Below are positions 1-64,000 of a stretch of DNA of 64,000 bases, in pieces (the first letter of the stretch is position 1; each line of letters opens with the position of its first letter). The translations under genes were made by a program, and so were the position numbers. The DNA is taken from positions 1 through 64,000 of the forward strand of contig NZ_JAAMOW010000006.1 of the NCBI RefSeq assembly GCF_011067135.1. The letters are read 5' to 3'. The notes beneath the pieces are model-generated. The model ran no database searches and was not told the DNA's origin. It saw nothing but the letters and a program-made list of their open reading frames with translations. The stretch comes from Solimonas terrae. GTDB taxonomy: Bacteria > Pseudomonadota > Gammaproteobacteria > Nevskiales > Nevskiaceae.

Positions 1-688
1 CACGCCCCGAGATCGAGAACACGTCTTCGATCGGCAGCAGGAACGGCTTGTCGGTCTCGCGCGGCGGTTCCGGAATCCAGGTGTCGATCGCGTTGTACAG
101 CTCTTCGAGCTTGGCAACCCATTCGGCTTCGCCGGCGATGGCCTTGGTGGCCGAGCCGCGGATCACCGGGGTGTTGTCGCCGTCGAAGTTGTACTTGGTC
201 AGCAGGTCGCGCACTTCCATCTCGACCAGGTCCAGCAGTTCGGCGTCTTCGACCAGATCGCACTTGTTCAGCCACACCACGATCTTCGGAACGTTGACCT
301 GCTTGGCCAGCAGAACGTGCTCGCGCGTCTGCGGCATCGGGCCGTCCACCGCCGACACCACCAGGATCGCGCCGTCCATCTGCGCGGCGCCCGTGATCAT
401 GTTCTTCACGAAGTCGGCGTGCCCAGGGCAGTCAACGTGCGCGTAGTGGCGGTTGTCGGTTTCGTACTCGACGTGCGAGGTCGCGATCGTCAGGATCTTC
501 GTCGCGTCGCGACGGCCCTGGCTTTCCGACGCCTTGGCAACCTGATCGTACGGAACGTAGTTCGTGCCGTACTTGTCCGCCGACACCTTCGTCAGCGCCG
601 CCGTCGTCGTCGTCTTGCCGTGGTCAACGTGGCCAATCGTGCCCACGTTCACGTGCGGCTTCGTGCGTTCAAACTTACCCTTTGCCAT
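1..688 (-). CDS. tuf: Elongation factor Tu (partial, 3' end outside window)
   Basis: EF-Tu is the GTPase that delivers aminoacyl-tRNA to the ribosomal A site. The minus-strand translation starts [20 protein letters not shown] and carries the G1 P-loop GHVDHGKT at about residues 19-26, then DCPGH (G3) and NKCD (G4). About 229 of roughly 395 residues are visible and the gene runs off the left edge. It is the last gene of a tRNA-Tyr/Gly/Thr-tuf transcription unit, the arrangement of E. coli tufB, so it is probably the tufB copy. The family assignment is certain; only the copy name is inferred. Confidence 0.98.
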
Positions 689-781
689 CGCGAAGTCTCC
701 GTCTTGCTCAAATCACGTTGAAACTTAGGGCCCGACCACGGCCTCGAAAAAACACTCAGGCGCCGGGCGCGGCGCCTTGTC

Positions 782-857
782 TGGTGCCCACCACAGGAAT
801 CGAACCTGCGACCTCACCCTTACCAAGGGTGTGCTCTACCGACTGAGCTAGGTGGGC
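782..857 (-). tRNA. tRNA-Thr (GGT)
   Basis: The reverse complement folds into a full cloverleaf: acceptor GCCCACC/GGTGGGC, anticodon stem CACCC/GGGTG around loop TTGGTAA, anticodon GGT, T-loop TTCGATT and an encoded CCA. It reads ACC and ACT threonine codons. It sits about 95 nt upstream of tuf in the same transcription unit, the position of thrT in the E. coli tufB operon. Confidence 0.97.
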
Positions 858-964
858 GAAACTTTTTCAACAACCGCTACTGCGAATTCCGGTGCCCTCC
901 GGCCCTCGCGCAAGCGCTCAGGCGTTCGGCTCGTGCAAAGCTTCGCTTCGCGCACAACACTCGC

Positions 965-1036
965 CTCACCCGCAGGAATCGAACCTGCGACCTCACCCTT
1001 GCCAAGGGTGTGCTCTACCGACCGAGCCAGGTGGGC
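965..1036 (-). pseudogene. Degenerate tRNA-Thr copy with GGC anticodon, no CCA
   Basis: This is a near copy of the tRNA-Thr at 782-857. The 5' acceptor strand (GCCCACC), D arm, anticodon stem CACCC/GGGTG and T arm are kept, and seven bases upstream of the 5' end are also shared. The anticodon loop is TTGGCAA, so the anticodon is GGC (alanine codon GCC) instead of GGT. The 3' acceptor strand no longer matches: read directly it gives GGGTGAG, pairing at three of seven positions, and it pairs better only if two single-base insertions are allowed. No CCA is encoded. AlaRS would need a G3:U70 pair, which is absent. It is best read as a decayed tandem duplicate; a functional RNA with another role cannot be excluded. 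Confidence 0.7.
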
Positions 1037-1053
1037 GAAACGTCTCGGTCGTC

Positions 1054-1127
1054 TGGAGCGGGTGAAGGGAATCGAACCCTCGTCAGTAGCTTGGAAGGCT
1101 ACAGCTCTACCATTGAGCTACACCCGC
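1054..1127 (-). tRNA. tRNA-Gly (TCC)
   Basis: Reverse complement gives acceptor GCGGGTG/CACCCGC, anticodon stem GTAGC/GCTAC with loop CTTCCAA (anticodon TCC), T-loop TTCGATT and encoded CCA. It reads GGA and GGG glycine codons. It occupies the glyT position of the tRNA-tufB operon, between tRNA-Tyr and the threonine copies. Confidence 0.97.
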
Positions 1128-1154
1128 CTTGACCCACGACATCGACAGAGATTT

Positions 1155-1240
<86 letters not shown>

Positions 1241-1274
1241 GCCACGGCCTCACCGGACCACGGGTCCGGAAAGG

Positions 1275-1310
1275 GCCGCGTATTCTCGTCGCCGAACTGC
1301 GCCCCGTCAA
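1275..1310 (-). promoter_or_regulatory. Sigma70-type promoter of the tRNA-tuf operon
   Basis: Read on the minus strand, TTGACG (1305-1310) is followed by a 17-nt spacer and GAGAAT (1282-1287), then a GC-rich discriminator ACGCGGCCC. The near-consensus -35, ideal spacing and GC-rich start region fit stable-RNA promoters, which are usually repressed by ppGpp/DksA. It lies about 40 nt upstream of tRNA-Tyr. The rest of 1311-1489 shows no gene. Confidence 0.65.
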
Positions 1311-1489
1311 GAAGCTTGAGGCGATGATTTTGATGCTGCGCGTACTTGCAGCGGGCGCGCACCGCAATTGAGCCGATATTCCTCTTGCACGGGTGGAAAA
1401 ATCGCGTTCTGCTACGGATGTGCGTCCTCCCGGGCGCCGACGTGAAATCTCAAAGAATCGCCCAAGGCGATCGTTCGGGGGAATGACCA

Positions 1490-3898
1490 ATGCTGAATCC
1501 TGCACTGCGGCGCACAGCCGCCTTTTCGCTGCTGTGCGTCGCGACACTGTTGATGGCCGCCTGCGGCAGCTCGTCGTCGTCGAGCAAGCTCTCGGCTGGG
1601 GACTCCGCGCCGCCGCCCGAACAGGATTCGATCGACAACGAGCTCGGCACCTCGATGCTGACCGCCGGACGCTGCGATCCGCTCGATCCGCAGTACTGCC
1701 TGTTTCCCTGGCCCAACGACTATTTCTCGGTCGACGACTCCAGCTCCGATACTGGCAAACGGCTCGATCTGAAGCTGCTGTCGATGCCGAAGAACGTGCT
1801 GGCCAAGCCGATCACGCCGACCGAGTGGAACCGCAACGACGGCTTCTCGCCCGGCCAGCTGATTCTGGCGCGCGTTCCGGGGCTGGATCTGAAGCAAACC
1901 GGCGCGGTGCCGATCACCGATCTTGCAGATACCTACCGCAAGGATCAGCCGATCATCGTCATCGATGCCGACACTCTGGAGCGGCACCTGATCTGGGCCG
2001 AACTCGACGCCAACATCACCAAGTTCACCATCTGTGACAGCCCCAAGCCGGTCGAAGCGCTGACCAGCCTGCTCAGTGCCGACCAGCTCAACGGACTGCT
2101 GAGCGCGATCACCACGGTCTGCTCCGCCTTGCCTGTGCCGGACAACCCGCTCGCCGACCCTGGTCCGGCGCTGATGATCCGTGCCGGCAAGAACTACGAG
2201 GAAGGCCATCGCTACATCGTCGCGCTGCGCAATTTGAAGAATGCCGAGGGCGAGACGCTGGAGGCGCCGGCCGCCTTCCGCGTATTCCGTGACAACCACC
2301 GCAGCGATCAGGACGCCCTGAACGCGCGGCGGCCGCACATGGAGCAGCTGTTCGCGACGCTCGGGAAAGCCGGAATCGCCCGCGACTCGCTGTACCTGGC
2401 TTGGGATTTCACGGTCGCCAGCGAACGCAATCTCAGCGAACGCGCACTGCATATCCGCGACGATGCGTTCGCCAAACTCGGGGATGCGGCACCGACCTAC
2501 ACCATCGACTCCGTCACCGACCACACCGCCGCGGAGGACGCGGACATTGCCCGCGAGGTGACCGGCACGCTGACGATCCCGTCGTACATGACACTGCCGA
2601 ACGGGCGCAGCGGCTCGCGTTTCTACTACGGGTCGGACAACAGCCTCGACGCCCTGCCGCAGGTCAACCCGCACAATTCGACGATGACTGCCCCGTTCAC
2701 CTGCATGATCCCGCGCGCAGCGTTCGCCGACGCCGACAGCGCGGCAAACGCGACGCAGGCGGTGCCGGCCAGACCGTCTCTTTACGGCCATGGCCTGCTC
2801 GGCAGCCATGACGAAGTCGGTGCCGGCAATGTCCGCGACATGGCGCAGGAGCACAACATGACGTTCTGCGCAGTTGACTGGATCGGCATGGCCTCGGACG
2901 ATATCCTCAACGTCGCCGAAGATCTGCTCGACATGTCGCACTTCCCGACGCTGCCGGATCGCGGCCAGCAAGGTTTCCTGAACTTCATGTATCTCGGCCG
3001 CCTGATGATCACCGCCGACGGCCTGTGCGGAAATGCCGCCTTCCGGGTCGGTGGCAAATGCGTCATCGATCGCAGCGAGCTCTACTACGACGGCAACTCG
3101 CAGGGCGGCATCATGGGCGGCTCGCTGGTCGCACTGTCGCCGGACATCCGCGCCGGCGCGCTCGGGGTGCCCGGCATGAATTACTCGACCTTGCTGCAGC
3201 GCAGCGTCGATTTCGACACCTACGCGGCCTTCCTCTACGCCTCGTACCAGAACTCGCTCGACCAGGCGATGGTGCTGTCGCTGATCCAGATGCTGTGGGA
3301 TCGCTCCGAAGCCGACGGCTACGCCGCGCATCTGCGCGCTGACAATCCGCTGCCGAACACACCGGCCAAGCGGGTCCTGATGCACGTTGCCTTCGGCGAT
3401 CATCAGGTCAGCATGTGGACGGCGGAAGTCGAGGCACGGACGATCGGTGCGCGAATGCACTGCCCGGCGGTGGTCGGCGGCCCCGATCCGCAGCGCGGCA
3501 ACAAGGTGCAGACCGGTGTCAACGCTGCGGTGGCTGCCGAGATGGCGGCATATCCGGCGCTGAGCTTCGGCCGGCGCCACCCGGACGACGAGCCGTACTA
3601 CGGCATCCCCTGTCTCGGCAGCGGCGCCAACAGCGGTTCCGGCCTGGTGATCTGGGACAGCGGTCCGCTCGTGCACGCGGACGGCTCGCCGTCCGACACC
3701 GGTGTCGCGCCGCCGCCGATCGACAATCGACCGCCGCGCCCGGAGCTCGGCTACGGCGCCGATCCACACAGTTTCCCGCGCTCGACCGCCGAGGCGCGCG
3801 CGCAGAAGTCGGAATTCCTCAAGCCGCAGGGCAAGATCGTCGACACCTGCGGCGGAAGGCCCTGCGCGACACGGGACTTCGACACCTCGCCGCCGTAA
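1490..3898 (+). CDS. Large outer-membrane lipoprotein with alpha/beta-hydrolase signature
   Basis: An 802-residue lipoprotein. Basic N-terminus, hydrophobic core and lipobox LMAAC give lipidated Cys25 with Gly26, so outer-membrane sorting is expected. A polyserine linker follows. The nucleophile-elbow-like GNSQGG puts a candidate catalytic serine at residue 537, and a later GDHQ (Asp637-His638) could supply the acid and histidine. This resembles large extracytoplasmic lipases and esterases of marine gammaproteobacteria, but the exact family was not identified. The ATG has GGGGGA seven bases upstream. It is monocistronic, with a hairpin after the stop. Substrate unknown; lipid or ester hydrolysis is an inference. 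Confidence 0.7.
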   Translation: MLNPALRRTAAFSLLCVATLLMAACGSSSSSSKLSAGDSAPPPEQDSIDNELGTSMLTAGRCDPLDPQYCLFPWPNDYFSVDDSSSDTGKRLDLKLLSMPKNVLAKPITPTEWNRNDGFSPGQLILARVPGLDLKQTGAVPITDLADTYRKDQPIIVIDADTLERHLIWAELDANITKFTICDSPKPVEALTSLLSADQLNGLLSAITTVCSALPVPDNPLADPGPALMIRAGKNYEEGHRYIVALRNLKNAEGETLEAPAAFRVFRDNHRSDQDALNARRPHMEQLFATLGKAGIARDSLYLAWDFTVASERNLSERALHIRDDAFAKLGDAAPTYTIDSVTDHTAAEDADIAREVTGTLTIPSYMTLPNGRSGSRFYYGSDNSLDALPQVNPHNSTMTAPFTCMIPRAAFADADSAANATQAVPARPSLYGHGLLGSHDEVGAGNVRDMAQEHNMTFCAVDWIGMASDDILNVAEDLLDMSHFPTLPDRGQQGFLNFMYLGRLMITADGLCGNAAFRVGGKCVIDRSELYYDGNSQGGIMGGSLVALSPDIRAGALGVPGMNYSTLLQRSVDFDTYAAFLYASYQNSLDQAMVLSLIQMLWDRSEADGYAAHLRADNPLPNTPAKRVLMHVAFGDHQVSMWTAEVEARTIGARMHCPAVVGGPDPQRGNKVQTGVNAAVAAEMAAYPALSFGRRHPDDEPYYGIPCLGSGANSGSGLVIWDSGPLVHADGSPSDTGVAPPPIDNRPPRPELGYGADPHSFPRSTAEARAQKSEFLKPQGKIVDTCGGRPCATRDFDTSPP

Positions 3899-3914
3899 TC
3901 GCCGCACTGCGGCC

Positions 3915-3945
3915 GTCGCGCACGTCCCTTGCGGACGTGCGCGAC
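3915..3945. terminator. Hairpin between convergent genes
   Basis: A perfect 13-bp stem (GTCGCGCACGTCC and its complement) with a 5-nt CTTGC loop lies between the convergent hydrolase and purD stops. No U tract follows on either strand, so it would act as a structural or Rho-assisted bidirectional terminator. Confidence 0.5.
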
Positions 3946-3958
3946 GCAGGCCGCTGTT

Positions 3959-5254
3959 TCAGCTTTCGCGCGCGATCGCGCGGTAGCCGATGTCGCGTCG
4001 ATACTGCACGCCATCCCAGTCGATCGCCACGACCGCGGCATAGGCCTGCTGCTGCGCCGCGCGCACCGTCGCGCCGCGCGCGACCACGCATAACACACGA
4101 CCGCCGCTGGTGACGACACTGCCGTCGTCGCGCAGCTGCGTGCCGGCGTGAAACACCTTGGCGCCGTCGCCGATCGCATCGAGTCCGCGGATCACGTCGC
4201 CCTTGCGAATCGGCCCCGGATAGCCCGCTGCCGCCATCACCACCCCGACACTCGGCTGCGGATTCCATTGCACCGGCGCGCGATCGAGTGTGCCGGCGAC
4301 GGCCGCTTCAAGCAGATCGAGCAGATCCGAATCAAGCCGGAACAGGATTGGCTGGGTCTCCGGATCCCCCATGCGCACGTTGAACTCCAGCACGCGCGGC
4401 GCCCCTTTGGCATTGATCATCAGGCCGGCGTACAGAAACCCCGTGAACGGCGCGCCCTCGGCAGCCATGCCGCGCAGGGTCGGCTCGATCACCTCGCGGC
4501 AGGCGCGCGCGTGAACCTCGTCGGTGACGACCGGTGCCGGCGAATACGCCCCCATGCCGCCGGTGTTCGGGCCGATATCGCCGTCGCCGATGCGCTTGTG
4601 ATCCTGCGAGGTCGCGAGCACCACATACTGCTGGTCGCTGGCAACGACGATGAAACTCGCCTCTTCGCCGTCGAGAAAATCCTCGACCACGACCCGCGCA
4701 CCCGCCTGGCCGAGCAGGCTGCCGCCGAGCATCTCTCGCACCGCGGTCTGCGCCTGATCAACGGTCTCGGCGACCACCACGCCCTTGCCCGCCGCCAGGC
4801 CATCGGCCTTGACGACGATCGGCGCGCCGCGTTCGGCGATGTACGCCAGCGCCGCTTCGATCTCCGTGAAGACGCGGTACTGCGCGGTCGGGATCGCGTG
4901 GCGCTCCAGAAAATCCTTCGTGAACGCTTTCGAGGCTTCAAGCTGCGCAGCGGCGCGGCTGGGACCGAACACGCGCAGGCCGGCGGCCTGGAAGCGATCG
5001 ACGACACCCAGCGCCAGCGGCGCTTCGGGCCCGACCACGGTAAAGGCAATGCCCTCGTCCTGCGCCAGTTTCAGCAGGCCGTCGATGTCGTCCACGGCAA
5101 CATCGGCATTCCGGCATTTGCCTTCGCGCGCCGTGCCGGCATTGCCCGGCGCGACGATCACCTCGGCGACCCGGGCCGACTGCGCGAGCTTCCAGGCCAG
5201 CGCATGCTCACGGCCACCACCGCCAATCACCAGAACCTTGAGCACCTCGGCCAT
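3959..5254 (-). CDS. purD: Phosphoribosylamine-glycine ligase
   Basis: PurD (GARS) makes glycinamide ribonucleotide from phosphoribosylamine, glycine and ATP, the second step of de novo purine synthesis, in the cytoplasm. The 431-residue protein has the N-terminal nucleotide-binding signature VIGGGGREHALAWKL, a central ATP-grasp domain and the GARS signature FNVRMGDPETQ at about residues 290-300. Length matches the family (about 420-430). No purH lies next to it, unlike in E. coli. Confidence 0.97.
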   Translation of the reverse strand: MAEVLKVLVIGGGGREHALAWKLAQSARVAEVIVAPGNAGTAREGKCRNADVAVDDIDGLLKLAQDEGIAFTVVGPEAPLALGVVDRFQAAGLRVFGPSRAAAQLEASKAFTKDFLERHAIPTAQYRVFTEIEAALAYIAERGAPIVVKADGLAAGKGVVVAETVDQAQTAVREMLGGSLLGQAGARVVVEDFLDGEEASFIVVASDQQYVVLATSQDHKRIGDGDIGPNTGGMGAYSPAPVVTDEVHARACREVIEPTLRGMAAEGAPFTGFLYAGLMINAKGAPRVLEFNVRMGDPETQPILFRLDSDLLDLLEAAVAGTLDRAPVQWNPQPSVGVVMAAAGYPGPIRKGDVIRGLDAIGDGAKVFHAGTQLRDDGSVVTSGGRVLCVVARGATVRAAQQQAYAAVVAIDWDGVQYRRDIGYRAIARES

Positions 5255-5296
5255 GAGCTGTCCCGCTGCAAAAAAGGGGCGCTAGGGTACCGGAAA

Positions 5297-5332
5297 GAAA
5301 AAACCCGCGGCAGCACCAGGGCCACCGCGGGT
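5297..5332 (-). terminator. Rho-independent terminator of the glycine-zipper lipoprotein gene
   Basis: On the minus strand ACCCGCGG and CCGCGGGT form an 8-bp stem around a 14-nt loop, followed at once by a run of T residues. It lies just after the stop of the gene at 5353-5952 and upstream of purD. Confidence 0.8.
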
Positions 5333-5352
5333 GAGGGAGTTTCCGATTGCAA

Positions 5353-5952
5353 TCAGCGCGGCACGATCGTGTTGCCGTCGATGCGCACGCGCTCGCCGAC
5401 CGTCAGGCCGCCGAGATCCGGCACGTTGATGACACGCGTACTGCCGGTTTCCATGCTGACCGTGACGTCATAGGCGGTGGTCGCGCGTATCTGCTGCTCG
5501 GCCATGTGCCCGCCGACCGCACCGGCCAGCGCACCGAGCACGGTCGCGGCATCGCGGCCCTTGCCCTTGCCGAACTGGTGGCCGATCACGCCACCGGCGA
5601 CGCCGCCGGCGACGGCGCCGGCGCCAGAGGCCTGACCTTTCTCGCGCACCTCGGCGATATTGCTGATCGTGCCGCAGTCATAGCAGACCTGAGGCGGCGG
5701 CGGCGGTGTCGGTTCAACCGGCGCCGGACGCGGTTTCGGGCGCGGCTTGGGCGCCGGCGCAGGCGCCGGGGGCGGAACCGGCACGGGTTCGGCCGGAGCC
5801 GGCTGTTCGGCGGGGGCCGGTGCGGGCTGCTCGGCCGGCTGGGTCTGCGCCGGGTCGGTCACCGGTGGCGGTTCGGCCGGCTTGCTGCAGGCAGCGAGCA
5901 CCATCGAGAACGCCATCGCCACGATGGCAGTACGCAGAATTCCGTTTTGCAT
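5353..5952 (-). CDS. Glycine-zipper 2TM-domain lipoprotein with Pro/Ala linker
   Basis: A 199-residue lipoprotein: signal peptide with lipobox VLAAC (Cys22), a proline/alanine-rich linker of about 60 residues, then a Gly/Ala-rich segment GAGAVAGGVAGGVIGHQFG with a second arm GALAGAVGGHMAEQQIR, typical of glycine-zipper 2TM (17-kDa antigen/SlyB-like) outer-membrane proteins. A C-terminal beta-rich part ends ERVRIDGNTIVPR. The ATG at 5952 was chosen because AGGGGA lies eight bases upstream; a GTG at 5976 would add eight residues. The Pro-rich linker may span periplasm or peptidoglycan. Role in envelope integrity is inferred. Confidence 0.8.
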   Translation of the reverse strand: MQNGILRTAIVAMAFSMVLAACSKPAEPPPVTDPAQTQPAEQPAPAPAEQPAPAEPVPVPPPAPAPAPKPRPKPRPAPVEPTPPPPPQVCYDCGTISNIAEVREKGQASGAGAVAGGVAGGVIGHQFGKGKGRDAATVLGALAGAVGGHMAEQQIRATTAYDVTVSMETGSTRVINVPDLGGLTVGERVRIDGNTIVPR

Positions 5953-6070
5953 GACCAAGGTCCCCTCAGCAATCACGTGGATGTTGCGGCGGACTCTAGA
6001 ATCCGGCGCTGAGCCGAAACTGAATCACAGCCTGTGACAAGGATCGGCGCTCGGCGTTCGGCGCGCAAGC

Positions 6071-7348
6071 TCAGGACAGCGCCGACAGCCGCGCACTGGT
6101 CAACGACAGCCGGTAGATCAGCGTCTCGGTGAAGACCTTGTAGAAGCGCAGCTGGCAATCGCGCGATACCTGATCGAGCAGTCTTGCGTTGATCTTCAAA
6201 GCCAGAACCCGGCTGACGGCGACGACCGTCGCCGTGCGCTTCGCCATTGTCAGAAAACCGATTTCACCGACACAGTCGCCCTTTTCGAGCTGGTGCAGCA
6301 GCTTGCCGTTCTTCTGCACGCCCGCGGTGCCGAGCGCGATGATGAAGAACGAGCTGTCGAGTTCGCCTTCATACATCAGCACGTCGCCGGGCCTGTAGCT
6401 GACCATCTGGCTGGCCCCGAGAATCTCGTCGATCTCCTCGTCGCTGAAGCTGGCGAAGAAACGCAGACGCCGCAGCGAGTCGCGCGACTCCCTCGGCGTG
6501 ATCGGCTTGTCGCCAAGCCGCAGCTGATCGAACAGGCGGCCGATGCAGATCGCCAGCTCGCGCCCGGATTCGAAGCGCTCGGCCGGCTCCTTGCGCAGCA
6601 GGCGCGCAACGATGTCGGCGACCGCCTGCGGCAATTCGGGTCGCAGCGCGCGCACATCCGGCGCCGGCACATTGCGGATTGCCCGAAACAGCAGCGGCAG
6701 CTCCTGGGCGTTGAACGGCGGCGCGCCGACCAGCAGCTGGAACATCACTGCCCCGAGCGAGTACAGATCGCTGGCCGGCCCCAGCGCTTCGCGCTTGATC
6801 TGTTCCGGCGACATGTACAGCGGCGATCCCAGCACGCTCTGCCCGGCCTGCGAGGTCGCACGTCCGGCCGTGCTGATCTCGGCGATCGAGAAATCCATCA
6901 GCTTGGGCACGCCATTGCGCGTCAGCATGATGTTGCTGGGCTTGATGTCGCGATGCAGGACGCCCTTGCCGTGTGCAAATTCGAGCGCCTCGGCGCACTT
7001 GAGAATGATCTCCAGCACCTGCGCCAGCGACGCCCGTTCGCCGCCGGCACGACAGAGCGGCTGCAGGGTTTCGCCGTCGACGTATTCCATGACGATGTAA
7101 CTGATCTCGCCTTCGACGCCGGCGTCATGCAGCGCGACGATATGCGGGTGCTGCAACATGCCCGCCGCACGCGCTTCGGCGAAGAACGCGCGCTCGTGCA
7201 GGGCGTCGTGCCGGAACTCGGGATCGTGCAGGGAGAACTTCAGCGCCACTTCGCGCTGCACGAAGGGGTCGAACCCCTTGTAGACCACACCGCAGGCGCC
7301 GCGACCGATCTCCTCGCGCAGCTCATACTTGCCGATCTGCATCGGCAT
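6071..7348 (-). CDS. Ser/Thr protein kinase with C-terminal cyclic-nucleotide-binding domain
   Basis: A Hanks-type kinase (about residues 7-270) fused to a cNMP-binding domain (about 305-425). Visible kinase elements are the glycine loop GRGACG, VALK (Lys37), HRDIKPSN (catalytic Asp134), DFS in place of DFG (Asp152) and GSPLYMSPEQ. The second domain has GEIGFL followed by KRTATV, which keeps the Arg of a phosphate-binding cassette, so cAMP or cGMP binding is plausible. No membrane segment is seen, so it is probably cytoplasmic. The start ATG at 7348 has AGGAG eight bases upstream; a TTG at 7468 overlapping the previous stop would add 40 residues. It follows two hydrolase genes and may share their operon. 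Confidence 0.88.
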   Translation of the reverse strand: MPMQIGKYELREEIGRGACGVVYKGFDPFVQREVALKFSLHDPEFRHDALHERAFFAEARAAGMLQHPHIVALHDAGVEGEISYIVMEYVDGETLQPLCRAGGERASLAQVLEIILKCAEALEFAHGKGVLHRDIKPSNIMLTRNGVPKLMDFSIAEISTAGRATSQAGQSVLGSPLYMSPEQIKREALGPASDLYSLGAVMFQLLVGAPPFNAQELPLLFRAIRNVPAPDVRALRPELPQAVADIVARLLRKEPAERFESGRELAICIGRLFDQLRLGDKPITPRESRDSLRRLRFFASFSDEEIDEILGASQMVSYRPGDVLMYEGELDSSFFIIALGTAGVQKNGKLLHQLEKGDCVGEIGFLTMAKRTATVVAVSRVLALKINARLLDQVSRDCQLRFYKVFTETLIYRLSLTSARLSALS

Positions 7349-7464
7349 CGGTCCCGCTCCTGCGATATCCCCCGGCTGCATCGTCGTATCGGTCCAGCGC
7401 CCGTCCTGCGTCTCTGCAGCATAGCGAGCCGCCGCCCCGGCAACCAGCGGCCCTGCACCGGCAG

Positions 7465-8349
7465 TCAAGCGAGGGCGTCGTGAAACGCCAGGAATGCGCG
7501 CAAGGTGCGATCCGGCGCCTCCACATGCGGAAAGTGGCCGATTCCGTCGAGCAGCACGATGTCGGCTTGGTCAATCAGCTGTCGGTAACGCTCGGCCATC
7601 TCGCGTCCGGCAACCGGATCGTCGCTGCCGCAAATCAGGCGCAGGGGAATGCGCGCCCCGGCAAGCGCCTGCAGCCAGCGCGCGCGCTGGCTGCGCCGCT
7701 CCTCCACGAAACGGAACAGGGCGCCGAGCGCCCGTCGCCCGCGCTGCTGACCGATCAGGGTCCAGTAATCATGCAGCTCGATCAGACCGGGCTTGGTCTG
7801 CGCGCCGAACAAGGCCGAGAACACGCGACCGAATCGCCGCGGCCCCGCGAGCTGCAGGTACAGCGGCGCCAGCGGTCCAAGCAGCAGTCGCTGCATCAGC
7901 GACGGGTGATAGGCCTCGGGGAACAGCGCCGCGTTGAGCAGGACGCAACTGGTGATCGGCACGATGTCCGGCGGATCGCCCCGACCGCCCTGCCGCATTC
8001 GCGCCAGCAACTCCTGCGCGACGCAGGCACCGTAGTCGTGCGCGAGCAGCTGGACGCGACGGATGCCCAGCGCCGCGAGCAGTTCGGCAACCAGATCCGC
8101 CTGTTCGCGCACCGAATAGCGGTAGCCCGGCGGCTTGTCGGAAAACCCGAAGCCGAGCAGGTCGAGCGTGACCACGCGCGCAAAGCGCCGTGCCAAGCCC
8201 GGCCACATGGCCTCGAAATCCCAGGAGGCGGTCGGGAACCCGTGCAGCAGCAGCACGGCCTCGTCGCCCGATCCGGTATCGCGAATGAAGATGCGATGCG
8301 CTCGGAAGCGGAACTCACCCCCGGTTTCGCGCCACCGCGTCAGGCTCAT
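7465..8349 (-). CDS. Alpha/beta-fold hydrolase with Asp nucleophile (haloalkane dehalogenase/epoxide hydrolase type)
   Basis: A 294-residue alpha/beta hydrolase. HGFPTASWDFE (oxyanion region, residues 36-46), TLDLLGFGFSDKP and LLAHDYGACVAQ, where Asp105 replaces the usual serine nucleophile. CGSDDPVAG and a late GIGHFPHVE supply acid and histidine. The A-H-D-Y-G elbow is typical of haloalkane dehalogenases and epoxide hydrolases, although serine-less relatives of unknown substrate are common. It starts 6 nt after the HSL-type esterase gene, so the two are probably co-transcribed. Confidence 0.85.
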   Translation of the reverse strand: MSLTRWRETGGEFRFRAHRIFIRDTGSGDEAVLLLHGFPTASWDFEAMWPGLARRFARVVTLDLLGFGFSDKPPGYRYSVREQADLVAELLAALGIRRVQLLAHDYGACVAQELLARMRQGGRGDPPDIVPITSCVLLNAALFPEAYHPSLMQRLLLGPLAPLYLQLAGPRRFGRVFSALFGAQTKPGLIELHDYWTLIGQQRGRRALGALFRFVEERRSQRARWLQALAGARIPLRLICGSDDPVAGREMAERYRQLIDQADIVLLDGIGHFPHVEAPDRTLRAFLAFHDALA

Positions 8350-8355
8350 GCCGGT

Positions 8356-9276
8356 TCAGGCCGCGTGCGCGTGGCGGACGATGAACCGGGCAATCTCATG
8401 CAGTGCTGCGTCGGCCTCGGGCATTTTGCCGGCGAAGATCTGCCAGACATGCCAGAGATTCCTTGCAACGCTCAGCTCGGCGCTTCCGCCGGCCGCCTGC
8501 ACCCGCTCCACCAGGCGGCGGGAATCGTCGTACAGAATCTCGCCATCGGCGACCTGCACCAGCATCGGCGGCAAATCATGCAAGTCGGCAAACAGCGGTG
8601 AAGCCAGCACCTGTCGCGCGTCCTGCCCGCCCAGGTAGTCGCGAACGGCTTCTTCCAGCATAGCGGGATCGAGCAGGATTTCACTCGACGTGTTGTCCCG
8701 GATCGAGGCGCCGCTGAGCGTGAGGTCCGTCCATGGCGACAGCAGCACCAGAGCGGCCGGCATCGGCAAGCCTGCATCGCGAATTTTCAGTATGCAGGCC
8801 AGCGTCAGCCCGCCGCCTGCCGAATCGCCGGCCAGGACAATGTCGCGGGCGGCGATGCCACGCTCGAGCAAGCCGCGATAGGCATCCAGCGCGTCGTCCG
8901 GCGCGGCAGGAAACCGATGGTCCGGTGCCAGCCGGTAGTCGACGCATGCGACCCGCGCCTGCGCCCATTGCGCGAGACGCGCCGCGATCCCGCGATACAC
9001 GCTCGGCGAACCGACCAGATAGGCACCGCCATGGAAATACAGCAAGACCCGCCGTGCCTGCTGGTGCGTGCCGACCGACCATTCGATCGGCACGCCGCGC
9101 AGCGTATCGGCGCTGACCTTGATGCACGGCACGACCGGCAATCGGGTCAGCGCCGCCACCCGCAGCAAGGCGCGGCGACGCACGATGATCGAACGGCCGG
9201 CACGGAAGATCGGGGCCAGCATCCAGCGGACCGATTGCCGGCAGGCCCGGGCACGCAGGGAGAGACGCGAATTCAT
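8356..9276 (-). CDS. Alpha/beta hydrolase of the hormone-sensitive lipase (HSL) family
   Basis: A 306-residue esterase/lipase-like enzyme with the HSL oxyanion motif HGGAYL (82-87), nucleophile GDSAGG (Ser152), the acid region DGEILYDDS (about 243-251) and His275. It probably hydrolyses short or medium-chain esters. The N-terminus is basic with a hydrophobic stretch and no clear signal peptide. The ATG at 9276 is preferred because an upstream GTG frame from 9435 would overlap the divergent M61 gene. It is the first gene of the hydrolase-hydrolase(-kinase) unit. Confidence 0.87.
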   Translation of the reverse strand: MNSRLSLRARACRQSVRWMLAPIFRAGRSIIVRRRALLRVAALTRLPVVPCIKVSADTLRGVPIEWSVGTHQQARRVLLYFHGGAYLVGSPSVYRGIAARLAQWAQARVACVDYRLAPDHRFPAAPDDALDAYRGLLERGIAARDIVLAGDSAGGGLTLACILKIRDAGLPMPAALVLLSPWTDLTLSGASIRDNTSSEILLDPAMLEEAVRDYLGGQDARQVLASPLFADLHDLPPMLVQVADGEILYDDSRRLVERVQAAGGSAELSVARNLWHVWQIFAGKMPEADAALHEIARFIVRHAHAA

Positions 9277-9386
9277 GGCCGCAGCATAACCAAAAGACTG
9301 CGCGCTGCCGCGCTCCACGGCGAATTCTTCGGATTCGCAGCAACGGCATAATAGACGCCCTTCGCCGTCAACCGCGCCGATTCGTC

Positions 9387-11174
9387 GTGAATAGTGCTGT
9401 CGTGTTCCAAGTCCGTGCCGCCGACCTGCGCGCACACCTGTACGAAGTCCGCTGCCGGGTCGCCGCGCCGAATCCGGGCGGTCAGCAGTTCCGCATGCCG
9501 GGCTGGTTGCGGGGCAGCTATCTGGTTCGCGACTTTGCCAAGCATGTCGTGCAGCTGCGCGCGGAAAGCAACGGCGTGCCGCTGACGTTCGAGCGTCTCG
9601 ACAAGCGGTCGCTGCGCTGCGCGCCGAGCGACGGGCCGATCGATCTGATCTACAGCGTCTACGCGTTCGACGAGTCGGTCCGCAAGGCCTGGCTCGATAT
9701 GCGTCGCGGTTTCTTCAACGGCAGCTCGCTGTTCTATTGCCCGGTCGGCCGCGAGCAGGCCGCGTTCGAGATCGAATTGCAGACGCCGGACGATCCGCTG
9801 GCCTCGGCCTGGCGCGTCGCGACCACGCTGCCGGCCGTGCAGGTCGACGCACGCGGTTTCGGCCGCTATCGCGCGCAGACTTACGAGGCGCTGATCGACC
9901 ATCCGGTGGAGATGACCGACTATCAACGTATCGACTTCGACGTCGACGGCATTCCGCACGGGCTGGTGCTGTCCGGCCGCGTCGAGACCGATCTGCCACG
10001 CCTGGCGCGCGATCTCACGCGCATCTGCCACGTCGAACGCGAATTGTTCGGTCAGCAGCCGAAACTCGATCAGTATCTGTTTCTGACCAACGTCGTTGCC
10101 AGCGGTTACGGCGGACTCGAACACCGCGATTCGACGGCACTGATCTGCGGCCGCGGTGATCTGCCGCGCCCCGGCGACGACAAGCTGAGCCGCGACTACC
10201 GCAGCTTCCTCGGACTCTGCAGCCACGAATATTTCCACCTGTGGAACGTCAAGCGCATCACCGCCGCGAAGTTCCTCGAGTCGGATCTCGGCAGTGAGGC
10301 CTACTCGCGCGATCTCTGGCACTACGAGGGCATCACGTCGTATTACGACGATCTGTTCCTGCTGCGTGCCGGCGTGCTGGACGCAGCCGGCTATCTCGAT
10401 GTCGTCGCGGAAAATGCGACGCGCCTCGAACGCAGCCCGGGTCGGCACCGGCAAACGCTGGCCGACGCCAGTTTCGACACGTGGATCAAGTACTACCAGC
10501 CGGACGAGAACACGCCGAACAGCGCGGTCAGCTACTACGTGAAGGGGGCACTGGTGGCACTGTGTCTCGATTTGATCCTGCGACGCGACAGCCATTGCAC
10601 GCTGAACGACGTAATGCGCGCGAGCTGGGCGCGCTGGGGCGCCAGCGGCAGCGGCGTGCCGGAAGGCGGACTGGAGGCCCTTGTGCAGGAACTTTCCGGG
10701 CTCGATCTGCGCGCATTCTTCGATACCGCACTGCGCAGCACCGATGAACTGCCGCTGGCGGAACTGCTGGGCGACTTCGGCGTGCGTGCACAACGCCGCG
10801 CCGCGATTTCCGACGCCGATGCCGGCGGCTGGGTGTCCGGTGAAGCGCCGAAAGCCTGGAGCGGGCTCAAGCTGCGCGCCGGCGATACCCGCGTGCAGCA
10901 TGTGCTGAGCGACAGCCCGGCGATGCGGGCCGGCATCTCGGCAAATGATCAGCTGATCGCCATCGACGGGCTGCGCATCACGGCCGCCAACTGGCCGGCA
11001 CGGATCGCGGCGCTGCACGCGGGTCGTCGCTACGTCCTGCAGCTGTTCCGCAACGACGAACTGCTGTCGGTCGAAATGGAACCCGGCGCGCCGCCGGCCG
11101 ATACCTGGAGCCTGACGATGACGGATGCCGATCCGGCCATCGAGGCACGGCGCAAGGCCTGGATTGGCGCATGA
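9387..11174 (+). CDS. M61 family glycyl aminopeptidase-like metallopeptidase with PDZ domain
   Basis: A 595-residue protein with the zinc motif HEYFH (280-284, general base Glu281) and a third ligand in WHYEGITSYY (Glu314), the M61 signature. An N-terminal beta-domain covers about residues 5-170. A PDZ domain lies at about 490-570. No signal peptide is seen, so it is probably cytoplasmic. GTG start, divergent from the HSL esterase with about 110 bp between. Members cleave N-terminal Gly or Ala; the cellular substrate is unknown. Confidence 0.9.
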   Translation: MNSAVVFQVRAADLRAHLYEVRCRVAAPNPGGQQFRMPGWLRGSYLVRDFAKHVVQLRAESNGVPLTFERLDKRSLRCAPSDGPIDLIYSVYAFDESVRKAWLDMRRGFFNGSSLFYCPVGREQAAFEIELQTPDDPLASAWRVATTLPAVQVDARGFGRYRAQTYEALIDHPVEMTDYQRIDFDVDGIPHGLVLSGRVETDLPRLARDLTRICHVERELFGQQPKLDQYLFLTNVVASGYGGLEHRDSTALICGRGDLPRPGDDKLSRDYRSFLGLCSHEYFHLWNVKRITAAKFLESDLGSEAYSRDLWHYEGITSYYDDLFLLRAGVLDAAGYLDVVAENATRLERSPGRHRQTLADASFDTWIKYYQPDENTPNSAVSYYVKGALVALCLDLILRRDSHCTLNDVMRASWARWGASGSGVPEGGLEALVQELSGLDLRAFFDTALRSTDELPLAELLGDFGVRAQRRAAISDADAGGWVSGEAPKAWSGLKLRAGDTRVQHVLSDSPAMRAGISANDQLIAIDGLRITAANWPARIAALHAGRRYVLQLFRNDELLSVEMEPGAPPADTWSLTMTDADPAIEARRKAWIGA

Positions 11175-11211
11175 TGGCGCGTACGCTCACGGCCCGAAAC
11201 AGACAACACGC

Positions 11212-11859
11212 ATGATCGACCTGATCGTCAAAACCCTGCTCGCCTATCTGCTCGGCAACCTGATGGGCGGCCAGTTGATGGGCTGCCTGCGTGGCGGCAT
11301 CGATCTGCGCACGGTCGGCAGCGGCAACGTCGGTGCGACCAACGCCTTGCGCACCCAGGGCAAGGGCTTCGCGCTCGGCGTACTCGCGATCGACGTGCTG
11401 AAGGGCGTGATCGCGGCGCTGCTGCTGCCGCGCCTGCCGTCGTTGGGTACGCTGCTCGTGACAGCCCAGGAGCAGGCTTATGCCTGCGGCGTTGCGGTCG
11501 TGCTCGGGCACTGCTATCCGGCCTTCGCCGGCTTTCGTGGCGGCAAGGGCGTGGCCACCCTGGCCGGCGTATTCGCCACACTGCTGGGCGCCGCGCTGCT
11601 GTGGATGCTGCTCGCCTTCGTGCTGGTAATCCTGCTCAGCGGCTACGTCAGCCTCGCAACGCTGACCGCCGCTGCAACCGCGATTGCCTGGCTGGCGATT
11701 TGCGAACCGCAGCAGCTGTTCGCGGCGACCGGCCTGTTCGTGCTGGCAATGGCGGTACTGGTCACCTGGAAGCACCGCGAAAATATCGTGCGCCTGGCGC
11801 GTGGCGAAGAGCACCGCTTCGAAAAAGCACGAGTACTGGGCCGATGGCTGCAGCGCTAA
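11212..11859 (+). CDS. plsY: Acyl-phosphate:glycerol-3-phosphate acyltransferase
   Basis: PlsY is an inner-membrane enzyme transferring an acyl group from acyl-phosphate to sn-glycerol-3-phosphate, the first step of phospholipid synthesis. The 215-residue protein has about five membrane segments and the conserved motifs GSGNVGATN (36-44) and FRGGKGVATL (about 107-116). The ATG at 11212 gives the standard N-terminus; an upstream in-frame start would add an unconserved polar tail. Its last 16 bases overlap birA. Confidence 0.95.
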   Translation: MIDLIVKTLLAYLLGNLMGGQLMGCLRGGIDLRTVGSGNVGATNALRTQGKGFALGVLAIDVLKGVIAALLLPRLPSLGTLLVTAQEQAYACGVAVVLGHCYPAFAGFRGGKGVATLAGVFATLLGAALLWMLLAFVLVILLSGYVSLATLTAAATAIAWLAICEPQQLFAATGLFVLAMAVLVTWKHRENIVRLARGEEHRFEKARVLGRWLQR

Positions 11860-12821
11860 GCGAGACCGAGCTGCTGGCACTGGTCGACACGCTCGCCGAC
11901 GGCGAGTGGCATTCCGGCGAAACGCTGGCAGGCGGCTTCGGAATTACGCGCGCCGCGCTTTCGAAGCGCATCGAACGACTGCGCGAATGGGCCATCGATG
12001 TGGAATCGCGTCAGGGACTCGGTTATCGCCTGGCGGCAGCACTCGAGCGCCTCGACGCCGATCGGCTTGCATCCGCCGCGCCGATGCAGATTTCGGTCGC
12101 CGCGGTCGTCGACTCCACCAACACGCGGTTGCTGGACAGCAGCGCCGATCACGACCCGCAGGCACTGCTCGCCGAGATGCAGACCGCCGGCCGTGGCCGG
12201 CGCGGACGCGATTGGGTGTCTCCGTTCGGCGCCAATCTTTATCTCTCGATCGCCTGGTCGTGGCCCGCCTGGCCAAGCGAACTGAGCGCGCTGTCGCTGG
12301 CCGTCGGCGTGGCCTGCGCGAACGTTCTGGAAGCGCATGGCGTCACGGATGTCCGCCTGAAGTGGCCAAACGATCTGCTGGTCGATGATCGCAAGCTCGG
12401 CGGCATCCTGATCGAGCATCGAGGTGAAGCGGGTGGCGCCTGCCGCGTCGTGATCGGCCTCGGCCTCAACCTGCAAATGGCGGCGGGGCAGGCGGACGCC
12501 GTGACGCAAGCCTGGATCAATCTCGACGAAGCGCGTGCACGACACGGGCTTGCGCCGGTCGGCCGCAACGCGTTCGCGGCCGCATTGCTGCGCGAACTTC
12601 ACGGCGCGCTGCAGGCCTTCGATCGCGCCGGCTTTTCCGGGGTCGCCGACAACTGGGCACGCTTTGATGCCACGCGCGACACTGAGGTGCGCATCCTGAA
12701 TGGCGAGCACATCCTTGTCGGCGTTGCGCGCGGGGTCGACGGCAGCGGCGCGCTGCTGGTCGACGCCGGCGATGGTCGGCATCGCATTCATGCCGGCGAG
12801 GTCAGTCTCCGTCGCGCATGA
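11844..12821 (+). CDS. birA: Biotin-[acetyl-CoA-carboxylase] ligase / biotin operon repressor
   Basis: BirA makes biotinyl-5'-AMP and transfers biotin to the AccB lysine; with an N-terminal winged helix it can also repress bio genes. The 326-residue protein has the HTH at about residues 5-65, the adenylate loop GRGRRGRDW at about 115-123 and KWPNDLLVDDRKLGGILIE at about 173-191, then a C-terminal SH3-like domain. The bifunctional length is present. It overlaps plsY by 16 nt and coaX by 4 nt, so translation is probably coupled. Confidence 0.96.
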   Translation: MAAALSETELLALVDTLADGEWHSGETLAGGFGITRAALSKRIERLREWAIDVESRQGLGYRLAAALERLDADRLASAAPMQISVAAVVDSTNTRLLDSSADHDPQALLAEMQTAGRGRRGRDWVSPFGANLYLSIAWSWPAWPSELSALSLAVGVACANVLEAHGVTDVRLKWPNDLLVDDRKLGGILIEHRGEAGGACRVVIGLGLNLQMAAGQADAVTQAWINLDEARARHGLAPVGRNAFAAALLRELHGALQAFDRAGFSGVADNWARFDATRDTEVRILNGEHILVGVARGVDGSGALLVDAGDGRHRIHAGEVSLRRA

Positions 12822-13549
12822 AGCTGCTGATCGACATCGGCAACTCGCGCGTGAAATGGGCATTTGCGACCGGCAATGTGTTAGTTGACGCGGACGCGCT
12901 GGCGCATGACGGCCGGCCGGCGCTGACGCTTGAACGGATACCGGCACACCCCGTGCAGGCGATCTGGCTGACTCACGTTACTGGCGCCGCTCACGAAGCA
13001 GCGATCGTCGACATTCTGCGGACGCGCTACGGCGTGCAGCCGCAACTCGCGCGCGCCGCCCCGCACTGGTGTGGGCTTCACAATGGCTACCGCGAGCCGG
13101 AACGGCTCGGCGTCGATCGCTGGCTGGCGATGATGGCGGCATGGCGGGAAGCCCAGCCGGGCGCGCAGGCCAGCTGCGTCGTCGATGCCGGCACGGCACT
13201 CACCGCCGACGTGATCGCCGGCGATGGCCGACATCTGGGCGGTTTCATCGCCGCCGGCCTGCAAACCCAGCAACGCGCGGTGCTCGGTGCCACACGCTTC
13301 GCGACACGCGAGACCGAGACGCCGTTCCTGAGCGGCCTCGGCATCGATACCGAGAGCTGCGTTCGGCAGGGCGCCCTGCTCGCCTGCCTCGGCGCAATCG
13401 AGCGTGCGGCGAGGCAAGCCGGCGCCAGCGCGCGTTGCGTCATCACGGGCGGCGACGCGCCGATCCTGCTCGCACACCTGCCCGCGCACTGGAAACACGA
13501 TCCGAATCTGGTGCTGCACGGGCTGCGGGCCTTGTCCGAAGCGTCCTGA
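12818..13549 (+). CDS. coaX: Type III pantothenate kinase
   Basis: CoaX phosphorylates pantothenate in the first step of coenzyme A synthesis. The 243-residue ASKHA-fold protein has phosphate motif DIGNSRVKW (6-14), GVDRW in the middle and DAGTALTADVI at about 123-133. It overlaps birA by ATGA. The birA-coaX pair is widespread where CoaX replaces CoaA; E. coli has coaA at this place next to birA. Confidence 0.95.
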   Translation: MKLLIDIGNSRVKWAFATGNVLVDADALAHDGRPALTLERIPAHPVQAIWLTHVTGAAHEAAIVDILRTRYGVQPQLARAAPHWCGLHNGYREPERLGVDRWLAMMAAWREAQPGAQASCVVDAGTALTADVIAGDGRHLGGFIAAGLQTQQRAVLGATRFATRETETPFLSGLGIDTESCVRQGALLACLGAIERAARQAGASARCVITGGDAPILLAHLPAHWKHDPNLVLHGLRALSEAS

Positions 13550-13651
13550 GGCCTCACTGTTCATCGGCCGGACGCCACCGCTGGGCGGCGCTGGCCTTCA
13601 GCAGCACGGCAGGCTGCCATGCTGGGGCGTCGAACTTTCCGGGGGATGGGC

Positions 13652-15424
13652 ATGCACCGCACGAGCAATCGCTATCGCAAACAGCAGGGCGCGACAGCCG
13701 TGTTCGTCGCCATCACTCTGGTGCCGCTGTTGATCGCGACGATGTTCGCGATCGAAGTCGGGCGCGTCTATTACGCACATCGTGGATTGCAGAAGCTGGC
13801 GAACCTTGCCGCATTGGATGCGGCCAGAGTCGTGAGTGGCTGTGACAGCCAGAGCCTGCCAACACAAGCAGACCTGAATGCTGCCGCTCAAACCAGCATT
13901 GCGAACAACGGTGCCACCGGCATTGTCCAGACCGTGACCGTGGAGCCGGGCGTCATCACCACCGACAAACTCGCCGGCTCGGGAAGCGGTGTCATTCGCT
14001 ATCTGACCCCGGTCAGCGCAACGAATACGACCGCCATGCAGGACGCGCACGGGGTGCGCGTGACACTGACGCGAAAGTTTCCGACATCGTTGACCCCCTT
14101 CCTGTCGAAAAATGGCTCGACGATGATCGCGTCGGCCACCGCGGAGCAGCCGGCACTCGCCAGCTTTCGCCTGGGCACGACGCTGCTGACACTCGATCAA
14201 GGCGGCCTCAATCAGCTCTTGACGGCCCTGCTCGGAACCAACGTCAATCTGTCGCTGGTCGGCTACCAGGGAATCGCGCAGGCGCGTGTCAATATTGCGA
14301 ACCTGATGGTCGCAGCCAACGTCACCAACGTGAACGATCTGCTCGCCCTGAAGACCAATCTGCCGGGCGCATTGAAAATCCTCGGCAATGCGCTGTCGCT
14401 GGCGAGCGATGCCACGTCGGGAACCGCCGGCGGCCTGATCAGCGGCCTGGCGACGCAAAGCTTCACCGGATCGAGCCCGGTTACCAATTATTTCGGACAG
14501 GCACTCAACGGCCTCGGAAGCGCACTGAATCCGACCGTCTCGACAACCCTGAGCGCGATCCCGTTCGTCGACGGCCTCGGTTTGCTGACCGCGCTCGGGA
14601 CCACGGCCAGCAAGGGCAACACGATCCAGGTTCCGGTGACAACCACGGTGCCCGGCGTCGCCTCGCTCGGCGTGTTCCTGAAGGTGCTGCAGCCTGAACA
14701 GCCGTCCAATCTTCCCGGACGGGCAGGTTACAGTTCGTCCGGCACGCCGTTCACGACCGCGTCGTCGTCGCAGATCGTGACGCAGATACGGATTCTGCTG
14801 AACGGCATCGATCTCGGAATCATTTCACTGGCGAATGTTCGCCTGGCCATTGATGTACAGGCGGCCAATGGCAATTCGATACTGACACGCGTCAGTTGTC
14901 CATACGCTGGCAATCCGGCGAGCGCCACGATTCAGACCACTGCGTCGCTGTTGACGGCGACCGTCGGCACGTTCAGCGGTTCCGCTACCGCACAACCGGT
15001 CAACGGGCCATCGTCAGGCGCCGTGATCACCGCCGTCAACATCCCCCTAGTCCTCAGCCTGAGCATCACGACAACCGTCGGCACGCGAACCTTTGGCACG
15101 ACGGTGACCCAGACCGGCTCCGGCCCCACGTTCCCGGTGGCGCTGCCTACGATCTCCAGCGCCCAGAACCTGACTACAGTCGTCAGTTCGCTGCTGTCAT
15201 CCAATCTGAGTATCACGCTGAACGTGCTCGGCCTTCCGATCAGTCTTTCTGTCGGCAACATTCTTTCGGCCATTTTGACTCCGGTCGTGTCGCTGCTCGA
15301 CGGCGTGCTCGACCCGCTACTCAACGCACTGGGCGTCAAGACCGGCGTTGCCGGCGTCACGCTCGATTCCATCACGACCGCGCAGCCACAAATCGTGACG
15401 ACGGCATTGCCGGCAGGGCAATAG
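13652..15424 (+). CDS. TadG-like (TadE/G N-terminal domain) surface protein, orphan
   Basis: A 590-residue protein. The N-terminal segment QGATAVFVAITLVPLLIATM followed by AIEVGRVYYAHRGLQKLANLAALDAARV matches the Flp-pilus-assembly TadE/G-like N-terminal domain: one membrane helix then an LQ..AD.AAL helix. The rest is rich in Thr, Ser, Val, Leu and Asn with weak repeats and few charges, as in a periplasmic or surface beta-rich region. The ATG at 13652 has GGGGGA five bases upstream. No tadA/B/C, cpaB or rcpA genes lie nearby, so a pilus role cannot be assumed. Confidence 0.72.
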   Translation: MHRTSNRYRKQQGATAVFVAITLVPLLIATMFAIEVGRVYYAHRGLQKLANLAALDAARVVSGCDSQSLPTQADLNAAAQTSIANNGATGIVQTVTVEPGVITTDKLAGSGSGVIRYLTPVSATNTTAMQDAHGVRVTLTRKFPTSLTPFLSKNGSTMIASATAEQPALASFRLGTTLLTLDQGGLNQLLTALLGTNVNLSLVGYQGIAQARVNIANLMVAANVTNVNDLLALKTNLPGALKILGNALSLASDATSGTAGGLISGLATQSFTGSSPVTNYFGQALNGLGSALNPTVSTTLSAIPFVDGLGLLTALGTTASKGNTIQVPVTTTVPGVASLGVFLKVLQPEQPSNLPGRAGYSSSGTPFTTASSSQIVTQIRILLNGIDLGIISLANVRLAIDVQAANGNSILTRVSCPYAGNPASATIQTTASLLTATVGTFSGSATAQPVNGPSSGAVITAVNIPLVLSLSITTTVGTRTFGTTVTQTGSGPTFPVALPTISSAQNLTTVVSSLLSSNLSITLNVLGLPISLSVGNILSAILTPVVSLLDGVLDPLLNALGVKTGVAGVTLDSITTAQPQIVTTALPAGQ

Positions 15425-15521
15425 CGCCGCTCGGCTTCCGCGCCGCGTGGCAATTCCAGGCCGAGTCGGGGCGGGCCGGTGTTTGTAGAATGTGCGGCCG
15501 CATTTCCAGCCGCGATCACCC

Positions 15522-18020
15522 ATGCGCCCGCCTCTGCCGCCGCTGCCGGTTCTCGAAAGTGTCCGCGCAATCCGCGAGGCGCTTGCCGGAAAAGGGTGTG
15601 CGGTTCTGTCTGCCCCCCCTGGTTCCGGCAAGACGACGCTGGTGCCGCTGACGCTGCTCGACGAACCGTGGCTGGCTGGCAAGACGATCATCATGCTGGA
15701 ACCGCGCAGGGTCGCAGCACGCGCGGCGGCACGGCGAATGGCGTCACTGCTGGGTGAGGGCGTTGGTGAAACCGTCGGCTATCAAATTCGCTTTGAGCGC
15801 CGCATCTCGAATGGAACGCGGATCGAGGTCATTACCGAAGGCTTGTTGACGCGACGCCTGCAGGCCGACGCCGAGCTTCCCGGCGTCGGCCTGGTGGTCT
15901 TCGATGAATTTCACGAACGCAGCCTGGACACCGATCTTGCCTTGGCCTTGACGCTCGACATGCGCGCCACGCTCAGGCCGGAGCTTCGTGTGCTGGTGAT
16001 GTCGGCCACGCTCGACACCGACCGTGTGCGCATGCTGCTCGACGACGCCCCCCTGATCGAAAGCGGCGGCCGTCTGTTTCCCGTCGATATCCGCTACGGC
16101 TCATCTGCCGCATCGAGCAACGCACACGGAGAAGCCGTGGCGGCCGGTGCGCTGCGTGCTTTTGCCGAGACGGGCAAGGACATTCTCTGCTTTCTGCCGG
16201 GTGCGCGCGAGATCCGCACGGCACATGGCCGGCTCGCGGAGCGCCTGTCCGGACAAGCCGTGATCCGGCCGCTGTACGGCGAGCTCGCTTCCGACGAGCA
16301 GGATCTGGCCCTGCGGCCCGACGCTGACGGACGGCGAAAGATCATCCTTGCAACCAATATTGCGCAGACCAGCCTCACCGTCGAAGGCGTTGATACCGTC
16401 GTCGACGGTGGCCTCGTTCGGGTTGCACGCTTTGATCTCAGTGCCGGTGCCAACCGACTCGAAACCCTGAACGTCTCACGTGCTTCTGCCGACCAGCGTG
16501 CCGGTCGCGCGGGACGACTCGGGCCCGGCGTCTGCTACCGCCTGTGGACGCGCGATCAGCACACCGGTTTGCAGGCACACGACCAGGCCGAGATGGGATC
16601 GGTTGACCTGAGCCGTTTTGCATTGGAGCTGTTTGCCTGGGGCGCGCCCCGCCCCGACGTTCTGCGCTTTCTCGATCAGCCGACACCGGCGCACTGGCGC
16701 TATGCAGTGGATCTCCTGCTCGAAATCGGCGCGGTCTCGCCAGACGCTCGCATCACGGAACACGGCAGAGCGCTGCTGCGTTTGCCGGCGATTCCGCGCA
16801 TTGCGCACATGCTGCTGACCGCCAAAGACGCCGGCATCGGCAATACGGCGGCCTGGACTGCCGCCGCGCTGGAGGAGCGTGACGCGTCCGGCCGTCGTGA
16901 TCTCGCGGAATTCATGCGGCAGCTCGCGCAGGGCAGGGCGGACGCTGCACAAGTCCGTCGCGCGGCAGAGTCTGCGCGCCAGTTCCTGCGCGCGGCGGAA
17001 ATGGGCACGGCCGGTGGATTGTCGCCCGAAGACGTGGACGTCGCACGCTGTGTGGCCTGGGCCTACCCGGAACGCATCGCGATGCGTCGCGACGGCCTCC
17101 GCGAAAGACAGGAAACCGCATTTCTCTGCGCCGACGGCGTCGAAGCGCGAATCGACGAACGGGATCCCGCCGCCGTTTCGGAATGGCTCGCCATTGCGCA
17201 CTGGGATCCCGGCCCACCACGCCGCATACGCTCCGCGATCGCGCTGACGCGCGACGAGGTGCTGCGCGATCAACATCATCGCCTGCAGTGGCAAGACGTG
17301 GTCCGCTGGAGCGACAAGGACGAGATGGTCGTTGCCGAACAGCAGCGCCGTCTCGGGGCCATCGTCGTCGAGCGCAGACCGCTGTCGATTCATCAAGCCG
17401 GCCCCGCGATCACGGCTGCCATGCTCGAGGGCTTGCGTTCGATCGGCATACAGGCCTTGCCGTGGACTGGCGCCGCACGTCAGTTGCAAGCCCGTGTCGA
17501 GTCGCTCCGCCAGTGGCGCCGCGATGAGGACTGGCCGGACTTCAGCGACGAAGGGCTCTGGCAAAGTCTGGATCTGTGGCTCGCGCCGAGCCTCGCCGGC
17601 ATCTCGCGCCGCGACCATCTCTCACGACTCGACGTGGCGGCGCTGCTCGACGCGCAGCTGACATACGATCAGCAACAGCGCTTGAACAAGCTGGCCCCCA
17701 CGCATCTCGTGGCTCCGACCGGCTCGCGCATTCAACTGGAATATCGGCCACCTGAACCGCCGAATCTGGCAGTCAAGCTTCAGGAGATGTTTGGCTGCCA
17801 GGAGACGCCGACAATCAATGCAGGTCGTACGAAAGTGGTCCTGCATCTGCTGTCGCCGGCGCAACGGCCGCTTGCGATCACTCAAGATCTGGGCGGCTTC
17901 TGGCAGAACAGCTATGCCGACGTGCGCAAAGACCTGCGCGGTCGCTATCCGCGTCACCCATGGCCTGAAGATCCGGCGACGGCCGTCCCCAGCAGACGCG
18001 TCAAACCTCGCGGCCAGTAA
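15522..18020 (+). CDS. hrpB: ATP-dependent helicase HrpB
   Basis: An 832-residue DExH-box helicase. Walker A APPGSGKTT (31-39), motif II DEFH (128-131), SATLDTDRV (motif III region) and QRAGRAGRLGPG (motif VI) are present, followed by HA2 and the long HrpB C-terminal region. DEFH is the form normally found in HrpB. The ATG at 15522 follows an intergenic segment and starts MRPPLPPLPVLE, as in relatives. The physiological role of HrpB is poorly known. Confidence 0.94.
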   Translation: MRPPLPPLPVLESVRAIREALAGKGCAVLSAPPGSGKTTLVPLTLLDEPWLAGKTIIMLEPRRVAARAAARRMASLLGEGVGETVGYQIRFERRISNGTRIEVITEGLLTRRLQADAELPGVGLVVFDEFHERSLDTDLALALTLDMRATLRPELRVLVMSATLDTDRVRMLLDDAPLIESGGRLFPVDIRYGSSAASSNAHGEAVAAGALRAFAETGKDILCFLPGAREIRTAHGRLAERLSGQAVIRPLYGELASDEQDLALRPDADGRRKIILATNIAQTSLTVEGVDTVVDGGLVRVARFDLSAGANRLETLNVSRASADQRAGRAGRLGPGVCYRLWTRDQHTGLQAHDQAEMGSVDLSRFALELFAWGAPRPDVLRFLDQPTPAHWRYAVDLLLEIGAVSPDARITEHGRALLRLPAIPRIAHMLLTAKDAGIGNTAAWTAAALEERDASGRRDLAEFMRQLAQGRADAAQVRRAAESARQFLRAAEMGTAGGLSPEDVDVARCVAWAYPERIAMRRDGLRERQETAFLCADGVEARIDERDPAAVSEWLAIAHWDPGPPRRIRSAIALTRDEVLRDQHHRLQWQDVVRWSDKDEMVVAEQQRRLGAIVVERRPLSIHQAGPAITAAMLEGLRSIGIQALPWTGAARQLQARVESLRQWRRDEDWPDFSDEGLWQSLDLWLAPSLAGISRRDHLSRLDVAALLDAQLTYDQQQRLNKLAPTHLVAPTGSRIQLEYRPPEPPNLAVKLQEMFGCQETPTINAGRTKVVLHLLSPAQRPLAITQDLGGFWQNSYADVRKDLRGRYPRHPWPEDPATAVPSRRVKPRGQ

Positions 18021-18046
18021 GTCCCGGCTGCGCAATCGCGAACGAC

Positions 18047-18074
18047 AAAAAACCCCGATGCTCGCGCATCGGGG
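18047..18074 (-). terminator. Rho-independent terminator of the rRNA operon
   Basis: On the minus strand CCCCGATGC and GCATCGGGG form a 9-bp stem around a 4-base loop, followed by six T residues. It lies 16 nt past the 5S gene. In the plus direction the stem could also stop hrpB transcription, but the T tract there is poor. Confidence 0.85.
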
Positions 18075-18090
18075 TTCGTTGTGTTTAAGA

Positions 18091-18206
18091 CCCTGGCAGT
18101 GTCCTACTCTCACATGGCAGCTGCCACACTATCATCGGCGCTGAGTCGTTTCACTTCCGTGTTCGGGATGGGAACGGGTGGTTCCAACTCGCTATGGCCG
18201 CCAGGG
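18091..18206 (-). rRNA. rrf: 5S ribosomal RNA
   Basis: The minus strand reads CTGGCGGCCATAGCGAGTTG, with the conserved CCCATCCCGAACACGGAAGT core and the closing strand GACACTGCCAGGG. About 116 nt. It is the last gene of the operon. Ends were set from the terminal helix and may be off by a few bases. Confidence 0.95.
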
Positions 18207-18317
18207 AAACTGGCTGACAAAACGCGCATCTGCGCGTTTCATCGAATTCGGTTTGTAGTTGAACACTGAAGCATTTCAATGCCTCAGATACGTAACGGTA
18301 AAAATGCTTGAGCGTTA

Positions 18318-21178
<2,861 letters not shown>

Positions 21179-21312
21179 ACCTCAAACATTCTTTCGAATG
21201 ACGAAGTTACGACCTCGACAATCTCTTACATTCGCCGTTAAGCACCTTTGGCATTGATTCAACCAGCTTTCGCCAATTGACTAATGATTACAGTGTTCAA
21301 CTACAAAACCGT

Positions 21313-21326
21313 ATTGTTAAAGAACA
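21313..21326 (-). promoter_or_regulatory. boxA antitermination site in the 16S-23S spacer
   Basis: Minus-strand TGTTCTTTAACAAT closely matches the rRNA boxA that recruits NusB/NusE. It lies between tRNA-Ala and 23S, as in E. coli spacers. The rest of the 21181-21382 spacer carries no gene. Confidence 0.65.
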
Positions 21327-21382
21327 GATCCACTAATCGTGGATTCGGGAAAACATTCACGAGAATGCTTTCCTGAATCGCG

Positions 21383-21458
21383 TGGTGGAGCCAGTCGGGA
21401 TCGAACCGACGACCCCCTGCTTGCAAAGCAGGTGCTCTCCCAGCTGAGCTATGGCCCC
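21383..21458 (-). tRNA. tRNA-Ala (TGC)
   Basis: Spacer tRNA of the rRNA operon. Acceptor GGGGCCA/TGGCTCC, anticodon loop TTTGCAA (anticodon TGC), T-loop TTCGATC and encoded CCA, 76 nt. It lies downstream of tRNA-Ile in the direction of transcription. Confidence 0.98.
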
Positions 21459-21483
21459 GGATACCCGAACGAACTGCTCAAAG

Positions 21484-21560
21484 TGGTGGGTCTGGCTGGA
21501 TTTGAACCAGCGACCCCACGCTTATCAAGCGTGTGCTCTGACCAGCTGAGCTACAGACCC
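21484..21560 (-). tRNA. tRNA-Ile (GAT)
   Basis: Spacer tRNA. Acceptor GGGTCTG/CAGACCC, anticodon stem ACGCT...AGCGT with loop TGATAA, anticodon GAT, T-loop TTCAAAT and encoded CCA, 77 nt. The 16S-Ile-Ala-23S order is the common gammaproteobacterial type. Confidence 0.98.
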
Positions 21561-21671
21561 CCAGGTTGAAACATACCTGACTCGGGCAGAGCTGACGCTC
21601 TCGCGCAGCTCTCGATTGTTCTAGCAAGTGACTTGTGTTGGATGCTCCCGTAGCGCTTAAGAAGCGTACTT

Positions 21672-23203
<1,532 letters not shown>

Positions 23204-23363
23204 AAGGTGTAAAGCTAGATCCAAAAATGCCTCGACGTGGCTAAACGTCTTCGGCATCGAAGAGTGATCTTCGCTCGCTCAAAATAAATTGGCTTACGTT
23301 GATACTCTCGTGTTGCGTTGGCTTCGCCACGCACACGGGAGCACCCACACAAATCACTTGCTT

Positions 23364-23377
23364 GTTCTTAAAGATCA
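23364..23377 (-). promoter_or_regulatory. boxA antitermination site in the rRNA leader
   Basis: Minus-strand TGATCTTTAAGAAC lies about 160 nt before 16S in the leader, followed by a GTGTGGGTGCTC segment similar to the E. coli rrn leader (boxC region). It is the expected site for NusB/NusE-mediated antitermination. Confidence 0.65.
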
Positions 23378-23427
23378 GGCTGTTCGGGCTTCGCTTTTTG
23401 CGTCGGCGCCGTGCAGCGGGGAGGCGA

Positions 23428-23455
23428 ATAATAGGGGTTTTCAGAATCGGGTCAA
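23428..23455 (-). promoter_or_regulatory. rRNA operon promoter
   Basis: Minus-strand TTGACC (23450-23455), a 16-nt spacer and TATTAT (23428-23433), followed by a C/G-rich discriminator CGCCTCCCC. This fits a ppGpp-responsive rrn promoter. A second TTGACT lies about 30 nt upstream without a convincing -10. The 23204-23636 interval holds only leader and promoter sequence. Confidence 0.7.
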
Positions 23456-23636
23456 CGACTTTTTGCGGGTCATTTATCAAGTCAATGAATTGAAACGTTT
23501 TTTAGTTTGAAACAGATACCGCGAATGGGGCGTGATGCGCTGGAATTGATTGATTTATAGCCAAATTTCGGTGATTTTTTGACCCCGCTGCGCGACTGCC
23601 ACGATCCGAATCGAACCGCTCGCCGGCGACAGGCGC

Positions 23637-23660
23637 AAAAAAGGCGGGGAATCCCCGCCT
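23637..23660 (-). terminator. Rho-independent terminator of tyrS
   Basis: On the minus strand AGGCGGGG and CCCCGCCT form an 8-bp stem with a 3-base loop, followed by six T residues. It lies 16 nt past the tyrS stop and separates tyrS from the rRNA operon promoter. Confidence 0.85.
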
Positions 23661-23676
23661 CTTCGTCACCATTCGT

Positions 23677-24897
23677 TCAGACCTGCTGGTCACCACCGAC
23701 AACCGGCTCGACGCGAGCGTACCTTCGGGAACCGACCTGCAGCAGATACTGCCGGCCGGGCAGCAGCAACAGGCCGCGATCCTCTACCCGCTCCTGGTCG
23801 ACCCTGACCGCGCGCTGTTCGATCATGCGATTGCCTTCGGCGTTGCTGGACACAAGGCCCGCCTCCCTCAGCGCCCGCGCGATCGCCAAGCCGCCCTCGG
23901 CCGCGATCCCGATGCGGATTTCCGGGATGTCGTCCGGCAGCGCACCCCGCGAGAACTGTGCGACGAAGGCGGCTTGCGCCGCGTCACCGGCCTGCGTCCC
24001 GTGAAAGCGGCTGACGATCTCGACACCCAGCTGCATCTTGATGTCGCGCGGATTGGCACCGTCGGCGACCGCCGCTCGCAGATGGGCGATCTCCGCCAAC
24101 GGCCGAAACGACAGCAGGTCGTAATAGCGCCACATCAAGGTGTCTGACACCGACATGAGCTTGCCGAACATTTCGCCCGGGGCGTCGTTGACGCCGACGT
24201 AGTTGCCAAGACTCTTGGACATCTTCTGGACGCCGTCGAGTCCTTCGAGAATGGGCACGGTCAGGATGCATTGCGGCTTTTGCCCGGCAGCGGACTGCAG
24301 ATGCCGCCCGACCAGCAAGTTGAATTTCTGATCGGTACCGCCCAGCTCGACGTCTGCCTGCAAGGCCACCGAGTCGTAGCCCTGCAGCAACGGGTACAGA
24401 AATTCGTGCACCGCGATGGGCTGGCCACCGGCATAGCGCTTGGCAAAATCGTCCCGTTCCAGCATCCGCGCGACGGTATGCTGCGCCGACAGACGAATCA
24501 TTCCCTCGGCGCCCAGCTTGTCCAGCCAGTGCGAGTTGAACGCGATCGTGGTCCGTTCCGGGTCCAGGATCTTGAACACCTGCTCACGATAAGTTCTTGC
24601 GTTTTCCTCGACTTGCTCTCGAGTCAGAGGCTTTCGCGTCTCATTCTTGCCGGTCGGGTCGCCGATCATTCCGGTGAAGTCACCGATCAGGAAGATCGCT
24701 TCATGCCCAGCTTCCTGAAAGGCACGCAATTTGTTTAGCAATAGCGTGTGGCCAAGATGAAGATCTTTGGCTGTCGGGTCGAAACCGGCCTTGACCCGCA
24801 GACGACGACCTTCCCGGCGAGCTTGAGCAAGCCGGGCGCGAAATTCCTCTGCAGGAATGATCTCTTCGGTGCCGCGTTCGATTTCGGTGAAGTCCAT
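23677..24897 (-). CDS. tyrS: Tyrosyl-tRNA synthetase
   Basis: A class I aminoacyl-tRNA synthetase charging tRNA-Tyr. From the ATG at 24897 the protein has 406 residues with HLGHT (47-51, the HIGH motif) and KMSKS at about 224-228, and a C-terminal S4-like RNA-binding domain. Length is close to the family (about 400-420). A TTG at 24948 would add 17 residues; neither start has a strong Shine-Dalgarno. It is divergent from the M23 peptidase gene; a tyrS-M23-anmK neighbourhood is also known in Pseudomonas. Confidence 0.96.
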
Positions 24898-25086
24898 AGA
24901 CGGCGGAGGCTGAGCGATGTCGGGAAAAATGGAAGGAAAGTCGGGCAAGCTGTCGCTTGCAATGCCCTGGAAACTATGTTTCCTTTACACCTTCAAGCGG
25001 CACACAAATTAATACGGCGACAGCACCGCGTCGCTGCTGGACCGCGCGACACAGCGCGGCCTGAACATGTATTTCGGGTTGAGAAG

Positions 25087-26478
25087 ATGAAGATTGATTA
25101 TAGCCCAGCCGAACTGGCACCCCGCCGTTCGGCTCGCCGCTCCGTATGGCTTGCCACCGCCTGCATTACCGTGCTGTCCGTCGTGGCCATGCGCGAAGGC
25201 ATCGCGACCCGCCACAGCGCGCTGCAGGATGCTGCCGGCAACGAGGTCGCCTCGGCATTCACGCCAACCACGGAAAATGCCTTTGACGCTGCCGTGCAGG
25301 GCGCAGCGGCTGACGACAGTCTGGCGACACCGGCTCCGAGCGAATGGACGACGGTCGTCGTTCGCCCCCGGCAAACGCTTTCGGACATCTTCGCCGAAGA
25401 AGGCCTCGGCTTCTCGGACGCAATGGCGATCGCCAATCTCGGCGGCGACGCCTCGCAGCTGAAGACGCTGCGGCCCGGCGAGAAGATCAGCCTGCGAAAG
25501 ACCGATGACGACGATCTCGACGAACTGAACTACGAGATCGATGACACGCACACACTGCAGGTTCGCCGCACCGATTCCGGGTTTGATGCCGTCACGATCG
25601 AAGCCGAGATCGAGCGCCGTCCGACCCAGCTGACCGGCACGATCACCAGCTCACTGTTTGCCGCAGCGCAGAAGGCCGGCCTTTCGAATCGTCTGGTGAT
25701 GGAGATGGCAGACATCTTCGGCTATGACATCGACTTCGCTCTCGACCTTCGCGACGGCGACCGCTTCTCGGTGGTCTACGACCAGCTCTACAAGGACGGC
25801 AAGAAGCTCAAGGACGGCGACATCGTCGCAGCCGAGTTCATCAACCAGGGGCACACGTATCGCGCGATGCGTTACGTCGACGCCGACGGCAATGCCACCT
25901 ACTACACCCCGGATGGCAATTCGCTGCGCAAGGCCTTCATCCGTACACCGGTCGCGTTCACGCGCATCAGCTCCGGCTTCACGACCGGTCGCCTGCATCC
26001 GATCCTGAATGTCATTCGCGCACACAAGGGCGTCGATTACGCAGCACCGATCGGCACCCCGGTCAAAGCCACCGGCGACGGCATCATCGAGTTCGCAGGC
26101 GTGCAGCACGGCTACGGTAATGTCGTCGTGATCCGCCATGGTCCGAAGTACTCGACGCTCTACGGGCATTTGTCGCGCTTCCGCAAGGGTCTGAAGGTCG
26201 GCGCTCGCGTCCGCCAGGGACAGGTCATCGCTTATGTCGGCATGACGGGTCTGGCGACCGGGCCGCATCTTCATTACGAATTCCGCATCAACGGCGTGCA
26301 CCAGAATCCGGTGACCGTCGCCCTGCCACGTGCCAATCCGCTGCCGCACAGTGTGGTGGCCAGCTGGCGGGCCGCCAATGCCGACGTTCTGGCTCGTCTT
26401 GACGCCGTCTCGAACTCGCGCACCGCGATGGCCGACCCGAACGCAGCAACCGTACCACCGCCGGCGCTGCACGACTGA
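25087..26478 (+). CDS. M23 family peptidoglycan endopeptidase (MepM-like)
   Basis: A 463-residue membrane-anchored LytM-type metallopeptidase. It has an N-terminal transmembrane helix (about 18-35), an OapA/LysM-like region (PRQTLSDIFAEEG, about 95-140) and a catalytic LytM domain with complete zinc residues His313, Asp317 (HKGVD) and His394/His396 (GPHLHYE). It probably cleaves peptide crosslinks to allow wall expansion. The ATG at 25087 was chosen over earlier in-frame starts that would add an unrelated N-terminus. anmK follows 8 nt downstream. Confidence 0.92.
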   Translation: MKIDYSPAELAPRRSARRSVWLATACITVLSVVAMREGIATRHSALQDAAGNEVASAFTPTTENAFDAAVQGAAADDSLATPAPSEWTTVVVRPRQTLSDIFAEEGLGFSDAMAIANLGGDASQLKTLRPGEKISLRKTDDDDLDELNYEIDDTHTLQVRRTDSGFDAVTIEAEIERRPTQLTGTITSSLFAAAQKAGLSNRLVMEMADIFGYDIDFALDLRDGDRFSVVYDQLYKDGKKLKDGDIVAAEFINQGHTYRAMRYVDADGNATYYTPDGNSLRKAFIRTPVAFTRISSGFTTGRLHPILNVIRAHKGVDYAAPIGTPVKATGDGIIEFAGVQHGYGNVVVIRHGPKYSTLYGHLSRFRKGLKVGARVRQGQVIAYVGMTGLATGPHLHYEFRINGVHQNPVTVALPRANPLPHSVVASWRAANADVLARLDAVSNSRTAMADPNAATVPPPALHD

Positions 26479-26486
26479 TCGGCAGC

Positions 26487-27614
26487 GTGGTGCCCGGCAC
26501 CCTCTGCATCGGCTTGATGTCGGGCACCAGCATCGACGCGATCGATGCCGTGCTCTGCGAATTTGATGAGGAGGGTCGCCCGCGCGGCGTGCTCGGCACT
26601 CATAGCGCACCCTATCCGGACGCCCTGCGACTGGAGCTGCTGGACCTGCAGCGGCGACCGGACGGGGCGATAACGCTTCGCGATTTCGCGCGGCTTGACG
26701 GGGCTGTCGGGGACCGTTTCGCCCTCGCCGCAAATGCCTTGTTGCGGAAGCTGCAAGTTACCCCGGAACGCATTTGCGCCATCGGCTCGCACGGCCAGAC
26801 TGTCTTCCACGATCCGAACGGCATATCGACCAGTCTGCAGATCGGCGACCCGAACCGGATCGCCGCGCAAACCGGCATCCTGACCGTCAGCGACTTCCGG
26901 CGTGCCGACATGGCGCGTGGCGGCCAGGGTGCACCCCTGGTTCCTGCATTTCACCACGCCGTATTCGCCGCGAGCGAGCACGCGCGAGTGGTACTCAATA
27001 TCGGCGGCATCGCCAATCTGACGATCCTTCCCGGCCTCCACGGTGAAGCGGCGAGCGGCTTCGATACTGGACCGGGCAACGCCCTGCTCGACGAATGGAT
27101 TCAGCGCTGCAAAGGTGAAGCCTACGATCGCGACGGGCAGTGGGCAGCATCCGGCCAGGTACTGGCGCCGCTGCTGTCGGCCTGCCTGACCGATCCTTAT
27201 TTCGCCGCGGCAGCCCCCAAAAGCACCGGTCGCGACCACTTCAATCTCGACTGGCTGTTCGCCCGTTTTCCGGGGCTCGCCGCGTGCGCGGCCCACGACG
27301 TGCAGCGTACGCTGCTGGAGCTGAGCATCGAGAGCATTGGCAGAGCGATCGAGTTGATCGCACGTCCCGGAACGATCGAACTGTTCGTGTGTGGCGGCGG
27401 CGCCCGCAATGCCCGCATGATGGCCGGTCTGGCCACGCGCCTGCCAAGAATGCAGGTGCGAACCACTGAACACCTGGGCGTCGATCCGGCCTGGGTCGAA
27501 GCCAGCGCCTTTGCCTGGCTGGCCTGGCAGACCGTACATGGCCGCCCCGGCAATCTGCCTGCGGTCACTGGTGCCAGCCGTGCCGCCGTGCTCGGCGGCC
27601 TGTACAAAGTCTAG
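26487..27614 (+). CDS. anmK: Anhydro-N-acetylmuramic acid kinase
   Basis: AnmK opens and phosphorylates 1,6-anhydro-MurNAc to MurNAc-6-phosphate in peptidoglycan recycling. The 375-residue ASKHA protein begins with LMSGTSIDAIDAV, has GSHGQTVFH and FDTGPGNALLD, all family signatures. GTG start, two consecutive GTG codons at 26487 and 26490. It lies 8 nt after the M23 gene, so they are probably an operon. AmpD, which acts in the same pathway, is also in this window at 36158. Confidence 0.96.
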   Translation: MVPGTLCIGLMSGTSIDAIDAVLCEFDEEGRPRGVLGTHSAPYPDALRLELLDLQRRPDGAITLRDFARLDGAVGDRFALAANALLRKLQVTPERICAIGSHGQTVFHDPNGISTSLQIGDPNRIAAQTGILTVSDFRRADMARGGQGAPLVPAFHHAVFAASEHARVVLNIGGIANLTILPGLHGEAASGFDTGPGNALLDEWIQRCKGEAYDRDGQWAASGQVLAPLLSACLTDPYFAAAAPKSTGRDHFNLDWLFARFPGLAACAAHDVQRTLLELSIESIGRAIELIARPGTIELFVCGGGARNARMMAGLATRLPRMQVRTTEHLGVDPAWVEASAFAWLAWQTVHGRPGNLPAVTGASRAAVLGGLYKV

Positions 27615-27618
27615 GGAG

Positions 27619-27660
27619 AAGGGCGGCCAGCCGGTCCGGCTCGACGCAGACCGGCGCCCT
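27619..27660. terminator. Possible hairpin between convergent anmK and erpA
   Basis: GCCGGTC (27630-27636) pairs with GACCGGC (27649-27655), and AGGGC with GCCCT outside it. There is no clear U tract on either strand. It is a weak terminator candidate for the two convergent units. Confidence 0.35.
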
Positions 27661-28016
27661 TACACCGAGAACGAGTTGCCGCAGCCGCAGGTCGTCGATG
27701 CGTTGGGATTGCGTATCACGAATTGAGCGCCTTCGACACTTTCCTTGTAGTCGATCTCGGCGCCCATCAGATACTGCACACTCATCGGATCAACGAGCAG
27801 GGTGACGCCATTGCGGGTCACGACGGTGTCGTCCTCTTCCTGACTCTTGTCGAACTTGAAACCGTACTGGAAGCCGGAGCAGCCGCCGCCAGTGACGAAA
27901 ACACGCAGCTTCTGCTCGCGATCATCCTCGTCGTCCAGCAGCTCGCGGACCTTGTCCGCGGCCGCCGCCGTGAAGATCACCGTTGCTTCCTGCTCGACCG
28001 TTTCGACATCCGCCAT
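27660..28016 (-). CDS. erpA: Iron-sulfur cluster insertion protein ErpA
   Basis: An A-type Fe-S carrier that passes clusters to apoproteins such as IspG. The 118-residue protein has all three conserved cysteines: Cys46 in GGGCSG and Cys110/Cys112 in [11 protein letters not shown]. The N-terminus [15 protein letters not shown] fits the HesB/IscA fold. It is the last gene of argC-DUF6776-bactofilin-erpA, 5 nt after bactofilin. Confidence 0.95.
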
Positions 28017-28021
28017 GACAC

Positions 28022-28489
28022 TTATCCGTTGGTGAACCCTTTCACGCGCCGGGCCTCGCTCAGCTCGTCGAACTCGCTGCCGCCCGATGCAAGATCAAGC
28101 GGCTGCGCCAGCGACGGATTGGCTTCATGCACCAGTTGCCCGTTGACCTGCGCGCCGCCTTCCATTTCGATGATCTTGTAGTACACGTTGCCGATCACGC
28201 GGGCCTTTGCCGCGAGCGTGATTTTTTCCGACGCGTGCACATCGCCGATCACCGTCCCGTTCAGCACGATATGGGGCACGCGCACGTCACCTTCAATAGC
28301 GCCGCTCTCGCTGACCGACAGCGAGGACGACTTCTCGCTGGACGTCAGCACCTTGCCCTTGATCTTGCCGTCGACATGCAGGCCGCCGGAAAAACGCACA
28401 TCGCCGAGAACTTCCGTCTGTCGTCCGATCAGGGTATCCACGCTGGTGCTCGCCGTTGTGCCTTTCGTAACGTTATTGCCGAACTTCAT
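28022..28489 (-). CDS. Bactofilin (polymer-forming cytoskeletal protein)
   Basis: A 155-residue bactofilin/DUF583 protein. The core from about residue 20 to 120 is a right-handed beta-helix of short repeats ([19 protein letters not shown], then [20 protein letters not shown]), flanked by disordered ends. Bactofilins polymerise without nucleotide and often scaffold cell-wall enzymes. It overlaps the upstream gene by 17 nt and sits near anmK and an M23 endopeptidase, as in other gammaproteobacteria, so a role in wall growth is plausible. Confidence 0.92.
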
Positions 28490-29243
28490 GAGTTTCCACC
28501 CCGTGGTCGATGATGCGTTGCCATTCGAAACCTTCCTCGGTTTGCGGCGCGCCGTCCGATGCAGGAATCAGGCTGACGACGACCCTCTGCGGCACGAAAC
28601 CTTCTGGCAACTGGAACTGACCGCTGAATTCTTCAAAGTACTTCAGGGAAAATAGCAGATTCTTGGCAGCATCAGGGGCGATGTCGCTCAGCGCCAGTTT
28701 GCGCACCGTCGCGCCACTATGCCCGGCGATCGCGATCTCGATGCGACCGCCAACCCGTTTTTCCTGGCGAACGGACTGAATCAGCGTCAGAAAGAATCGG
28801 TAGCTGTTCCTCGCGCTGGTCACCCTCGTCAGATGAATTTCCTGCACGCGGACGCCGGCTCGCGCCTGGTCCGGCGCCGCAATACCGCGATAGAACGCCA
28901 CCTGCTCGCGCAGTTCGGAGGTTTCCGCCTGCAGGTCGGTCAGCGACTTGCGCACCGTGTCGCAAGCCTGCGAATCGATTTCGGTCGAACGTTTGGTGTA
29001 GACCACCTGCGCCTTGAGCTGCTCGATTTCGGCATGTGCGGCGCGCAGATCATGCGAAAGCTGCCGCCGATCCGCACGCAGCCGCTCCACTTCCGTCTGC
29101 GTGCGTTCGAAATCGCTGACCGTCGTCGCCCGCGTGAAGCTGTACAACGCCCAGGCGCCAAGCGCCAGCGCACCGGTGATGGCAGCAATCAACGCCGGCC
29201 TCAACCACGGCCGATGCCGATGAATGACGATCTTGTGCTGCAT
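28473..29243 (-). CDS. Membrane-anchored coiled-coil protein, DUF6776-like
   Basis: A 256-residue protein: short basic cytoplasmic tail, one transmembrane helix (about 16-36), a coiled coil of heptad-like Glu/Arg/Leu sequence (about 45-120) and a C-terminal beta-rich domain. It resembles the DUF6776 family normally placed between argC and bactofilin in Pseudomonas-like genomes. It overlaps bactofilin, suggesting coupled expression; a membrane anchor or partner for the bactofilin polymer is an attractive but unproven role. Confidence 0.78.
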   Translation of the reverse strand: MQHKIVIHRHRPWLRPALIAAITGALALGAWALYSFTRATTVSDFERTQTEVERLRADRRQLSHDLRAAHAEIEQLKAQVVYTKRSTEIDSQACDTVRKSLTDLQAETSELREQVAFYRGIAAPDQARAGVRVQEIHLTRVTSARNSYRFFLTLIQSVRQEKRVGGRIEIAIAGHSGATVRKLALSDIAPDAAKNLLFSLKYFEEFSGQFQLPEGFVPQRVVVSLIPASDGAPQTEEGFEWQRIIDHGVETHEVRQ

Positions 29244-29264
29244 CGGTCCGTGTCGGCGCCAGGC

Positions 29265-30296
29265 TTAGGGCGCCAGCGGCAGCGCCTGCAGTCCAGCCTG
29301 CTCGTCGAGGCCGAACATCAGGTTGAAATTCTGCACCGCCTGCCCCGAGGCGCCCTTGACCAGATTGTCGATCACCGACAGGACGATCACCGTCCTGCGA
29401 TCCGGTGCAAGGTGAACCGCGATCCGGCAGGTGTTGCCGCCGCGCACGCCGCGCGTCTCGGGGTGATCCCCGGCGGGCGCGACATCGACGAACGGCTCGC
29501 TCGCGTAGCGCTGTTCGAACAAGGCCTGCAGGTCGACTCCAGGCGTGGTCAGCCGCGCGTAAAGCGTCGCGTGTATCCCGCGCACCAGTGGCAGCAGATG
29601 CGGCACGAAACTCAAAGCGACCGGCTTTTTTGCAATGTCGGCGAGACCCTGTTCGATTTCCGGCAGGTGCCGGTGACCGGCGACGCCATACGCCTTGAAC
29701 GAATCGGAGACCTCGCTGAAGAGTGAGCCCACTTTCGCCTCGCGGCCGGCACCGCTGACGCCGGACTTGCAGTCGGCAACAATGCCTTCGAACTCGATCA
29801 CGCCCGCTTCCAGCAATGGCAGCAAGCCGAGTTGCACGGCCGTCGGATAGCAGCCCGGATTGCCGACCACACGCGCCTTGCGAATCGCGTCCCGGTGTAC
29901 TTCGGGCAGCCCGTAGACCGCTTCGTCCAGCATGGACGCCGCGCTGTGATCAAGTTTGTACCACTGCTTGAAGACGCCACGATCGCGCAAGCGAAAATCA
30001 GCCGACAGATCGACGACCTTGACTCCCTTGTCGACCAGCGATGGCGCCATCTCCATAGCGGTGCCATGCGGGGTCGCAAAAAAAACGGCATCGCAGCGTG
30101 CCAGCGCAGCCGCATCCGGTTCGCTGAAGCTCAGATCGCAGTGTCCGCGCAGATGCGGGAACAGCGCGTCGGCGCGCTGCCCGGCCTCCTTGCGGGATGT
30201 CAGCAAGCTCACTTCAGCCTGCGGATGCTGCGCAAAAAGCCGCAGGAGTTCGGCGCCGGTGTAACCCGTGCCGCCGACAATACCGACCTTGATCAT
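29265..30296 (-). CDS. argC: N-acetyl-gamma-glutamyl-phosphate reductase
   Basis: ArgC reduces N-acetyl-glutamyl-5-phosphate to the semialdehyde, the third step of arginine synthesis, with NADPH. The 343-residue protein has Rossmann motif GGTGYTG (8-14) and the active-site cysteine in GNPGCYPT (Cys149). It is the first gene of the argC-DUF6776-bactofilin-erpA unit. No other arg gene is adjacent. It faces hemJ in the divergent orientation. Confidence 0.97.
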
Positions 30297-30393
30297 GGTG
30301 CGCCTGTCATGTCGTCAATCGCTTGGGGCGGCGATAATAGGCCGATCCGCCGCAAACGCAAACGCGGTCTGCCGTTGTCAACCGGTCCCTGCC

Positions 30394-30813
30394 ATGCTCT
30401 GGTTAAAAGCGCTGCACATTTTCTTCGTCGTCGCCTGGTTTGTCGGCTTGTTCTACCTGCCACGCCTGTTCGTGTACCACGTCGATGTCGTCGAACAGAG
30501 TGCACATCAGCGATTCTGCGTGATGGAGCGCCGCCTCTACACGATGACGACGATCGGCATGATCGGCACCTGGATTTTCGGTCTGGCGACGCTGATGGCC
30601 GCCCCGGAGATCTACATGAAGTCCGGCTGGCTGCATGCCAAGCTGCTGCTCGTCGTGCTGCTGTCGGGCTATCACGGCTGGCTGAAGACGCGGCTGCGGG
30701 CATTCGCCGAGCAGCGCAACAGCAAATCGGAACGCTTCTATCGGGTGATGAACGAGGTTCCGACCGTGTTGCTGCTGGCGATCATCATCCTGGTTGTCGT
30801 CAAGCCATTCTGA
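30394..30813 (+). CDS. hemJ: Protoporphyrinogen oxidase HemJ
   Basis: HemJ oxidises protoporphyrinogen IX in heme synthesis. The 139-residue integral membrane protein has about four helices and the family markers MLWLKALHIFF (His8), RLYTMTTIGM, SGWLHAKLLLVVLLSGYHGW and a C-terminal EVPTVLLLAIIILVVVKPF. The ATG at 30394 starts at the conserved N-terminus; a longer frame upstream is unlike relatives. A strong terminator follows. Confidence 0.93.
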   Translation: MLWLKALHIFFVVAWFVGLFYLPRLFVYHVDVVEQSAHQRFCVMERRLYTMTTIGMIGTWIFGLATLMAAPEIYMKSGWLHAKLLLVVLLSGYHGWLKTRLRAFAEQRNSKSERFYRVMNEVPTVLLLAIIILVVVKPF

Positions 30814-30818
30814 GCCGC

Positions 30819-30847
30819 GGAAAAGCCCCGCACCGCGGGGCTTTTCC
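30819..30847. terminator. Bidirectional terminator between hemJ and bfr
   Basis: A perfect 13-bp stem GGAAAAGCCCCGC/GCGGGGCTTTTCC with a 3-base loop. The A/T-rich outer arm supplies a short U tract in both directions. It lies between the convergent hemJ and bfr genes. Confidence 0.85.
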
Positions 30848-30857
30848 GGCCCGGCGT

Positions 30858-31340
30858 TCACGAGCCGCCGATTTCGCCCATGCTCGATTGCAGATAATTC
30901 TGCTCGCCCAGCTTCTCGATCAGGCCGAGCTGCTCCTCGATCCAGTCGATGTGTTCCTCTTCGCTCTTCTGGATATCGACCAGCAACGCCCGCGTCACGT
31001 AGTCGCCGACCGATTCACAGTACGCGATCGCATCCCGATAGATCGGGTGCGCTTCCTTTTCGCGCTTGAGATCGCACTCGAGCACTTCCTTGACATCCTC
31101 GCCGATATACAGCTTGCCGAGATCCTGCAGATTCGGCAGCCCCTCGAGAAACAGGATGCGCGCGATCAACCTGTCCGCGTGCTTCATTTCGTCGATCGAT
31201 TCGTCGTATTCGTGCTTTTCCAGCCGCTTGAAGCCCCAGTGCCCGAGCATGCGGGCGTGCAGGAAGTACTGGTTGATCGATGTCAGCTCGTTCTTGAGCC
31301 CGAGATTGAGAAATTCGAGGACCTTGGGATCGCCGCGCAT
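30858..31340 (-). CDS. bfr: Bacterioferritin
   Basis: Bacterioferritin stores iron in a 24-mer cage with heme at two-fold interfaces. The 160-residue protein starts [12 protein letters not shown] and has the ferroxidase ligands Glu18, Glu51 and His54, heme-binding Met52 and later [10 protein letters not shown]. The ATG at 31340 is the standard start. bfd lies upstream on the same strand, 79 nt away, the usual pairing for iron release. Confidence 0.96.
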
Positions 31341-31419
31341 GTCAAATCTCCGTTTTCTGGACGAATGCCAGTATAGGGATGGACAAAACGCTGCGGCGAA
31401 AAATGGCGGGCGCCGCCAT

Positions 31420-31641
31420 TCAGGCGGCCTGATGCGCCTCGACAGCCGCTGCAAACGCCGACAGGCTGCGGGCCGACGCGAGCGTTTCGCCGAGCAGTTC
31501 CCGGGCTTGCGGCACGCACTTGCCGCAGCACGTGCCGACACCATGCAATCGCGCCAACTCGCGCAGACTGGTCACGCCGTCCTCGCGCACGGCGCGGCGA
31601 ATCTGGCGATCGGAAACCGCTTTGCAGACGCAGACGAACAT
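31420..31641 (-). CDS. bfd: Bacterioferritin-associated ferredoxin
   Basis: Bfd is a [2Fe-2S] ferredoxin that reduces the bacterioferritin core to release iron. The 73-residue protein has Cys4 and Cys6 (CVC) and the GTCCGKC motif (Cys38/39 and Cys42), matching the family. AGGA lies seven bases before the ATG. It is upstream of bfr with a Fur-like site and promoter ahead of it. Confidence 0.95.
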
Positions 31642-31656
31642 GGCCGCATCCTAGAA

Positions 31657-31677
31657 CTTAATGAGAATCCCTGTCAA
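31657..31677 (-). promoter_or_regulatory. Candidate Fur box and promoter upstream of bfd
   Basis: Plus-strand CTTAATGAGAATCCCTGTC (31657-31675) matches the GATAAT-GATAAT-C-ATTATC Fur consensus at about 13 of 19 positions. TTGACA (31672-31677, minus) would be the -35, with TAGGAT 18 nt downstream as -10. That -10 lies almost on the ATG and shares bases with the ribosome-binding site, so the promoter assignment is doubtful. Confidence 0.4.
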
Positions 31678-31714
31678 CTGGATAGAACTCTCGTTCTCGA
31701 ATGCAATGCGCGAT

Positions 31715-32227
31715 TCAGCCGTCGCGAGGTTCAGCACGCCGCTTCGGTCCCTGCATGACCGACAACAGCGGTGCCAGTTCCCGCAACGCCGCGTTGTAAA
31801 CCTCCCGCTTGAAATCGACGACCTCGTCGAGCGGTAGCCAGTAATCGACCCAACGCCAGCCGTCGAATTCCGGCTTGTCGCAGGCATCGAGCTTGATCGC
31901 CGCTTCAGCGGCCGTGAGTCGCAAGGCAAACCATTTCTGCTTCTGGCCGACGCAGACCCGACCGCGGGAACGACGCAGGTAACGCTGTGGCAGGCGGTAG
32001 CGCAACCAGCCGGACGTAACGCCCAGTATCTGCACATCTTCCGGACTCAGGCCCAGCTCTTCGTTGAGTTCGCGGAACAGGGCCTGCTCGGGCCGCTCGC
32101 CGCGCTGGATGCCGCCCTGCGGGAATTGCCAGGCCTGCTGGCCGATTCGCTTGGCCCACAGCAGCTGACCGTCTGCATTGCACAGGACAATGCCGACATT
32201 CGGACGAAAACCATCGGCGTCAATCAC
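31715..32227 (-). CDS. rppH: RNA pyrophosphohydrolase
   Basis: RppH removes pyrophosphate from 5'-triphosphorylated mRNA to trigger RNase E decay. The 170-residue protein begins [15 protein letters not shown] and has a complete Nudix box (residues 38-60, [20 protein letters not shown] then LGL). GTG start. ptsP, its common neighbour, is absent. It is divergent from the HAD phosphatase gene, a pair also known from Pseudomonas. Confidence 0.96.
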
Positions 32228-32351
32228 TTGGGATGACAGGTGAACAAGGTTTGAAATGATTGTTTCACAGCCATGGCGCGTCCAGCAACGCGAGCCGGGA
32301 CACCGCTGCTATTCTTCGCGACCTTTTGCTCGCAACCGTTCCTGAATCGCC

Positions 32352-33008
32352 ATGCGCCGCCTCGCCGTCTTCGATCTCGATCACACCCTGCTCGCCGACG
32401 ACAGCGATCATCTCTGGGGCTGCTGGATGGTGGAGCAAGGGCTCGTCGATCGCGACCGCTACGCGCGCGAGAACGAGCGCTTCTACGGTCTCTATTCGGC
32501 CGGCACGCTCGACATCCACGAATACGCCGCGTTCAGCATGCAGGTGCTCGTCGAGCAACCGCCGGCCAGGATGCTGGCGCTGCGCGAGCGCTTTGTTGCC
32601 GAACGGATCGCACCGATCGTCGCGCCCGGCACGCCCGCACTGCTCGAGCGGCATCGTGCGCAAGGCGATGTGCTGCTGATCACCAGCGCGACCAATCGCT
32701 TCATCACCGAACCGATCGCGGCGCTGCTGGGCATCGACCACCTGCTCGCCACTGATCCCGAACAGCGGAATGGCCGCTACACCGGCAGGATCGCCGGCAT
32801 TCCGAATTTCCAGGGGGGTAAGGTGCACCGTCTGCGCGAGTGGCTGGCCTCGCAGGCGCCACCATTCGATCACCTGACGGCCTACAGTGACTCGCGCAAC
32901 GATATTCCGCTGCTCGAAGAAGCGCACACGGCGATTGCCGTCGACCCGGATCCGGTGCTGCGTGCCACCGCCGGAGCGCGCGGCTGGCAGATCATCAGCC
33001 TGCGCTGA
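32352..33008 (+). CDS. HAD-IB family phosphatase (SerB-like)
   Basis: A 218-residue HAD-superfamily hydrolase with motif I DLDHTL (Asp8 nucleophile, Asp10), motif II LITSAT, motif III lysine in GGKVHRL and motif IV AYSDSRNDIPLLE. This HAD-IB subfamily resembles phosphoserine phosphatase, but members next to rppH usually have no proven substrate. Histidinol-phosphate or phosphoserine activity cannot be told apart from sequence. Confidence 0.85.
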   Translation: MRRLAVFDLDHTLLADDSDHLWGCWMVEQGLVDRDRYARENERFYGLYSAGTLDIHEYAAFSMQVLVEQPPARMLALRERFVAERIAPIVAPGTPALLERHRAQGDVLLITSATNRFITEPIAALLGIDHLLATDPEQRNGRYTGRIAGIPNFQGGKVHRLREWLASQAPPFDHLTAYSDSRNDIPLLEEAHTAIAVDPDPVLRATAGARGWQIISLR

Positions 33009-33012
33009 CCGA

Positions 33013-33813
33013 TCAGGCCAGTGCGAGTCCGGCGAAGGCGTCGTGCAGGCGACCATTGGTTGCCAGGACGGTACGCGTATCAAGCGTCAGCTCGCCGCCG
33101 TTGAGATCGCTGAAGCGGCCGCCCGCCTCGCGCACGATCACCGCCAATGCAGCAATGTCGAGGATGTTGACGTCGGATTCCACGACCGCATCGAGCTTGC
33201 CGGCCGCCAGATAGTGATAGTGCACGAAGTCACCGTATCCGCGAATGCGGTGCAGCTGCGGAATCAGGCGGCCGAGTTCCGACCATTGCGGTGATCGCGC
33301 AAGCGTCGCGATATTGCCGGTCGACAGCGTCGCCTTGTCGAGCCGTTCCGTCTGCGAGACGTTCAGCCGCTCGAACTCGGCAAGCGGCGTCTCGAGCAGG
33401 CCGCGCCAGGCCCCTGCATCCTGCTCGGCCCACGCGATCTCGCCCAGACCCTCGTTCCAGCACGGTGCGCAGGACAGACCGAATACCAGCTTGCCGCGCC
33501 GCATCAGCGCGATCTGCACCGAGAAGATCGGATAGCCGCGAACGAACGCCTTGGTGCCGTCGATCGGATCGACCAGCCACAGATGCTCGGCATCCGCATG
33601 GTCCTTGCCGGTCTCCTCGCCGTAGAAACCGTAGTCCGGAAATGCGGTACCGAGCGCCGCCTTGATGGCGTGTTCGGCGGCGATGTCCACCTCGGTCACC
33701 GGACTCGCGTCGGCCTTGTAATCGACCTGGAAGTTGCCGCGATACGCCTTGCGGATGATGTCGGTGGCGGCGCGGGCGGCTTGCAGCGCGGCGCTCAGGT
33801 GCGGACTGGCCAT
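33013..33813 (-). CDS. Inositol-monophosphatase-family phosphatase (HisN-like)
   Basis: A 266-residue Mg-dependent phosphatase with EE (66-67), DPIDGT (82-87) and a late SDVNILDIAALAVIVREAGG. DPIDGTKAFVRGYP is the form typical of HisN-type histidinol-phosphatases, so the last phosphatase step of histidine synthesis is likely. SuhB-like activity is the alternative. The ATG at 33813 has GGAG eight bases upstream. It is convergent with the HAD gene with 4 nt between. Confidence 0.85.
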   Translation of the reverse strand: MASPHLSAALQAARAATDIIRKAYRGNFQVDYKADASPVTEVDIAAEHAIKAALGTAFPDYGFYGEETGKDHADAEHLWLVDPIDGTKAFVRGYPIFSVQIALMRRGKLVFGLSCAPCWNEGLGEIAWAEQDAGAWRGLLETPLAEFERLNVSQTERLDKATLSTGNIATLARSPQWSELGRLIPQLHRIRGYGDFVHYHYLAAGKLDAVVESDVNILDIAALAVIVREAGGRFSDLNGGELTLDTRTVLATNGRLHDAFAGLALA

Positions 33814-33947
33814 CGTCTGGACTCCATAAGGGGTGCGCATGATAGCTGCGCCGCGGCGGCAATCGAAGCGTCGCGGCCTGCCCGGCTTGCGAACGCCGCA
33901 GTCCGCCGCGATAGTGCCGAGCCCGCCACCATCACCGGAATCCACGC

Positions 33948-34490
33948 ATGGGGAACCGACTCAGCAAGATCGTCACACGGACCGGCGACGCCGGCACCAC
34001 CGGCCTCGCCACCGGCGATCGCGTTGCCAAGACGCACCCGCGCGTCGCCGCCATGGGCGATCTTGACGAGCTGAATTCCCATCTCGGCGTGCTGCTCGCG
34101 CAGCCGTTGCCGGAGCGCTTCCGTGACGCACTGGGCGTCGTCCAGCATCGCCTGTTCGACGTCGGCGGCGAACTGGCGATGCCCGGCCACGTCGCCATCG
34201 CCGACCGGCACGTCGAGCAGCTGGAAAGCTGGGCCGAGGCCTTCAATGCCGATCTGCCGCCGCTCAAGGAATTCGTGCTGCCGGGCGGCAGTGCGGTCGC
34301 CGCGCAGGCTCATCTGACGCGTGCCGTCGCACGTCGCGCCGAACGCAGTCTGTGGAACGTGCACGCCGAGACGCCGCTGAACCCGGCGGCGCTGCGCTAT
34401 CTGAATCGTCTGTCCGACCTGATGTTCATCATCGGCCGCCTGCTGGCGCGAGCGGATGGCGGCGCCGAAGTCACCTGGCGCCACGCCTGA
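33948..34490 (+). CDS. PduO-type cob(I)alamin adenosyltransferase
   Basis: An ATP:corrinoid adenosyltransferase that attaches the 5'-deoxyadenosyl ligand to cob(I)alamin. The 180-residue protein has TRTGDAGTTGL (10-20, ATP-binding), a DELNS motif and VARRAERSLW with RYLNRLSDLMFIIGR, all PduO/MMAB features. It overlaps the convergent btuF stop by 20 nt. Together with BtuF it points to cobalamin uptake and activation. Confidence 0.94.
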   Translation: MGNRLSKIVTRTGDAGTTGLATGDRVAKTHPRVAAMGDLDELNSHLGVLLAQPLPERFRDALGVVQHRLFDVGGELAMPGHVAIADRHVEQLESWAEAFNADLPPLKEFVLPGGSAVAAQAHLTRAVARRAERSLWNVHAETPLNPAALRYLNRLSDLMFIIGRLLARADGGAEVTWRHA

Positions 34491-35298
34491 CGCGATCGAG
34501 TCCGGCGCAGAGTTCGGCAATGCCGTCGAGCACGCGCGGCGACTGTCGCGTCAGTGCGTTCGCATCGACCGTCACCTGTCGCGCCGGATCGGCTGCGCGC
34601 GCCGGCGCCAGCCGCGCCCAGTAGGCCGCCATGCCGCGCCTGTCTTCGTCGCTCGTGTAGACGACGACGTCCGGATCGGCGGCAAGCACCGCCTCGGGGC
34701 TGACAATCGCCGACAGCGAAGGCAAGGACGCGAACACGTTGTCGGCGCCGCAGAGATCGAGCGCAGCGCTGATCGGGCTGTCGCCGTTGACGGTATACGC
34801 GGGCCCGGTTTCGATCTGATAGAACGCCCGCAGCCGTGGACGATCCCGATAGCGGGCACGCAGAGCGTCGAGCCGCCTGCGATAGTCCGCGGCCGCCGCC
34901 TCACCATCCGCCGCGTGTCCAAGCTCCGCGCCCAGGCTTTCCAGCGCAGGCGCGATCTCGTCGAGATCGCGAATCGCGATGCTCTCGACCGGCAGGCCAA
35001 GCTCGCGCAACCGCGCAATCGTGGTTGCCGGCGTGCCGCCATCCCAGGCCAGTATTCGCGTCGGCTGCAGCGCCAGAACCGCTTCGGCGTTGATCGCCAT
35101 GGCGCTGCCGACCTGAGGCAGGCCGGCCGCTTGCGGCGGCGCGTCGGTATAGGCGACGACGCCGACCAGGTCCGTACACGCATGAACTGCGCAGACCAGT
35201 TCCGCCAGATGCGGCGCAAGCGTGACGATGCGCTCCCGCGCCCAAGCCGCGTTGGCACATCCCAGCAGCAGCATCGCCGCCACCAGCCGCCGTGTCAT
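34471..35298 (-). CDS. btuF: Periplasmic cobalamin-binding protein BtuF
   Basis: A 275-residue class III substrate-binding protein that delivers cobalamin to BtuCD. It starts with a signal peptide MTRRLVAAMLLLGCANAAWA. The mature part has RIVTLAPHLAELVCAV and ILAWDGGTPA, typical of BtuF-like proteins. The ATG at 35298 overlaps the ampE stop by one base, so the gene is translationally coupled to ampE. BtuC and BtuD are not present in the window. Confidence 0.87.
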   Translation of the reverse strand: MTRRLVAAMLLLGCANAAWARERIVTLAPHLAELVCAVHACTDLVGVVAYTDAPPQAAGLPQVGSAMAINAEAVLALQPTRILAWDGGTPATTIARLRELGLPVESIAIRDLDEIAPALESLGAELGHAADGEAAAADYRRRLDALRARYRDRPRLRAFYQIETGPAYTVNGDSPISAALDLCGADNVFASLPSLSAIVSPEAVLAADPDVVVYTSDEDRRGMAAYWARLAPARAADPARQVTVDANALTRQSPRVLDGIAELCAGLDRVRRGAR

Positions 35299-36161
35299 CA
35301 GAACATGCCACCGGTCGCGAATATGGCAAACAGCGCCAGCAGGATCAGCAGGGCACGCCACTGCATGCGCAGCACTTCGCGCAGCGCCGAGCCGAGATTG
35401 ACGGCCTCGGTCGCACCGTCGGCGCTCTCGACCCGCAGGGACGCCACGGAAATTTCTGCGAGCAAGGCCCAGGTATGCGAGCGCCAGCCATGCTGCGGCT
35501 GCCGCAGCAAGCCGCGCCAGGCCAGCATCGCGTCGTCGAGACTGCCGGCAAGACCATAGAGCAGTGTCGTGACGCGCACCGGCACCCAGGCCAGCAGACT
35601 GTGCAACCAGTCCGCCGTGATCTCGGCCATCGAAGCCGGCGCCGTCTCGCGCATCAGCCGCGGCAGGCGGCTGGCAATGCGGTAGGCAACCGCTCCGGCC
35701 GGACCGAAGATGAAGAAGAACAACAGCACGCCGAACAGCTTTTCGTGCGACTGGATGAACAGCGTGCCCATCAGCGAGCGATGGCTTTCGTCCGGCTGCG
35801 GGCCGCGCTGCAAATTCCGCGCGATCTGCTGCACGCGCGCGATGTCCCCGGCTTCACGTGCCGCCAGCAGATCGTGCACGTCTTCGGCCAGATCGCGAGG
35901 GCCGAGACACAGCAGCAGGACGGCCGCGGACGCAAACAGCGCGAGCAGCGGACTCCAGATCTGGCCGTAGGCCCACCAGACCAGCGCGACTGGTGCGGCG
36001 ACCACTGCCAGTGGCAACAGCGGTGATGCCCAGATCACCGCCGGGACCAGGGCGCGCAGCATGCGCATCAGTGACAGAAAGATCACCGGCCGCCCCCAGC
36101 CAGGAGCGTGGCCAAGCACTCGCTCGAGTCCGAGCGCGATCAGAATGCCGATCAAGGTCAT
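35298..36161 (-). CDS. ampE: Regulatory signalling modulator AmpE
   Basis: A 287-residue inner-membrane protein with about four hydrophobic segments and the AmpE pattern LAEDVHDLLAAREAGD and FGPAGAVAYRIASRLPRL. AmpE is encoded with ampD and affects beta-lactamase induction, but its biochemical role is unclear. It overlaps ampD by ATGA and btuF by one base, forming ampD-ampE-btuF. Confidence 0.92.
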   Translation of the reverse strand: MTLIGILIALGLERVLGHAPGWGRPVIFLSLMRMLRALVPAVIWASPLLPLAVVAAPVALVWWAYGQIWSPLLALFASAAVLLLCLGPRDLAEDVHDLLAAREAGDIARVQQIARNLQRGPQPDESHRSLMGTLFIQSHEKLFGVLLFFFIFGPAGAVAYRIASRLPRLMRETAPASMAEITADWLHSLLAWVPVRVTTLLYGLAGSLDDAMLAWRGLLRQPQHGWRSHTWALLAEISVASLRVESADGATEAVNLGSALREVLRMQWRALLILLALFAIFATGGMF

Positions 36162-36763
36162 GCGCGTGAGTGTGCAGGAGCCGACAGCGCAGCGCGATAG
36201 CGGAGCCAGTCGAAATGCGGGCCCGGATCGGTCTTGCGGCCGGGCGCGATGTCGGAATGGCCGGCAATGCGCTCCGGACGCAGCCGCGGAAAGTGCTGCA
36301 GCAACTGTCGCGTGACCGTCACCAGCCGCTGGTACTGCCGCTTGGTGAACGGTCGATCGTCGCAGCCTTCCAGCTCGATGCCGATCGAGAAATCATTGCA
36401 ACGTTCACGTCCGCCGAAGCTGGACACGCCGGCATGCCAGGCACGCGCCGACAACGGCACGTATTGCGTCAGGCGGCCGCGCCGATCGATCAGCAGATGC
36501 GAGGACACGCGCAGCGCGTGAATGCCGACGAAGTACGGATGCGCCGCCGGATCCAGCGCGTTGGTGAACAGCTGGTCGATGTAGGGGCCGCCAAAACGCC
36601 CCGGCGGCAGGGAGATGTTGTGAATCACCAGCAGCGAGATGTCGCGCACATCGGGGCGGGCATCGCAGTTCGGCGACCGGCAGACGCGCACGCCCCGCAG
36701 CCAGCCGTCGGCAGCGATCACCGGCATGGAACCTTTGCGTTGCACAGGCGTCTGTTCAATCAT
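36158..36763 (-). CDS. ampD: 1,6-anhydro-N-acetylmuramyl-L-alanine amidase AmpD
   Basis: AmpD removes the peptide from anhydro-muropeptides in the cytoplasm, lowering the AmpR inducer. The 201-residue protein has zinc ligands His48 (LLVIHNISLPPG), His169 (AGHSDIAPGRKTDPG) and Asp179. No signal peptide, consistent with cytoplasmic location. The first ATG is used; Met13 is an alternative with a modest Shine-Dalgarno. Works in the same recycling route as AnmK. Confidence 0.95.
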   Translation of the reverse strand: MIEQTPVQRKGSMPVIAADGWLRGVRVCRSPNCDARPDVRDISLLVIHNISLPPGRFGGPYIDQLFTNALDPAAHPYFVGIHALRVSSHLLIDRRGRLTQYVPLSARAWHAGVSSFGGRERCNDFSIGIELEGCDDRPFTKRQYQRLVTVTRQLLQHFPRLRPERIAGHSDIAPGRKTDPGPHFDWLRYRAALSAPAHSRA

Positions 36764-36796
36764 CGCTTCGTTCCGCTTACTGCTTTCGGGGATTCA

Positions 36797-39568
36797 ATGA
36801 AACGTCTCGTCCTGGCCGCCTGCGCCGCAGTCGCGTTGCTGGCGGTCGTCGCGCCGGTCGCCGCCGACACCGATGCATCGGCCTTTGGTGATGTCCGCAT
36901 CCCTTATCAGCGCTTCGTCCTGTCGAATGGCCTGACGCTCATTATCCACGAGGATCACAAGGCGCCGGTGGTTGCGGTGAATGTGTGGTACCACGTCGGC
37001 AGCAAGGATGAGCCGGCCGGCCTGCATGGCTTTGCGCATCTGTTCGAGCACCTGATGTTCAACGGTTCCGAGAACTACAACGACGAGTTTTTCCGGCCGC
37101 TCGAACCGGCCGGTGCCACCAAGATGAACGGCACCACCGCTTACGACCGCACCAATTACTTCGAGAATGTGCCGACCAGCGCGCTCGACCGCACACTGTG
37201 GCTGGAATCCGATCGCATGGGGCATCTGGTCGGCGCGATCGACCAGGCGCGGCTCGACGAACAGCGTGGCGTCGTCCTCAACGAGAAACGTCAGCGCGAA
37301 AACGAGCCCTACGGCAAGGTGGACGACTTCATCGCCCGCGAAACCTACCCGGTCAGCCATCCGTACTCGTGGACACCGATCGGGTCGGAGAAGGATCTGA
37401 ACGCGGCCTCGCTGACCGACGTCAAGAACTGGTTCAAGACACACTACGGCGCCGCCAACGCGGTACTGGTGATCGCCGGCGATGTCGACACCGCGGCGGT
37501 CAGGAAAAAGGTCGAGCTCTACTTCGGAGACATTCCGTCGGGTCCGCCGCTCGAGCACCAGGGCGCCTGGGTAGCCAAGATGCATGGCGTCAAGCGCGCG
37601 ACGATCCAGGATCGTGTCCCGCAGGCCCGTATCGATGAAGTCTGGAATATCCCCGGCTTCTGCGATCCCGAAGCCAACCAGCTGTCACTCGCGGCAGCGG
37701 TGCTCGGCGACGGCAAGAACAGCCGCTTGTACAAGCGTCTGGTGTATCAGGACCAGAGCGCGACCGACGTCCAGGTTGATGTCGCTCCGACTGAAATCGG
37801 TTCGCAGTTCAGTGTTTCGGCCACCGTCAGGCCGGGCGGCGATCCGTCCGCCGTCGAGCGGGCGATCGATGACGAAATGCAACGCTTCCTGCGCGATGGC
37901 CCGACAGCGACGGAGCTGACGCGCGTCAAGACCGCGGTATTCGCCTCGGCGATCCGCGGTCTGGAACGCATCGACGGCTTCGGCGGCAAGTCCGCCCAGC
38001 TCGCCGAGTACCAGGTCTATTGCGGAACGCCGGAACGCTACACCGAGGAATTGCAGGAAGTGCGTGACGCCACCCCGAAGAGCCTGCGCGACACCGCGCG
38101 CAAGTGGCTGGACGACGGCGTCTTCAAGCTGGAAGTCGATCCCTTCCCGGACTATCAGGCCGCGAGCAGCGGCGCCGATCGTTCGCATCTGCCCGCGCTC
38201 GGCAAGCCGCCAGCGCTGACACTGCCGCCACTTCAGCATGCGACGCTGTCGAACGGCATGAAGATCGCCCTGGCGGAACGACATGATGCGCCGGTCGTCC
38301 AGTTCAGCCTGATCGCCGACGCCGGCTACGCCGCCGATGCCGACGTCAAGGCCGGCACCGCGAAGCTGACCCTGAACATGCTCGACGAAGGTGCAGGAAA
38401 ATATGACGCCCTGGCGCTGGCCGCCGCCGAGGACGATATCGGCGCCGAGATCAGCAGCGGCTCTTCGCTCGACACCTCGTTCATCGATCTCGATGCGCTG
38501 AAGGCCAAATTGCAGCCGAGCCTGGCCTTGTATGCGGACGTGATCCTGCACCCGAACTTCCCGGCTGCGGAGCTCGAACGCGAAAGGAAGATGCAGCTCG
38601 CCGCGATCGAGCAGGAAAAAGCGCAGGCGGTCGGCATCGCGCGGCGGCTCTATACGAGGCTGTTGTACGGCGAGCAGCACCCGTACGCGAATCCGGCGTC
38701 CGGCAGCGGCACGCCGGCGAGCGTCGCCAGCCTGCAGGTCGATGATCTGCGGGCCTTCTACCATCGCTGGCTGCGACCGGACAACGCGACATTACTGATC
38801 GTCGGCGACACCAGCATGGCCGAGATCCGGCCCCTGCTCGAAAAGCAGTTCGGCAGCTGGCACGCACCGGACACGCCGCTGCCGCACAAGGATCTGGCGA
38901 CCGTGGCACTGCCGAGCGCGCCACGCCTCGTTCTGATCAACAAGACCGGCGCCGAGCAGTCGCTGATCATGGCCGCTGAACTCGCGCCGCCGAAATCCGA
39001 TCCGGACGATCTGGCGATGCAGCTGGCGGCAACCACGCTGGGCGGCAACTTCGTCTCGCGCCTCAACATGAATCTGCGCGAGGACAAGCACTGGAGCTAT
39101 GGCGCGTTTGCGGCCATCGGCGGCGCCAAGGCGCAGCGTCCGTTCTTCGCTTATGCACCGGTGCAGACCGACAAGACTGCCGAATCGATGACGCAGATCG
39201 ACCAGGAGCTCGAAGATGCCCTCGGCAAGAAGCCCGTGACGCCGGCCGAGCTCGACTTCGCACGTGACAGCGTGGTGCTGTCGCTGCCCGGCGACAACGA
39301 AACGGCATCCGGATTGGCCGCCTCGTACACCACGGTGCTGACCTACGGTCTGCCGGACAGCTACTGGAACGACATCGTGCCGAAGTCCGAGGCGCTGGAC
39401 GTGCAAGCCGTCAACGCCGCGATGCACAAGCTCCTGCACCCGCAGGCGCTGACCTGGATCGTGGTCGGCGATCTGGCGAAGATCGAAGCACCTGTCCGCA
39501 AACTTGCGCCCAGCCTCGGCATCTCCGACATCAGCGTGCTCGACGCCGACGGCGTGCGCCTGCGCTGA
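36797..39568 (+). CDS. M16 family zinc protease, two-domain, exported
   Basis: A 923-residue insulinase/pitrilysin-like protease. A signal peptide ends near VAADTDA. The N-terminal half has the inverted zinc motif HLFEH (81-85) and a downstream Glu in the NEKRQRENEP region, so it is the catalytic half. The C-terminal half (about residue 480 on) starts LPPLQHATLSNGMKIALAER and lacks the zinc motif, as in tandem M16 proteins. It is probably periplasmic. GGGGA lies about four bases before the ATG. Divergent from ampD with 33 bp between. Confidence 0.92.
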   Translation: MKRLVLAACAAVALLAVVAPVAADTDASAFGDVRIPYQRFVLSNGLTLIIHEDHKAPVVAVNVWYHVGSKDEPAGLHGFAHLFEHLMFNGSENYNDEFFRPLEPAGATKMNGTTAYDRTNYFENVPTSALDRTLWLESDRMGHLVGAIDQARLDEQRGVVLNEKRQRENEPYGKVDDFIARETYPVSHPYSWTPIGSEKDLNAASLTDVKNWFKTHYGAANAVLVIAGDVDTAAVRKKVELYFGDIPSGPPLEHQGAWVAKMHGVKRATIQDRVPQARIDEVWNIPGFCDPEANQLSLAAAVLGDGKNSRLYKRLVYQDQSATDVQVDVAPTEIGSQFSVSATVRPGGDPSAVERAIDDEMQRFLRDGPTATELTRVKTAVFASAIRGLERIDGFGGKSAQLAEYQVYCGTPERYTEELQEVRDATPKSLRDTARKWLDDGVFKLEVDPFPDYQAASSGADRSHLPALGKPPALTLPPLQHATLSNGMKIALAERHDAPVVQFSLIADAGYAADADVKAGTAKLTLNMLDEGAGKYDALALAAAEDDIGAEISSGSSLDTSFIDLDALKAKLQPSLALYADVILHPNFPAAELERERKMQLAAIEQEKAQAVGIARRLYTRLLYGEQHPYANPASGSGTPASVASLQVDDLRAFYHRWLRPDNATLLIVGDTSMAEIRPLLEKQFGSWHAPDTPLPHKDLATVALPSAPRLVLINKTGAEQSLIMAAELAPPKSDPDDLAMQLAATTLGGNFVSRLNMNLREDKHWSYGAFAAIGGAKAQRPFFAYAPVQTDKTAESMTQIDQELEDALGKKPVTPAELDFARDSVVLSLPGDNETASGLAASYTTVLTYGLPDSYWNDIVPKSEALDVQAVNAAMHKLLHPQALTWIVVGDLAKIEAPVRKLAPSLGISDISVLDADGVRLR

Positions 39569-39582
39569 CGATCGCGTCACGC

Positions 39583-39622
39583 GCAAACGACAACGCCGGC
39601 AATTGCCGGCGTTGTCGTTTGC
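39583..39622. terminator. Perfect 40-bp palindrome between convergent genes
   Basis: Arms of 20 bp (GCAAACGACAACGCCGGCAA and its exact complement) meet without a spacer; a realistic hairpin has 18 bp and an AATT loop. It lies between the M16 protease and a small exported protein gene that face each other. The outer CAAACGA/TCGTTTG arm is less GC-rich, but no U run follows. Confidence 0.6.
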
Positions 39623-39643
39623 AGCGTCGGGTCTGAACCCGTG

Positions 39644-39937
39644 CTATTCGAGATCGCCGAGCGGCCGGCTGAACGTGAACTGCGCCGGGGCGACGATCAG
39701 CTTGCGCGCAGGATCCGCCGGCGGTTCGCCCTGCACGACCGACAGCGGCAGCTGCAGCACGAACAGGCCGGTACCGAGCACGGTGGCAACCAGACCGAGC
39801 GGTCGCACGATCAGCAGATCCGCGGCCATGGCAACAGCCGACGGCGACGTATCGACGTCCTGCGTGACCTGCGCATGCGCGCTGCCGATGGTCATCGCCA
39901 GCACGGCGGCGACGGTGAACGAATGGAGACGCGACAT
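39644..39937 (-). CDS. Small exported protein of unknown function
   Basis: A 97-residue protein. The signal peptide MSRLHSFTVAAVLAMTIGSAHA is cleaved before QVTQD. A hydrophobic stretch (LLIVRPLGLVATVLGTGLFVLQLPLSVV) follows, then LIVAPAQFTFSRPLGDLE. Two RPLG motifs bracket the hydrophobic region. Similar short proteins are common as hypotheticals in gammaproteobacteria; no function is known to me. Confidence 0.7.
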   Translation of the reverse strand: MSRLHSFTVAAVLAMTIGSAHAQVTQDVDTSPSAVAMAADLLIVRPLGLVATVLGTGLFVLQLPLSVVQGEPPADPARKLIVAPAQFTFSRPLGDLE

Positions 39938-40048
39938 GAAACCCCCTCAAGCTTGCGACCGCGAAACGGCAGCGTAGGCGGCACCCCGTCGTGTGTCAAC
40001 GCATGCCGCATCGTCGCAGGCGCGAGGAACTCCATACAATCTGACCAC

Positions 40049-40357
40049 ATGCACACCGTCTATGCCGCCGCCGATCCGATCGAGGCCGAGATTCTGCGCA
40101 GCTATCTGGCGGAGCATGGCATCGTCGTGCAGATCTTCGGTGCCGGCATCTGGGGTGGTCGTGGTGATTTGCCGGTCGACGCCTGGCCGCGTCTGGTACT
40201 CGACGACGCAAGCCAGCTCGACGATGCGCGCGAGCTGTTGCGCCGCTATGAACACCGCCGCCACGCACAGGCCTCGTGGCCCTGCAGCTGCGGCGAGCGT
40301 TCGCCGATCCACTTTGAAATCTGCTGGGCCTGCGGCAGCGAACGCCCGCCTGCTTGA
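40049..40357 (+). CDS. DUF2007-domain protein with C-terminal zinc-ribbon-like cysteines
   Basis: A 102-residue protein. Residues 1-65 (MHTVYAAADPIEAEILRSYL onward, ending in DDARELLRRYE) match DUF2007, a ferredoxin-like putative signal-transducing fold. The tail has C-S-C-x11-C-W-A-C, a likely zinc ribbon. trmL starts 6 nt after its stop, so they are probably co-transcribed. Function unknown. Confidence 0.8.
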   Translation: MHTVYAAADPIEAEILRSYLAEHGIVVQIFGAGIWGGRGDLPVDAWPRLVLDDASQLDDARELLRRYEHRRHAQASWPCSCGERSPIHFEICWACGSERPPA

Positions 40358-40363
40358 GAACCG

Positions 40364-40840
40364 ATGATCGAAGTCGCCCTTTACCAGCCGGAAATTCCGC
40401 CGAACACCGGCAATGTCATCCGGCTCTGCGCGAACACCGGCGCTGCCCTGCATCTGATCGAGCCGCTCGGCTTCCGCATCGACGATGCGTCGGTCAAACG
40501 TGCCGGACTCGATTACCACGAGATGGCCCGTGTCAGTCGGCACGCATCGCTGGACGCCCTGCGCGCCGCGCGGCCGGAGGCACGCTGGCTGGCGTTCTCG
40601 ACGCGCAGCAGCGTCCGCTATGACGAGTACCGGTTTCGCGACGGCGACATCCTCCTGTTCGGCCCGGAAACGCGCGGCCTGCCGCAGGACGTACTCGACG
40701 CCATCCCGCCGGACCAGCGACTGAAGCTGCCGATGCGGCCGGGCAATCGCAGCCTCAACCTGTCGAACACGGTCGCGATCGCGGTATTCGAAGCCTGGCG
40801 GCAATCCGGCTTCGCCGGCGCCGCGCCGATCAGTCCGTGA
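40364..40840 (+). CDS. trmL: tRNA (cytidine(34)-2'-O)-methyltransferase TrmL
   Basis: A SPOUT-class methyltransferase that methylates the wobble base of tRNA-Leu isoacceptors. The 158-residue protein begins VALYQPEIPPNTGNVIRLC and ends with the knot motif NRSLNLSNTVAIAVFEAW. Length is typical. It overlaps the convergent gpsA stop by 11 nt. Confidence 0.95.
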   Translation: MIEVALYQPEIPPNTGNVIRLCANTGAALHLIEPLGFRIDDASVKRAGLDYHEMARVSRHASLDALRAARPEARWLAFSTRSSVRYDEYRFRDGDILLFGPETRGLPQDVLDAIPPDQRLKLPMRPGNRSLNLSNTVAIAVFEAWRQSGFAGAAPISP

Positions 40841-41834
40841 TTTCGGCGCGCGCCGGGCGCGTTGCCAGCACGCGCACCGCCTCGACCGCCGACAACTGTC
40901 CCGACAGGACGCCGTTCACCGCCTCGGTGATCGGCATGTCGACGGCAAAGCGCTGCGCCAGACGCCGCACTTCCGGCGCCGCCTTCACGCCCTCGACAAC
41001 CTGACGGATTTCGGCGATCGCTTCTTGCACGCTGCGGCCCTGCGCCAGCAACAGGCCCATGCGCCGGTTGCGTGACTGGTTGTCGGTGCAGGTCAGCACC
41101 AGATCGCCCATCCCGGCAAGACCCATCAGGGTTTCGGCCTTGCCGCCCATGGCGATCGCGAGACGCATGATCTCCGCGAGTCCGCGCGTGATCAGCGCCG
41201 CGCGCGTGTTCGCACCCAGCGACATGCCGTCGGCGATGCCGACACCGATCGCCATGACGTTCTTCGCCGCGCCGCCGATCTCGACGCCGGTCAGATCTTC
41301 GCTCCAGTAGGCGCGAAAGCCGTCGCCGTGCAACAAGTGCGCGAACTTCTCGGCGAACGGTTCGTCGGCCGACGCGATCGTCACCGCGGTCGGCAGGCCG
41401 AGGCCCAGCTCCTTGGCGAAGGTCGGCCCGGACAGCACACCGAACGGTCGATCGTGCGCGAGTACTTCCTCGATCACTTCGTGCACGAGCTTGCCGCTGT
41501 GCGGCTCCAGGCCCTTGCACGCAGCGATGATGCCTTGCCCGTCGCGCAGCAAGGGCTTGAGCTGCTCGAGCGTCGCCCGCAGCACGTGCGAAGGGGTCGC
41601 GATCAGCAGGTCGTCGGCGTCGCGCACGGCGGCAGCGAGATCGGCGTGCGCATGCAGCTTCACCGGAAAGTGACAGCCCGGCAGGTATTGCGCGTTCTCG
41701 CGAGCCGCCTCCATTGCGGCCAGCTTGTCGCCGTCACGCCCCCACAGCAGCGTCGGCGAACCACGGCGCGCGAGCTGGATCGCCAGCGCCGTGCCGAACG
41801 ATCCCGCACCGATGACGGCGGCGGCGCTGTTCAT
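40830..41834 (-). CDS. gpsA: Glycerol-3-phosphate dehydrogenase [NAD(P)+]
   Basis: GpsA reduces dihydroxyacetone phosphate to sn-glycerol-3-phosphate for phospholipid synthesis, supplying the substrate of PlsY encoded at 11212. The 334-residue protein has the NAD(P) motif GAGSFGTALA and the catalytic region GAAKNVMAIGVGIADGM. It follows secB, part of the yibN-grxC-secB-gpsA cluster seen in E. coli. Confidence 0.97.
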   Translation of the reverse strand: MNSAAAVIGAGSFGTALAIQLARRGSPTLLWGRDGDKLAAMEAARENAQYLPGCHFPVKLHAHADLAAAVRDADDLLIATPSHVLRATLEQLKPLLRDGQGIIAACKGLEPHSGKLVHEVIEEVLAHDRPFGVLSGPTFAKELGLGLPTAVTIASADEPFAEKFAHLLHGDGFRAYWSEDLTGVEIGGAAKNVMAIGVGIADGMSLGANTRAALITRGLAEIMRLAIAMGGKAETLMGLAGMGDLVLTCTDNQSRNRRMGLLLAQGRSVQEAIAEIRQVVEGVKAAPEVRRLAQRFAVDMPITEAVNGVLSGQLSAVEAVRVLATRPARAEITD

Positions 41835-41894
41835 CGGTGGATCGCTTCGGACGAGTTGAACATGGGCATACGGCGGCGCGAGGCCGCCGCCGCT

Positions 41895-42410
41895 TCAGTT
41901 GACGCTGTTCGACGCCGGGCCGTTCGCGCCGGCCGCCTGCGCGCGAGCACGCTGGACGTGTTCCAGATACAACGCGTCGAAGTTGATCGGTTGCAGCAGC
42001 AACTGCGGAAAGCCGGCGCGCTGCACCAGATCGGCGATCGTCTCGCGCACGAACGGAAACAGCAGGTTCGGGCAGTACGCGGCGGCAACCGCGGCGCGCT
42101 CTTCGTTCTGAACGAAGCCGCGCACCGAGAAAATGCCCGCCTGCTGGACTTCCACCAGAAACGCGACGTCCTCGCCGAGCTTCGCGGTGACCGTCACGGC
42201 CAGGAGCACCTGCAGCGCGTCGCCTTCCAACGCCTTGGCTTCGGTGTTGACCTGCACGTCCATCTGCGGCTGCCACTGGCGCGTGAAAATCTGCGGCGCC
42301 AGCGGCACTTCCAGCGACGCGTCCTTGACGTAGATCTTCTGCAGCAGCACCTGGCGCTGCTGGGCATCGTTGCCGGCGGCCGGCGCTTCAGGTGTTTCGA
42401 TATCGCTCAT
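41895..42410 (-). CDS. secB: Protein-export chaperone SecB
   Basis: SecB keeps precursors unfolded and delivers them to SecA. The 171-residue protein has QVLLQKIYVKDASLEVP, the NTEA region and the conserved CPNLLFPFVRETIADLVQRAGFPQLLLQPINF. Acidic tail and tetramer-type length fit. It lies between grxC and gpsA. Confidence 0.97.
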   Translation of the reverse strand: MSDIETPEAPAAGNDAQQRQVLLQKIYVKDASLEVPLAPQIFTRQWQPQMDVQVNTEAKALEGDALQVLLAVTVTAKLGEDVAFLVEVQQAGIFSVRGFVQNEERAAVAAAYCPNLLFPFVRETIADLVQRAGFPQLLLQPINFDALYLEHVQRARAQAAGANGPASNSVN

Positions 42411-42440
42411 AACAGGTGAATACTCGTTCTTGAAATCGGT

Positions 42441-42695
42441 TCAATCCCGCAACAGGTCGTCGAGCTTGCCGGCGCGATCAAGCGCCTGCAAGTCGTCGCA
42501 ACCGCCAACGTGCGTGTCGCCGACAAAGATCTGCGGCACGGTGCGGCGGCCTGTGGCCCGCATCATTTCGTCACGCCGCGCAGCGTCCTCGTCGACCCGC
42601 ACTTCTTCGACCGTCGCGCCCTTGATGTTCAGCAGACGCTTGGCCATCACGCAGTACGGACAGACCCGCGTCGTATACATCAGTACCCGTTTCAT
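42441..42695 (-). CDS. grxC: Glutaredoxin 3
   Basis: An 84-residue glutaredoxin with active site CPYC (Cys12, Cys15), TVPQIF (cis-Pro) and GGCDDLQAL (glutathione-binding). It reduces disulfides with glutathione. Overlaps the rhodanese gene by ATGA and precedes secB. Confidence 0.96.
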   Translation of the reverse strand: MKRVLMYTTRVCPYCVMAKRLLNIKGATVEEVRVDEDAARRDEMMRATGRRTVPQIFVGDTHVGGCDDLQALDRAGKLDDLLRD

Positions 42696-43117
42696 TTGCT
42701 GGTCACGGGCAGGTCCGCCATCGTCCAGGCGTTGAGGCCGCCGCGCAGCGGATAGACCTCGGCAACGCCGGCCTTGCGCAGCTTCTCGACGATCGCCGTG
42801 CTGCTGCTGCCGAGCGCGCAGTAGACGATCACCGGTCGCGATTTGTCCTTGCTGATCTGCCCCAGGTAGTCGTCGAATTTTGAAGCAGGGGCATGGAACG
42901 CACCGAGCAAATGGCCGCGCTTGAATTCGGGCAAGGGCCGGATATCGACGACCAGGGGATCCCGGTCATTGATCATGCGGACCGCTTCGGCCGCGGACAG
43001 GCGCTTGCCACCGGTCAGATTGCCGTGCAATTCGTTGCCGATGAACAGCGCAATTACCACCGCTAGCGCGATGAACAGGCCGACATGCGCCTGGAAGAAT
43101 TCAAGATACTGGGACAT
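42692..43117 (-). CDS. Membrane-anchored rhodanese-domain protein (YibN-like)
   Basis: A 141-residue protein: an N-terminal transmembrane helix (about 12-28) and a rhodanese domain with active Cys100 in VYCALGSSS, whose loop is longer than usual. It resembles E. coli YibN. It begins the yibN-grxC-secB-gpsA unit and is divergent from envC with about 60 bp between. Sulfurtransferase activity is assumed, partner unknown. Confidence 0.92.
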   Translation of the reverse strand: MSQYLEFFQAHVGLFIALAVVIALFIGNELHGNLTGGKRLSAAEAVRMINDRDPLVVDIRPLPEFKRGHLLGAFHAPASKFDDYLGQISKDKSRPVIVYCALGSSSTAIVEKLRKAGVAEVYPLRGGLNAWTMADLPVTSK

Positions 43118-43176
43118 TGACCGTCGAACCGACCTGAAAGCAGCAAATCAAGGAAACAAACGGCTAGCATTATCGC

Positions 43177-44343
43177 ATGTTCCGCCGCCCGCTCCTTCGT
43201 GCCATGCTGATCGCCGCCGTGCTGGCGACCGCGGTGACAGGCGCTGCGCGGGCCGATGATGCCGCCCTCGACAAGAACCAGAAGGCGCTGGCCGAGGTCC
43301 GCTCGCGCATCGGCGATCTGCAGCAGAAGGTCGAGGCCGACCAGAACGAACACGACGCGCTGGCGCGGGAGATGCAGACCGTCGAGCGCAAGATTGCCAG
43401 CGCCACGCAAGCAATACGCAGCATCCAGCGCAAGCTCGACGAGCAGCAGCGCAAGATGCGCGACACGCAGGCCGATCAGAAGGAGGCGCTGGCGGCGCTC
43501 GATGCAGGCCGCGCCGGCCTGGCGCGCCAGATCCGTGCCGCCTACGTGCTCGGCCGCCAGGGCGAAACGCAGCTCTTGCTCAATGTCGACAATGCGCAGA
43601 CGGTCGGCCGCATGCTGACCTACTACGACTACCTGCAGAAGGCCCAGCTCGCGGCAATCGCGGCGATCCGCGCCCACGCGCAGGAACTGGACGAGCTGGC
43701 CGACCGCCTGCAGGAACAGCAGTCGCAGCTGGAACAACTGCGCAAGGACCAGCAACAGACGCTGTCCGACCTCAAGGACCAGCGCGCGCAGCGTGCCGAC
43801 GTGCTCCAGCAGCTCAAGGCGCGTCTGTCGGGCGAAACCGACAACCTCGCCCAGCTCAAGGAAGACGAGCGCAACATCCGCGAACTGATCGAGTCGTTGA
43901 AGAAAACGCTGGCCGATCTGCCGCCGGATGTCTCGCCCAGCGACAAGCCGTTCGCGACTCTGAAAGGCAAGCTGCCGTGGCCGGTGCGCGGTGCACTGCT
44001 GGCACACTACGGGGAGGCCAAGGCCGGCGGACGCCTGAGCTGGAACGGTCACTGGATTGCCGCCGGGGACGGCGCAGCGGTGCACGCCGTCGCTCACGGT
44101 CGCGTGGTGTATGTCGGCTGGATGCACCGCTATGGTCTGATCGTGCTGCTGGAGCACGAAGACGGGTATTTTTCACTGTACGGGCATTGCCAGACCGCTA
44201 CCGTGCAGGTCGGTGACAGCGTGCGCGCCGGCCAGACGATCGCCGGCGCCGGCACCACCGGCGGCTACGACCAGTCCGGCGTCTATTTCGAGATTCGCAA
44301 GGGCGCCGACGCGATCGATCCCGACCGCTGGCTCGCGCACTGA
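43177..44343 (+). CDS. envC: EnvC-like murein hydrolase activator
   Basis: A 388-residue periplasmic protein: signal peptide ending TGAARA, a long coiled coil (about residues 30-250) and a C-terminal LytM domain. The zinc-binding positions are lost (SWNGHWIAAG in place of H-x3-D and SGVYFEI in place of H-x-H), as in EnvC, which activates amidases AmiA/B at the septum through its coiled coil and FtsEX. Compare the M23 gene at 25087, whose LytM residues are intact. ctpA and yibQ follow. Confidence 0.93.
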   Translation: MFRRPLLRAMLIAAVLATAVTGAARADDAALDKNQKALAEVRSRIGDLQQKVEADQNEHDALAREMQTVERKIASATQAIRSIQRKLDEQQRKMRDTQADQKEALAALDAGRAGLARQIRAAYVLGRQGETQLLLNVDNAQTVGRMLTYYDYLQKAQLAAIAAIRAHAQELDELADRLQEQQSQLEQLRKDQQQTLSDLKDQRAQRADVLQQLKARLSGETDNLAQLKEDERNIRELIESLKKTLADLPPDVSPSDKPFATLKGKLPWPVRGALLAHYGEAKAGGRLSWNGHWIAAGDGAAVHAVAHGRVVYVGWMHRYGLIVLLEHEDGYFSLYGHCQTATVQVGDSVRAGQTIAGAGTTGGYDQSGVYFEIRKGADAIDPDRWLAH

Positions 44344-44440
44344 AATACCGTCCATGAACGACCGCAAGGGAACTGACGCTTTGATGCGCAGTCCTAGCCT
44401 TGCTATCGTGCTGTCACTTATCCGCGTTCGACTCCGAAAA

Positions 44441-45787
44441 ATGCCCCGTTCCTATCGTGTTCCGCTGGCGCTGGCCGCCGGCGCCCTTATCGGTGCCTCC
44501 ATCACGCTGACTCAGGGGGTCTTGGCCGACAAGGCCAAGCCGACCGCCGACACCCTGAACTTCAAGGACCTGCAGACTTTCGTCGAGATTCTCAATCGCG
44601 TGAAGTCCGACTACGTCGAACCGGTCGACGACAAGACCCTGATCGAGAACGCCGTGCGCGGCATGCTCGGCGGCCTGGATCCGCACTCGGCCTATCTCGA
44701 CAAGGACGAGTTCAAGGACATGAACGTGATCACGTCCGGAAAGTTCGGCGGGCTCGGCATCGAGGTGCAGATGCAGGACGGCTTCGTGCGCGTGGTCTCG
44801 CCGATCGACGACACACCGGCGGCCAAGGCCGGCGTCAAACCGGGCGATCTGATCGTCAAACTCGATGACACGCCGGTGAAGGGCCTGAGCCTGTCGGACG
44901 CGGTCGACAAGATGCGCGGCGATCCCGGCACCAAGATCAAGCTGACGATCGTCCGCGAAGGCGAAACCGCACCGCTGGTGCTCGACCTGACCCGCGAAAC
45001 GATTTCGGTGGCGAGCGTGCGCGGCCACATGATGGACAACGGCCTCGCCTATCTGCGCATCAGCAGTTTCACGACCGAAACGGCAGCATCGCTGGACAAG
45101 GTTTTCGCCAAGCTCAAGAAAGACAGCAAGGGCGACATCAAGGGTCTGGTCCTCGACCTGCGCAACAATCCGGGCGGCGTGCTCGACGCTGCGGTCAAGG
45201 TCGGCGACGACTTCCTGACCCAGGGTCCGATCGTCACGATCAAGGGCCGCGATCCGGACGCACAGCGCGAATTCGACGCCACCGCCGGCGACATCCTCGA
45301 TGGCGCGCCGATGGTCGTGATGATCAACGGCGGCTCGGCCTCGGCCTCGGAAATCGTCGCCGGCGCCCTGCAGGACCAGCATCGCGCAGTGCTGGTCGGT
45401 TCGCGCTCGTTCGGCAAGGGTTCGGTGCAGACCATCCTGCCGCTGTCGAACGAAGGCGCGATCAAGATCACCACGGCGCGCTACTACACGCCGTCCGGAC
45501 GGTCGATCCAGGCCGAGGGCATCCAGCCGGACGTGCCGATCCAGCCCCTGAAAATCGCCAAGGCGGATGACAGCGACACGCCGAGCTTCGACCCGATCAC
45601 CGAAGCCGACCTCAAGGGCAGCCTCGCGAACAAGGACGACAAGACGTCCAAGGAAGAACTCGAGAAAGCCCAGGCAGAGCGCGAGCGCCAGGCCAAGGAC
45701 GCGCAGGCACTGGCCGAAAGCGACTACGGCCTGTACGAAGCCTCCAACATCCTGCGCAGCCTGACCCTGACCGCCAGGCAGCGCTGA
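44441..45787 (+). CDS. C-terminal processing peptidase, S41 family
   Basis: A 448-residue periplasmic protease with a signal/anchor segment (PLALAAGALIGASITLTQGV), a PDZ domain (about 95-185) and the S41 core with catalytic Ser in GGSASASEIVAGAL (299-312) and Lys in GSRSFGKGSVQ. It removes or degrades C-terminal tails of envelope proteins. The start is uncertain: in-frame ATGs also occur at 44354 and 44384; 44441 gives a normal signal sequence. It sits between envC and yibQ, as in other gammaproteobacteria. Confidence 0.92.
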   Translation: MPRSYRVPLALAAGALIGASITLTQGVLADKAKPTADTLNFKDLQTFVEILNRVKSDYVEPVDDKTLIENAVRGMLGGLDPHSAYLDKDEFKDMNVITSGKFGGLGIEVQMQDGFVRVVSPIDDTPAAKAGVKPGDLIVKLDDTPVKGLSLSDAVDKMRGDPGTKIKLTIVREGETAPLVLDLTRETISVASVRGHMMDNGLAYLRISSFTTETAASLDKVFAKLKKDSKGDIKGLVLDLRNNPGGVLDAAVKVGDDFLTQGPIVTIKGRDPDAQREFDATAGDILDGAPMVVMINGGSASASEIVAGALQDQHRAVLVGSRSFGKGSVQTILPLSNEGAIKITTARYYTPSGRSIQAEGIQPDVPIQPLKIAKADDSDTPSFDPITEADLKGSLANKDDKTSKEELEKAQAERERQAKDAQALAESDYGLYEASNILRSLTLTARQR

Positions 45788-45801
45788 GGCCGGACGCCGA
45801 C

Positions 45802-46644
45802 ATGCGCAGTCGGGGGCGACTGCTGCTGGCCCTGCTTTGCGGGTTCGCCGCCGTGCCGGCACATGCCGGTGCGGCGGCGGCGATCGCCATCGTCATCGAC
45901 GATCTCGGCGATCGGCCCGCCGAGACGCGTCTGGCGACCGAGCTGCCGGGCCCGGTCGCCTGTGCGTTCCTGCCGGAATCGCCGTACACGCGCGCGTTCG
46001 CCAATGCCGCGCACGCGGCCGGCAAGGAAGTGCTGCTGCATCTGCCGCTGCAGCCGATTGCCGGCAAGGCCCACCCGCTGACGCTGGTCACCAGTGCAGC
46101 CGACCCGGCCCGCGATGCGGCGCTGGACCGCCTGCTGGCGTCGGTGCCGCATCTCGACGGCGTCAACAATCACGAGGGCAGCCTCGCGACTTCCAGCCAC
46201 TCGGCGATGCACTGGTTGATGGGCGAGCTGGTTGCGCACCGCGTGGGCTACTTCATCGACAGTTACACCAGCGCGAGCAGCGTCGCCTATCCGATCGCGC
46301 GCGCCCACGGGCTGCCGACGACACGGCGTCGCGTGTTTCTCGACAACGACCCCGGTACGGCGGCGATCAATGCCCAGTTCGACGAACTGCTGCGACAGGC
46401 GCGCATTCACGGCTACGCGCTCGCCATCGGCCACCCGCATCTGACGACGCTCGCTGTATTGCGCGAACGCTTGCCGCAACTGGCGGCGCAGGGCGTCGTC
46501 CTGCTGCCACCGTCGCAACTGATCGCCCGCTATGAACCGAAGTCGTATCTGATGCCCGTGCGGCTGCAGCTCAGCGAGCAACTGGGCAGCGCCCGCACGC
46601 TGAGCGCATCAGCGGCGGCGCAGGGCGCGCCACAGGCAAACTGA
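45802..46644 (+). CDS. Divergent polysaccharide deacetylase family protein (YibQ-like)
   Basis: A 280-residue exported protein with signal peptide MRSRGRLLLALLCGFAAVPAHA and the YibQ pattern IAIVIDDLGDR, VLLHLPLQP, GVNNHEGS and GHPHLTTLAVL, which keep Asp and His residues of NodB-like enzymes. Activity is not proven for this family. It follows ctpA by 14 nt and its end overlaps the convergent ubiB gene by 36 nt. Confidence 0.9.
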   Translation: MRSRGRLLLALLCGFAAVPAHAGAAAAIAIVIDDLGDRPAETRLATELPGPVACAFLPESPYTRAFANAAHAAGKEVLLHLPLQPIAGKAHPLTLVTSAADPARDAALDRLLASVPHLDGVNNHEGSLATSSHSAMHWLMGELVAHRVGYFIDSYTSASSVAYPIARAHGLPTTRRRVFLDNDPGTAAINAQFDELLRQARIHGYALAIGHPHLTTLAVLRERLPQLAAQGVVLLPPSQLIARYEPKSYLMPVRLQLSEQLGSARTLSASAAAQGAPQAN

Positions 46645-48219
46645 AGACACCAGCGCCGCGGCGATACCCAGGCCGTGCAGGCCGAGCAAGCGCGAGTCGG
46701 GCTCCGCAAACCAGGCCGCCATCGCGACCGCCGCCAGGCCGAGCGCCGCCAGCATCTGCAGGATGCGCTGGTTTCCGGCGCGGATTTCCTCGCGCAGGGC
46801 GTCCAGCTCGCGGCGGCTGTGGCCGAAACCTTCTCCACGCCGCAGCTGCTGCAGAGCATGCTCGGCGATTTCAGGCAGCGAAACCGCCAGTGACGGTGCC
46901 TGCGCGCGCATCCGCTCCAGCGTGGCCGCCGGACCCAGGCGCGAACGCATCCACTCTTCCATGATCGGCTTGGCGGTTTTCCACAGATCGAGGTCCGGAT
47001 TGAGCTGCCGCCCCAGACCCTCGATCTGCAACAGGGTCTTCTGCAGCAGCACCAGCTGTGGCTGCACCTGATAGTTGAACCGTCGCGCCACCTGGAACAG
47101 ACGCAACAGGAAGAAGCCGAAGGAAATCTCCTTCAGCGGTCGCTGGAAGATCGGCTCGCAGATGGTGCGGATCGCCGCCTCGAAATCCTCGACACGCGTG
47201 CCTTCCGGAATCCACTCGGACTCCAGGTGCAGTTCGGCGACGCGCTTGTAGTCGCGATTGAAGAAGGCGTAGAAATTCTCCGCCAGATAGCGCTGATCGG
47301 ACGCCGTCAGTGTCCCGACAATGCCGAAGTCGACCGCCAGATAGCTCGGCCGTTTCGGATCGGACACATCGACGAAGATGTTGCCCGGATGCATGTCGGC
47401 ATGAAAGAAATTGTGGACAAAGGTCTGCTTGAAGAAGATCTCGACGCCGCGCTCGGACAACACACGGAAATCGACATCGAGCGCCCGCAGCTTGTCGAGT
47501 TCGCGGATCGAGATGCCGTAGATCCTTTCCATCACCAGCACCCGCGTGCGCGTGCAGTCCCAGAACACCAGCGGGTGGTAGATCAGATCCGAACCCAGCC
47601 AGTTGCGGCGCAGCTGGGCACAGGAGGCGCCTTCGCGCATCAGGTCCAGCTCGTCGAGCAGCACCTTCTCGTATTCGGCAACCACCTCGCGCGGCCGCAG
47701 CCGGCGCAGGTCGGCCGAGAAACGTTCGGCGAGTGCGGCCAGCGTGTGCAGCAGTTCGATGTCGCTGCGCATGATCGCGTCGATGCCCGGACGCAGCACC
47801 TTGACCACCACGTCGATCGTCTCGCTTTCGCCTTCGACCCTGAGTCGTGCCGCGTGCACCTGCGCGACCGAGGCCGACGCCATCGGCACATCCTCGAATT
47901 CGGCGAATACCGCGGCGATCGGTTTGCCGATTTCCGCTTCGACGATCGCGCGCGCCTCGGTCGACGGGAACGGCGGCACGCGATCCTGCAGACCGGCCAG
48001 TTCGCTGGCGATGTCGGCCGGCACCAGATCAGGTCGCGTCGACAGCGCCTGGCCGAACTTGATGAAAACCGGCCCCAGTTCCTCCAGCGCCAGCCGCAGG
48101 CGTTCGCCGCGCGGTCGCGGATCGTTCGCCGGTTTGCGGCCGGCGAACTCGTACAGGCCGTAGCGTCGGGCGACGCTACGAATCTGCCAGATGCGACGCA
48201 GGCGACCGAACGAGATCAT
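46609..48219 (-). CDS. ubiB: Ubiquinone biosynthesis regulatory kinase-like protein UbiB
   Basis: An ADCK/UbiB-family atypical kinase-like ATPase needed for ubiquinone synthesis. The 536-residue protein has the KxGQ motif (KFGQ, 54-57), an AAA-like alanine region, NFFHADMHPGNIF and VDFGIVG (nucleotide site), and two C-terminal hydrophobic helices (about 490-530). It overlaps ubiJ by ATGA. Confidence 0.96.
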   Translation of the reverse strand: MISFGRLRRIWQIRSVARRYGLYEFAGRKPANDPRPRGERLRLALEELGPVFIKFGQALSTRPDLVPADIASELAGLQDRVPPFPSTEARAIVEAEIGKPIAAVFAEFEDVPMASASVAQVHAARLRVEGESETIDVVVKVLRPGIDAIMRSDIELLHTLAALAERFSADLRRLRPREVVAEYEKVLLDELDLMREGASCAQLRRNWLGSDLIYHPLVFWDCTRTRVLVMERIYGISIRELDKLRALDVDFRVLSERGVEIFFKQTFVHNFFHADMHPGNIFVDVSDPKRPSYLAVDFGIVGTLTASDQRYLAENFYAFFNRDYKRVAELHLESEWIPEGTRVEDFEAAIRTICEPIFQRPLKEISFGFFLLRLFQVARRFNYQVQPQLVLLQKTLLQIEGLGRQLNPDLDLWKTAKPIMEEWMRSRLGPAATLERMRAQAPSLAVSLPEIAEHALQQLRRGEGFGHSRRELDALREEIRAGNQRILQMLAALGLAAVAMAAWFAEPDSRLLGLHGLGIAAALVSSVCLWRALRRR

Positions 48220-48839
48220 GCTGCCGACCCGCGCGATTCGAGGCCCTGCAATCGCGCCTCCAGCCGTTCGACGCCATCGCGCAACTCGTCGACCGCGTCG
48301 GCCCAGTCGGCGACATCGGCGGCTCGCGCCAGATCGCGCGTTTCCTCGCGCAGGTATTCGGCGGCATCGAGCGCCAGCGTGTCGGCGCTGCGCCGCCCCC
48401 AGCCGAACAGCGTCTGCAAGCCCTGATGGAGCCGGTGCGCGGCGGCGTCACCGATGAAGCGTGCGGCAAACTCCTCGGGATCGAAGCCGACCCGTGCCAG
48501 CAGGCGGTTGAAGCGCTGCAGCAATTCGACGTCACCGTCGATCGTCAGCCCCTGCGGAATCCCGGATTCGCTGCGACTCACCGTCCACGCCAAACGCATC
48601 AGGTTCGTGAGCGTGCCGCGCACGCTGACATCGGCGTCGAGCATGTCGTCAGCCAGCACGCGCACGCCACCGCCGTGAAACTCGACGACAAAGACCCAGG
48701 CCGGCGCCTCGACCGCAAGCGCGATGCTGCGGCCACCCAGGGCCGCGCACTCGGCGAGGGCGTCGGCTTCGAGACCGAGATAGCGATTGAGCGCGACTTC
48801 CAGGGCTGCGGACAGCAGTGGCGGCGTGCTCACGGCCAC
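48216..48839 (-). CDS. ubiJ: Ubiquinone biosynthesis accessory factor UbiJ
   Basis: A 207-residue protein with an SCP2-type lipid-binding domain (about 10-110) and a C-terminal coiled coil (about 170-205). UbiJ with UbiK organises the soluble Ubi complex and carries intermediates. It overlaps ubiB by ATGA; a repeat element separates it from ubiE. Length and placement fit UbiJ. Confidence 0.93.
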   Translation of the reverse strand: MAVSTPPLLSAALEVALNRYLGLEADALAECAALGGRSIALAVEAPAWVFVVEFHGGGVRVLADDMLDADVSVRGTLTNLMRLAWTVSRSESGIPQGLTIDGDVELLQRFNRLLARVGFDPEEFAARFIGDAAAHRLHQGLQTLFGWGRRSADTLALDAAEYLREETRDLARAADVADWADAVDELRDGVERLEARLQGLESRGSAA

Positions 48840-48876
48840 ACCATCAAAACGTCCGATCGCGGTGCCGCGCGCGCGG

Positions 48877-49008
48877 ACAAACGCCGTGTCGGCGCGCGCA
48901 CGGCGACACCGTCATTGTTGCTGCGGGGCTGGTCGGGTGCCGTGAGGGAGCACGCCTCCCGTACCCATTGTTCGCGCGGTTGCACGAACAAACGCCGTGT
49001 CGGCGCGC
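48877..49008. repeat. REP-like hairpin element bounded by a 21-bp direct repeat
   Basis: A 21-bp sequence beginning ACAAACGCCGTGTCGGCG occurs twice, at 48877-48897 and 48988-49008, 111 bp apart. Between the copies is a hairpin GGGAG (48946-48950)/CTCCC (48956-48960) with a 5-base loop, extended by imperfect pairs. The element begins right after the ubiE stop and ends before ubiJ. It reads in the minus direction as a short frame, but no gene is claimed. It looks like a dispersed extragenic element; copy number in the genome is unknown. Confidence 0.55.
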
Positions 49009-49782
49009 TCATTCCAGGCGAAAGCCGCGATGCACGGCGACGATGCCGCCGCTCAGGTTGTAGACCTGCACGCGCGCCAGTCCGGCGTTCTCCATCATGC
49101 CCTTCAGCGTCTGCTGGTCCGGATGCATGCGAATCGACTCGGCGAGATAGCGGTACGAATCCTCGTCACGCGCGACCACACGCCCCATGAACGGCAGCAA
49201 CTTGAACGAATACTGATCGTAGGCCTTGCCAAGCAACGGGTTCAGCGGCTTCGAGAATTCCATGACCAGCAACCTTCCACCGGGCTTCAGGCAGCGCGTC
49301 ATCGAGCGCAGCGCAGCGTCCTTGTCCGTGACATTGCGAAGACCGAAGCCGATCGTGATGCAGTCGAAGCTGCCGTCCTCGAACGGCAGCTGCTCGGCAT
49401 TGGCCTGCACCAGCGGCACGTTGAGCAGGCCGTGATCGACCAGCCGCTTGCGGCCTTCGCCCAGCATGGCGGCATTGATATCGGACAGGATGACCTGCCC
49501 CTTCGGGCCCGCCGCCCGGGCGAATTCGCGCGTCAGGTCGCCGGTGCCACCGGCCACGTCGAGTACCCGTTCACCGGCGCGCACACCGGCGAGATCGACC
49601 GCGAAGCGCTTCCAGACACGGTGCACGCCGAGCGACATCAGGTCGTTCATCAGATCGTACTTGTGCGCAACCGACGTGAATACGCCGGCGACGCGGCGGC
49701 GTTTGTCGCCGAGCGGGACCTGCTCGTAGCCGAAGTGCGTATAGCTGCCGTCGGCGGAATCTTTTCTGGTTTCGCGAGACAT
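49009..49782 (-). CDS. ubiE: Ubiquinone/menaquinone biosynthesis C-methyltransferase UbiE
   Basis: SAM-dependent methyltransferase of the ring in ubiquinone (and menaquinone). The 257-residue protein has the AdoMet motif [11 protein letters not shown] (74-84), [13 protein letters not shown] and the UbiE family motif TIGFGLRN, plus [14 protein letters not shown]. It is the first of ubiE-ubiJ-ubiB on the minus strand. Confidence 0.96.
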
Positions 49783-49942
49783 ATGAGGCCGTTGCGTTCA
49801 GCCGGCATTGTAGCCGCAAGCCACCGGCACGCGGCGTCCTCGCCACCGCAAGTCGGGCGCGCCAGCGCGCGCTGGTCGGCCCACAGCTGCCCACCATCCC
49901 GCTCGACAAAACCCTATCATCGCGCTTCGGTACTCTGGCCGA

Positions 49943-52456
49943 ATGCCGAACGCCGACCGCCCATCACGCCTCGATATGCCGCCGACCCACCCTTCAGACG
50001 CCGTACCTGCTGCAAATTCCCTGCTGGACGCGCTCGACGGTCACGGTCAGGGTCTGTGGGACTGGAATCTGAGCAGCGGCGAGATTTCATACTCGCCGGA
50101 ATATCGTCTGACGCTCGGCGGCCGGGACGGCAGCGCCGTCGTCAGCGAACCGGACTGGCAGGCACGCCTGCATCCGGACGATCGGGCGGCGGCGCTCGAG
50201 CGCCTCCAGGCACATTGCCGCGGCGAGTTGCCCTTTTTCTACAGCGAGCATCGCCTGCGGCGCGACGACGGCCGCTACTGCTGGGTTGCAGCGCGTGGCC
50301 GCGTCATCGCCCGCAGCGAAAACGGCACGCCGCTGCGAATGCTCGGCAGTCTTCTCGACATCGACGCCAACAAGCTCGATCAGTCGGCGCGCAACGAAGG
50401 TGAACGCCGCTTTCGCCTGCTGTTCGACAATGCTCCGATCGGCCTGTCACGGCAGTCGCTGCAGCGGCGCCTGCTCGACGTCAACCAGGCGTACTGCGAA
50501 TTGCTCGGCTTCAGCAAGGCGGCACTGCTGAACATGCACTCACACGAGTTCACTTTCGCCGGCGACCGTGGGCAGGATGAGCTGACACTTCGCGCCCTGA
50601 TGAATGGCACCGCACGCACCATTCGCCAGCAGAAGCGCTACGTCGCGGCGGACGGCAGTCTGGTGCCGGTGCAGGTCGATGTCTCGCTGGCCCGTGACGA
50701 GCATGGCGAGCCGCAGTATTTCATCACCCAGGTTCAGGACGTCCGCGAACGGCATCGCCACGAGCGGGAACTGCGCGAGGCGCAGGAACTCGCGCAGACG
50801 ACACTGGCCTCGATGACCGACGCCGTGCTGCGCATCGACATCGACGGTCGCATCGATTTCTGCAACAACGCCGCCCTGCGCCTGCTCGGGCACGAACGGA
50901 CCCGTGACATCGAAGGCCGGCAGTTCGGCGAGGTCGTCGCCCTGTTTGCGGAGCACAGCGCGACACCGCTGGCCGATCCGGTGACACAAGTCCTGCGCGG
51001 CAACGGTGACACCCTGCCGCCCGTGGCACATCTGCGCAATCTGCACGGCGATCGGCTGCCGGTCGACTGGTCCCTGTCTCCCCTGCGCACCGATGACGGC
51101 CGGCTGCTTGGCTGCGTCTGCGTCCTGCACGACCTGTCGCACACGCGCCTGCTGTCCGAGCAGCTGATCCATCAGGCCAGCCACGATGCCCTGACCGACC
51201 TGCCGAACCGGCGTGAACTCGAAGCCGAACTGGCGCACTGGCTCAGCACCGCGCGGCTCGGCGTGAGCCGCCACACGCTGCTGTATCTCGACCTCGATCA
51301 TTTCAAGCTGATCAACGAAACCGCCGGGCACAGCGTTGGCGATCGTCTGGTTCGCGAGCTGGCCGGGCAGCTGCGCAGGGCGCTGCCGAATCAGGCCGTA
51401 CTGGCGCGCACCGGCGGCGACGAATTCGCCGTACTGCTGCCGAACTCGAGCCTGGATGACGCGCGGCAGATCGGCAGCGAGTTGCTGCGCACGATCGCAG
51501 CCGCGGACTTCGAACACAACGGGCGCAGTTACAAACTCGCCGCGAGCATCGGCATCAGCATCATCAACTCGGAGACTGTCGACGCCAACACCGTCCTCGC
51601 GGAAGCCGACACCGCCTGCTACATCGCCAAGCGCCACGGCGGCGATCGCTGCCAGATCTACGCGCCGGGCGATGCCGCCGTACGCCAGGCGTTCACCGAC
51701 AGCAGCTGGGCGTCACGGGTCCAGCAGGCCCTGGAAGCCGGCGACGTCCTGCTCTACGGCCAGCACATCGAGCCGATGCGCAGCGACGAACGACCCGGCG
51801 TCGAAGTCCTGATTCGCGTCCGCGATGCCGCCGGCGCCTTGCAGCGTCCGATCGAGTTCCTGACCGCAGCCGAGCGTTACGGCTTGTCCGGGCATGTCGA
51901 TCGCTGGGTCGTCGAAAACACCCTCGCCGCACTGGCTGCCGGCTTGCAGCGGCGGGGCGAACTGCCGTTCGCCTACGCGTCCGTCAACCTCACCGCGCAC
52001 AGCGCGTCCGATCCGGCCTTTGCGGACTTTCTGTTCGACGCGCTCGCCCGTCACGCCTTTCCGCCGCAGCAGCTGCGCTTCGAAATCACCGAAGGCACGG
52101 CACTGCGCAATTTCAGCGCGGCGCGCACCCTCGTGGCACGCCTGCGCGCCTACGGCTGCCGCATTCTGCTCGACGACTTCGGCAGCGGCTTCACGTCGTT
52201 CGATTATCTGCGGCAGATGCCGGTCGACGGCCTGAAGATCGACATGGCCTATACCGATCGGCTCGCCGACGATCCCTTGAATCAGACCATCGTCGAATCG
52301 ATCTGCCGCATCGGCAAGGCGCTCAAGCTGGAAATCATTGCCGAAGGGGTCGAGGAAGCCTCGACGCTGGAGACCTTGCGTCGCCTCGGCGCCGACTACG
52401 CGCAAGGCCACCTGTTTCACGCCGCCTCGCCGCTGGACGCCCTGCTCGCCGGCTGA
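49943..52456 (+). CDS. PAS-GGDEF-EAL c-di-GMP signalling protein
   Basis: An 837-residue cytosolic protein with three PAS-like domains (about 25-145, 150-275 and 285-395), a GGDEF domain with intact GGDEF (491-495) and a C-terminal EAL domain. In the EAL domain the signature reads E-V-L (621-623), while DDFGSG (744-749), KID and EGVEE remain, so phosphodiesterase activity is possible. PAS domains likely sense a small ligand or redox state. It is inserted between ubiE and DUF971, genes close together in Pseudomonas. Confidence 0.9.
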   Translation: MPNADRPSRLDMPPTHPSDAVPAANSLLDALDGHGQGLWDWNLSSGEISYSPEYRLTLGGRDGSAVVSEPDWQARLHPDDRAAALERLQAHCRGELPFFYSEHRLRRDDGRYCWVAARGRVIARSENGTPLRMLGSLLDIDANKLDQSARNEGERRFRLLFDNAPIGLSRQSLQRRLLDVNQAYCELLGFSKAALLNMHSHEFTFAGDRGQDELTLRALMNGTARTIRQQKRYVAADGSLVPVQVDVSLARDEHGEPQYFITQVQDVRERHRHERELREAQELAQTTLASMTDAVLRIDIDGRIDFCNNAALRLLGHERTRDIEGRQFGEVVALFAEHSATPLADPVTQVLRGNGDTLPPVAHLRNLHGDRLPVDWSLSPLRTDDGRLLGCVCVLHDLSHTRLLSEQLIHQASHDALTDLPNRRELEAELAHWLSTARLGVSRHTLLYLDLDHFKLINETAGHSVGDRLVRELAGQLRRALPNQAVLARTGGDEFAVLLPNSSLDDARQIGSELLRTIAAADFEHNGRSYKLAASIGISIINSETVDANTVLAEADTACYIAKRHGGDRCQIYAPGDAAVRQAFTDSSWASRVQQALEAGDVLLYGQHIEPMRSDERPGVEVLIRVRDAAGALQRPIEFLTAAERYGLSGHVDRWVVENTLAALAAGLQRRGELPFAYASVNLTAHSASDPAFADFLFDALARHAFPPQQLRFEITEGTALRNFSAARTLVARLRAYGCRILLDDFGSGFTSFDYLRQMPVDGLKIDMAYTDRLADDPLNQTIVESICRIGKALKLEIIAEGVEEASTLETLRRLGADYAQGHLFHAASPLDALLAG

Positions 52457-52468
52457 TTCCCGCGTACC

Positions 52469-52882
52469 TCAGCGCTTCGGTGGTGGCGTGTAATGTCCGA
52501 CCAGCGCCGCCAGCTTGACGACATCGCGTTCCCGCGACATGCCGACCTCGGCGAGCCGCTGCAGGTATCGCTGCCAGTTCGCGCGGTATTCCCGGGCGAG
52601 CTCGTCGAACGCGTCCCAGGAGTAGAGACCGCTGTCGTGGCCGTCGTCGAATACCAGCCGCACGGCGTAGTTGCCGACCGGCTCGATTCGGGCGATGCCG
52701 ACCTCGCGCTTGCCACCGATCAGCATCGGCTCCGGCAGACCGTGTCCGCGCAGTTCCGCACTCGGCGAAAACACACGCAAATACTCGCAGGGCAACTCGA
52801 CCCGGCGGCCGTCGCCCCAGCCGAGTTCCAGTACCCGCGATTTGCGATGCAGGCGGATCAGCGTCGGCGCAGTCGTTGCCAT
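52469..52882 (-). CDS. DUF971 domain protein
   Basis: A 137-residue DUF971 protein (N-terminal domain of gamma-butyrobetaine hydroxylases) with VLELGWGDGRRVELPCEYLRVFSPSAELRG and NYAVRLVFDDGHDSGLYSWD. Gammaproteobacterial genomes often place it just after hslVU. Its ATG overlaps the hslU stop by one base. Molecular role unproven; a link to Fe-S or oxygenase chemistry has been suggested for the domain. Confidence 0.88.
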   Translation of the reverse strand: MATTAPTLIRLHRKSRVLELGWGDGRRVELPCEYLRVFSPSAELRGHGLPEPMLIGGKREVGIARIEPVGNYAVRLVFDDGHDSGLYSWDAFDELAREYRANWQRYLQRLAEVGMSRERDVVKLAALVGHYTPPPKR

Positions 52883-54243
52883 CAGAGGATGTAGCGACTC
52901 AGGTCTTCGTCGCCGGCAAGCTTGCCGAGCTTGTCGTTGACGAAGCCCTGGTCGATCGTCAACTCCGAACCGGCTTTGTCCGGCGCATCGAACGCGATGT
53001 CTTCCAGGAGACGCTCCATCACCGTGTGCAGTCGCCGCGCACCGATGTTCTCGGTCTGCTCGTTGACCTGCCAGGCGATCTCGGCAATACGCTTCAAACC
53101 GGAGTCGTCGAATTTCACGGTCACGCCTTCGGTTTGCATCAGCGCCTTGTATTGCTCGGTCAAGGCATAGCTCGGCTCGGTCAGGATGCGCAAGAAGTCC
53201 TCGGACTTCAGCGCGTCCAGCTCGACGCGGATCGGCAGGCGGCCCTGCAGTTCCGGCACCAGATCCGACGGCTTGGCGAGATGGAAGGCCCCGGACGCGA
53301 TGAAAAGCATGTGATCGGTCTTGATCGTGCCGTACTTCGTGCTCACCGTGCAGCCCTCGATCAGCGGCAGCAGATCGCGTTGCACACCTTCGCGCGACAC
53401 ATCCGCGCCACCGGCGTACTCCCCGCGCTTGCAGATCTTGTCGATCTCGTCGATGAAGACGATGCCGTTTTCCTCGGCATTGCGAATCGCCTCGGCCTTG
53501 ATCGCCTCCTCGTCGACCAGTTTTGCCGCCTCTTCCTCGGTCAGCTGCCTGAACGCGTCCTTGATCTTCATCTTGCGCGCGCGCGTCTGGTTCTGGCCGA
53601 GATTGGCGAACATGCTCTGCAGCTGCTGGGTCATTTCCTCCATGCCCGGCGGTCCCATCAGCTGCATGTTGGCGGTCGGCGCGGAAACCTTGAGCTCGAT
53701 CTCCTTGTCGTCGAGCTTGCCCTCACGCAGCTGCTTGCGGAACACCTGGCGCGCCGCGCCGCTTTCGCTCTGGCGCTGGCTGCTGGCTTCACCGAAGTCC
53801 TTCGGCGGCGGCAGCAAGACATCGAGCACGCGTTCCTCGGCCGCAGCCTCGGCACGATCGCGCAACTTCTTGATCGCCTGTTCGCGGGTCATCTTGACGG
53901 CCGTGTCGACCAGATCGCGGACGATCGTCTCGACATCCTTGCCGACGTAGCCGACCTCCGTGAACTTGGTGGCTTCGACCTTCACGAACGGCGCATTGGC
54001 CAGCTTGGCGAGCCGCCGCGCGATCTCGGTCTTGCCGACACCGGTCGGCCCGATCATCAGGATGTTCTTCGGATGGATTTCGCCGCGCATGGGTCCGTCG
54101 ATGCGCGAGCGTCGCCAGCGATTGCGCAGCGCAATGGCGACGGCACGTTTGGCGCCGGCCTGGCCGACGATGTGCTGGTCCAGTTCCTGGACGATTTCAC
54201 GCGGCGTCATCACCGAGGTCGTGGCGGGGGAAAGATCGTTCAT
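52882..54243 (-). CDS. hslU: ATP-dependent protease ATPase subunit HslU
   Basis: The AAA+ unfoldase of the HslUV protease. The 453-residue protein has Walker A GPTGVGKT (65-72), pore motif GYVG, Walker B FIDEID and a C-terminal RYIL tail that docks in HslV. ATG at 54243 gives the standard start. Lies 30 nt after hslV on the same strand. Confidence 0.97.
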
Positions 54244-54273
54244 GCCGTTCTCGAAAGCAGGAGCCCGCACGCC

Positions 54274-54816
54274 TCAGGCGCGCAAGGTCTCGATCGTCAG
54301 ATGGTGATTGGTGTAGATGCAGATGTCGGCTGCGATATGCAGGCCTTTTTCGACGATCTCGTGTGCGCCGAGCGACGTGTTCTCGACCAGCGCACGGGCT
54401 GCCGCTGCCGCAAAGCTGCCACCCGAGCCGATCGCCAGCACGCCATGTGGTTCCGGCTCCATGACATCGCCGTTGCCCGACACCATCAACGTCGCCTCGG
54501 TGTCGGCGACGATCAACAAGGCTTCAAGCCGACGCAGATAGCGATCGGTCCGCCAGTCCTTGGCCATCTCGACGGCGGCGCGCACCAGCTGTCCGCCATG
54601 TTTTTCGAGCTTGCCTTCAAAGCGCTCGAACAACGTGAACGCATCGGCCGTGCCGCCGGCAAATCCGGCCAGCACGCGGTCGCCGTACAGGCGGCGCACC
54701 TTGCGGGCATTGCCCTTGACGCGCGCGTTGCCCATCGAGACCTGGCCGTCACCACCGAGCGCGACCTCGCCGTCGCGGCGCACCGCGAGGATGGTCGTGC
54801 CATCGAACTGTTGCAT
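54274..54816 (-). CDS. hslV: ATP-dependent protease peptidase subunit HslV
   Basis: The threonine peptidase of HslUV. The 180-residue precursor starts [14 protein letters not shown]; removal of the first six residues exposes Thr7 as nucleophile. GDGQVSMGN and [13 protein letters not shown] follow the proteasome-beta fold. The ATG at 54816 is preferred over an upstream extension because it gives this conserved N-terminus. Confidence 0.97.
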
Positions 54817-54890
54817 GGGGATTTCCGGAATGGCGGAGATTCCGCGATGGTGGGGACGCGCAGCGCCGCTTTCAAGGCACGCCCCTCGGT

Positions 54891-54921
54891 ACAAAAGAAG
54901 AAGGCGCCTCGCGGCGCCTTC
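54891..54921 (-). terminator. Rho-independent terminator of the Cys-containing lipoprotein gene
   Basis: Minus-strand stem GAAGGCGCC/GGCGCCTTC (9 bp, loop GCGA), then TTCTTTT. It lies 27 nt past the lipoprotein stop and upstream of hslV. Confidence 0.75.
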
Positions 54922-54948
54922 GTCACACAGCTTCTGGCAAAGCCCGGC

Positions 54949-55302
54949 TTACTGCGCCGGAGCCGGCGCCGGCTCGGCCGGGGCAGCAGCCGGAGCGTCC
55001 GAGTCCATCGCGGCCGGAGCCGGATCGCACTTGGCCTTCGGATCGGCCGAGCAGTCGCAGGTGGCGGTTTCGCCCGCCGCGCACTGGATCGTCGCCGTCA
55101 CGCCGTTGCCGCAATCCTGCGTGCACGACTGCGCAGCGGCAGCCGCGTCGGCGGCCTGCTGTTCGGCAGGTGCAGCGGCATCCGGCGCAGGCGCCGCGTC
55201 CTGCATCGCCGGCGCTTCGGCCGGAGCTTCTTCGTTCTTGTGGCAGCCAGCCATGGCGAGGGCGGCGGCGAGGCCCATCGCGATCAGTACATTGCGCGTC
55301 AT
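54949..55302 (-). CDS. Ala/Pro-rich Cys-containing lipoprotein
   Basis: A 117-residue lipoprotein: MTRNVLIAMGLAAALAMAGC gives lipidated Cys20 with His21, so outer-membrane sorting is likely. The mature part is Ala/Pro/Glu-rich, with a central cluster of six cysteines (SCTQDCGNG, QCAAG, TCDCSADPKAKC) that could bind metal or form disulfides. The ATG has GGGAG six bases upstream. A terminator follows. No known family recognised. Confidence 0.72.
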   Translation of the reverse strand: MTRNVLIAMGLAAALAMAGCHKNEEAPAEAPAMQDAAPAPDAAAPAEQQAADAAAAAQSCTQDCGNGVTATIQCAAGETATCDCSADPKAKCDPAPAAMDSDAPAAAPAEPAPAPAQ

Positions 55303-55544
55303 TTTCAACTCCCGGGGTAAATTTTCATGAACAGTCTCTGCTTGTTGAAAGCGGCAAGGCTTCCTTCAAGGCGGCTCATGATACTGCCTTTCCGGCACCA
55401 TACAAGCGTGTTCATAACGCGTTCAGACGGCATTCAGAGCCGATTCATGCGCCCGGAAATCCGGCACCGAAAATCGGGAATTTTTCCGAAATGAGGCACG
55501 TTCACGATATCGCCACGAAACACCCGGCCTTTTTCAGCGCTCCG

Positions 55545-56492
55545 CTACTTTCCGGCTTTGACCGGCGCAGATTTACGGCGCGCCCGCGGATGGCTGTCAT
55601 CATAAACTTTGGCGAGATGCTTCCAGTCCAGATGCGTATAGATCTGCGTCGTGGAGAGGTGCGCATGCCCCAGCATTTCCTGCACCGCGCGCAGATCATG
55701 ACTGTTTTCGAGCATATGCGTCGCAAAGGCGTGGCGCAGGCGATGCGGGTGCAGGTGCACACCGAGCGCATTGCGTCGAGCCCAGTCGCGTACGCGAACG
55801 GCGATCGTCGCTCGCGACAGACGGGTGCCGCGACGCCCGACAAATAGTGCATTTTCTCCAGCCGCGGCATGGTTCGGGCGCAGCTTCAGCCAGGCCGCAA
55901 GCGCGATGCGCGCCTTGCCGCCGAGCACCGCGACCCGTTCTTTGCTGCCCTTGCCGCGCACCGTGAAAGACGGCTGACGCTCGTCGAAGACATCGACATC
56001 CAGTTGCTGCAGCTCGGCCAGACGCAGGCCGGCGGAATAGAACAATTCGATGATGGCACGATCGCGGACCGCGAGATCGTCGTCCGCCGAATCATGGTCA
56101 AGCGCCGCGCCGAGCGTGTCGGCATCGACGGTGGCCGGCAGCTTGCGCACCAGCTTGGGCGCACGCACGGCAGTCGCCGGGTTGGCGGCTACGCGCTGCT
56201 CGCGCAGCAGATGACGGAACCAGCCGCGCAAGGTCGACAGATAGCGATGCAGGCTCGCAGGCTCGCGGCCGGCGCGACGTTGCCTTCCAAGCCAGTCGCG
56301 AATCAGATGTGCGTCGATCTGTTCAAGCCGGGCAACATGGGCAGCCGCGCAATATTCGGCGAATTGCTGGAGATCGTTGCGCGCGGCACTGACCGTGTGC
56401 GCCGAGTAGCGCTTCTCGTCGCGCAGATAATCGAGGTAGCCGGCGATCAGCGGCGCCAGCAGCGCAGGCGTCGCCGAAGCGCCCGGATTCAC
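55545..56492 (-). CDS. xerC: Tyrosine recombinase XerC
   Basis: XerC with XerD resolves chromosome dimers at dif near the terminus. The 315-residue protein has the catalytic set Arg157 (GLRLAEL), Lys181, His250, Arg253 (HPHRLRHAFA), His276 (LGHAHL) and Tyr285 (QIYTHLD), and an N-terminal SAM-like domain. It overlaps the DUF484 gene by ATGA, in the conserved dapF-DUF484-xerC operon. Confidence 0.97.
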   Translation of the reverse strand: MNPGASATPALLAPLIAGYLDYLRDEKRYSAHTVSAARNDLQQFAEYCAAAHVARLEQIDAHLIRDWLGRQRRAGREPASLHRYLSTLRGWFRHLLREQRVAANPATAVRAPKLVRKLPATVDADTLGAALDHDSADDDLAVRDRAIIELFYSAGLRLAELQQLDVDVFDERQPSFTVRGKGSKERVAVLGGKARIALAAWLKLRPNHAAAGENALFVGRRGTRLSRATIAVRVRDWARRNALGVHLHPHRLRHAFATHMLENSHDLRAVQEMLGHAHLSTTQIYTHLDWKHLAKVYDDSHPRARRKSAPVKAGK

Positions 56493-57190
56493 GTGCGTGC
56501 GCGCACCGCGGCGGCGACCAGATCGGCCGTCAGCTCGAGAAACAGCTTGCCCTGGCGTGGCGCGAAGCGTTCCGGATCACGCGAACCGAGCGCGACGAAA
56601 CCCAGGCTTTTTTCCTTCTCCAGCGGCACGATCGCCGCCGAACGAATGCCGTCCGCCTTGGGAAACAGCAGCTGCGCCCTGGCCGCCTCGATCGGACCAC
56701 ACTCGATCAGGCGGGTGCGGAAGAAGTCCTCGAACGCGAGCGCCAGCTTGCCCTTGGCGTCGATTGCGACGATGCCGTCGATGTCATGGTGCTTGTAATG
56801 GCTCGCACCGATGCCGATCAGCGCTGCGTCGATGTCGAAATCCTCGCGCATGCACCTGGTCAGCCCGGCGGCGACCCCGGCCAGCGACGGCGCCCGGATC
56901 AGGGTTCGCGCGAGACGATGGACGTTGTCCTGGCGGCGCTCGTTGTCGCGCGCCGCTTCGAGCAGACGCTCGAGCCGGTCTTCGAGGCGCTGCCCTTTGG
57001 CGCGCAGCAGTTCGACCTGCTTTTCGATCAGCGAAACCGCCGAGCCACTGCGATGCTTGAGCTCGATGGTTTCGAGCAGGTCCGGGTGCCGGGCGAGAAA
57101 GTCCGGATGCTGCTTCAGATAAGCGACGATCTCGCGCTCATTGAGTTTCGGCGCCGCTGGCTCTTTGCTTTGTGTACTCAATTCGGCCAT
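56489..57190 (-). CDS. DUF484 family protein
   Basis: A 233-residue GAF-like DUF484 protein (E. coli YigA-like) with an N-terminal helix [21 protein letters not shown] and a coiled segment before a GAF-type domain. Function unknown. The ATG at 57190 is inside a longer frame but gives the conserved start. It overlaps dapF by 13 nt and xerC by 4 nt. Confidence 0.93.
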
Positions 57191-58017
57191 TCGATATCCC
57201 CCTCGAAGACGGTTACTGCCGGTCCGGTCATCAGCACCGGCTGCCCTTCGCCCGCCCACTCGATCGTAAGCTGCCCGCCGCGAACCTGCACGTCCACGAC
57301 CGGGTCGAGTTGACCCCAGAGCCGGCCGACGACCACCGCCGCGCAGGCCCCGCTGCCGCAGGCGAGCGTCTCGCCGGCGCCGCGCTCGTAGACGCGCAGA
57401 CGCACATGGCGCGGATCGACGATCTGCAGGAACCCGACGTTGACGCTCTGCGGAAACGCCGGATGGCTTTGCAACGCCATGCCGAGCGTCGCGACCGGCG
57501 CGGTGTCGACGTCGGCGACCGCGATCACGGCATGCGGATTGCCCATGCTGGCGACGCCGATTTCCAGTGGCGTGCCTTGCGCCAGCGTCAGCGTGTAGCG
57601 CTCGGCGCGGGCGGCTGCCGCGAACGGCACGGCGGCCGGCTCCAGCTGCGGCACGCCCATGTCGACCCGGTAGCGATCGCCGTCGACGTGGCGCAACTCC
57701 AGCACGCTGGTCTGCGTGCGCACGCGGATCACGTTCTTGTCGGACAGGCCGCGTTCGCGCACGAAGCGCGCAAGGGCGCGCGAGCCGTTGCCGCACTGCC
57801 CGACTTCGCTGCCGTCGGCATTGAAGATCCGGTAATCGAAGTCGACGTCGGGCGTCGACGGCGACTCGACGACGAGCACCTGATCGCAGCCGACGCCGAA
57901 GCGCCGGTCGCTGAGGCGTGCGAGCAGCGCCGGCAGCGGCTGGAAACGGCGCGCGGTCGCATCGATCACGACAAAATCGTTGCCGGCGCCATGCATCTTG
58001 GTGAAGTGCAGCTTCAT
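57178..58017 (-). CDS. dapF: Diaminopimelate epimerase
   Basis: DapF interconverts LL- and meso-diaminopimelate for lysine and peptidoglycan. The 279-residue protein has both catalytic cysteines, Cys75 (QCGNGSRA) and Cys220 (ACGSGACA), and a duplicated fold. First gene of dapF-DUF484-xerC. Upstream to 58138 no gene is visible on either strand before the VOC protein. Confidence 0.97.
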
Positions 58018-58138
58018 CGGTGTATTGTAAGCCGGGCGTGGGCCGACAGCGGCGCGCAGGGGAAATCGTGAACCGAAACATCCATCACATCGGCGGCCGT
58101 CGCGCAGGCTTGCGCGCCGCCGCAGGCAAGGGCCGGCG

Positions 58139-58531
58139 ATGAACGGCGTCTACGCGATCGTCACCACGCCGGAAATCCAGGCCTGCTGCGACTTCTATCG
58201 CCGCGCCTTCTCTGCGCGCATCGTGTTCCGTGCCGACTGGTACGCCCATATCAGCTTCCGCGACTGGGAGCTCGGCTTCATCAAACCGCATCAGGACACC
58301 CGGCTGCCGGTGTTCCAGCACACCTCGACGACGCGCGGCCTGTGCATCGCCATCGAAAGCAGCAACGTGCAGGAGGACTACGACGCGCTGATCCAGCGCG
58401 GCCTCGCACCGCTGGGACCGATGCGGCAGTTCGCCAACGGCGAGCGCTCGTTCGCCCTGCTGGACCCGGCCGGAACCGTCATCAATTTTCTCGAACACCG
58501 CGCCGACGTGGTCGACGGACCGCTGTTCTGA
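58139..58531 (+). CDS. VOC (glyoxalase/bleomycin-resistance) family protein
   Basis: A 130-residue vicinal-oxygen-chelate protein. [20 protein letters not shown] with [14 protein letters not shown] gives the first beta-alpha-beta unit, and [19 protein letters not shown] the second, with a metal-binding Glu in NFLEH. The exact activity cannot be assigned. It lies about 100 nt before the ParM-like gene on the same strand. Confidence 0.85.
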
Positions 58532-58637
58532 ACCTGCGCGACCGCCGGCTCGGCGCTTTGTCTTTTCGAAAACCGCATGCTATTGATTCGGCTGCACAGG
58601 CGCCCGGACACGGGCCCGACCACGCAAGGGGCAGCAT

Positions 58638-59648
58638 GTGAAAGTACTGGGCGCAGATATCGGCTTCGGCTACACCAAGGCAAGCGACGGCCGCCAGTCT
58701 CAGGTTTTCAAGTCCGTCGTCGGTGAAGCGACCGAAGTCCAGTTCAGCGAGAGCCTGCTGCCCGGCGCGGCGACACAGCCGCGACATTTCATCATCGGCA
58801 ACGACAGCTATTTCATCGGCGAGCTCGCCGAAGCGCAGTCGCGTGGGCGCGGTTTCACGCTCGACCAGACGCAGTTTCTCGCCAAATACGCCAAGACCCT
58901 GGCGCTGGCCGCGCTGACGCCGTTCGCCGACAGCGGCGAGCCGATCCGCCTGGTCACCGGCCTGCCGATCAGCTTCTTCCGCAAGCACAAGGATGCGCTG
59001 ACGGCGATGTTGCAGAACCGGCACGCGCTGACCGTCGTCAAGCCCAACGGCGAGCGCGAAGAAAAGACCCTGCACATCGAACGCGTGCGGGTCGTGCCGC
59101 AGCCGTTCGGGTCGATGTTCAACCTGATGCTGAACGACATCGGCAAGGCCGCCAGCCAGCGTTTCATCTCAGAGAAGATCGGCATCATCGACATCGGCTT
59201 CCGGACCGCCGATTACACGATCAGCGAGAAGACCAGGTATTCCGAGCGTGGCTCGCAGAGTTCCGATGCCGGCATTGCCGCTGCCTACCAGGCGATCGCC
59301 AACGTCCTGCATGAAAAGAGTGGCGTCAGTGTCGAGCTGTATCGGCTCTACGACGGGGTCAGCCGCGGCTCGATCAAGATCAAGGGCAAGCGCTACGACC
59401 TGACCGGCATCGTCCAGGCCGCGTTCCAGCAGCTGGCCGGGCGCATCGCGCAGGAAGTGAACCGACTGTGGGCCGACGACTGGGATATCGACGCGATCGT
59501 CATCAGCGGTGGCGGTGGCGCGGTGCTTGCGCAATACCTGCAGCCCCTGCTGGAAGGCGAAGTGCTGCCGATGCCGGCCGATCAGGACGCGCGCCTCAAC
59601 AACGTCCAGGGCTACTGGAAGTACGGCACCCATCTCTGGCCGGCCTAG
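58638..59648 (+). CDS. ParM/StbA-like actin-family ATPase, orphan
   Basis: A 336-residue actin-like protein. The phosphate-1 loop GADIGFGYTKASDG (5-18), a second nucleotide segment GIIDIGFRTADYT (about 182-194) and the adenosine motif VISGGGGAVLAQYL (about 289-302) match ParM/StbA-type plasmid-segregation actins and related archaeal actin-like proteins. GTG start with AAGGGG seven bases upstream; an ATG one frame over is closed at once by TGA. No parR-like gene and no centromere-like repeats are seen next to it. Its role on this chromosome is unknown. Confidence 0.8.
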   Translation: MKVLGADIGFGYTKASDGRQSQVFKSVVGEATEVQFSESLLPGAATQPRHFIIGNDSYFIGELAEAQSRGRGFTLDQTQFLAKYAKTLALAALTPFADSGEPIRLVTGLPISFFRKHKDALTAMLQNRHALTVVKPNGEREEKTLHIERVRVVPQPFGSMFNLMLNDIGKAASQRFISEKIGIIDIGFRTADYTISEKTRYSERGSQSSDAGIAAAYQAIANVLHEKSGVSVELYRLYDGVSRGSIKIKGKRYDLTGIVQAAFQQLAGRIAQEVNRLWADDWDIDAIVISGGGGAVLAQYLQPLLEGEVLPMPADQDARLNNVQGYWKYGTHLWPA

Positions 59649-59708
59649 GGCCTGTTTGCGCGGCAGCGTCGCCGTGGCGCGACTGCTGCCGATCTTCCGG
59701 CGTGGCCG

Positions 59709-61100
59709 CTATTCGCCGTCGCCGCCGAGCTGCCGCTCCAGATCGGCCAGCGCCTCGCCGGCATACACCGACAGGCGCTGCATGCTCGGCAGCGCGTCGC
59801 GACAGCCGGTGAAGCCGACATTGAATTGCCCGGCATAGCTGACCGCGGTGATGTTCAAGGCCTGACCGTGCGCCAGCAGCGACACCGGATACATCTGTTC
59901 CATCTTCGCACCGTTGAAATACAGCACGCGATCGGGGCCGGGCACGTTGGACACCGTCAGATTGAACATCGGCCGCAGATGGCCGCCGAGCCCGGACAGC
60001 AGCTGCGCCATGAACGGCGCCATGAACAAGGCCGTGTAGTTGTCGATATCGGCCTTCGGCAGCTGCTGCAGATGATGCTTGGCACGCTGCGCCGAATCGT
60101 GGATTGCATGCAGGCGCTGCAGGGGGTCGGCGATGTGCGTGTTCAGATTGGCGATGATGAAGCTGATTGCGTTGCCGGCTCCCTGATCGTCGGCCGGACG
60201 CACCGAAACCGGCACGCCGGCGGTCAGCGGCTTGTCCGGCAAGGCCTTGATCTCGTCCAGATAGCGGCGCATCGACGCCGCGCAGATTTCGAGAAACACG
60301 TCGTTGACGGTGACATTGGCGGCCTTGGCGATCTTCTTCACCCGGTCCAGCGAATAGTGCTGTGTGGCGAAGCGGCGCTGGCCGGAGACCTTGCCATTGA
60401 ACGCCGAGCGCGGGCCGGTGAACGGCAGCGCCCAGTCCTTGTCCTCCTGGCGCAAGGCTTCCTTGAAGATGTCGCCGAACGCGCGCGCCACGCCCGGCAC
60501 GGTCTTGAGCTGCGTGCGCACGCCGTCGATCGCCGTCTGCAGCGGCGTCGCCACCTCGCCCTCGGGCCTCGGTTTGCGCGCCCGTGCACCGACCGCCCAC
60601 GGCGGACGCTGATCGCGCGATGTCGGGTCGGGCGAGAGCATGCGGGCGAGCATGCGCATGCCGCCGATGCCGTCGACCAGCGAATGATGCATCTTCATGT
60701 ACAGCGCGAAGCGTCGGTCCTCGAGACCCTCGATGAGATGGCATTCCCAGAGCGGGCGATTGAAGTCCATCGCGTTCGAATGCAGCCGCGAGATCAGCAC
60801 GCCGAGTTCACGTTCGCCGCCGGGCAGGGGCAGCGCCGAATGGCGGAAGTGATATTCGAGGTCGATCTGCCGATCCTCTTCCCAGGCCGGCAGCAGGAAA
60901 CGGAAGCGCGGCGCCGTCAGGCGCAGATTGAACGGATACGCGAAATCGCGCGTGGCGCGGAATTTCTCGACCAGCTTCTTCAGGAACTGCGGTCCGGCTT
61001 TCGGCGGCAGCGAGAAGATCGCCAGACAGCCGACCTGCATCGGCGTCTCGCGCGTGTCGACGTACAGCCAGGCGGCATCCAGCGGCTTGATCGGTGTCAT
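59709..61100 (-). CDS. Wax ester synthase/diacylglycerol acyltransferase family (WS/DGAT)
   Basis: A 463-residue WS/DGAT acyltransferase that esterifies fatty alcohols or diacylglycerol with acyl-CoA. The active-site motif HHSLVDG (138-144) matches HHxxxDG, with PLW (116-118) and a later NVPGP. The ATG at 61100 has GGAGGGG four bases upstream. It is divergent from an aldehyde dehydrogenase gene across about 210 bp with an inverted repeat. Storage-lipid synthesis is likely, but the acceptor is not clear from sequence. Confidence 0.88.
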   Translation of the reverse strand: MTPIKPLDAAWLYVDTRETPMQVGCLAIFSLPPKAGPQFLKKLVEKFRATRDFAYPFNLRLTAPRFRFLLPAWEEDRQIDLEYHFRHSALPLPGGERELGVLISRLHSNAMDFNRPLWECHLIEGLEDRRFALYMKMHHSLVDGIGGMRMLARMLSPDPTSRDQRPPWAVGARARKPRPEGEVATPLQTAIDGVRTQLKTVPGVARAFGDIFKEALRQEDKDWALPFTGPRSAFNGKVSGQRRFATQHYSLDRVKKIAKAANVTVNDVFLEICAASMRRYLDEIKALPDKPLTAGVPVSVRPADDQGAGNAISFIIANLNTHIADPLQRLHAIHDSAQRAKHHLQQLPKADIDNYTALFMAPFMAQLLSGLGGHLRPMFNLTVSNVPGPDRVLYFNGAKMEQMYPVSLLAHGQALNITAVSYAGQFNVGFTGCRDALPSMQRLSVYAGEALADLERQLGGDGE

Positions 61101-61142
61101 GCGTCCCCTCCGGACGGCTTCAGGCGTCCTTGTTGTCCGTGC

Positions 61143-61244
61143 AGTGTAGGTTGCGCCGGTGCCGCGTGACAGCGCCGCAAGTGGCAGCCCACTTGTCGCA
61201 TCGGTCAAACGGGTAGTGCCCTGCCCCGCCGGGCGCCCTATACT
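61143..61244. promoter_or_regulatory. Divergent promoter region with operator-like inverted repeat
   Basis: Plus-strand TATACT (61239-61244) is a good -10 for the aldehyde dehydrogenase and minus-strand TACACT (61143-61148) one for WS/DGAT; no convincing -35 was found for the plus one. Between them CAAGTGG (61178-61184) and CCACTTG (61189-61195) form a perfect 7-bp inverted repeat with 4-nt spacing, a plausible repressor operator. No regulator gene is adjacent. Confidence 0.45.
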
Positions 61245-61313
61245 CGGCAACAAACCGGGCGTTCAATTCCTCCCGGACGAGATCCTCAATCGGACTGATC
61301 TGGAGCGCAGCTC

Positions 61314-62768
61314 ATGAACACTGTCGTGTCTTTTCTGCCGAATGCCGGTGGCACCCAGGCCGCTGCCGGCGACGACATCCACCGCGCGTTTGCCGCCCAG
61401 CACGAAACCGCGCTGCGCCTGCGCACCTCGACCGCGAAGGAGCGCATCGCCAGGATCCAGCGCCTGCTGGATGCCGTGCTGGCGAACCGCGAGGCAATCT
61501 ACGAAGCTGCCTATCAGGACTTCAAGAAACCGCCGGCCGAAGTCGATCTGGCCGAGATCCTGCCGGTCGTGTCCGAAGCCAAGCACACGATGCGCAGCCT
61601 CAAGGGCTGGATGAAGCCGAAGGGCGTCTGGCCGTCGCGAATGACGATCGGCACCAAAAGCTGGGTGCAGTACGAACCCAAGGGCCGCTGCCTCATCATC
61701 TCGCCTTGGAACTATCCGGTGAATCTGACGCTGGCGCCGCTGGTCTCGGCGATCGCCGCCGGCAACACCGCAATCCTCAAACCGTCGGAAATGACGCCGC
61801 ACCTGTCGGCGCTGATGACGCGCATGATCCGCGATCTGTTCCCGGCCGATGAAGTGGCGATCTTCGAGGGCGATGTCGCCGTTTCGACGACTCTGCTGTC
61901 GCTGCCTTTCGATCACATCTTCTTCACCGGCGCACCGGCGATCGGCAAGGTCGTGATGGCTGCCGCCGCCAAGCATCTGACCTCGGTGACCCTGGAACTC
62001 GGCGGCAAGTCGCCGACCATCGTCGACGCGAGCGCCGACATCAAGGGCGCCGCGCGCACGATCATGTGGGGCAAGTTCACCAACAATGGTCAGACCTGCA
62101 TCGCCCCCGATCACATCTACGTGCACGAAAGCGTCAAGGACGCGTTCGTCGGCGAATGCATCGCAACGCTGAAGACGAGCTACGGCAGCACCAAGGCCGA
62201 ACAGATGAAGAGCGACAGCCTCGCGCGCGTCGTCAACCAGCGACACACGCAGCGCATCGGCGGCCTGTTGCAGGATGCGACCCAGCGCGGCGCGCGTGTG
62301 CTGTTCGGCGGCGAGACCTCGGAGAACGACTGCTTCATCCAGCCGACGCTGCTCGACAACATTCCGGACGACGCCAAGATCCAGAGCGAGGAAATCTTCG
62401 GACCACTGCTGCCGGTGATCGGCTACCGCGATCTCGATCAGGTGATCGCCGCCATCAACGCCCAGCCAAAGCCGCTGGCCCTGTACATCTGGAGCAAGAA
62501 CGAGCACAACATCGAACGCATGCTCAAGCGCACGTCGGCCGGCGGCACCTGCATCAACCACGTCGTCATGCACTTCGCCCAGGGCAATCTGCCGTTCGGC
62601 GGCGTCAACAACTCCGGCATCGGCTCGGCACATGGCGAGTACGGTTTCAAGGCTTTTTCGCACGAGCGCGCCGTGGTGCGTACGCGCTTCAACATCGCCA
62701 CGCTGCTGTTCCCCCCGTACACCGGCATGACAAAGCGCATCCTGAACATGATGGTCAAGACGCAGTAG
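61314..62768 (+). CDS. Aldehyde dehydrogenase, class-3/fatty-aldehyde type
   Basis: A 484-residue NAD(P)-dependent aldehyde dehydrogenase with WNYPVNLTLAPL, FTGAPAIGKVVM, catalytic Glu228 (LELGGKSP) and Cys262 (NGQTCIAPDH). The C-terminal hydrophobic tail FNIATLLFPPYTGMTKRILN resembles membrane-associated class-3/fatty-aldehyde (coniferyl-aldehyde) enzymes. It faces WS/DGAT, so long-chain aldehydes are a plausible substrate. A strong terminator follows. Confidence 0.9.
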   Translation: MNTVVSFLPNAGGTQAAAGDDIHRAFAAQHETALRLRTSTAKERIARIQRLLDAVLANREAIYEAAYQDFKKPPAEVDLAEILPVVSEAKHTMRSLKGWMKPKGVWPSRMTIGTKSWVQYEPKGRCLIISPWNYPVNLTLAPLVSAIAAGNTAILKPSEMTPHLSALMTRMIRDLFPADEVAIFEGDVAVSTTLLSLPFDHIFFTGAPAIGKVVMAAAAKHLTSVTLELGGKSPTIVDASADIKGAARTIMWGKFTNNGQTCIAPDHIYVHESVKDAFVGECIATLKTSYGSTKAEQMKSDSLARVVNQRHTQRIGGLLQDATQRGARVLFGGETSENDCFIQPTLLDNIPDDAKIQSEEIFGPLLPVIGYRDLDQVIAAINAQPKPLALYIWSKNEHNIERMLKRTSAGGTCINHVVMHFAQGNLPFGGVNNSGIGSAHGEYGFKAFSHERAVVRTRFNIATLLFPPYTGMTKRILNMMVKTQ

Positions 62769-62785
62769 CGCAGAGCGGCAAGCCA

Positions 62786-62812
62786 AAAGGCCGGGCGATG
62801 CCCGGCCTTTTT
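62786..62812 (+). terminator. Rho-independent terminator after the aldehyde dehydrogenase gene
   Basis: AAAGGCCGGGC (62786-62796) and GCCCGGCCTTT (62800-62810) form an 11-bp stem with a 3-base loop, then TTC. The T tract begins in the stem. It separates the dehydrogenase from the acylase gene. Confidence 0.85.
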
Positions 62813-62832
62813 CGTTGGTGACGCGGCGCCGT

Positions 62833-62838
62833 TATAGT
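62833..62838 (+). promoter_or_regulatory. Possible -10 element of the acylase gene
   Basis: TATAGT lies 34 nt before the acylase start codon. Upstream TTCGTT at 16-nt spacing is only a weak -35. AGGGGAGAA just before the ATG is a strong ribosome-binding site. Confidence 0.3.
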
Positions 62839-62872
62839 GCGGCCATAGCAACACATTAGACAGGGGAGAAAC

Positions 62873-64000
62873 ATGAACACGATCCGGTTCGGCATCGCCG
62901 CAGTCGGCCTTTTCGCGCTCGCCGCCTGCGGACAGAGTCATGTCGTCGGCAGCACGGCCGGCAGTGGCAGCAACGGCGATGGCCACTACGACGTCAGCAT
63001 CACCCGCACCGAGATGGGCGTGCCGCACATCAAGGCCGCCGACTATCCAAGCCTCGGCTACGGTTATGGCTACGCATTTGCCGAAGACAACCTCTGCGTG
63101 CTGATGGACGACCTGGTGACGATACGCGGCGAGCGCTCGCGCTATTTCGGACCGGACGGCAGTTATTCGATACCGGCAGTGCCGGTCACCGCCAACAACG
63201 TCGACAGCGATTTCTTCTGGAAGCTGATGGCGACCGATGCGGTCGTCGCCAGACTGAAGGCGGCGGCGCGTCCGGAAGTACAGGAACTGACGACCGGCTA
63301 CGTCGCCGGCTTCAACCGCTACATGGCCGAACTGAAGGCCGGCGAACATCCGGGCCGCCACGCTGCCTGCGCGAACGCCGACTATCTGCAGCCGATCAGC
63401 GAAGCCGATCTCTATCGCCGTTATTTCCGTCTGTCGGTCATCGCCTCGTCATCGGTGTTCACGACCGAGATCGCCACGGCGACGCCGCCGGCGCTGTCGC
63501 TCGGCAACACCATGCCGGACGCCGCTGCGGCCAAGGCCGCCCTGGTCGCGCAGCCCGGTCCGTTCGCGTTCTTCAGCCGCGAGAAAAAGCTCGGCAGCAA
63601 CATGTACGGCCTCGGCGCCGACGCCACTCAGACCGGCCAGAGCATGCTGTTCGGCAATCCGCACTTTCCCTGGGAAGGCACCGAGCGCCTGTACATCGTC
63701 CATCTCACCGTGCCCGGCAAGATGGACATCATGGGCGCCTCGCTGTACGGCGTGCCGCTGGTGCTGATCGGCTTCAACGACCAGCTGGCCTGGAGTCACA
63801 CGGTTTCGACCGCGTATCGCTTCACGCTGTATCAGAATCCGGTCAATCCGCTGAACCCGATGCAGTACTACTACGACGGCAAGGCCACCGATGTCACGGC
63901 CGTGCCGTTGAGCATCGACGTGCTGCAGAGCGACGGCAGCATCAAGCAGCAGAGCCGCACCTTGTACCGGACACAGTACGGGCCGGTGCTGGAACTCAGC
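62873..64000 (+). CDS. Penicillin acylase family lipoprotein (partial)
   Basis: The first 376 residues of an Ntn-hydrolase precursor of the penicillin/acyl-homoserine-lactone acylase family; the gene runs off the right edge. The N-terminus MNTIRFGIAAVGLFALAAC is a lipoprotein signal with lipidated Cys19. RTEMGVPHIKAADYPSLGYG and AFAEDNLCVL are the alpha-chain signatures. Self-cleavage before Ser242 (GSNMYGLG) would expose the nucleophile; FGNPHFPWEG follows. The natural substrate (beta-lactam, AHL or another N-acyl compound) is not decidable here. Confidence 0.88.
   Translation, partial: MNTIRFGIAAVGLFALAACGQSHVVGSTAGSGSNGDGHYDVSITRTEMGVPHIKAADYPSLGYGYGYAFAEDNLCVLMDDLVTIRGERSRYFGPDGSYSIPAVPVTANNVDSDFFWKLMATDAVVARLKAAARPEVQELTTGYVAGFNRYMAELKAGEHPGRHAACANADYLQPISEADLYRRYFRLSVIASSSVFTTEIATATPPALSLGNTMPDAAAAKAALVAQPGPFAFFSREKKLGSNMYGLGADATQTGQSMLFGNPHFPWEGTERLYIVHLTVPGKMDIMGASLYGVPLVLIGFNDQLAWSHTVSTAYRFTLYQNPVNPLNPMQYYYDGKATDVTAVPLSIDVLQSDGSIKQQSRTLYRTQYGPVLELS

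Follow-up and report, generated by a model that had tools for sequence, protein, structure and literature searches.

A probable tRNA-Thr-like pseudogene with a probably tail-derived 3' end in the tRNA-tuf locus of Solimonas terrae

The tRNA-tuf locus and its second tRNA-Thr body

The window, that is the whole stretch of 64,000 nucleotides of Solimonas terrae DNA that was analysed, begins with a tRNA-tuf locus encoded on the minus strand. Genes for tRNA-Tyr (GTA; 1155..1240) and tRNA-Gly (TCC; 1054..1127), both identified with ARAGORN and the Rfam tRNA model, are followed by a tRNA-Thr-like copy (963..1036, with nt 1 at 1036), the intact tRNA-Thr (GGT; 782..857), likewise identified by both methods, and the 5' part of tuf (1..688, read by eye), which is cut by the contig start. 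A sigma-70-like promoter match is located upstream of tRNA-Tyr (1282-1310, minus strand; one found against 0.1 expected), and a terminator-like hairpin with a T run occurs between tRNA-Thr and tuf (758-777, minus strand), where one found against 0.8 expected in shuffles lies within chance.

Over its first 66 bases the copy (1036-963) shares 62 with the intact tRNA-Thr(GGT) (857-782) and departs from it by A9G, A14G, U36C and U65C, and a BLAST search with the intact gene as query retrieved it at 94% over nt 1-67 (E=1.7e-23). The earlier note's description of a tRNA-Thr duplicate is thus borne out, while the extent it gave, 965-1036, stops short of the end at 963. U36C changes the anticodon from GGU to GGC (1001..1003, from ARAGORN and the alignment), as had also been read, and ARAGORN reports a tRNA at 963-1035 (minus strand) under the name tRNA-Ala. 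With the Rfam tRNA model the copy scores 46.6 bits (967-1036), above the gathering score of 29 and below the 71.6 bits of the intact tRNA-Thr, which makes it the lowest-scoring of the 46 Rfam tRNA matches in the genome. Beyond the T-arm (972..988 in the copy) the sequence reads GGUGGGC-ACCA in the intact gene and G-GGUG-A-GGC-GAGU in the copy. The acceptor 3' strand of the latter, GGTGAGGC (963..970), contains one extra A, and its GGUG-A-GGC is predicted to pair with GCC-CACC around one bulged A; no CCA follows it. None of the substitutions opens a stem in the predicted fold, all stems are pairable, and the result is a full cloverleaf of -34.7 kcal/mol, compared to -35.2 kcal/mol for the intact gene. 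The cloverleaf expected of a functional tRNA is thus found by ARAGORN, by the Rfam score and in a fold with a single bulge, and the complete predicted cloverleaf makes the claim of a broken acceptor strand too strong. The absence of an encoded CCA and of a G3:U70 pair, both previously proposed, hold, position 3 of the copy being a C.

Positions 9 and 14 take part in the tRNA core through their adenosines, threonyl-tRNA synthetase reads the anticodon and alanyl-tRNA synthetase needs G3:U70. Positions 9, 14, 36 and 65 are constant in the tRNA-Thr of all ten congeners, and all four are changed in the copy. Across the order, A9 is constant in 73 of the 73 tRNA-Thr genes and A14 in 68 of the 73, while the copy has G at both, these conserved core positions not being kept. 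The tRNA-Thr genes of the ten congeners differ from that of the window only in the T-stem (49-51 and 63-64) and the acceptor stem (6, 7 and 66), mostly by matched pair changes. Changes at otherwise constant sites make the copy look like a pseudogene, and it seems to be a tRNA-Thr duplicate that has lost the constraint of translation. More generally, the T-stem of tRNA-Thr(GGT) evolves fast, chiefly through matched pair changes, the greater part of the gene being constant in the genus (e.g. L002-L008, L014, L018 and L024).

The anticodon GGC and the predicted cloverleaf would also suit a working tRNA for alanine codons, charged with alanine or threonine. The missing CCA, the acceptor bulge, the lack of G3:U70, the replacement of A14 and A9 and the intact tRNA-Ala(GGC) encoded elsewhere in the genome (L050) make this extremely improbable, and a functional alanine tRNA was rejected on the missing G3:U70 pair and the intact tRNA-Ala. 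The tRNA-Thr set of the genome comprises the GGT, CGT and TGT anticodons.

Among 30 loci scanned with ARAGORN a second tRNA-Thr-like gene was found only at that of the window, and only there does an unbroken, near-full second body lie upstream of tRNA-Thr among 73 loci, showing that the duplicate is not kept in relatives. A retained tRNA-like RNA, or a structured spacer that influences how the tRNA-tuf transcript is processed or expressed, could account for pairable stems and a fold nearly as stable as that of a real tRNA. Such a role is quite improbable given that the copy occurs in one of the 11 genomes of the genus and one of the 73 loci of the order, and that the insert folds no better than shuffles (z -1.1 to +1.1 in six stretches), on which a strong fold of the insert was also rejected. 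Broken tRNA-Thr bodies between tRNA-Gly and tRNA-Thr were observed in two further genomes, namely a body with an inserted GC palindrome (G067, L307) and a body cut off after 19 bases, beyond which GC hairpins lie (G011, L112); together with that of the window they represent three different forms. The best reading of the copy is a lineage-specific pseudogene.

Origin of the 3' end of the copy

The 3' flank of the copy was used as a query against 11 genomes of the genus. A second place was found in one congener (G001), with 91% identity over 43 nt (E=1.2e-9; window 930-888), situated downstream of its single intact tRNA-Thr and behind a partial copy of the tRNA 3' half. The repeat in G001 consists of an inverted and a direct copy of its host tRNA's own 3' half, and the flank follows the direct copy. 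In the full alignment the tail-derived flank of the window extends over 871..970, with the T-arm (972..988), which is repeated in the G001 tail, followed by GGGTGAGGCG, a variable part, CCGAACGCCyGAGCGC..GCGCGAGGGCCGGA and GGGCACC, and extending a little beyond it. The best conserved block of the tail core lies at 898..929, and the displaced tRNA-like end GGGCACC (GGGCACCG, 890..897, placed by its sequence and by its neighbours at 898-929 and 871-889) is found about 65 nt beyond the copy's tail-derived end. The stretch behind the T-arm scored 91 against the G001 tail, the maximum of 300 shuffles being 53.5. A similar insert in a genome of another family (G042) scored 56.5 against a shuffle maximum of 58.5, which is not significant, and G001 is the only relative in which the flank is clearly present.

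If tRNA-Thr had simply been duplicated in tandem, and the 3' end and anticodon of the copy had then decayed by ordinary mutation, the near identity of the two bodies would be explained, and the altered acceptor strand can be derived by two one-base insertions. The same odd acceptor strand and the sequence following it are, however, found behind the partial tRNA-Thr copy in G001, which renders this history rather unlikely. The match of this 3' portion to the flanking sequence of the G001 direct copy indicates that it was probably acquired by exchange with a tail and not by point mutations. The decay proposed in the earlier note is accordingly retained for the changed constant sites, which are pseudogene-like, but not for a gradual erosion of the acceptor strand. 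A new observation is that the unusual 3' end of the copy, together with some 100 nt following it, can be aligned to a repeat downstream of tRNA-Thr in a congener.

No good match to the insert was found elsewhere in the window's genome (next best E=0.063), and an interspersed mobile repeat was rejected on these grounds. The contig starts inside tuf, about 1 kb away, so that an assembly error near the contig end might be suspected; the copy differs from its original at four positions, the sequence following it has no other genomic copy, and the genome is 99.67% complete and 0.58% contaminated, making such an error highly improbable. Like bacterial tRNA pseudogenes, the copy has a near-identical body, lacks CCA and is changed at otherwise constant sites. 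It differs from them in that its 3' end appears to be tail-derived, and in that its locus gave rise to other partial copies in relatives.

Tails behind tRNA genes in the order

Tails were surveyed at 76 tRNA-Thr loci of 75 genomes, of which 71 could be tested, two had too little sequence and three had no tRNA-Thr(GGT) call. With thresholds of 27 for direct and 24 for inverted copies, set after the scores had been seen and with mononucleotide shuffles as reference, 20 of the 71 loci have tails in which the 3' half of the host tRNA recurs twice, once inverted and once direct, and two more have an inverted copy only. The inverted copy starts 20-56 nt after the CCA and, in 17 of the 20 tails, the direct copy ends 98-139 nt downstream of it. 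The inverted score of G042 is 25, under its own shuffle maximum of 26, and the region of G045 was limited to 100 nt, its direct copy being seen separately. Among the ten congeners only G001 and G006 have tails. An exact pattern found two tandem tail units in each of two genomes, and a looser exact pattern matched seven of the 85 genomes of the order, compared to 0/85 for the reversed control. Partial self-copies beside tRNA-Thr are therefore common in the order, and the notion of an otherwise conserved operon does not apply at this spot. In tRNA-Gly spacers such copies occur at none of 69 loci, a weak control because the spacers between tRNA-Gly and tRNA-Thr are short, and in tRNA-Tyr spacers at five of 56; the upstream copy of G067 was left out of the spacer count because its tRNA-Gly was not called.

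A strict tRNA-Thr tail pattern matched none of 369 sampled genomes of the class, among which are only four of this order, all tail-free; as the pattern had no positive, this says little on the absence of tails in the class. Scanning the genome contigs with a sequence pattern gave at least 119 stretches, of which 80 (L120-L199) were analysed, L141 containing no pair. Among these 80, 89 pairs represent intact tandem tRNA genes and two are partial copies, one of them behind the tRNA-Thr of Hydrocarboniphaga. One genome of the survey (G029) is Hydrocarboniphaga sp. RYN_594, its locus (L026) being contained letter for letter in the named contig; it belongs to the same family as the genome of the window, and NCBI places Hydrocarboniphaga in the Nevskiaceae. 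In the open-licence literature no report of tRNA-Thr/tuf tails was found.

The tails follow their host tRNA. When ten T-stem types were compared, the best fit of the inverted copy was to its own host in all 22 cases, and that of the direct copy in 19 of them; the exceptions are G001, where starting the search 70 nt downstream caused the direct copy to be overlooked, and G038 and G048, which did not match. Within one genus (g9), G061 differs from G018 and G029 in its T-stem, and the copies in its tail show corresponding differences. Copies that track their host this closely fit conversion or template switching. A study on RNA hairpins (PMC8794818) reports inverted copies that follow changes in their partner, a likeness to template-switch (quasipalindrome) mutation. 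The tails differ from it in that the tRNA gene, the inverted copy and the direct copy change together, by a mechanism that is deduced.

A comparable plan is known from RtT (Rfam RF00391, rttR), the repeat behind tyrT/tyrV of E. coli, which contains an inverted copy of the host T-arm, forms hairpins, carries a direct copy of the host tRNA's last bases with CCA and may be tandem. RtT elements behind several tRNAs of E. coli are already in print (PMC4986893). The tRNA-Thr tails and the window's insert differ from RtT in having no match to RF00391. In most tRNA-Thr tails the antisense is fuller, taking in the T-loop, and the direct copy is longer, and the copy in the window starts with an entire tRNA body, with no clear inverted copy to be seen in this stretch. 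The RtT model gave no match at E<=10 in window 850-1050 or at E<=1 in 1-3000, none in the window's genome (G000) with filters that lose weak matches, and none in the tail at the 17 tRNA-Thr tail loci examined out of 22, where RtT matches lie only behind tRNA-Tyr. The tRNA-Thr tails are similar in plan to RtT, and membership of RF00391 was rejected for want of a covariance-model match in these searches. The window's intact tRNA-Thr has neither a direct nor an inverted copy behind it, and behind the pseudogene only the short displaced GGGCACC was seen.

RtT itself was detected in 19 of the 85 genomes of the order at E<=0.001, and above the cut-off in 11. Of 20 such places examined, 17 follow a gene for tRNA-Gln, tRNA-Arg (three anticodons) or tRNA-Ser (three anticodons) and repeat the 3' end of that same tRNA; the other three are at contig edges where no tRNA is shown. 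RtT elements with their own host's 3' end occur behind Gln, Arg, Ser and Tyr tRNA genes (L254-L273, L248, L251 and L103), and the motif GGCCCGAAGGGYGAGG recurs in many of them. A possible worn RtT-like tail, with a 22-nt inverted match and a weak direct match to the 3' part of the tRNA, lies behind tRNA-Ser(GGA) of the window's genome (L032, minus strand), a score of 48 near this gene having come from a neighbouring tRNA-Ser on the other strand.

The tails may also be considered as folding switches between tRNA-Thr and tuf, a model-based proposal that is very doubtful. In one state a normal tRNA would stand beside a tail hairpin, and in the other the antisense would take the T-half out of the tRNA while the spare 3' half would close the acceptor stem, the inverted copy acting as near-complete antisense of the T-half and the direct copy as the spare 3' half. 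In all 20 tails the predicted pairing of the antisense is stronger with the T-half of the tRNA than with the direct copy, by a margin of 6.6 to 17 kcal/mol that is partly due to the greater length of the tRNA piece used. In 18 of the 20, the minimum free energy structure of the tRNA with its tail no longer contains the tRNA's own fold; these figures reflect thermodynamics only, and during transcription the tRNA can fold first. Among five predicted structures, the spare 3' half closes the acceptor stem in G006, G025, G029 and G081 and the cloverleaf is kept in G001, with the T-half held by the antisense in G025, G029 and G081 and by other tail bases in G006. Strong antisense pairing follows from copying alone. 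Were the switch true, the window's pseudogene would be a genetic relic of such a half-swap.

Proposed history and significance of the copy

The preferred reading, with a probability of roughly 0.7, is that the copy is a chimeric tRNA-Thr pseudogene, in which a tandem duplicate was joined to a tail by exchange at the T-arm, and whose transcript would be trimmed and degraded. The alignment with G001 is observed, and the order of events is a reconstruction. The tRNA-Thr unit would have been duplicated in tandem, after which the T-arm of the upstream copy may have recombined with its counterpart in a tail, or slipped against it, with loss of the normal 3' end. With tails behind tRNA-Thr in 20 of the 71 loci, direct repeats of the T-arm spaced by about 100 nt are a frequent feature here. 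The product would consist of a tRNA body (nt 1-65) and a tail-derived end with a bulged acceptor strand, no CCA and the displaced GGGCACC. No longer needed, the copy would then have acquired A9G, A14G and the anticodon change U36C. It may be transcribed within a Tyr-Gly-Thr-tuf precursor and perhaps cut by RNase P, as general tRNA processing suggests, and the transcript would not be usefully charged, would be trimmed and degraded, and would serve at most as a spacer. Against the chimera, the window's own tRNA-Thr is now without a tail, and the copy still folds as a cloverleaf near the real gene's energy, as a decayed gene need not; the intermediate, a tRNA, a tail and a tRNA in a row, was seen in none of the genomes examined.

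The pseudogene itself probably has little effect on the cell. For annotation, it is a pseudogene that ARAGORN names tRNA-Ala, and it suggests that exchange with a tRNA-derived tail can produce a tRNA that seems to be decaying. The genes for tRNA-Thr, tRNA-Tyr and other tRNAs in the order are accompanied by copies of their own 3' ends in both orientations, raising the question of whether such tails act on tRNA-tuf transcripts, and the tracking of T-stem changes by the tRNA-Thr tails offers a case in which the concerted evolution of tRNA genes can be tested.
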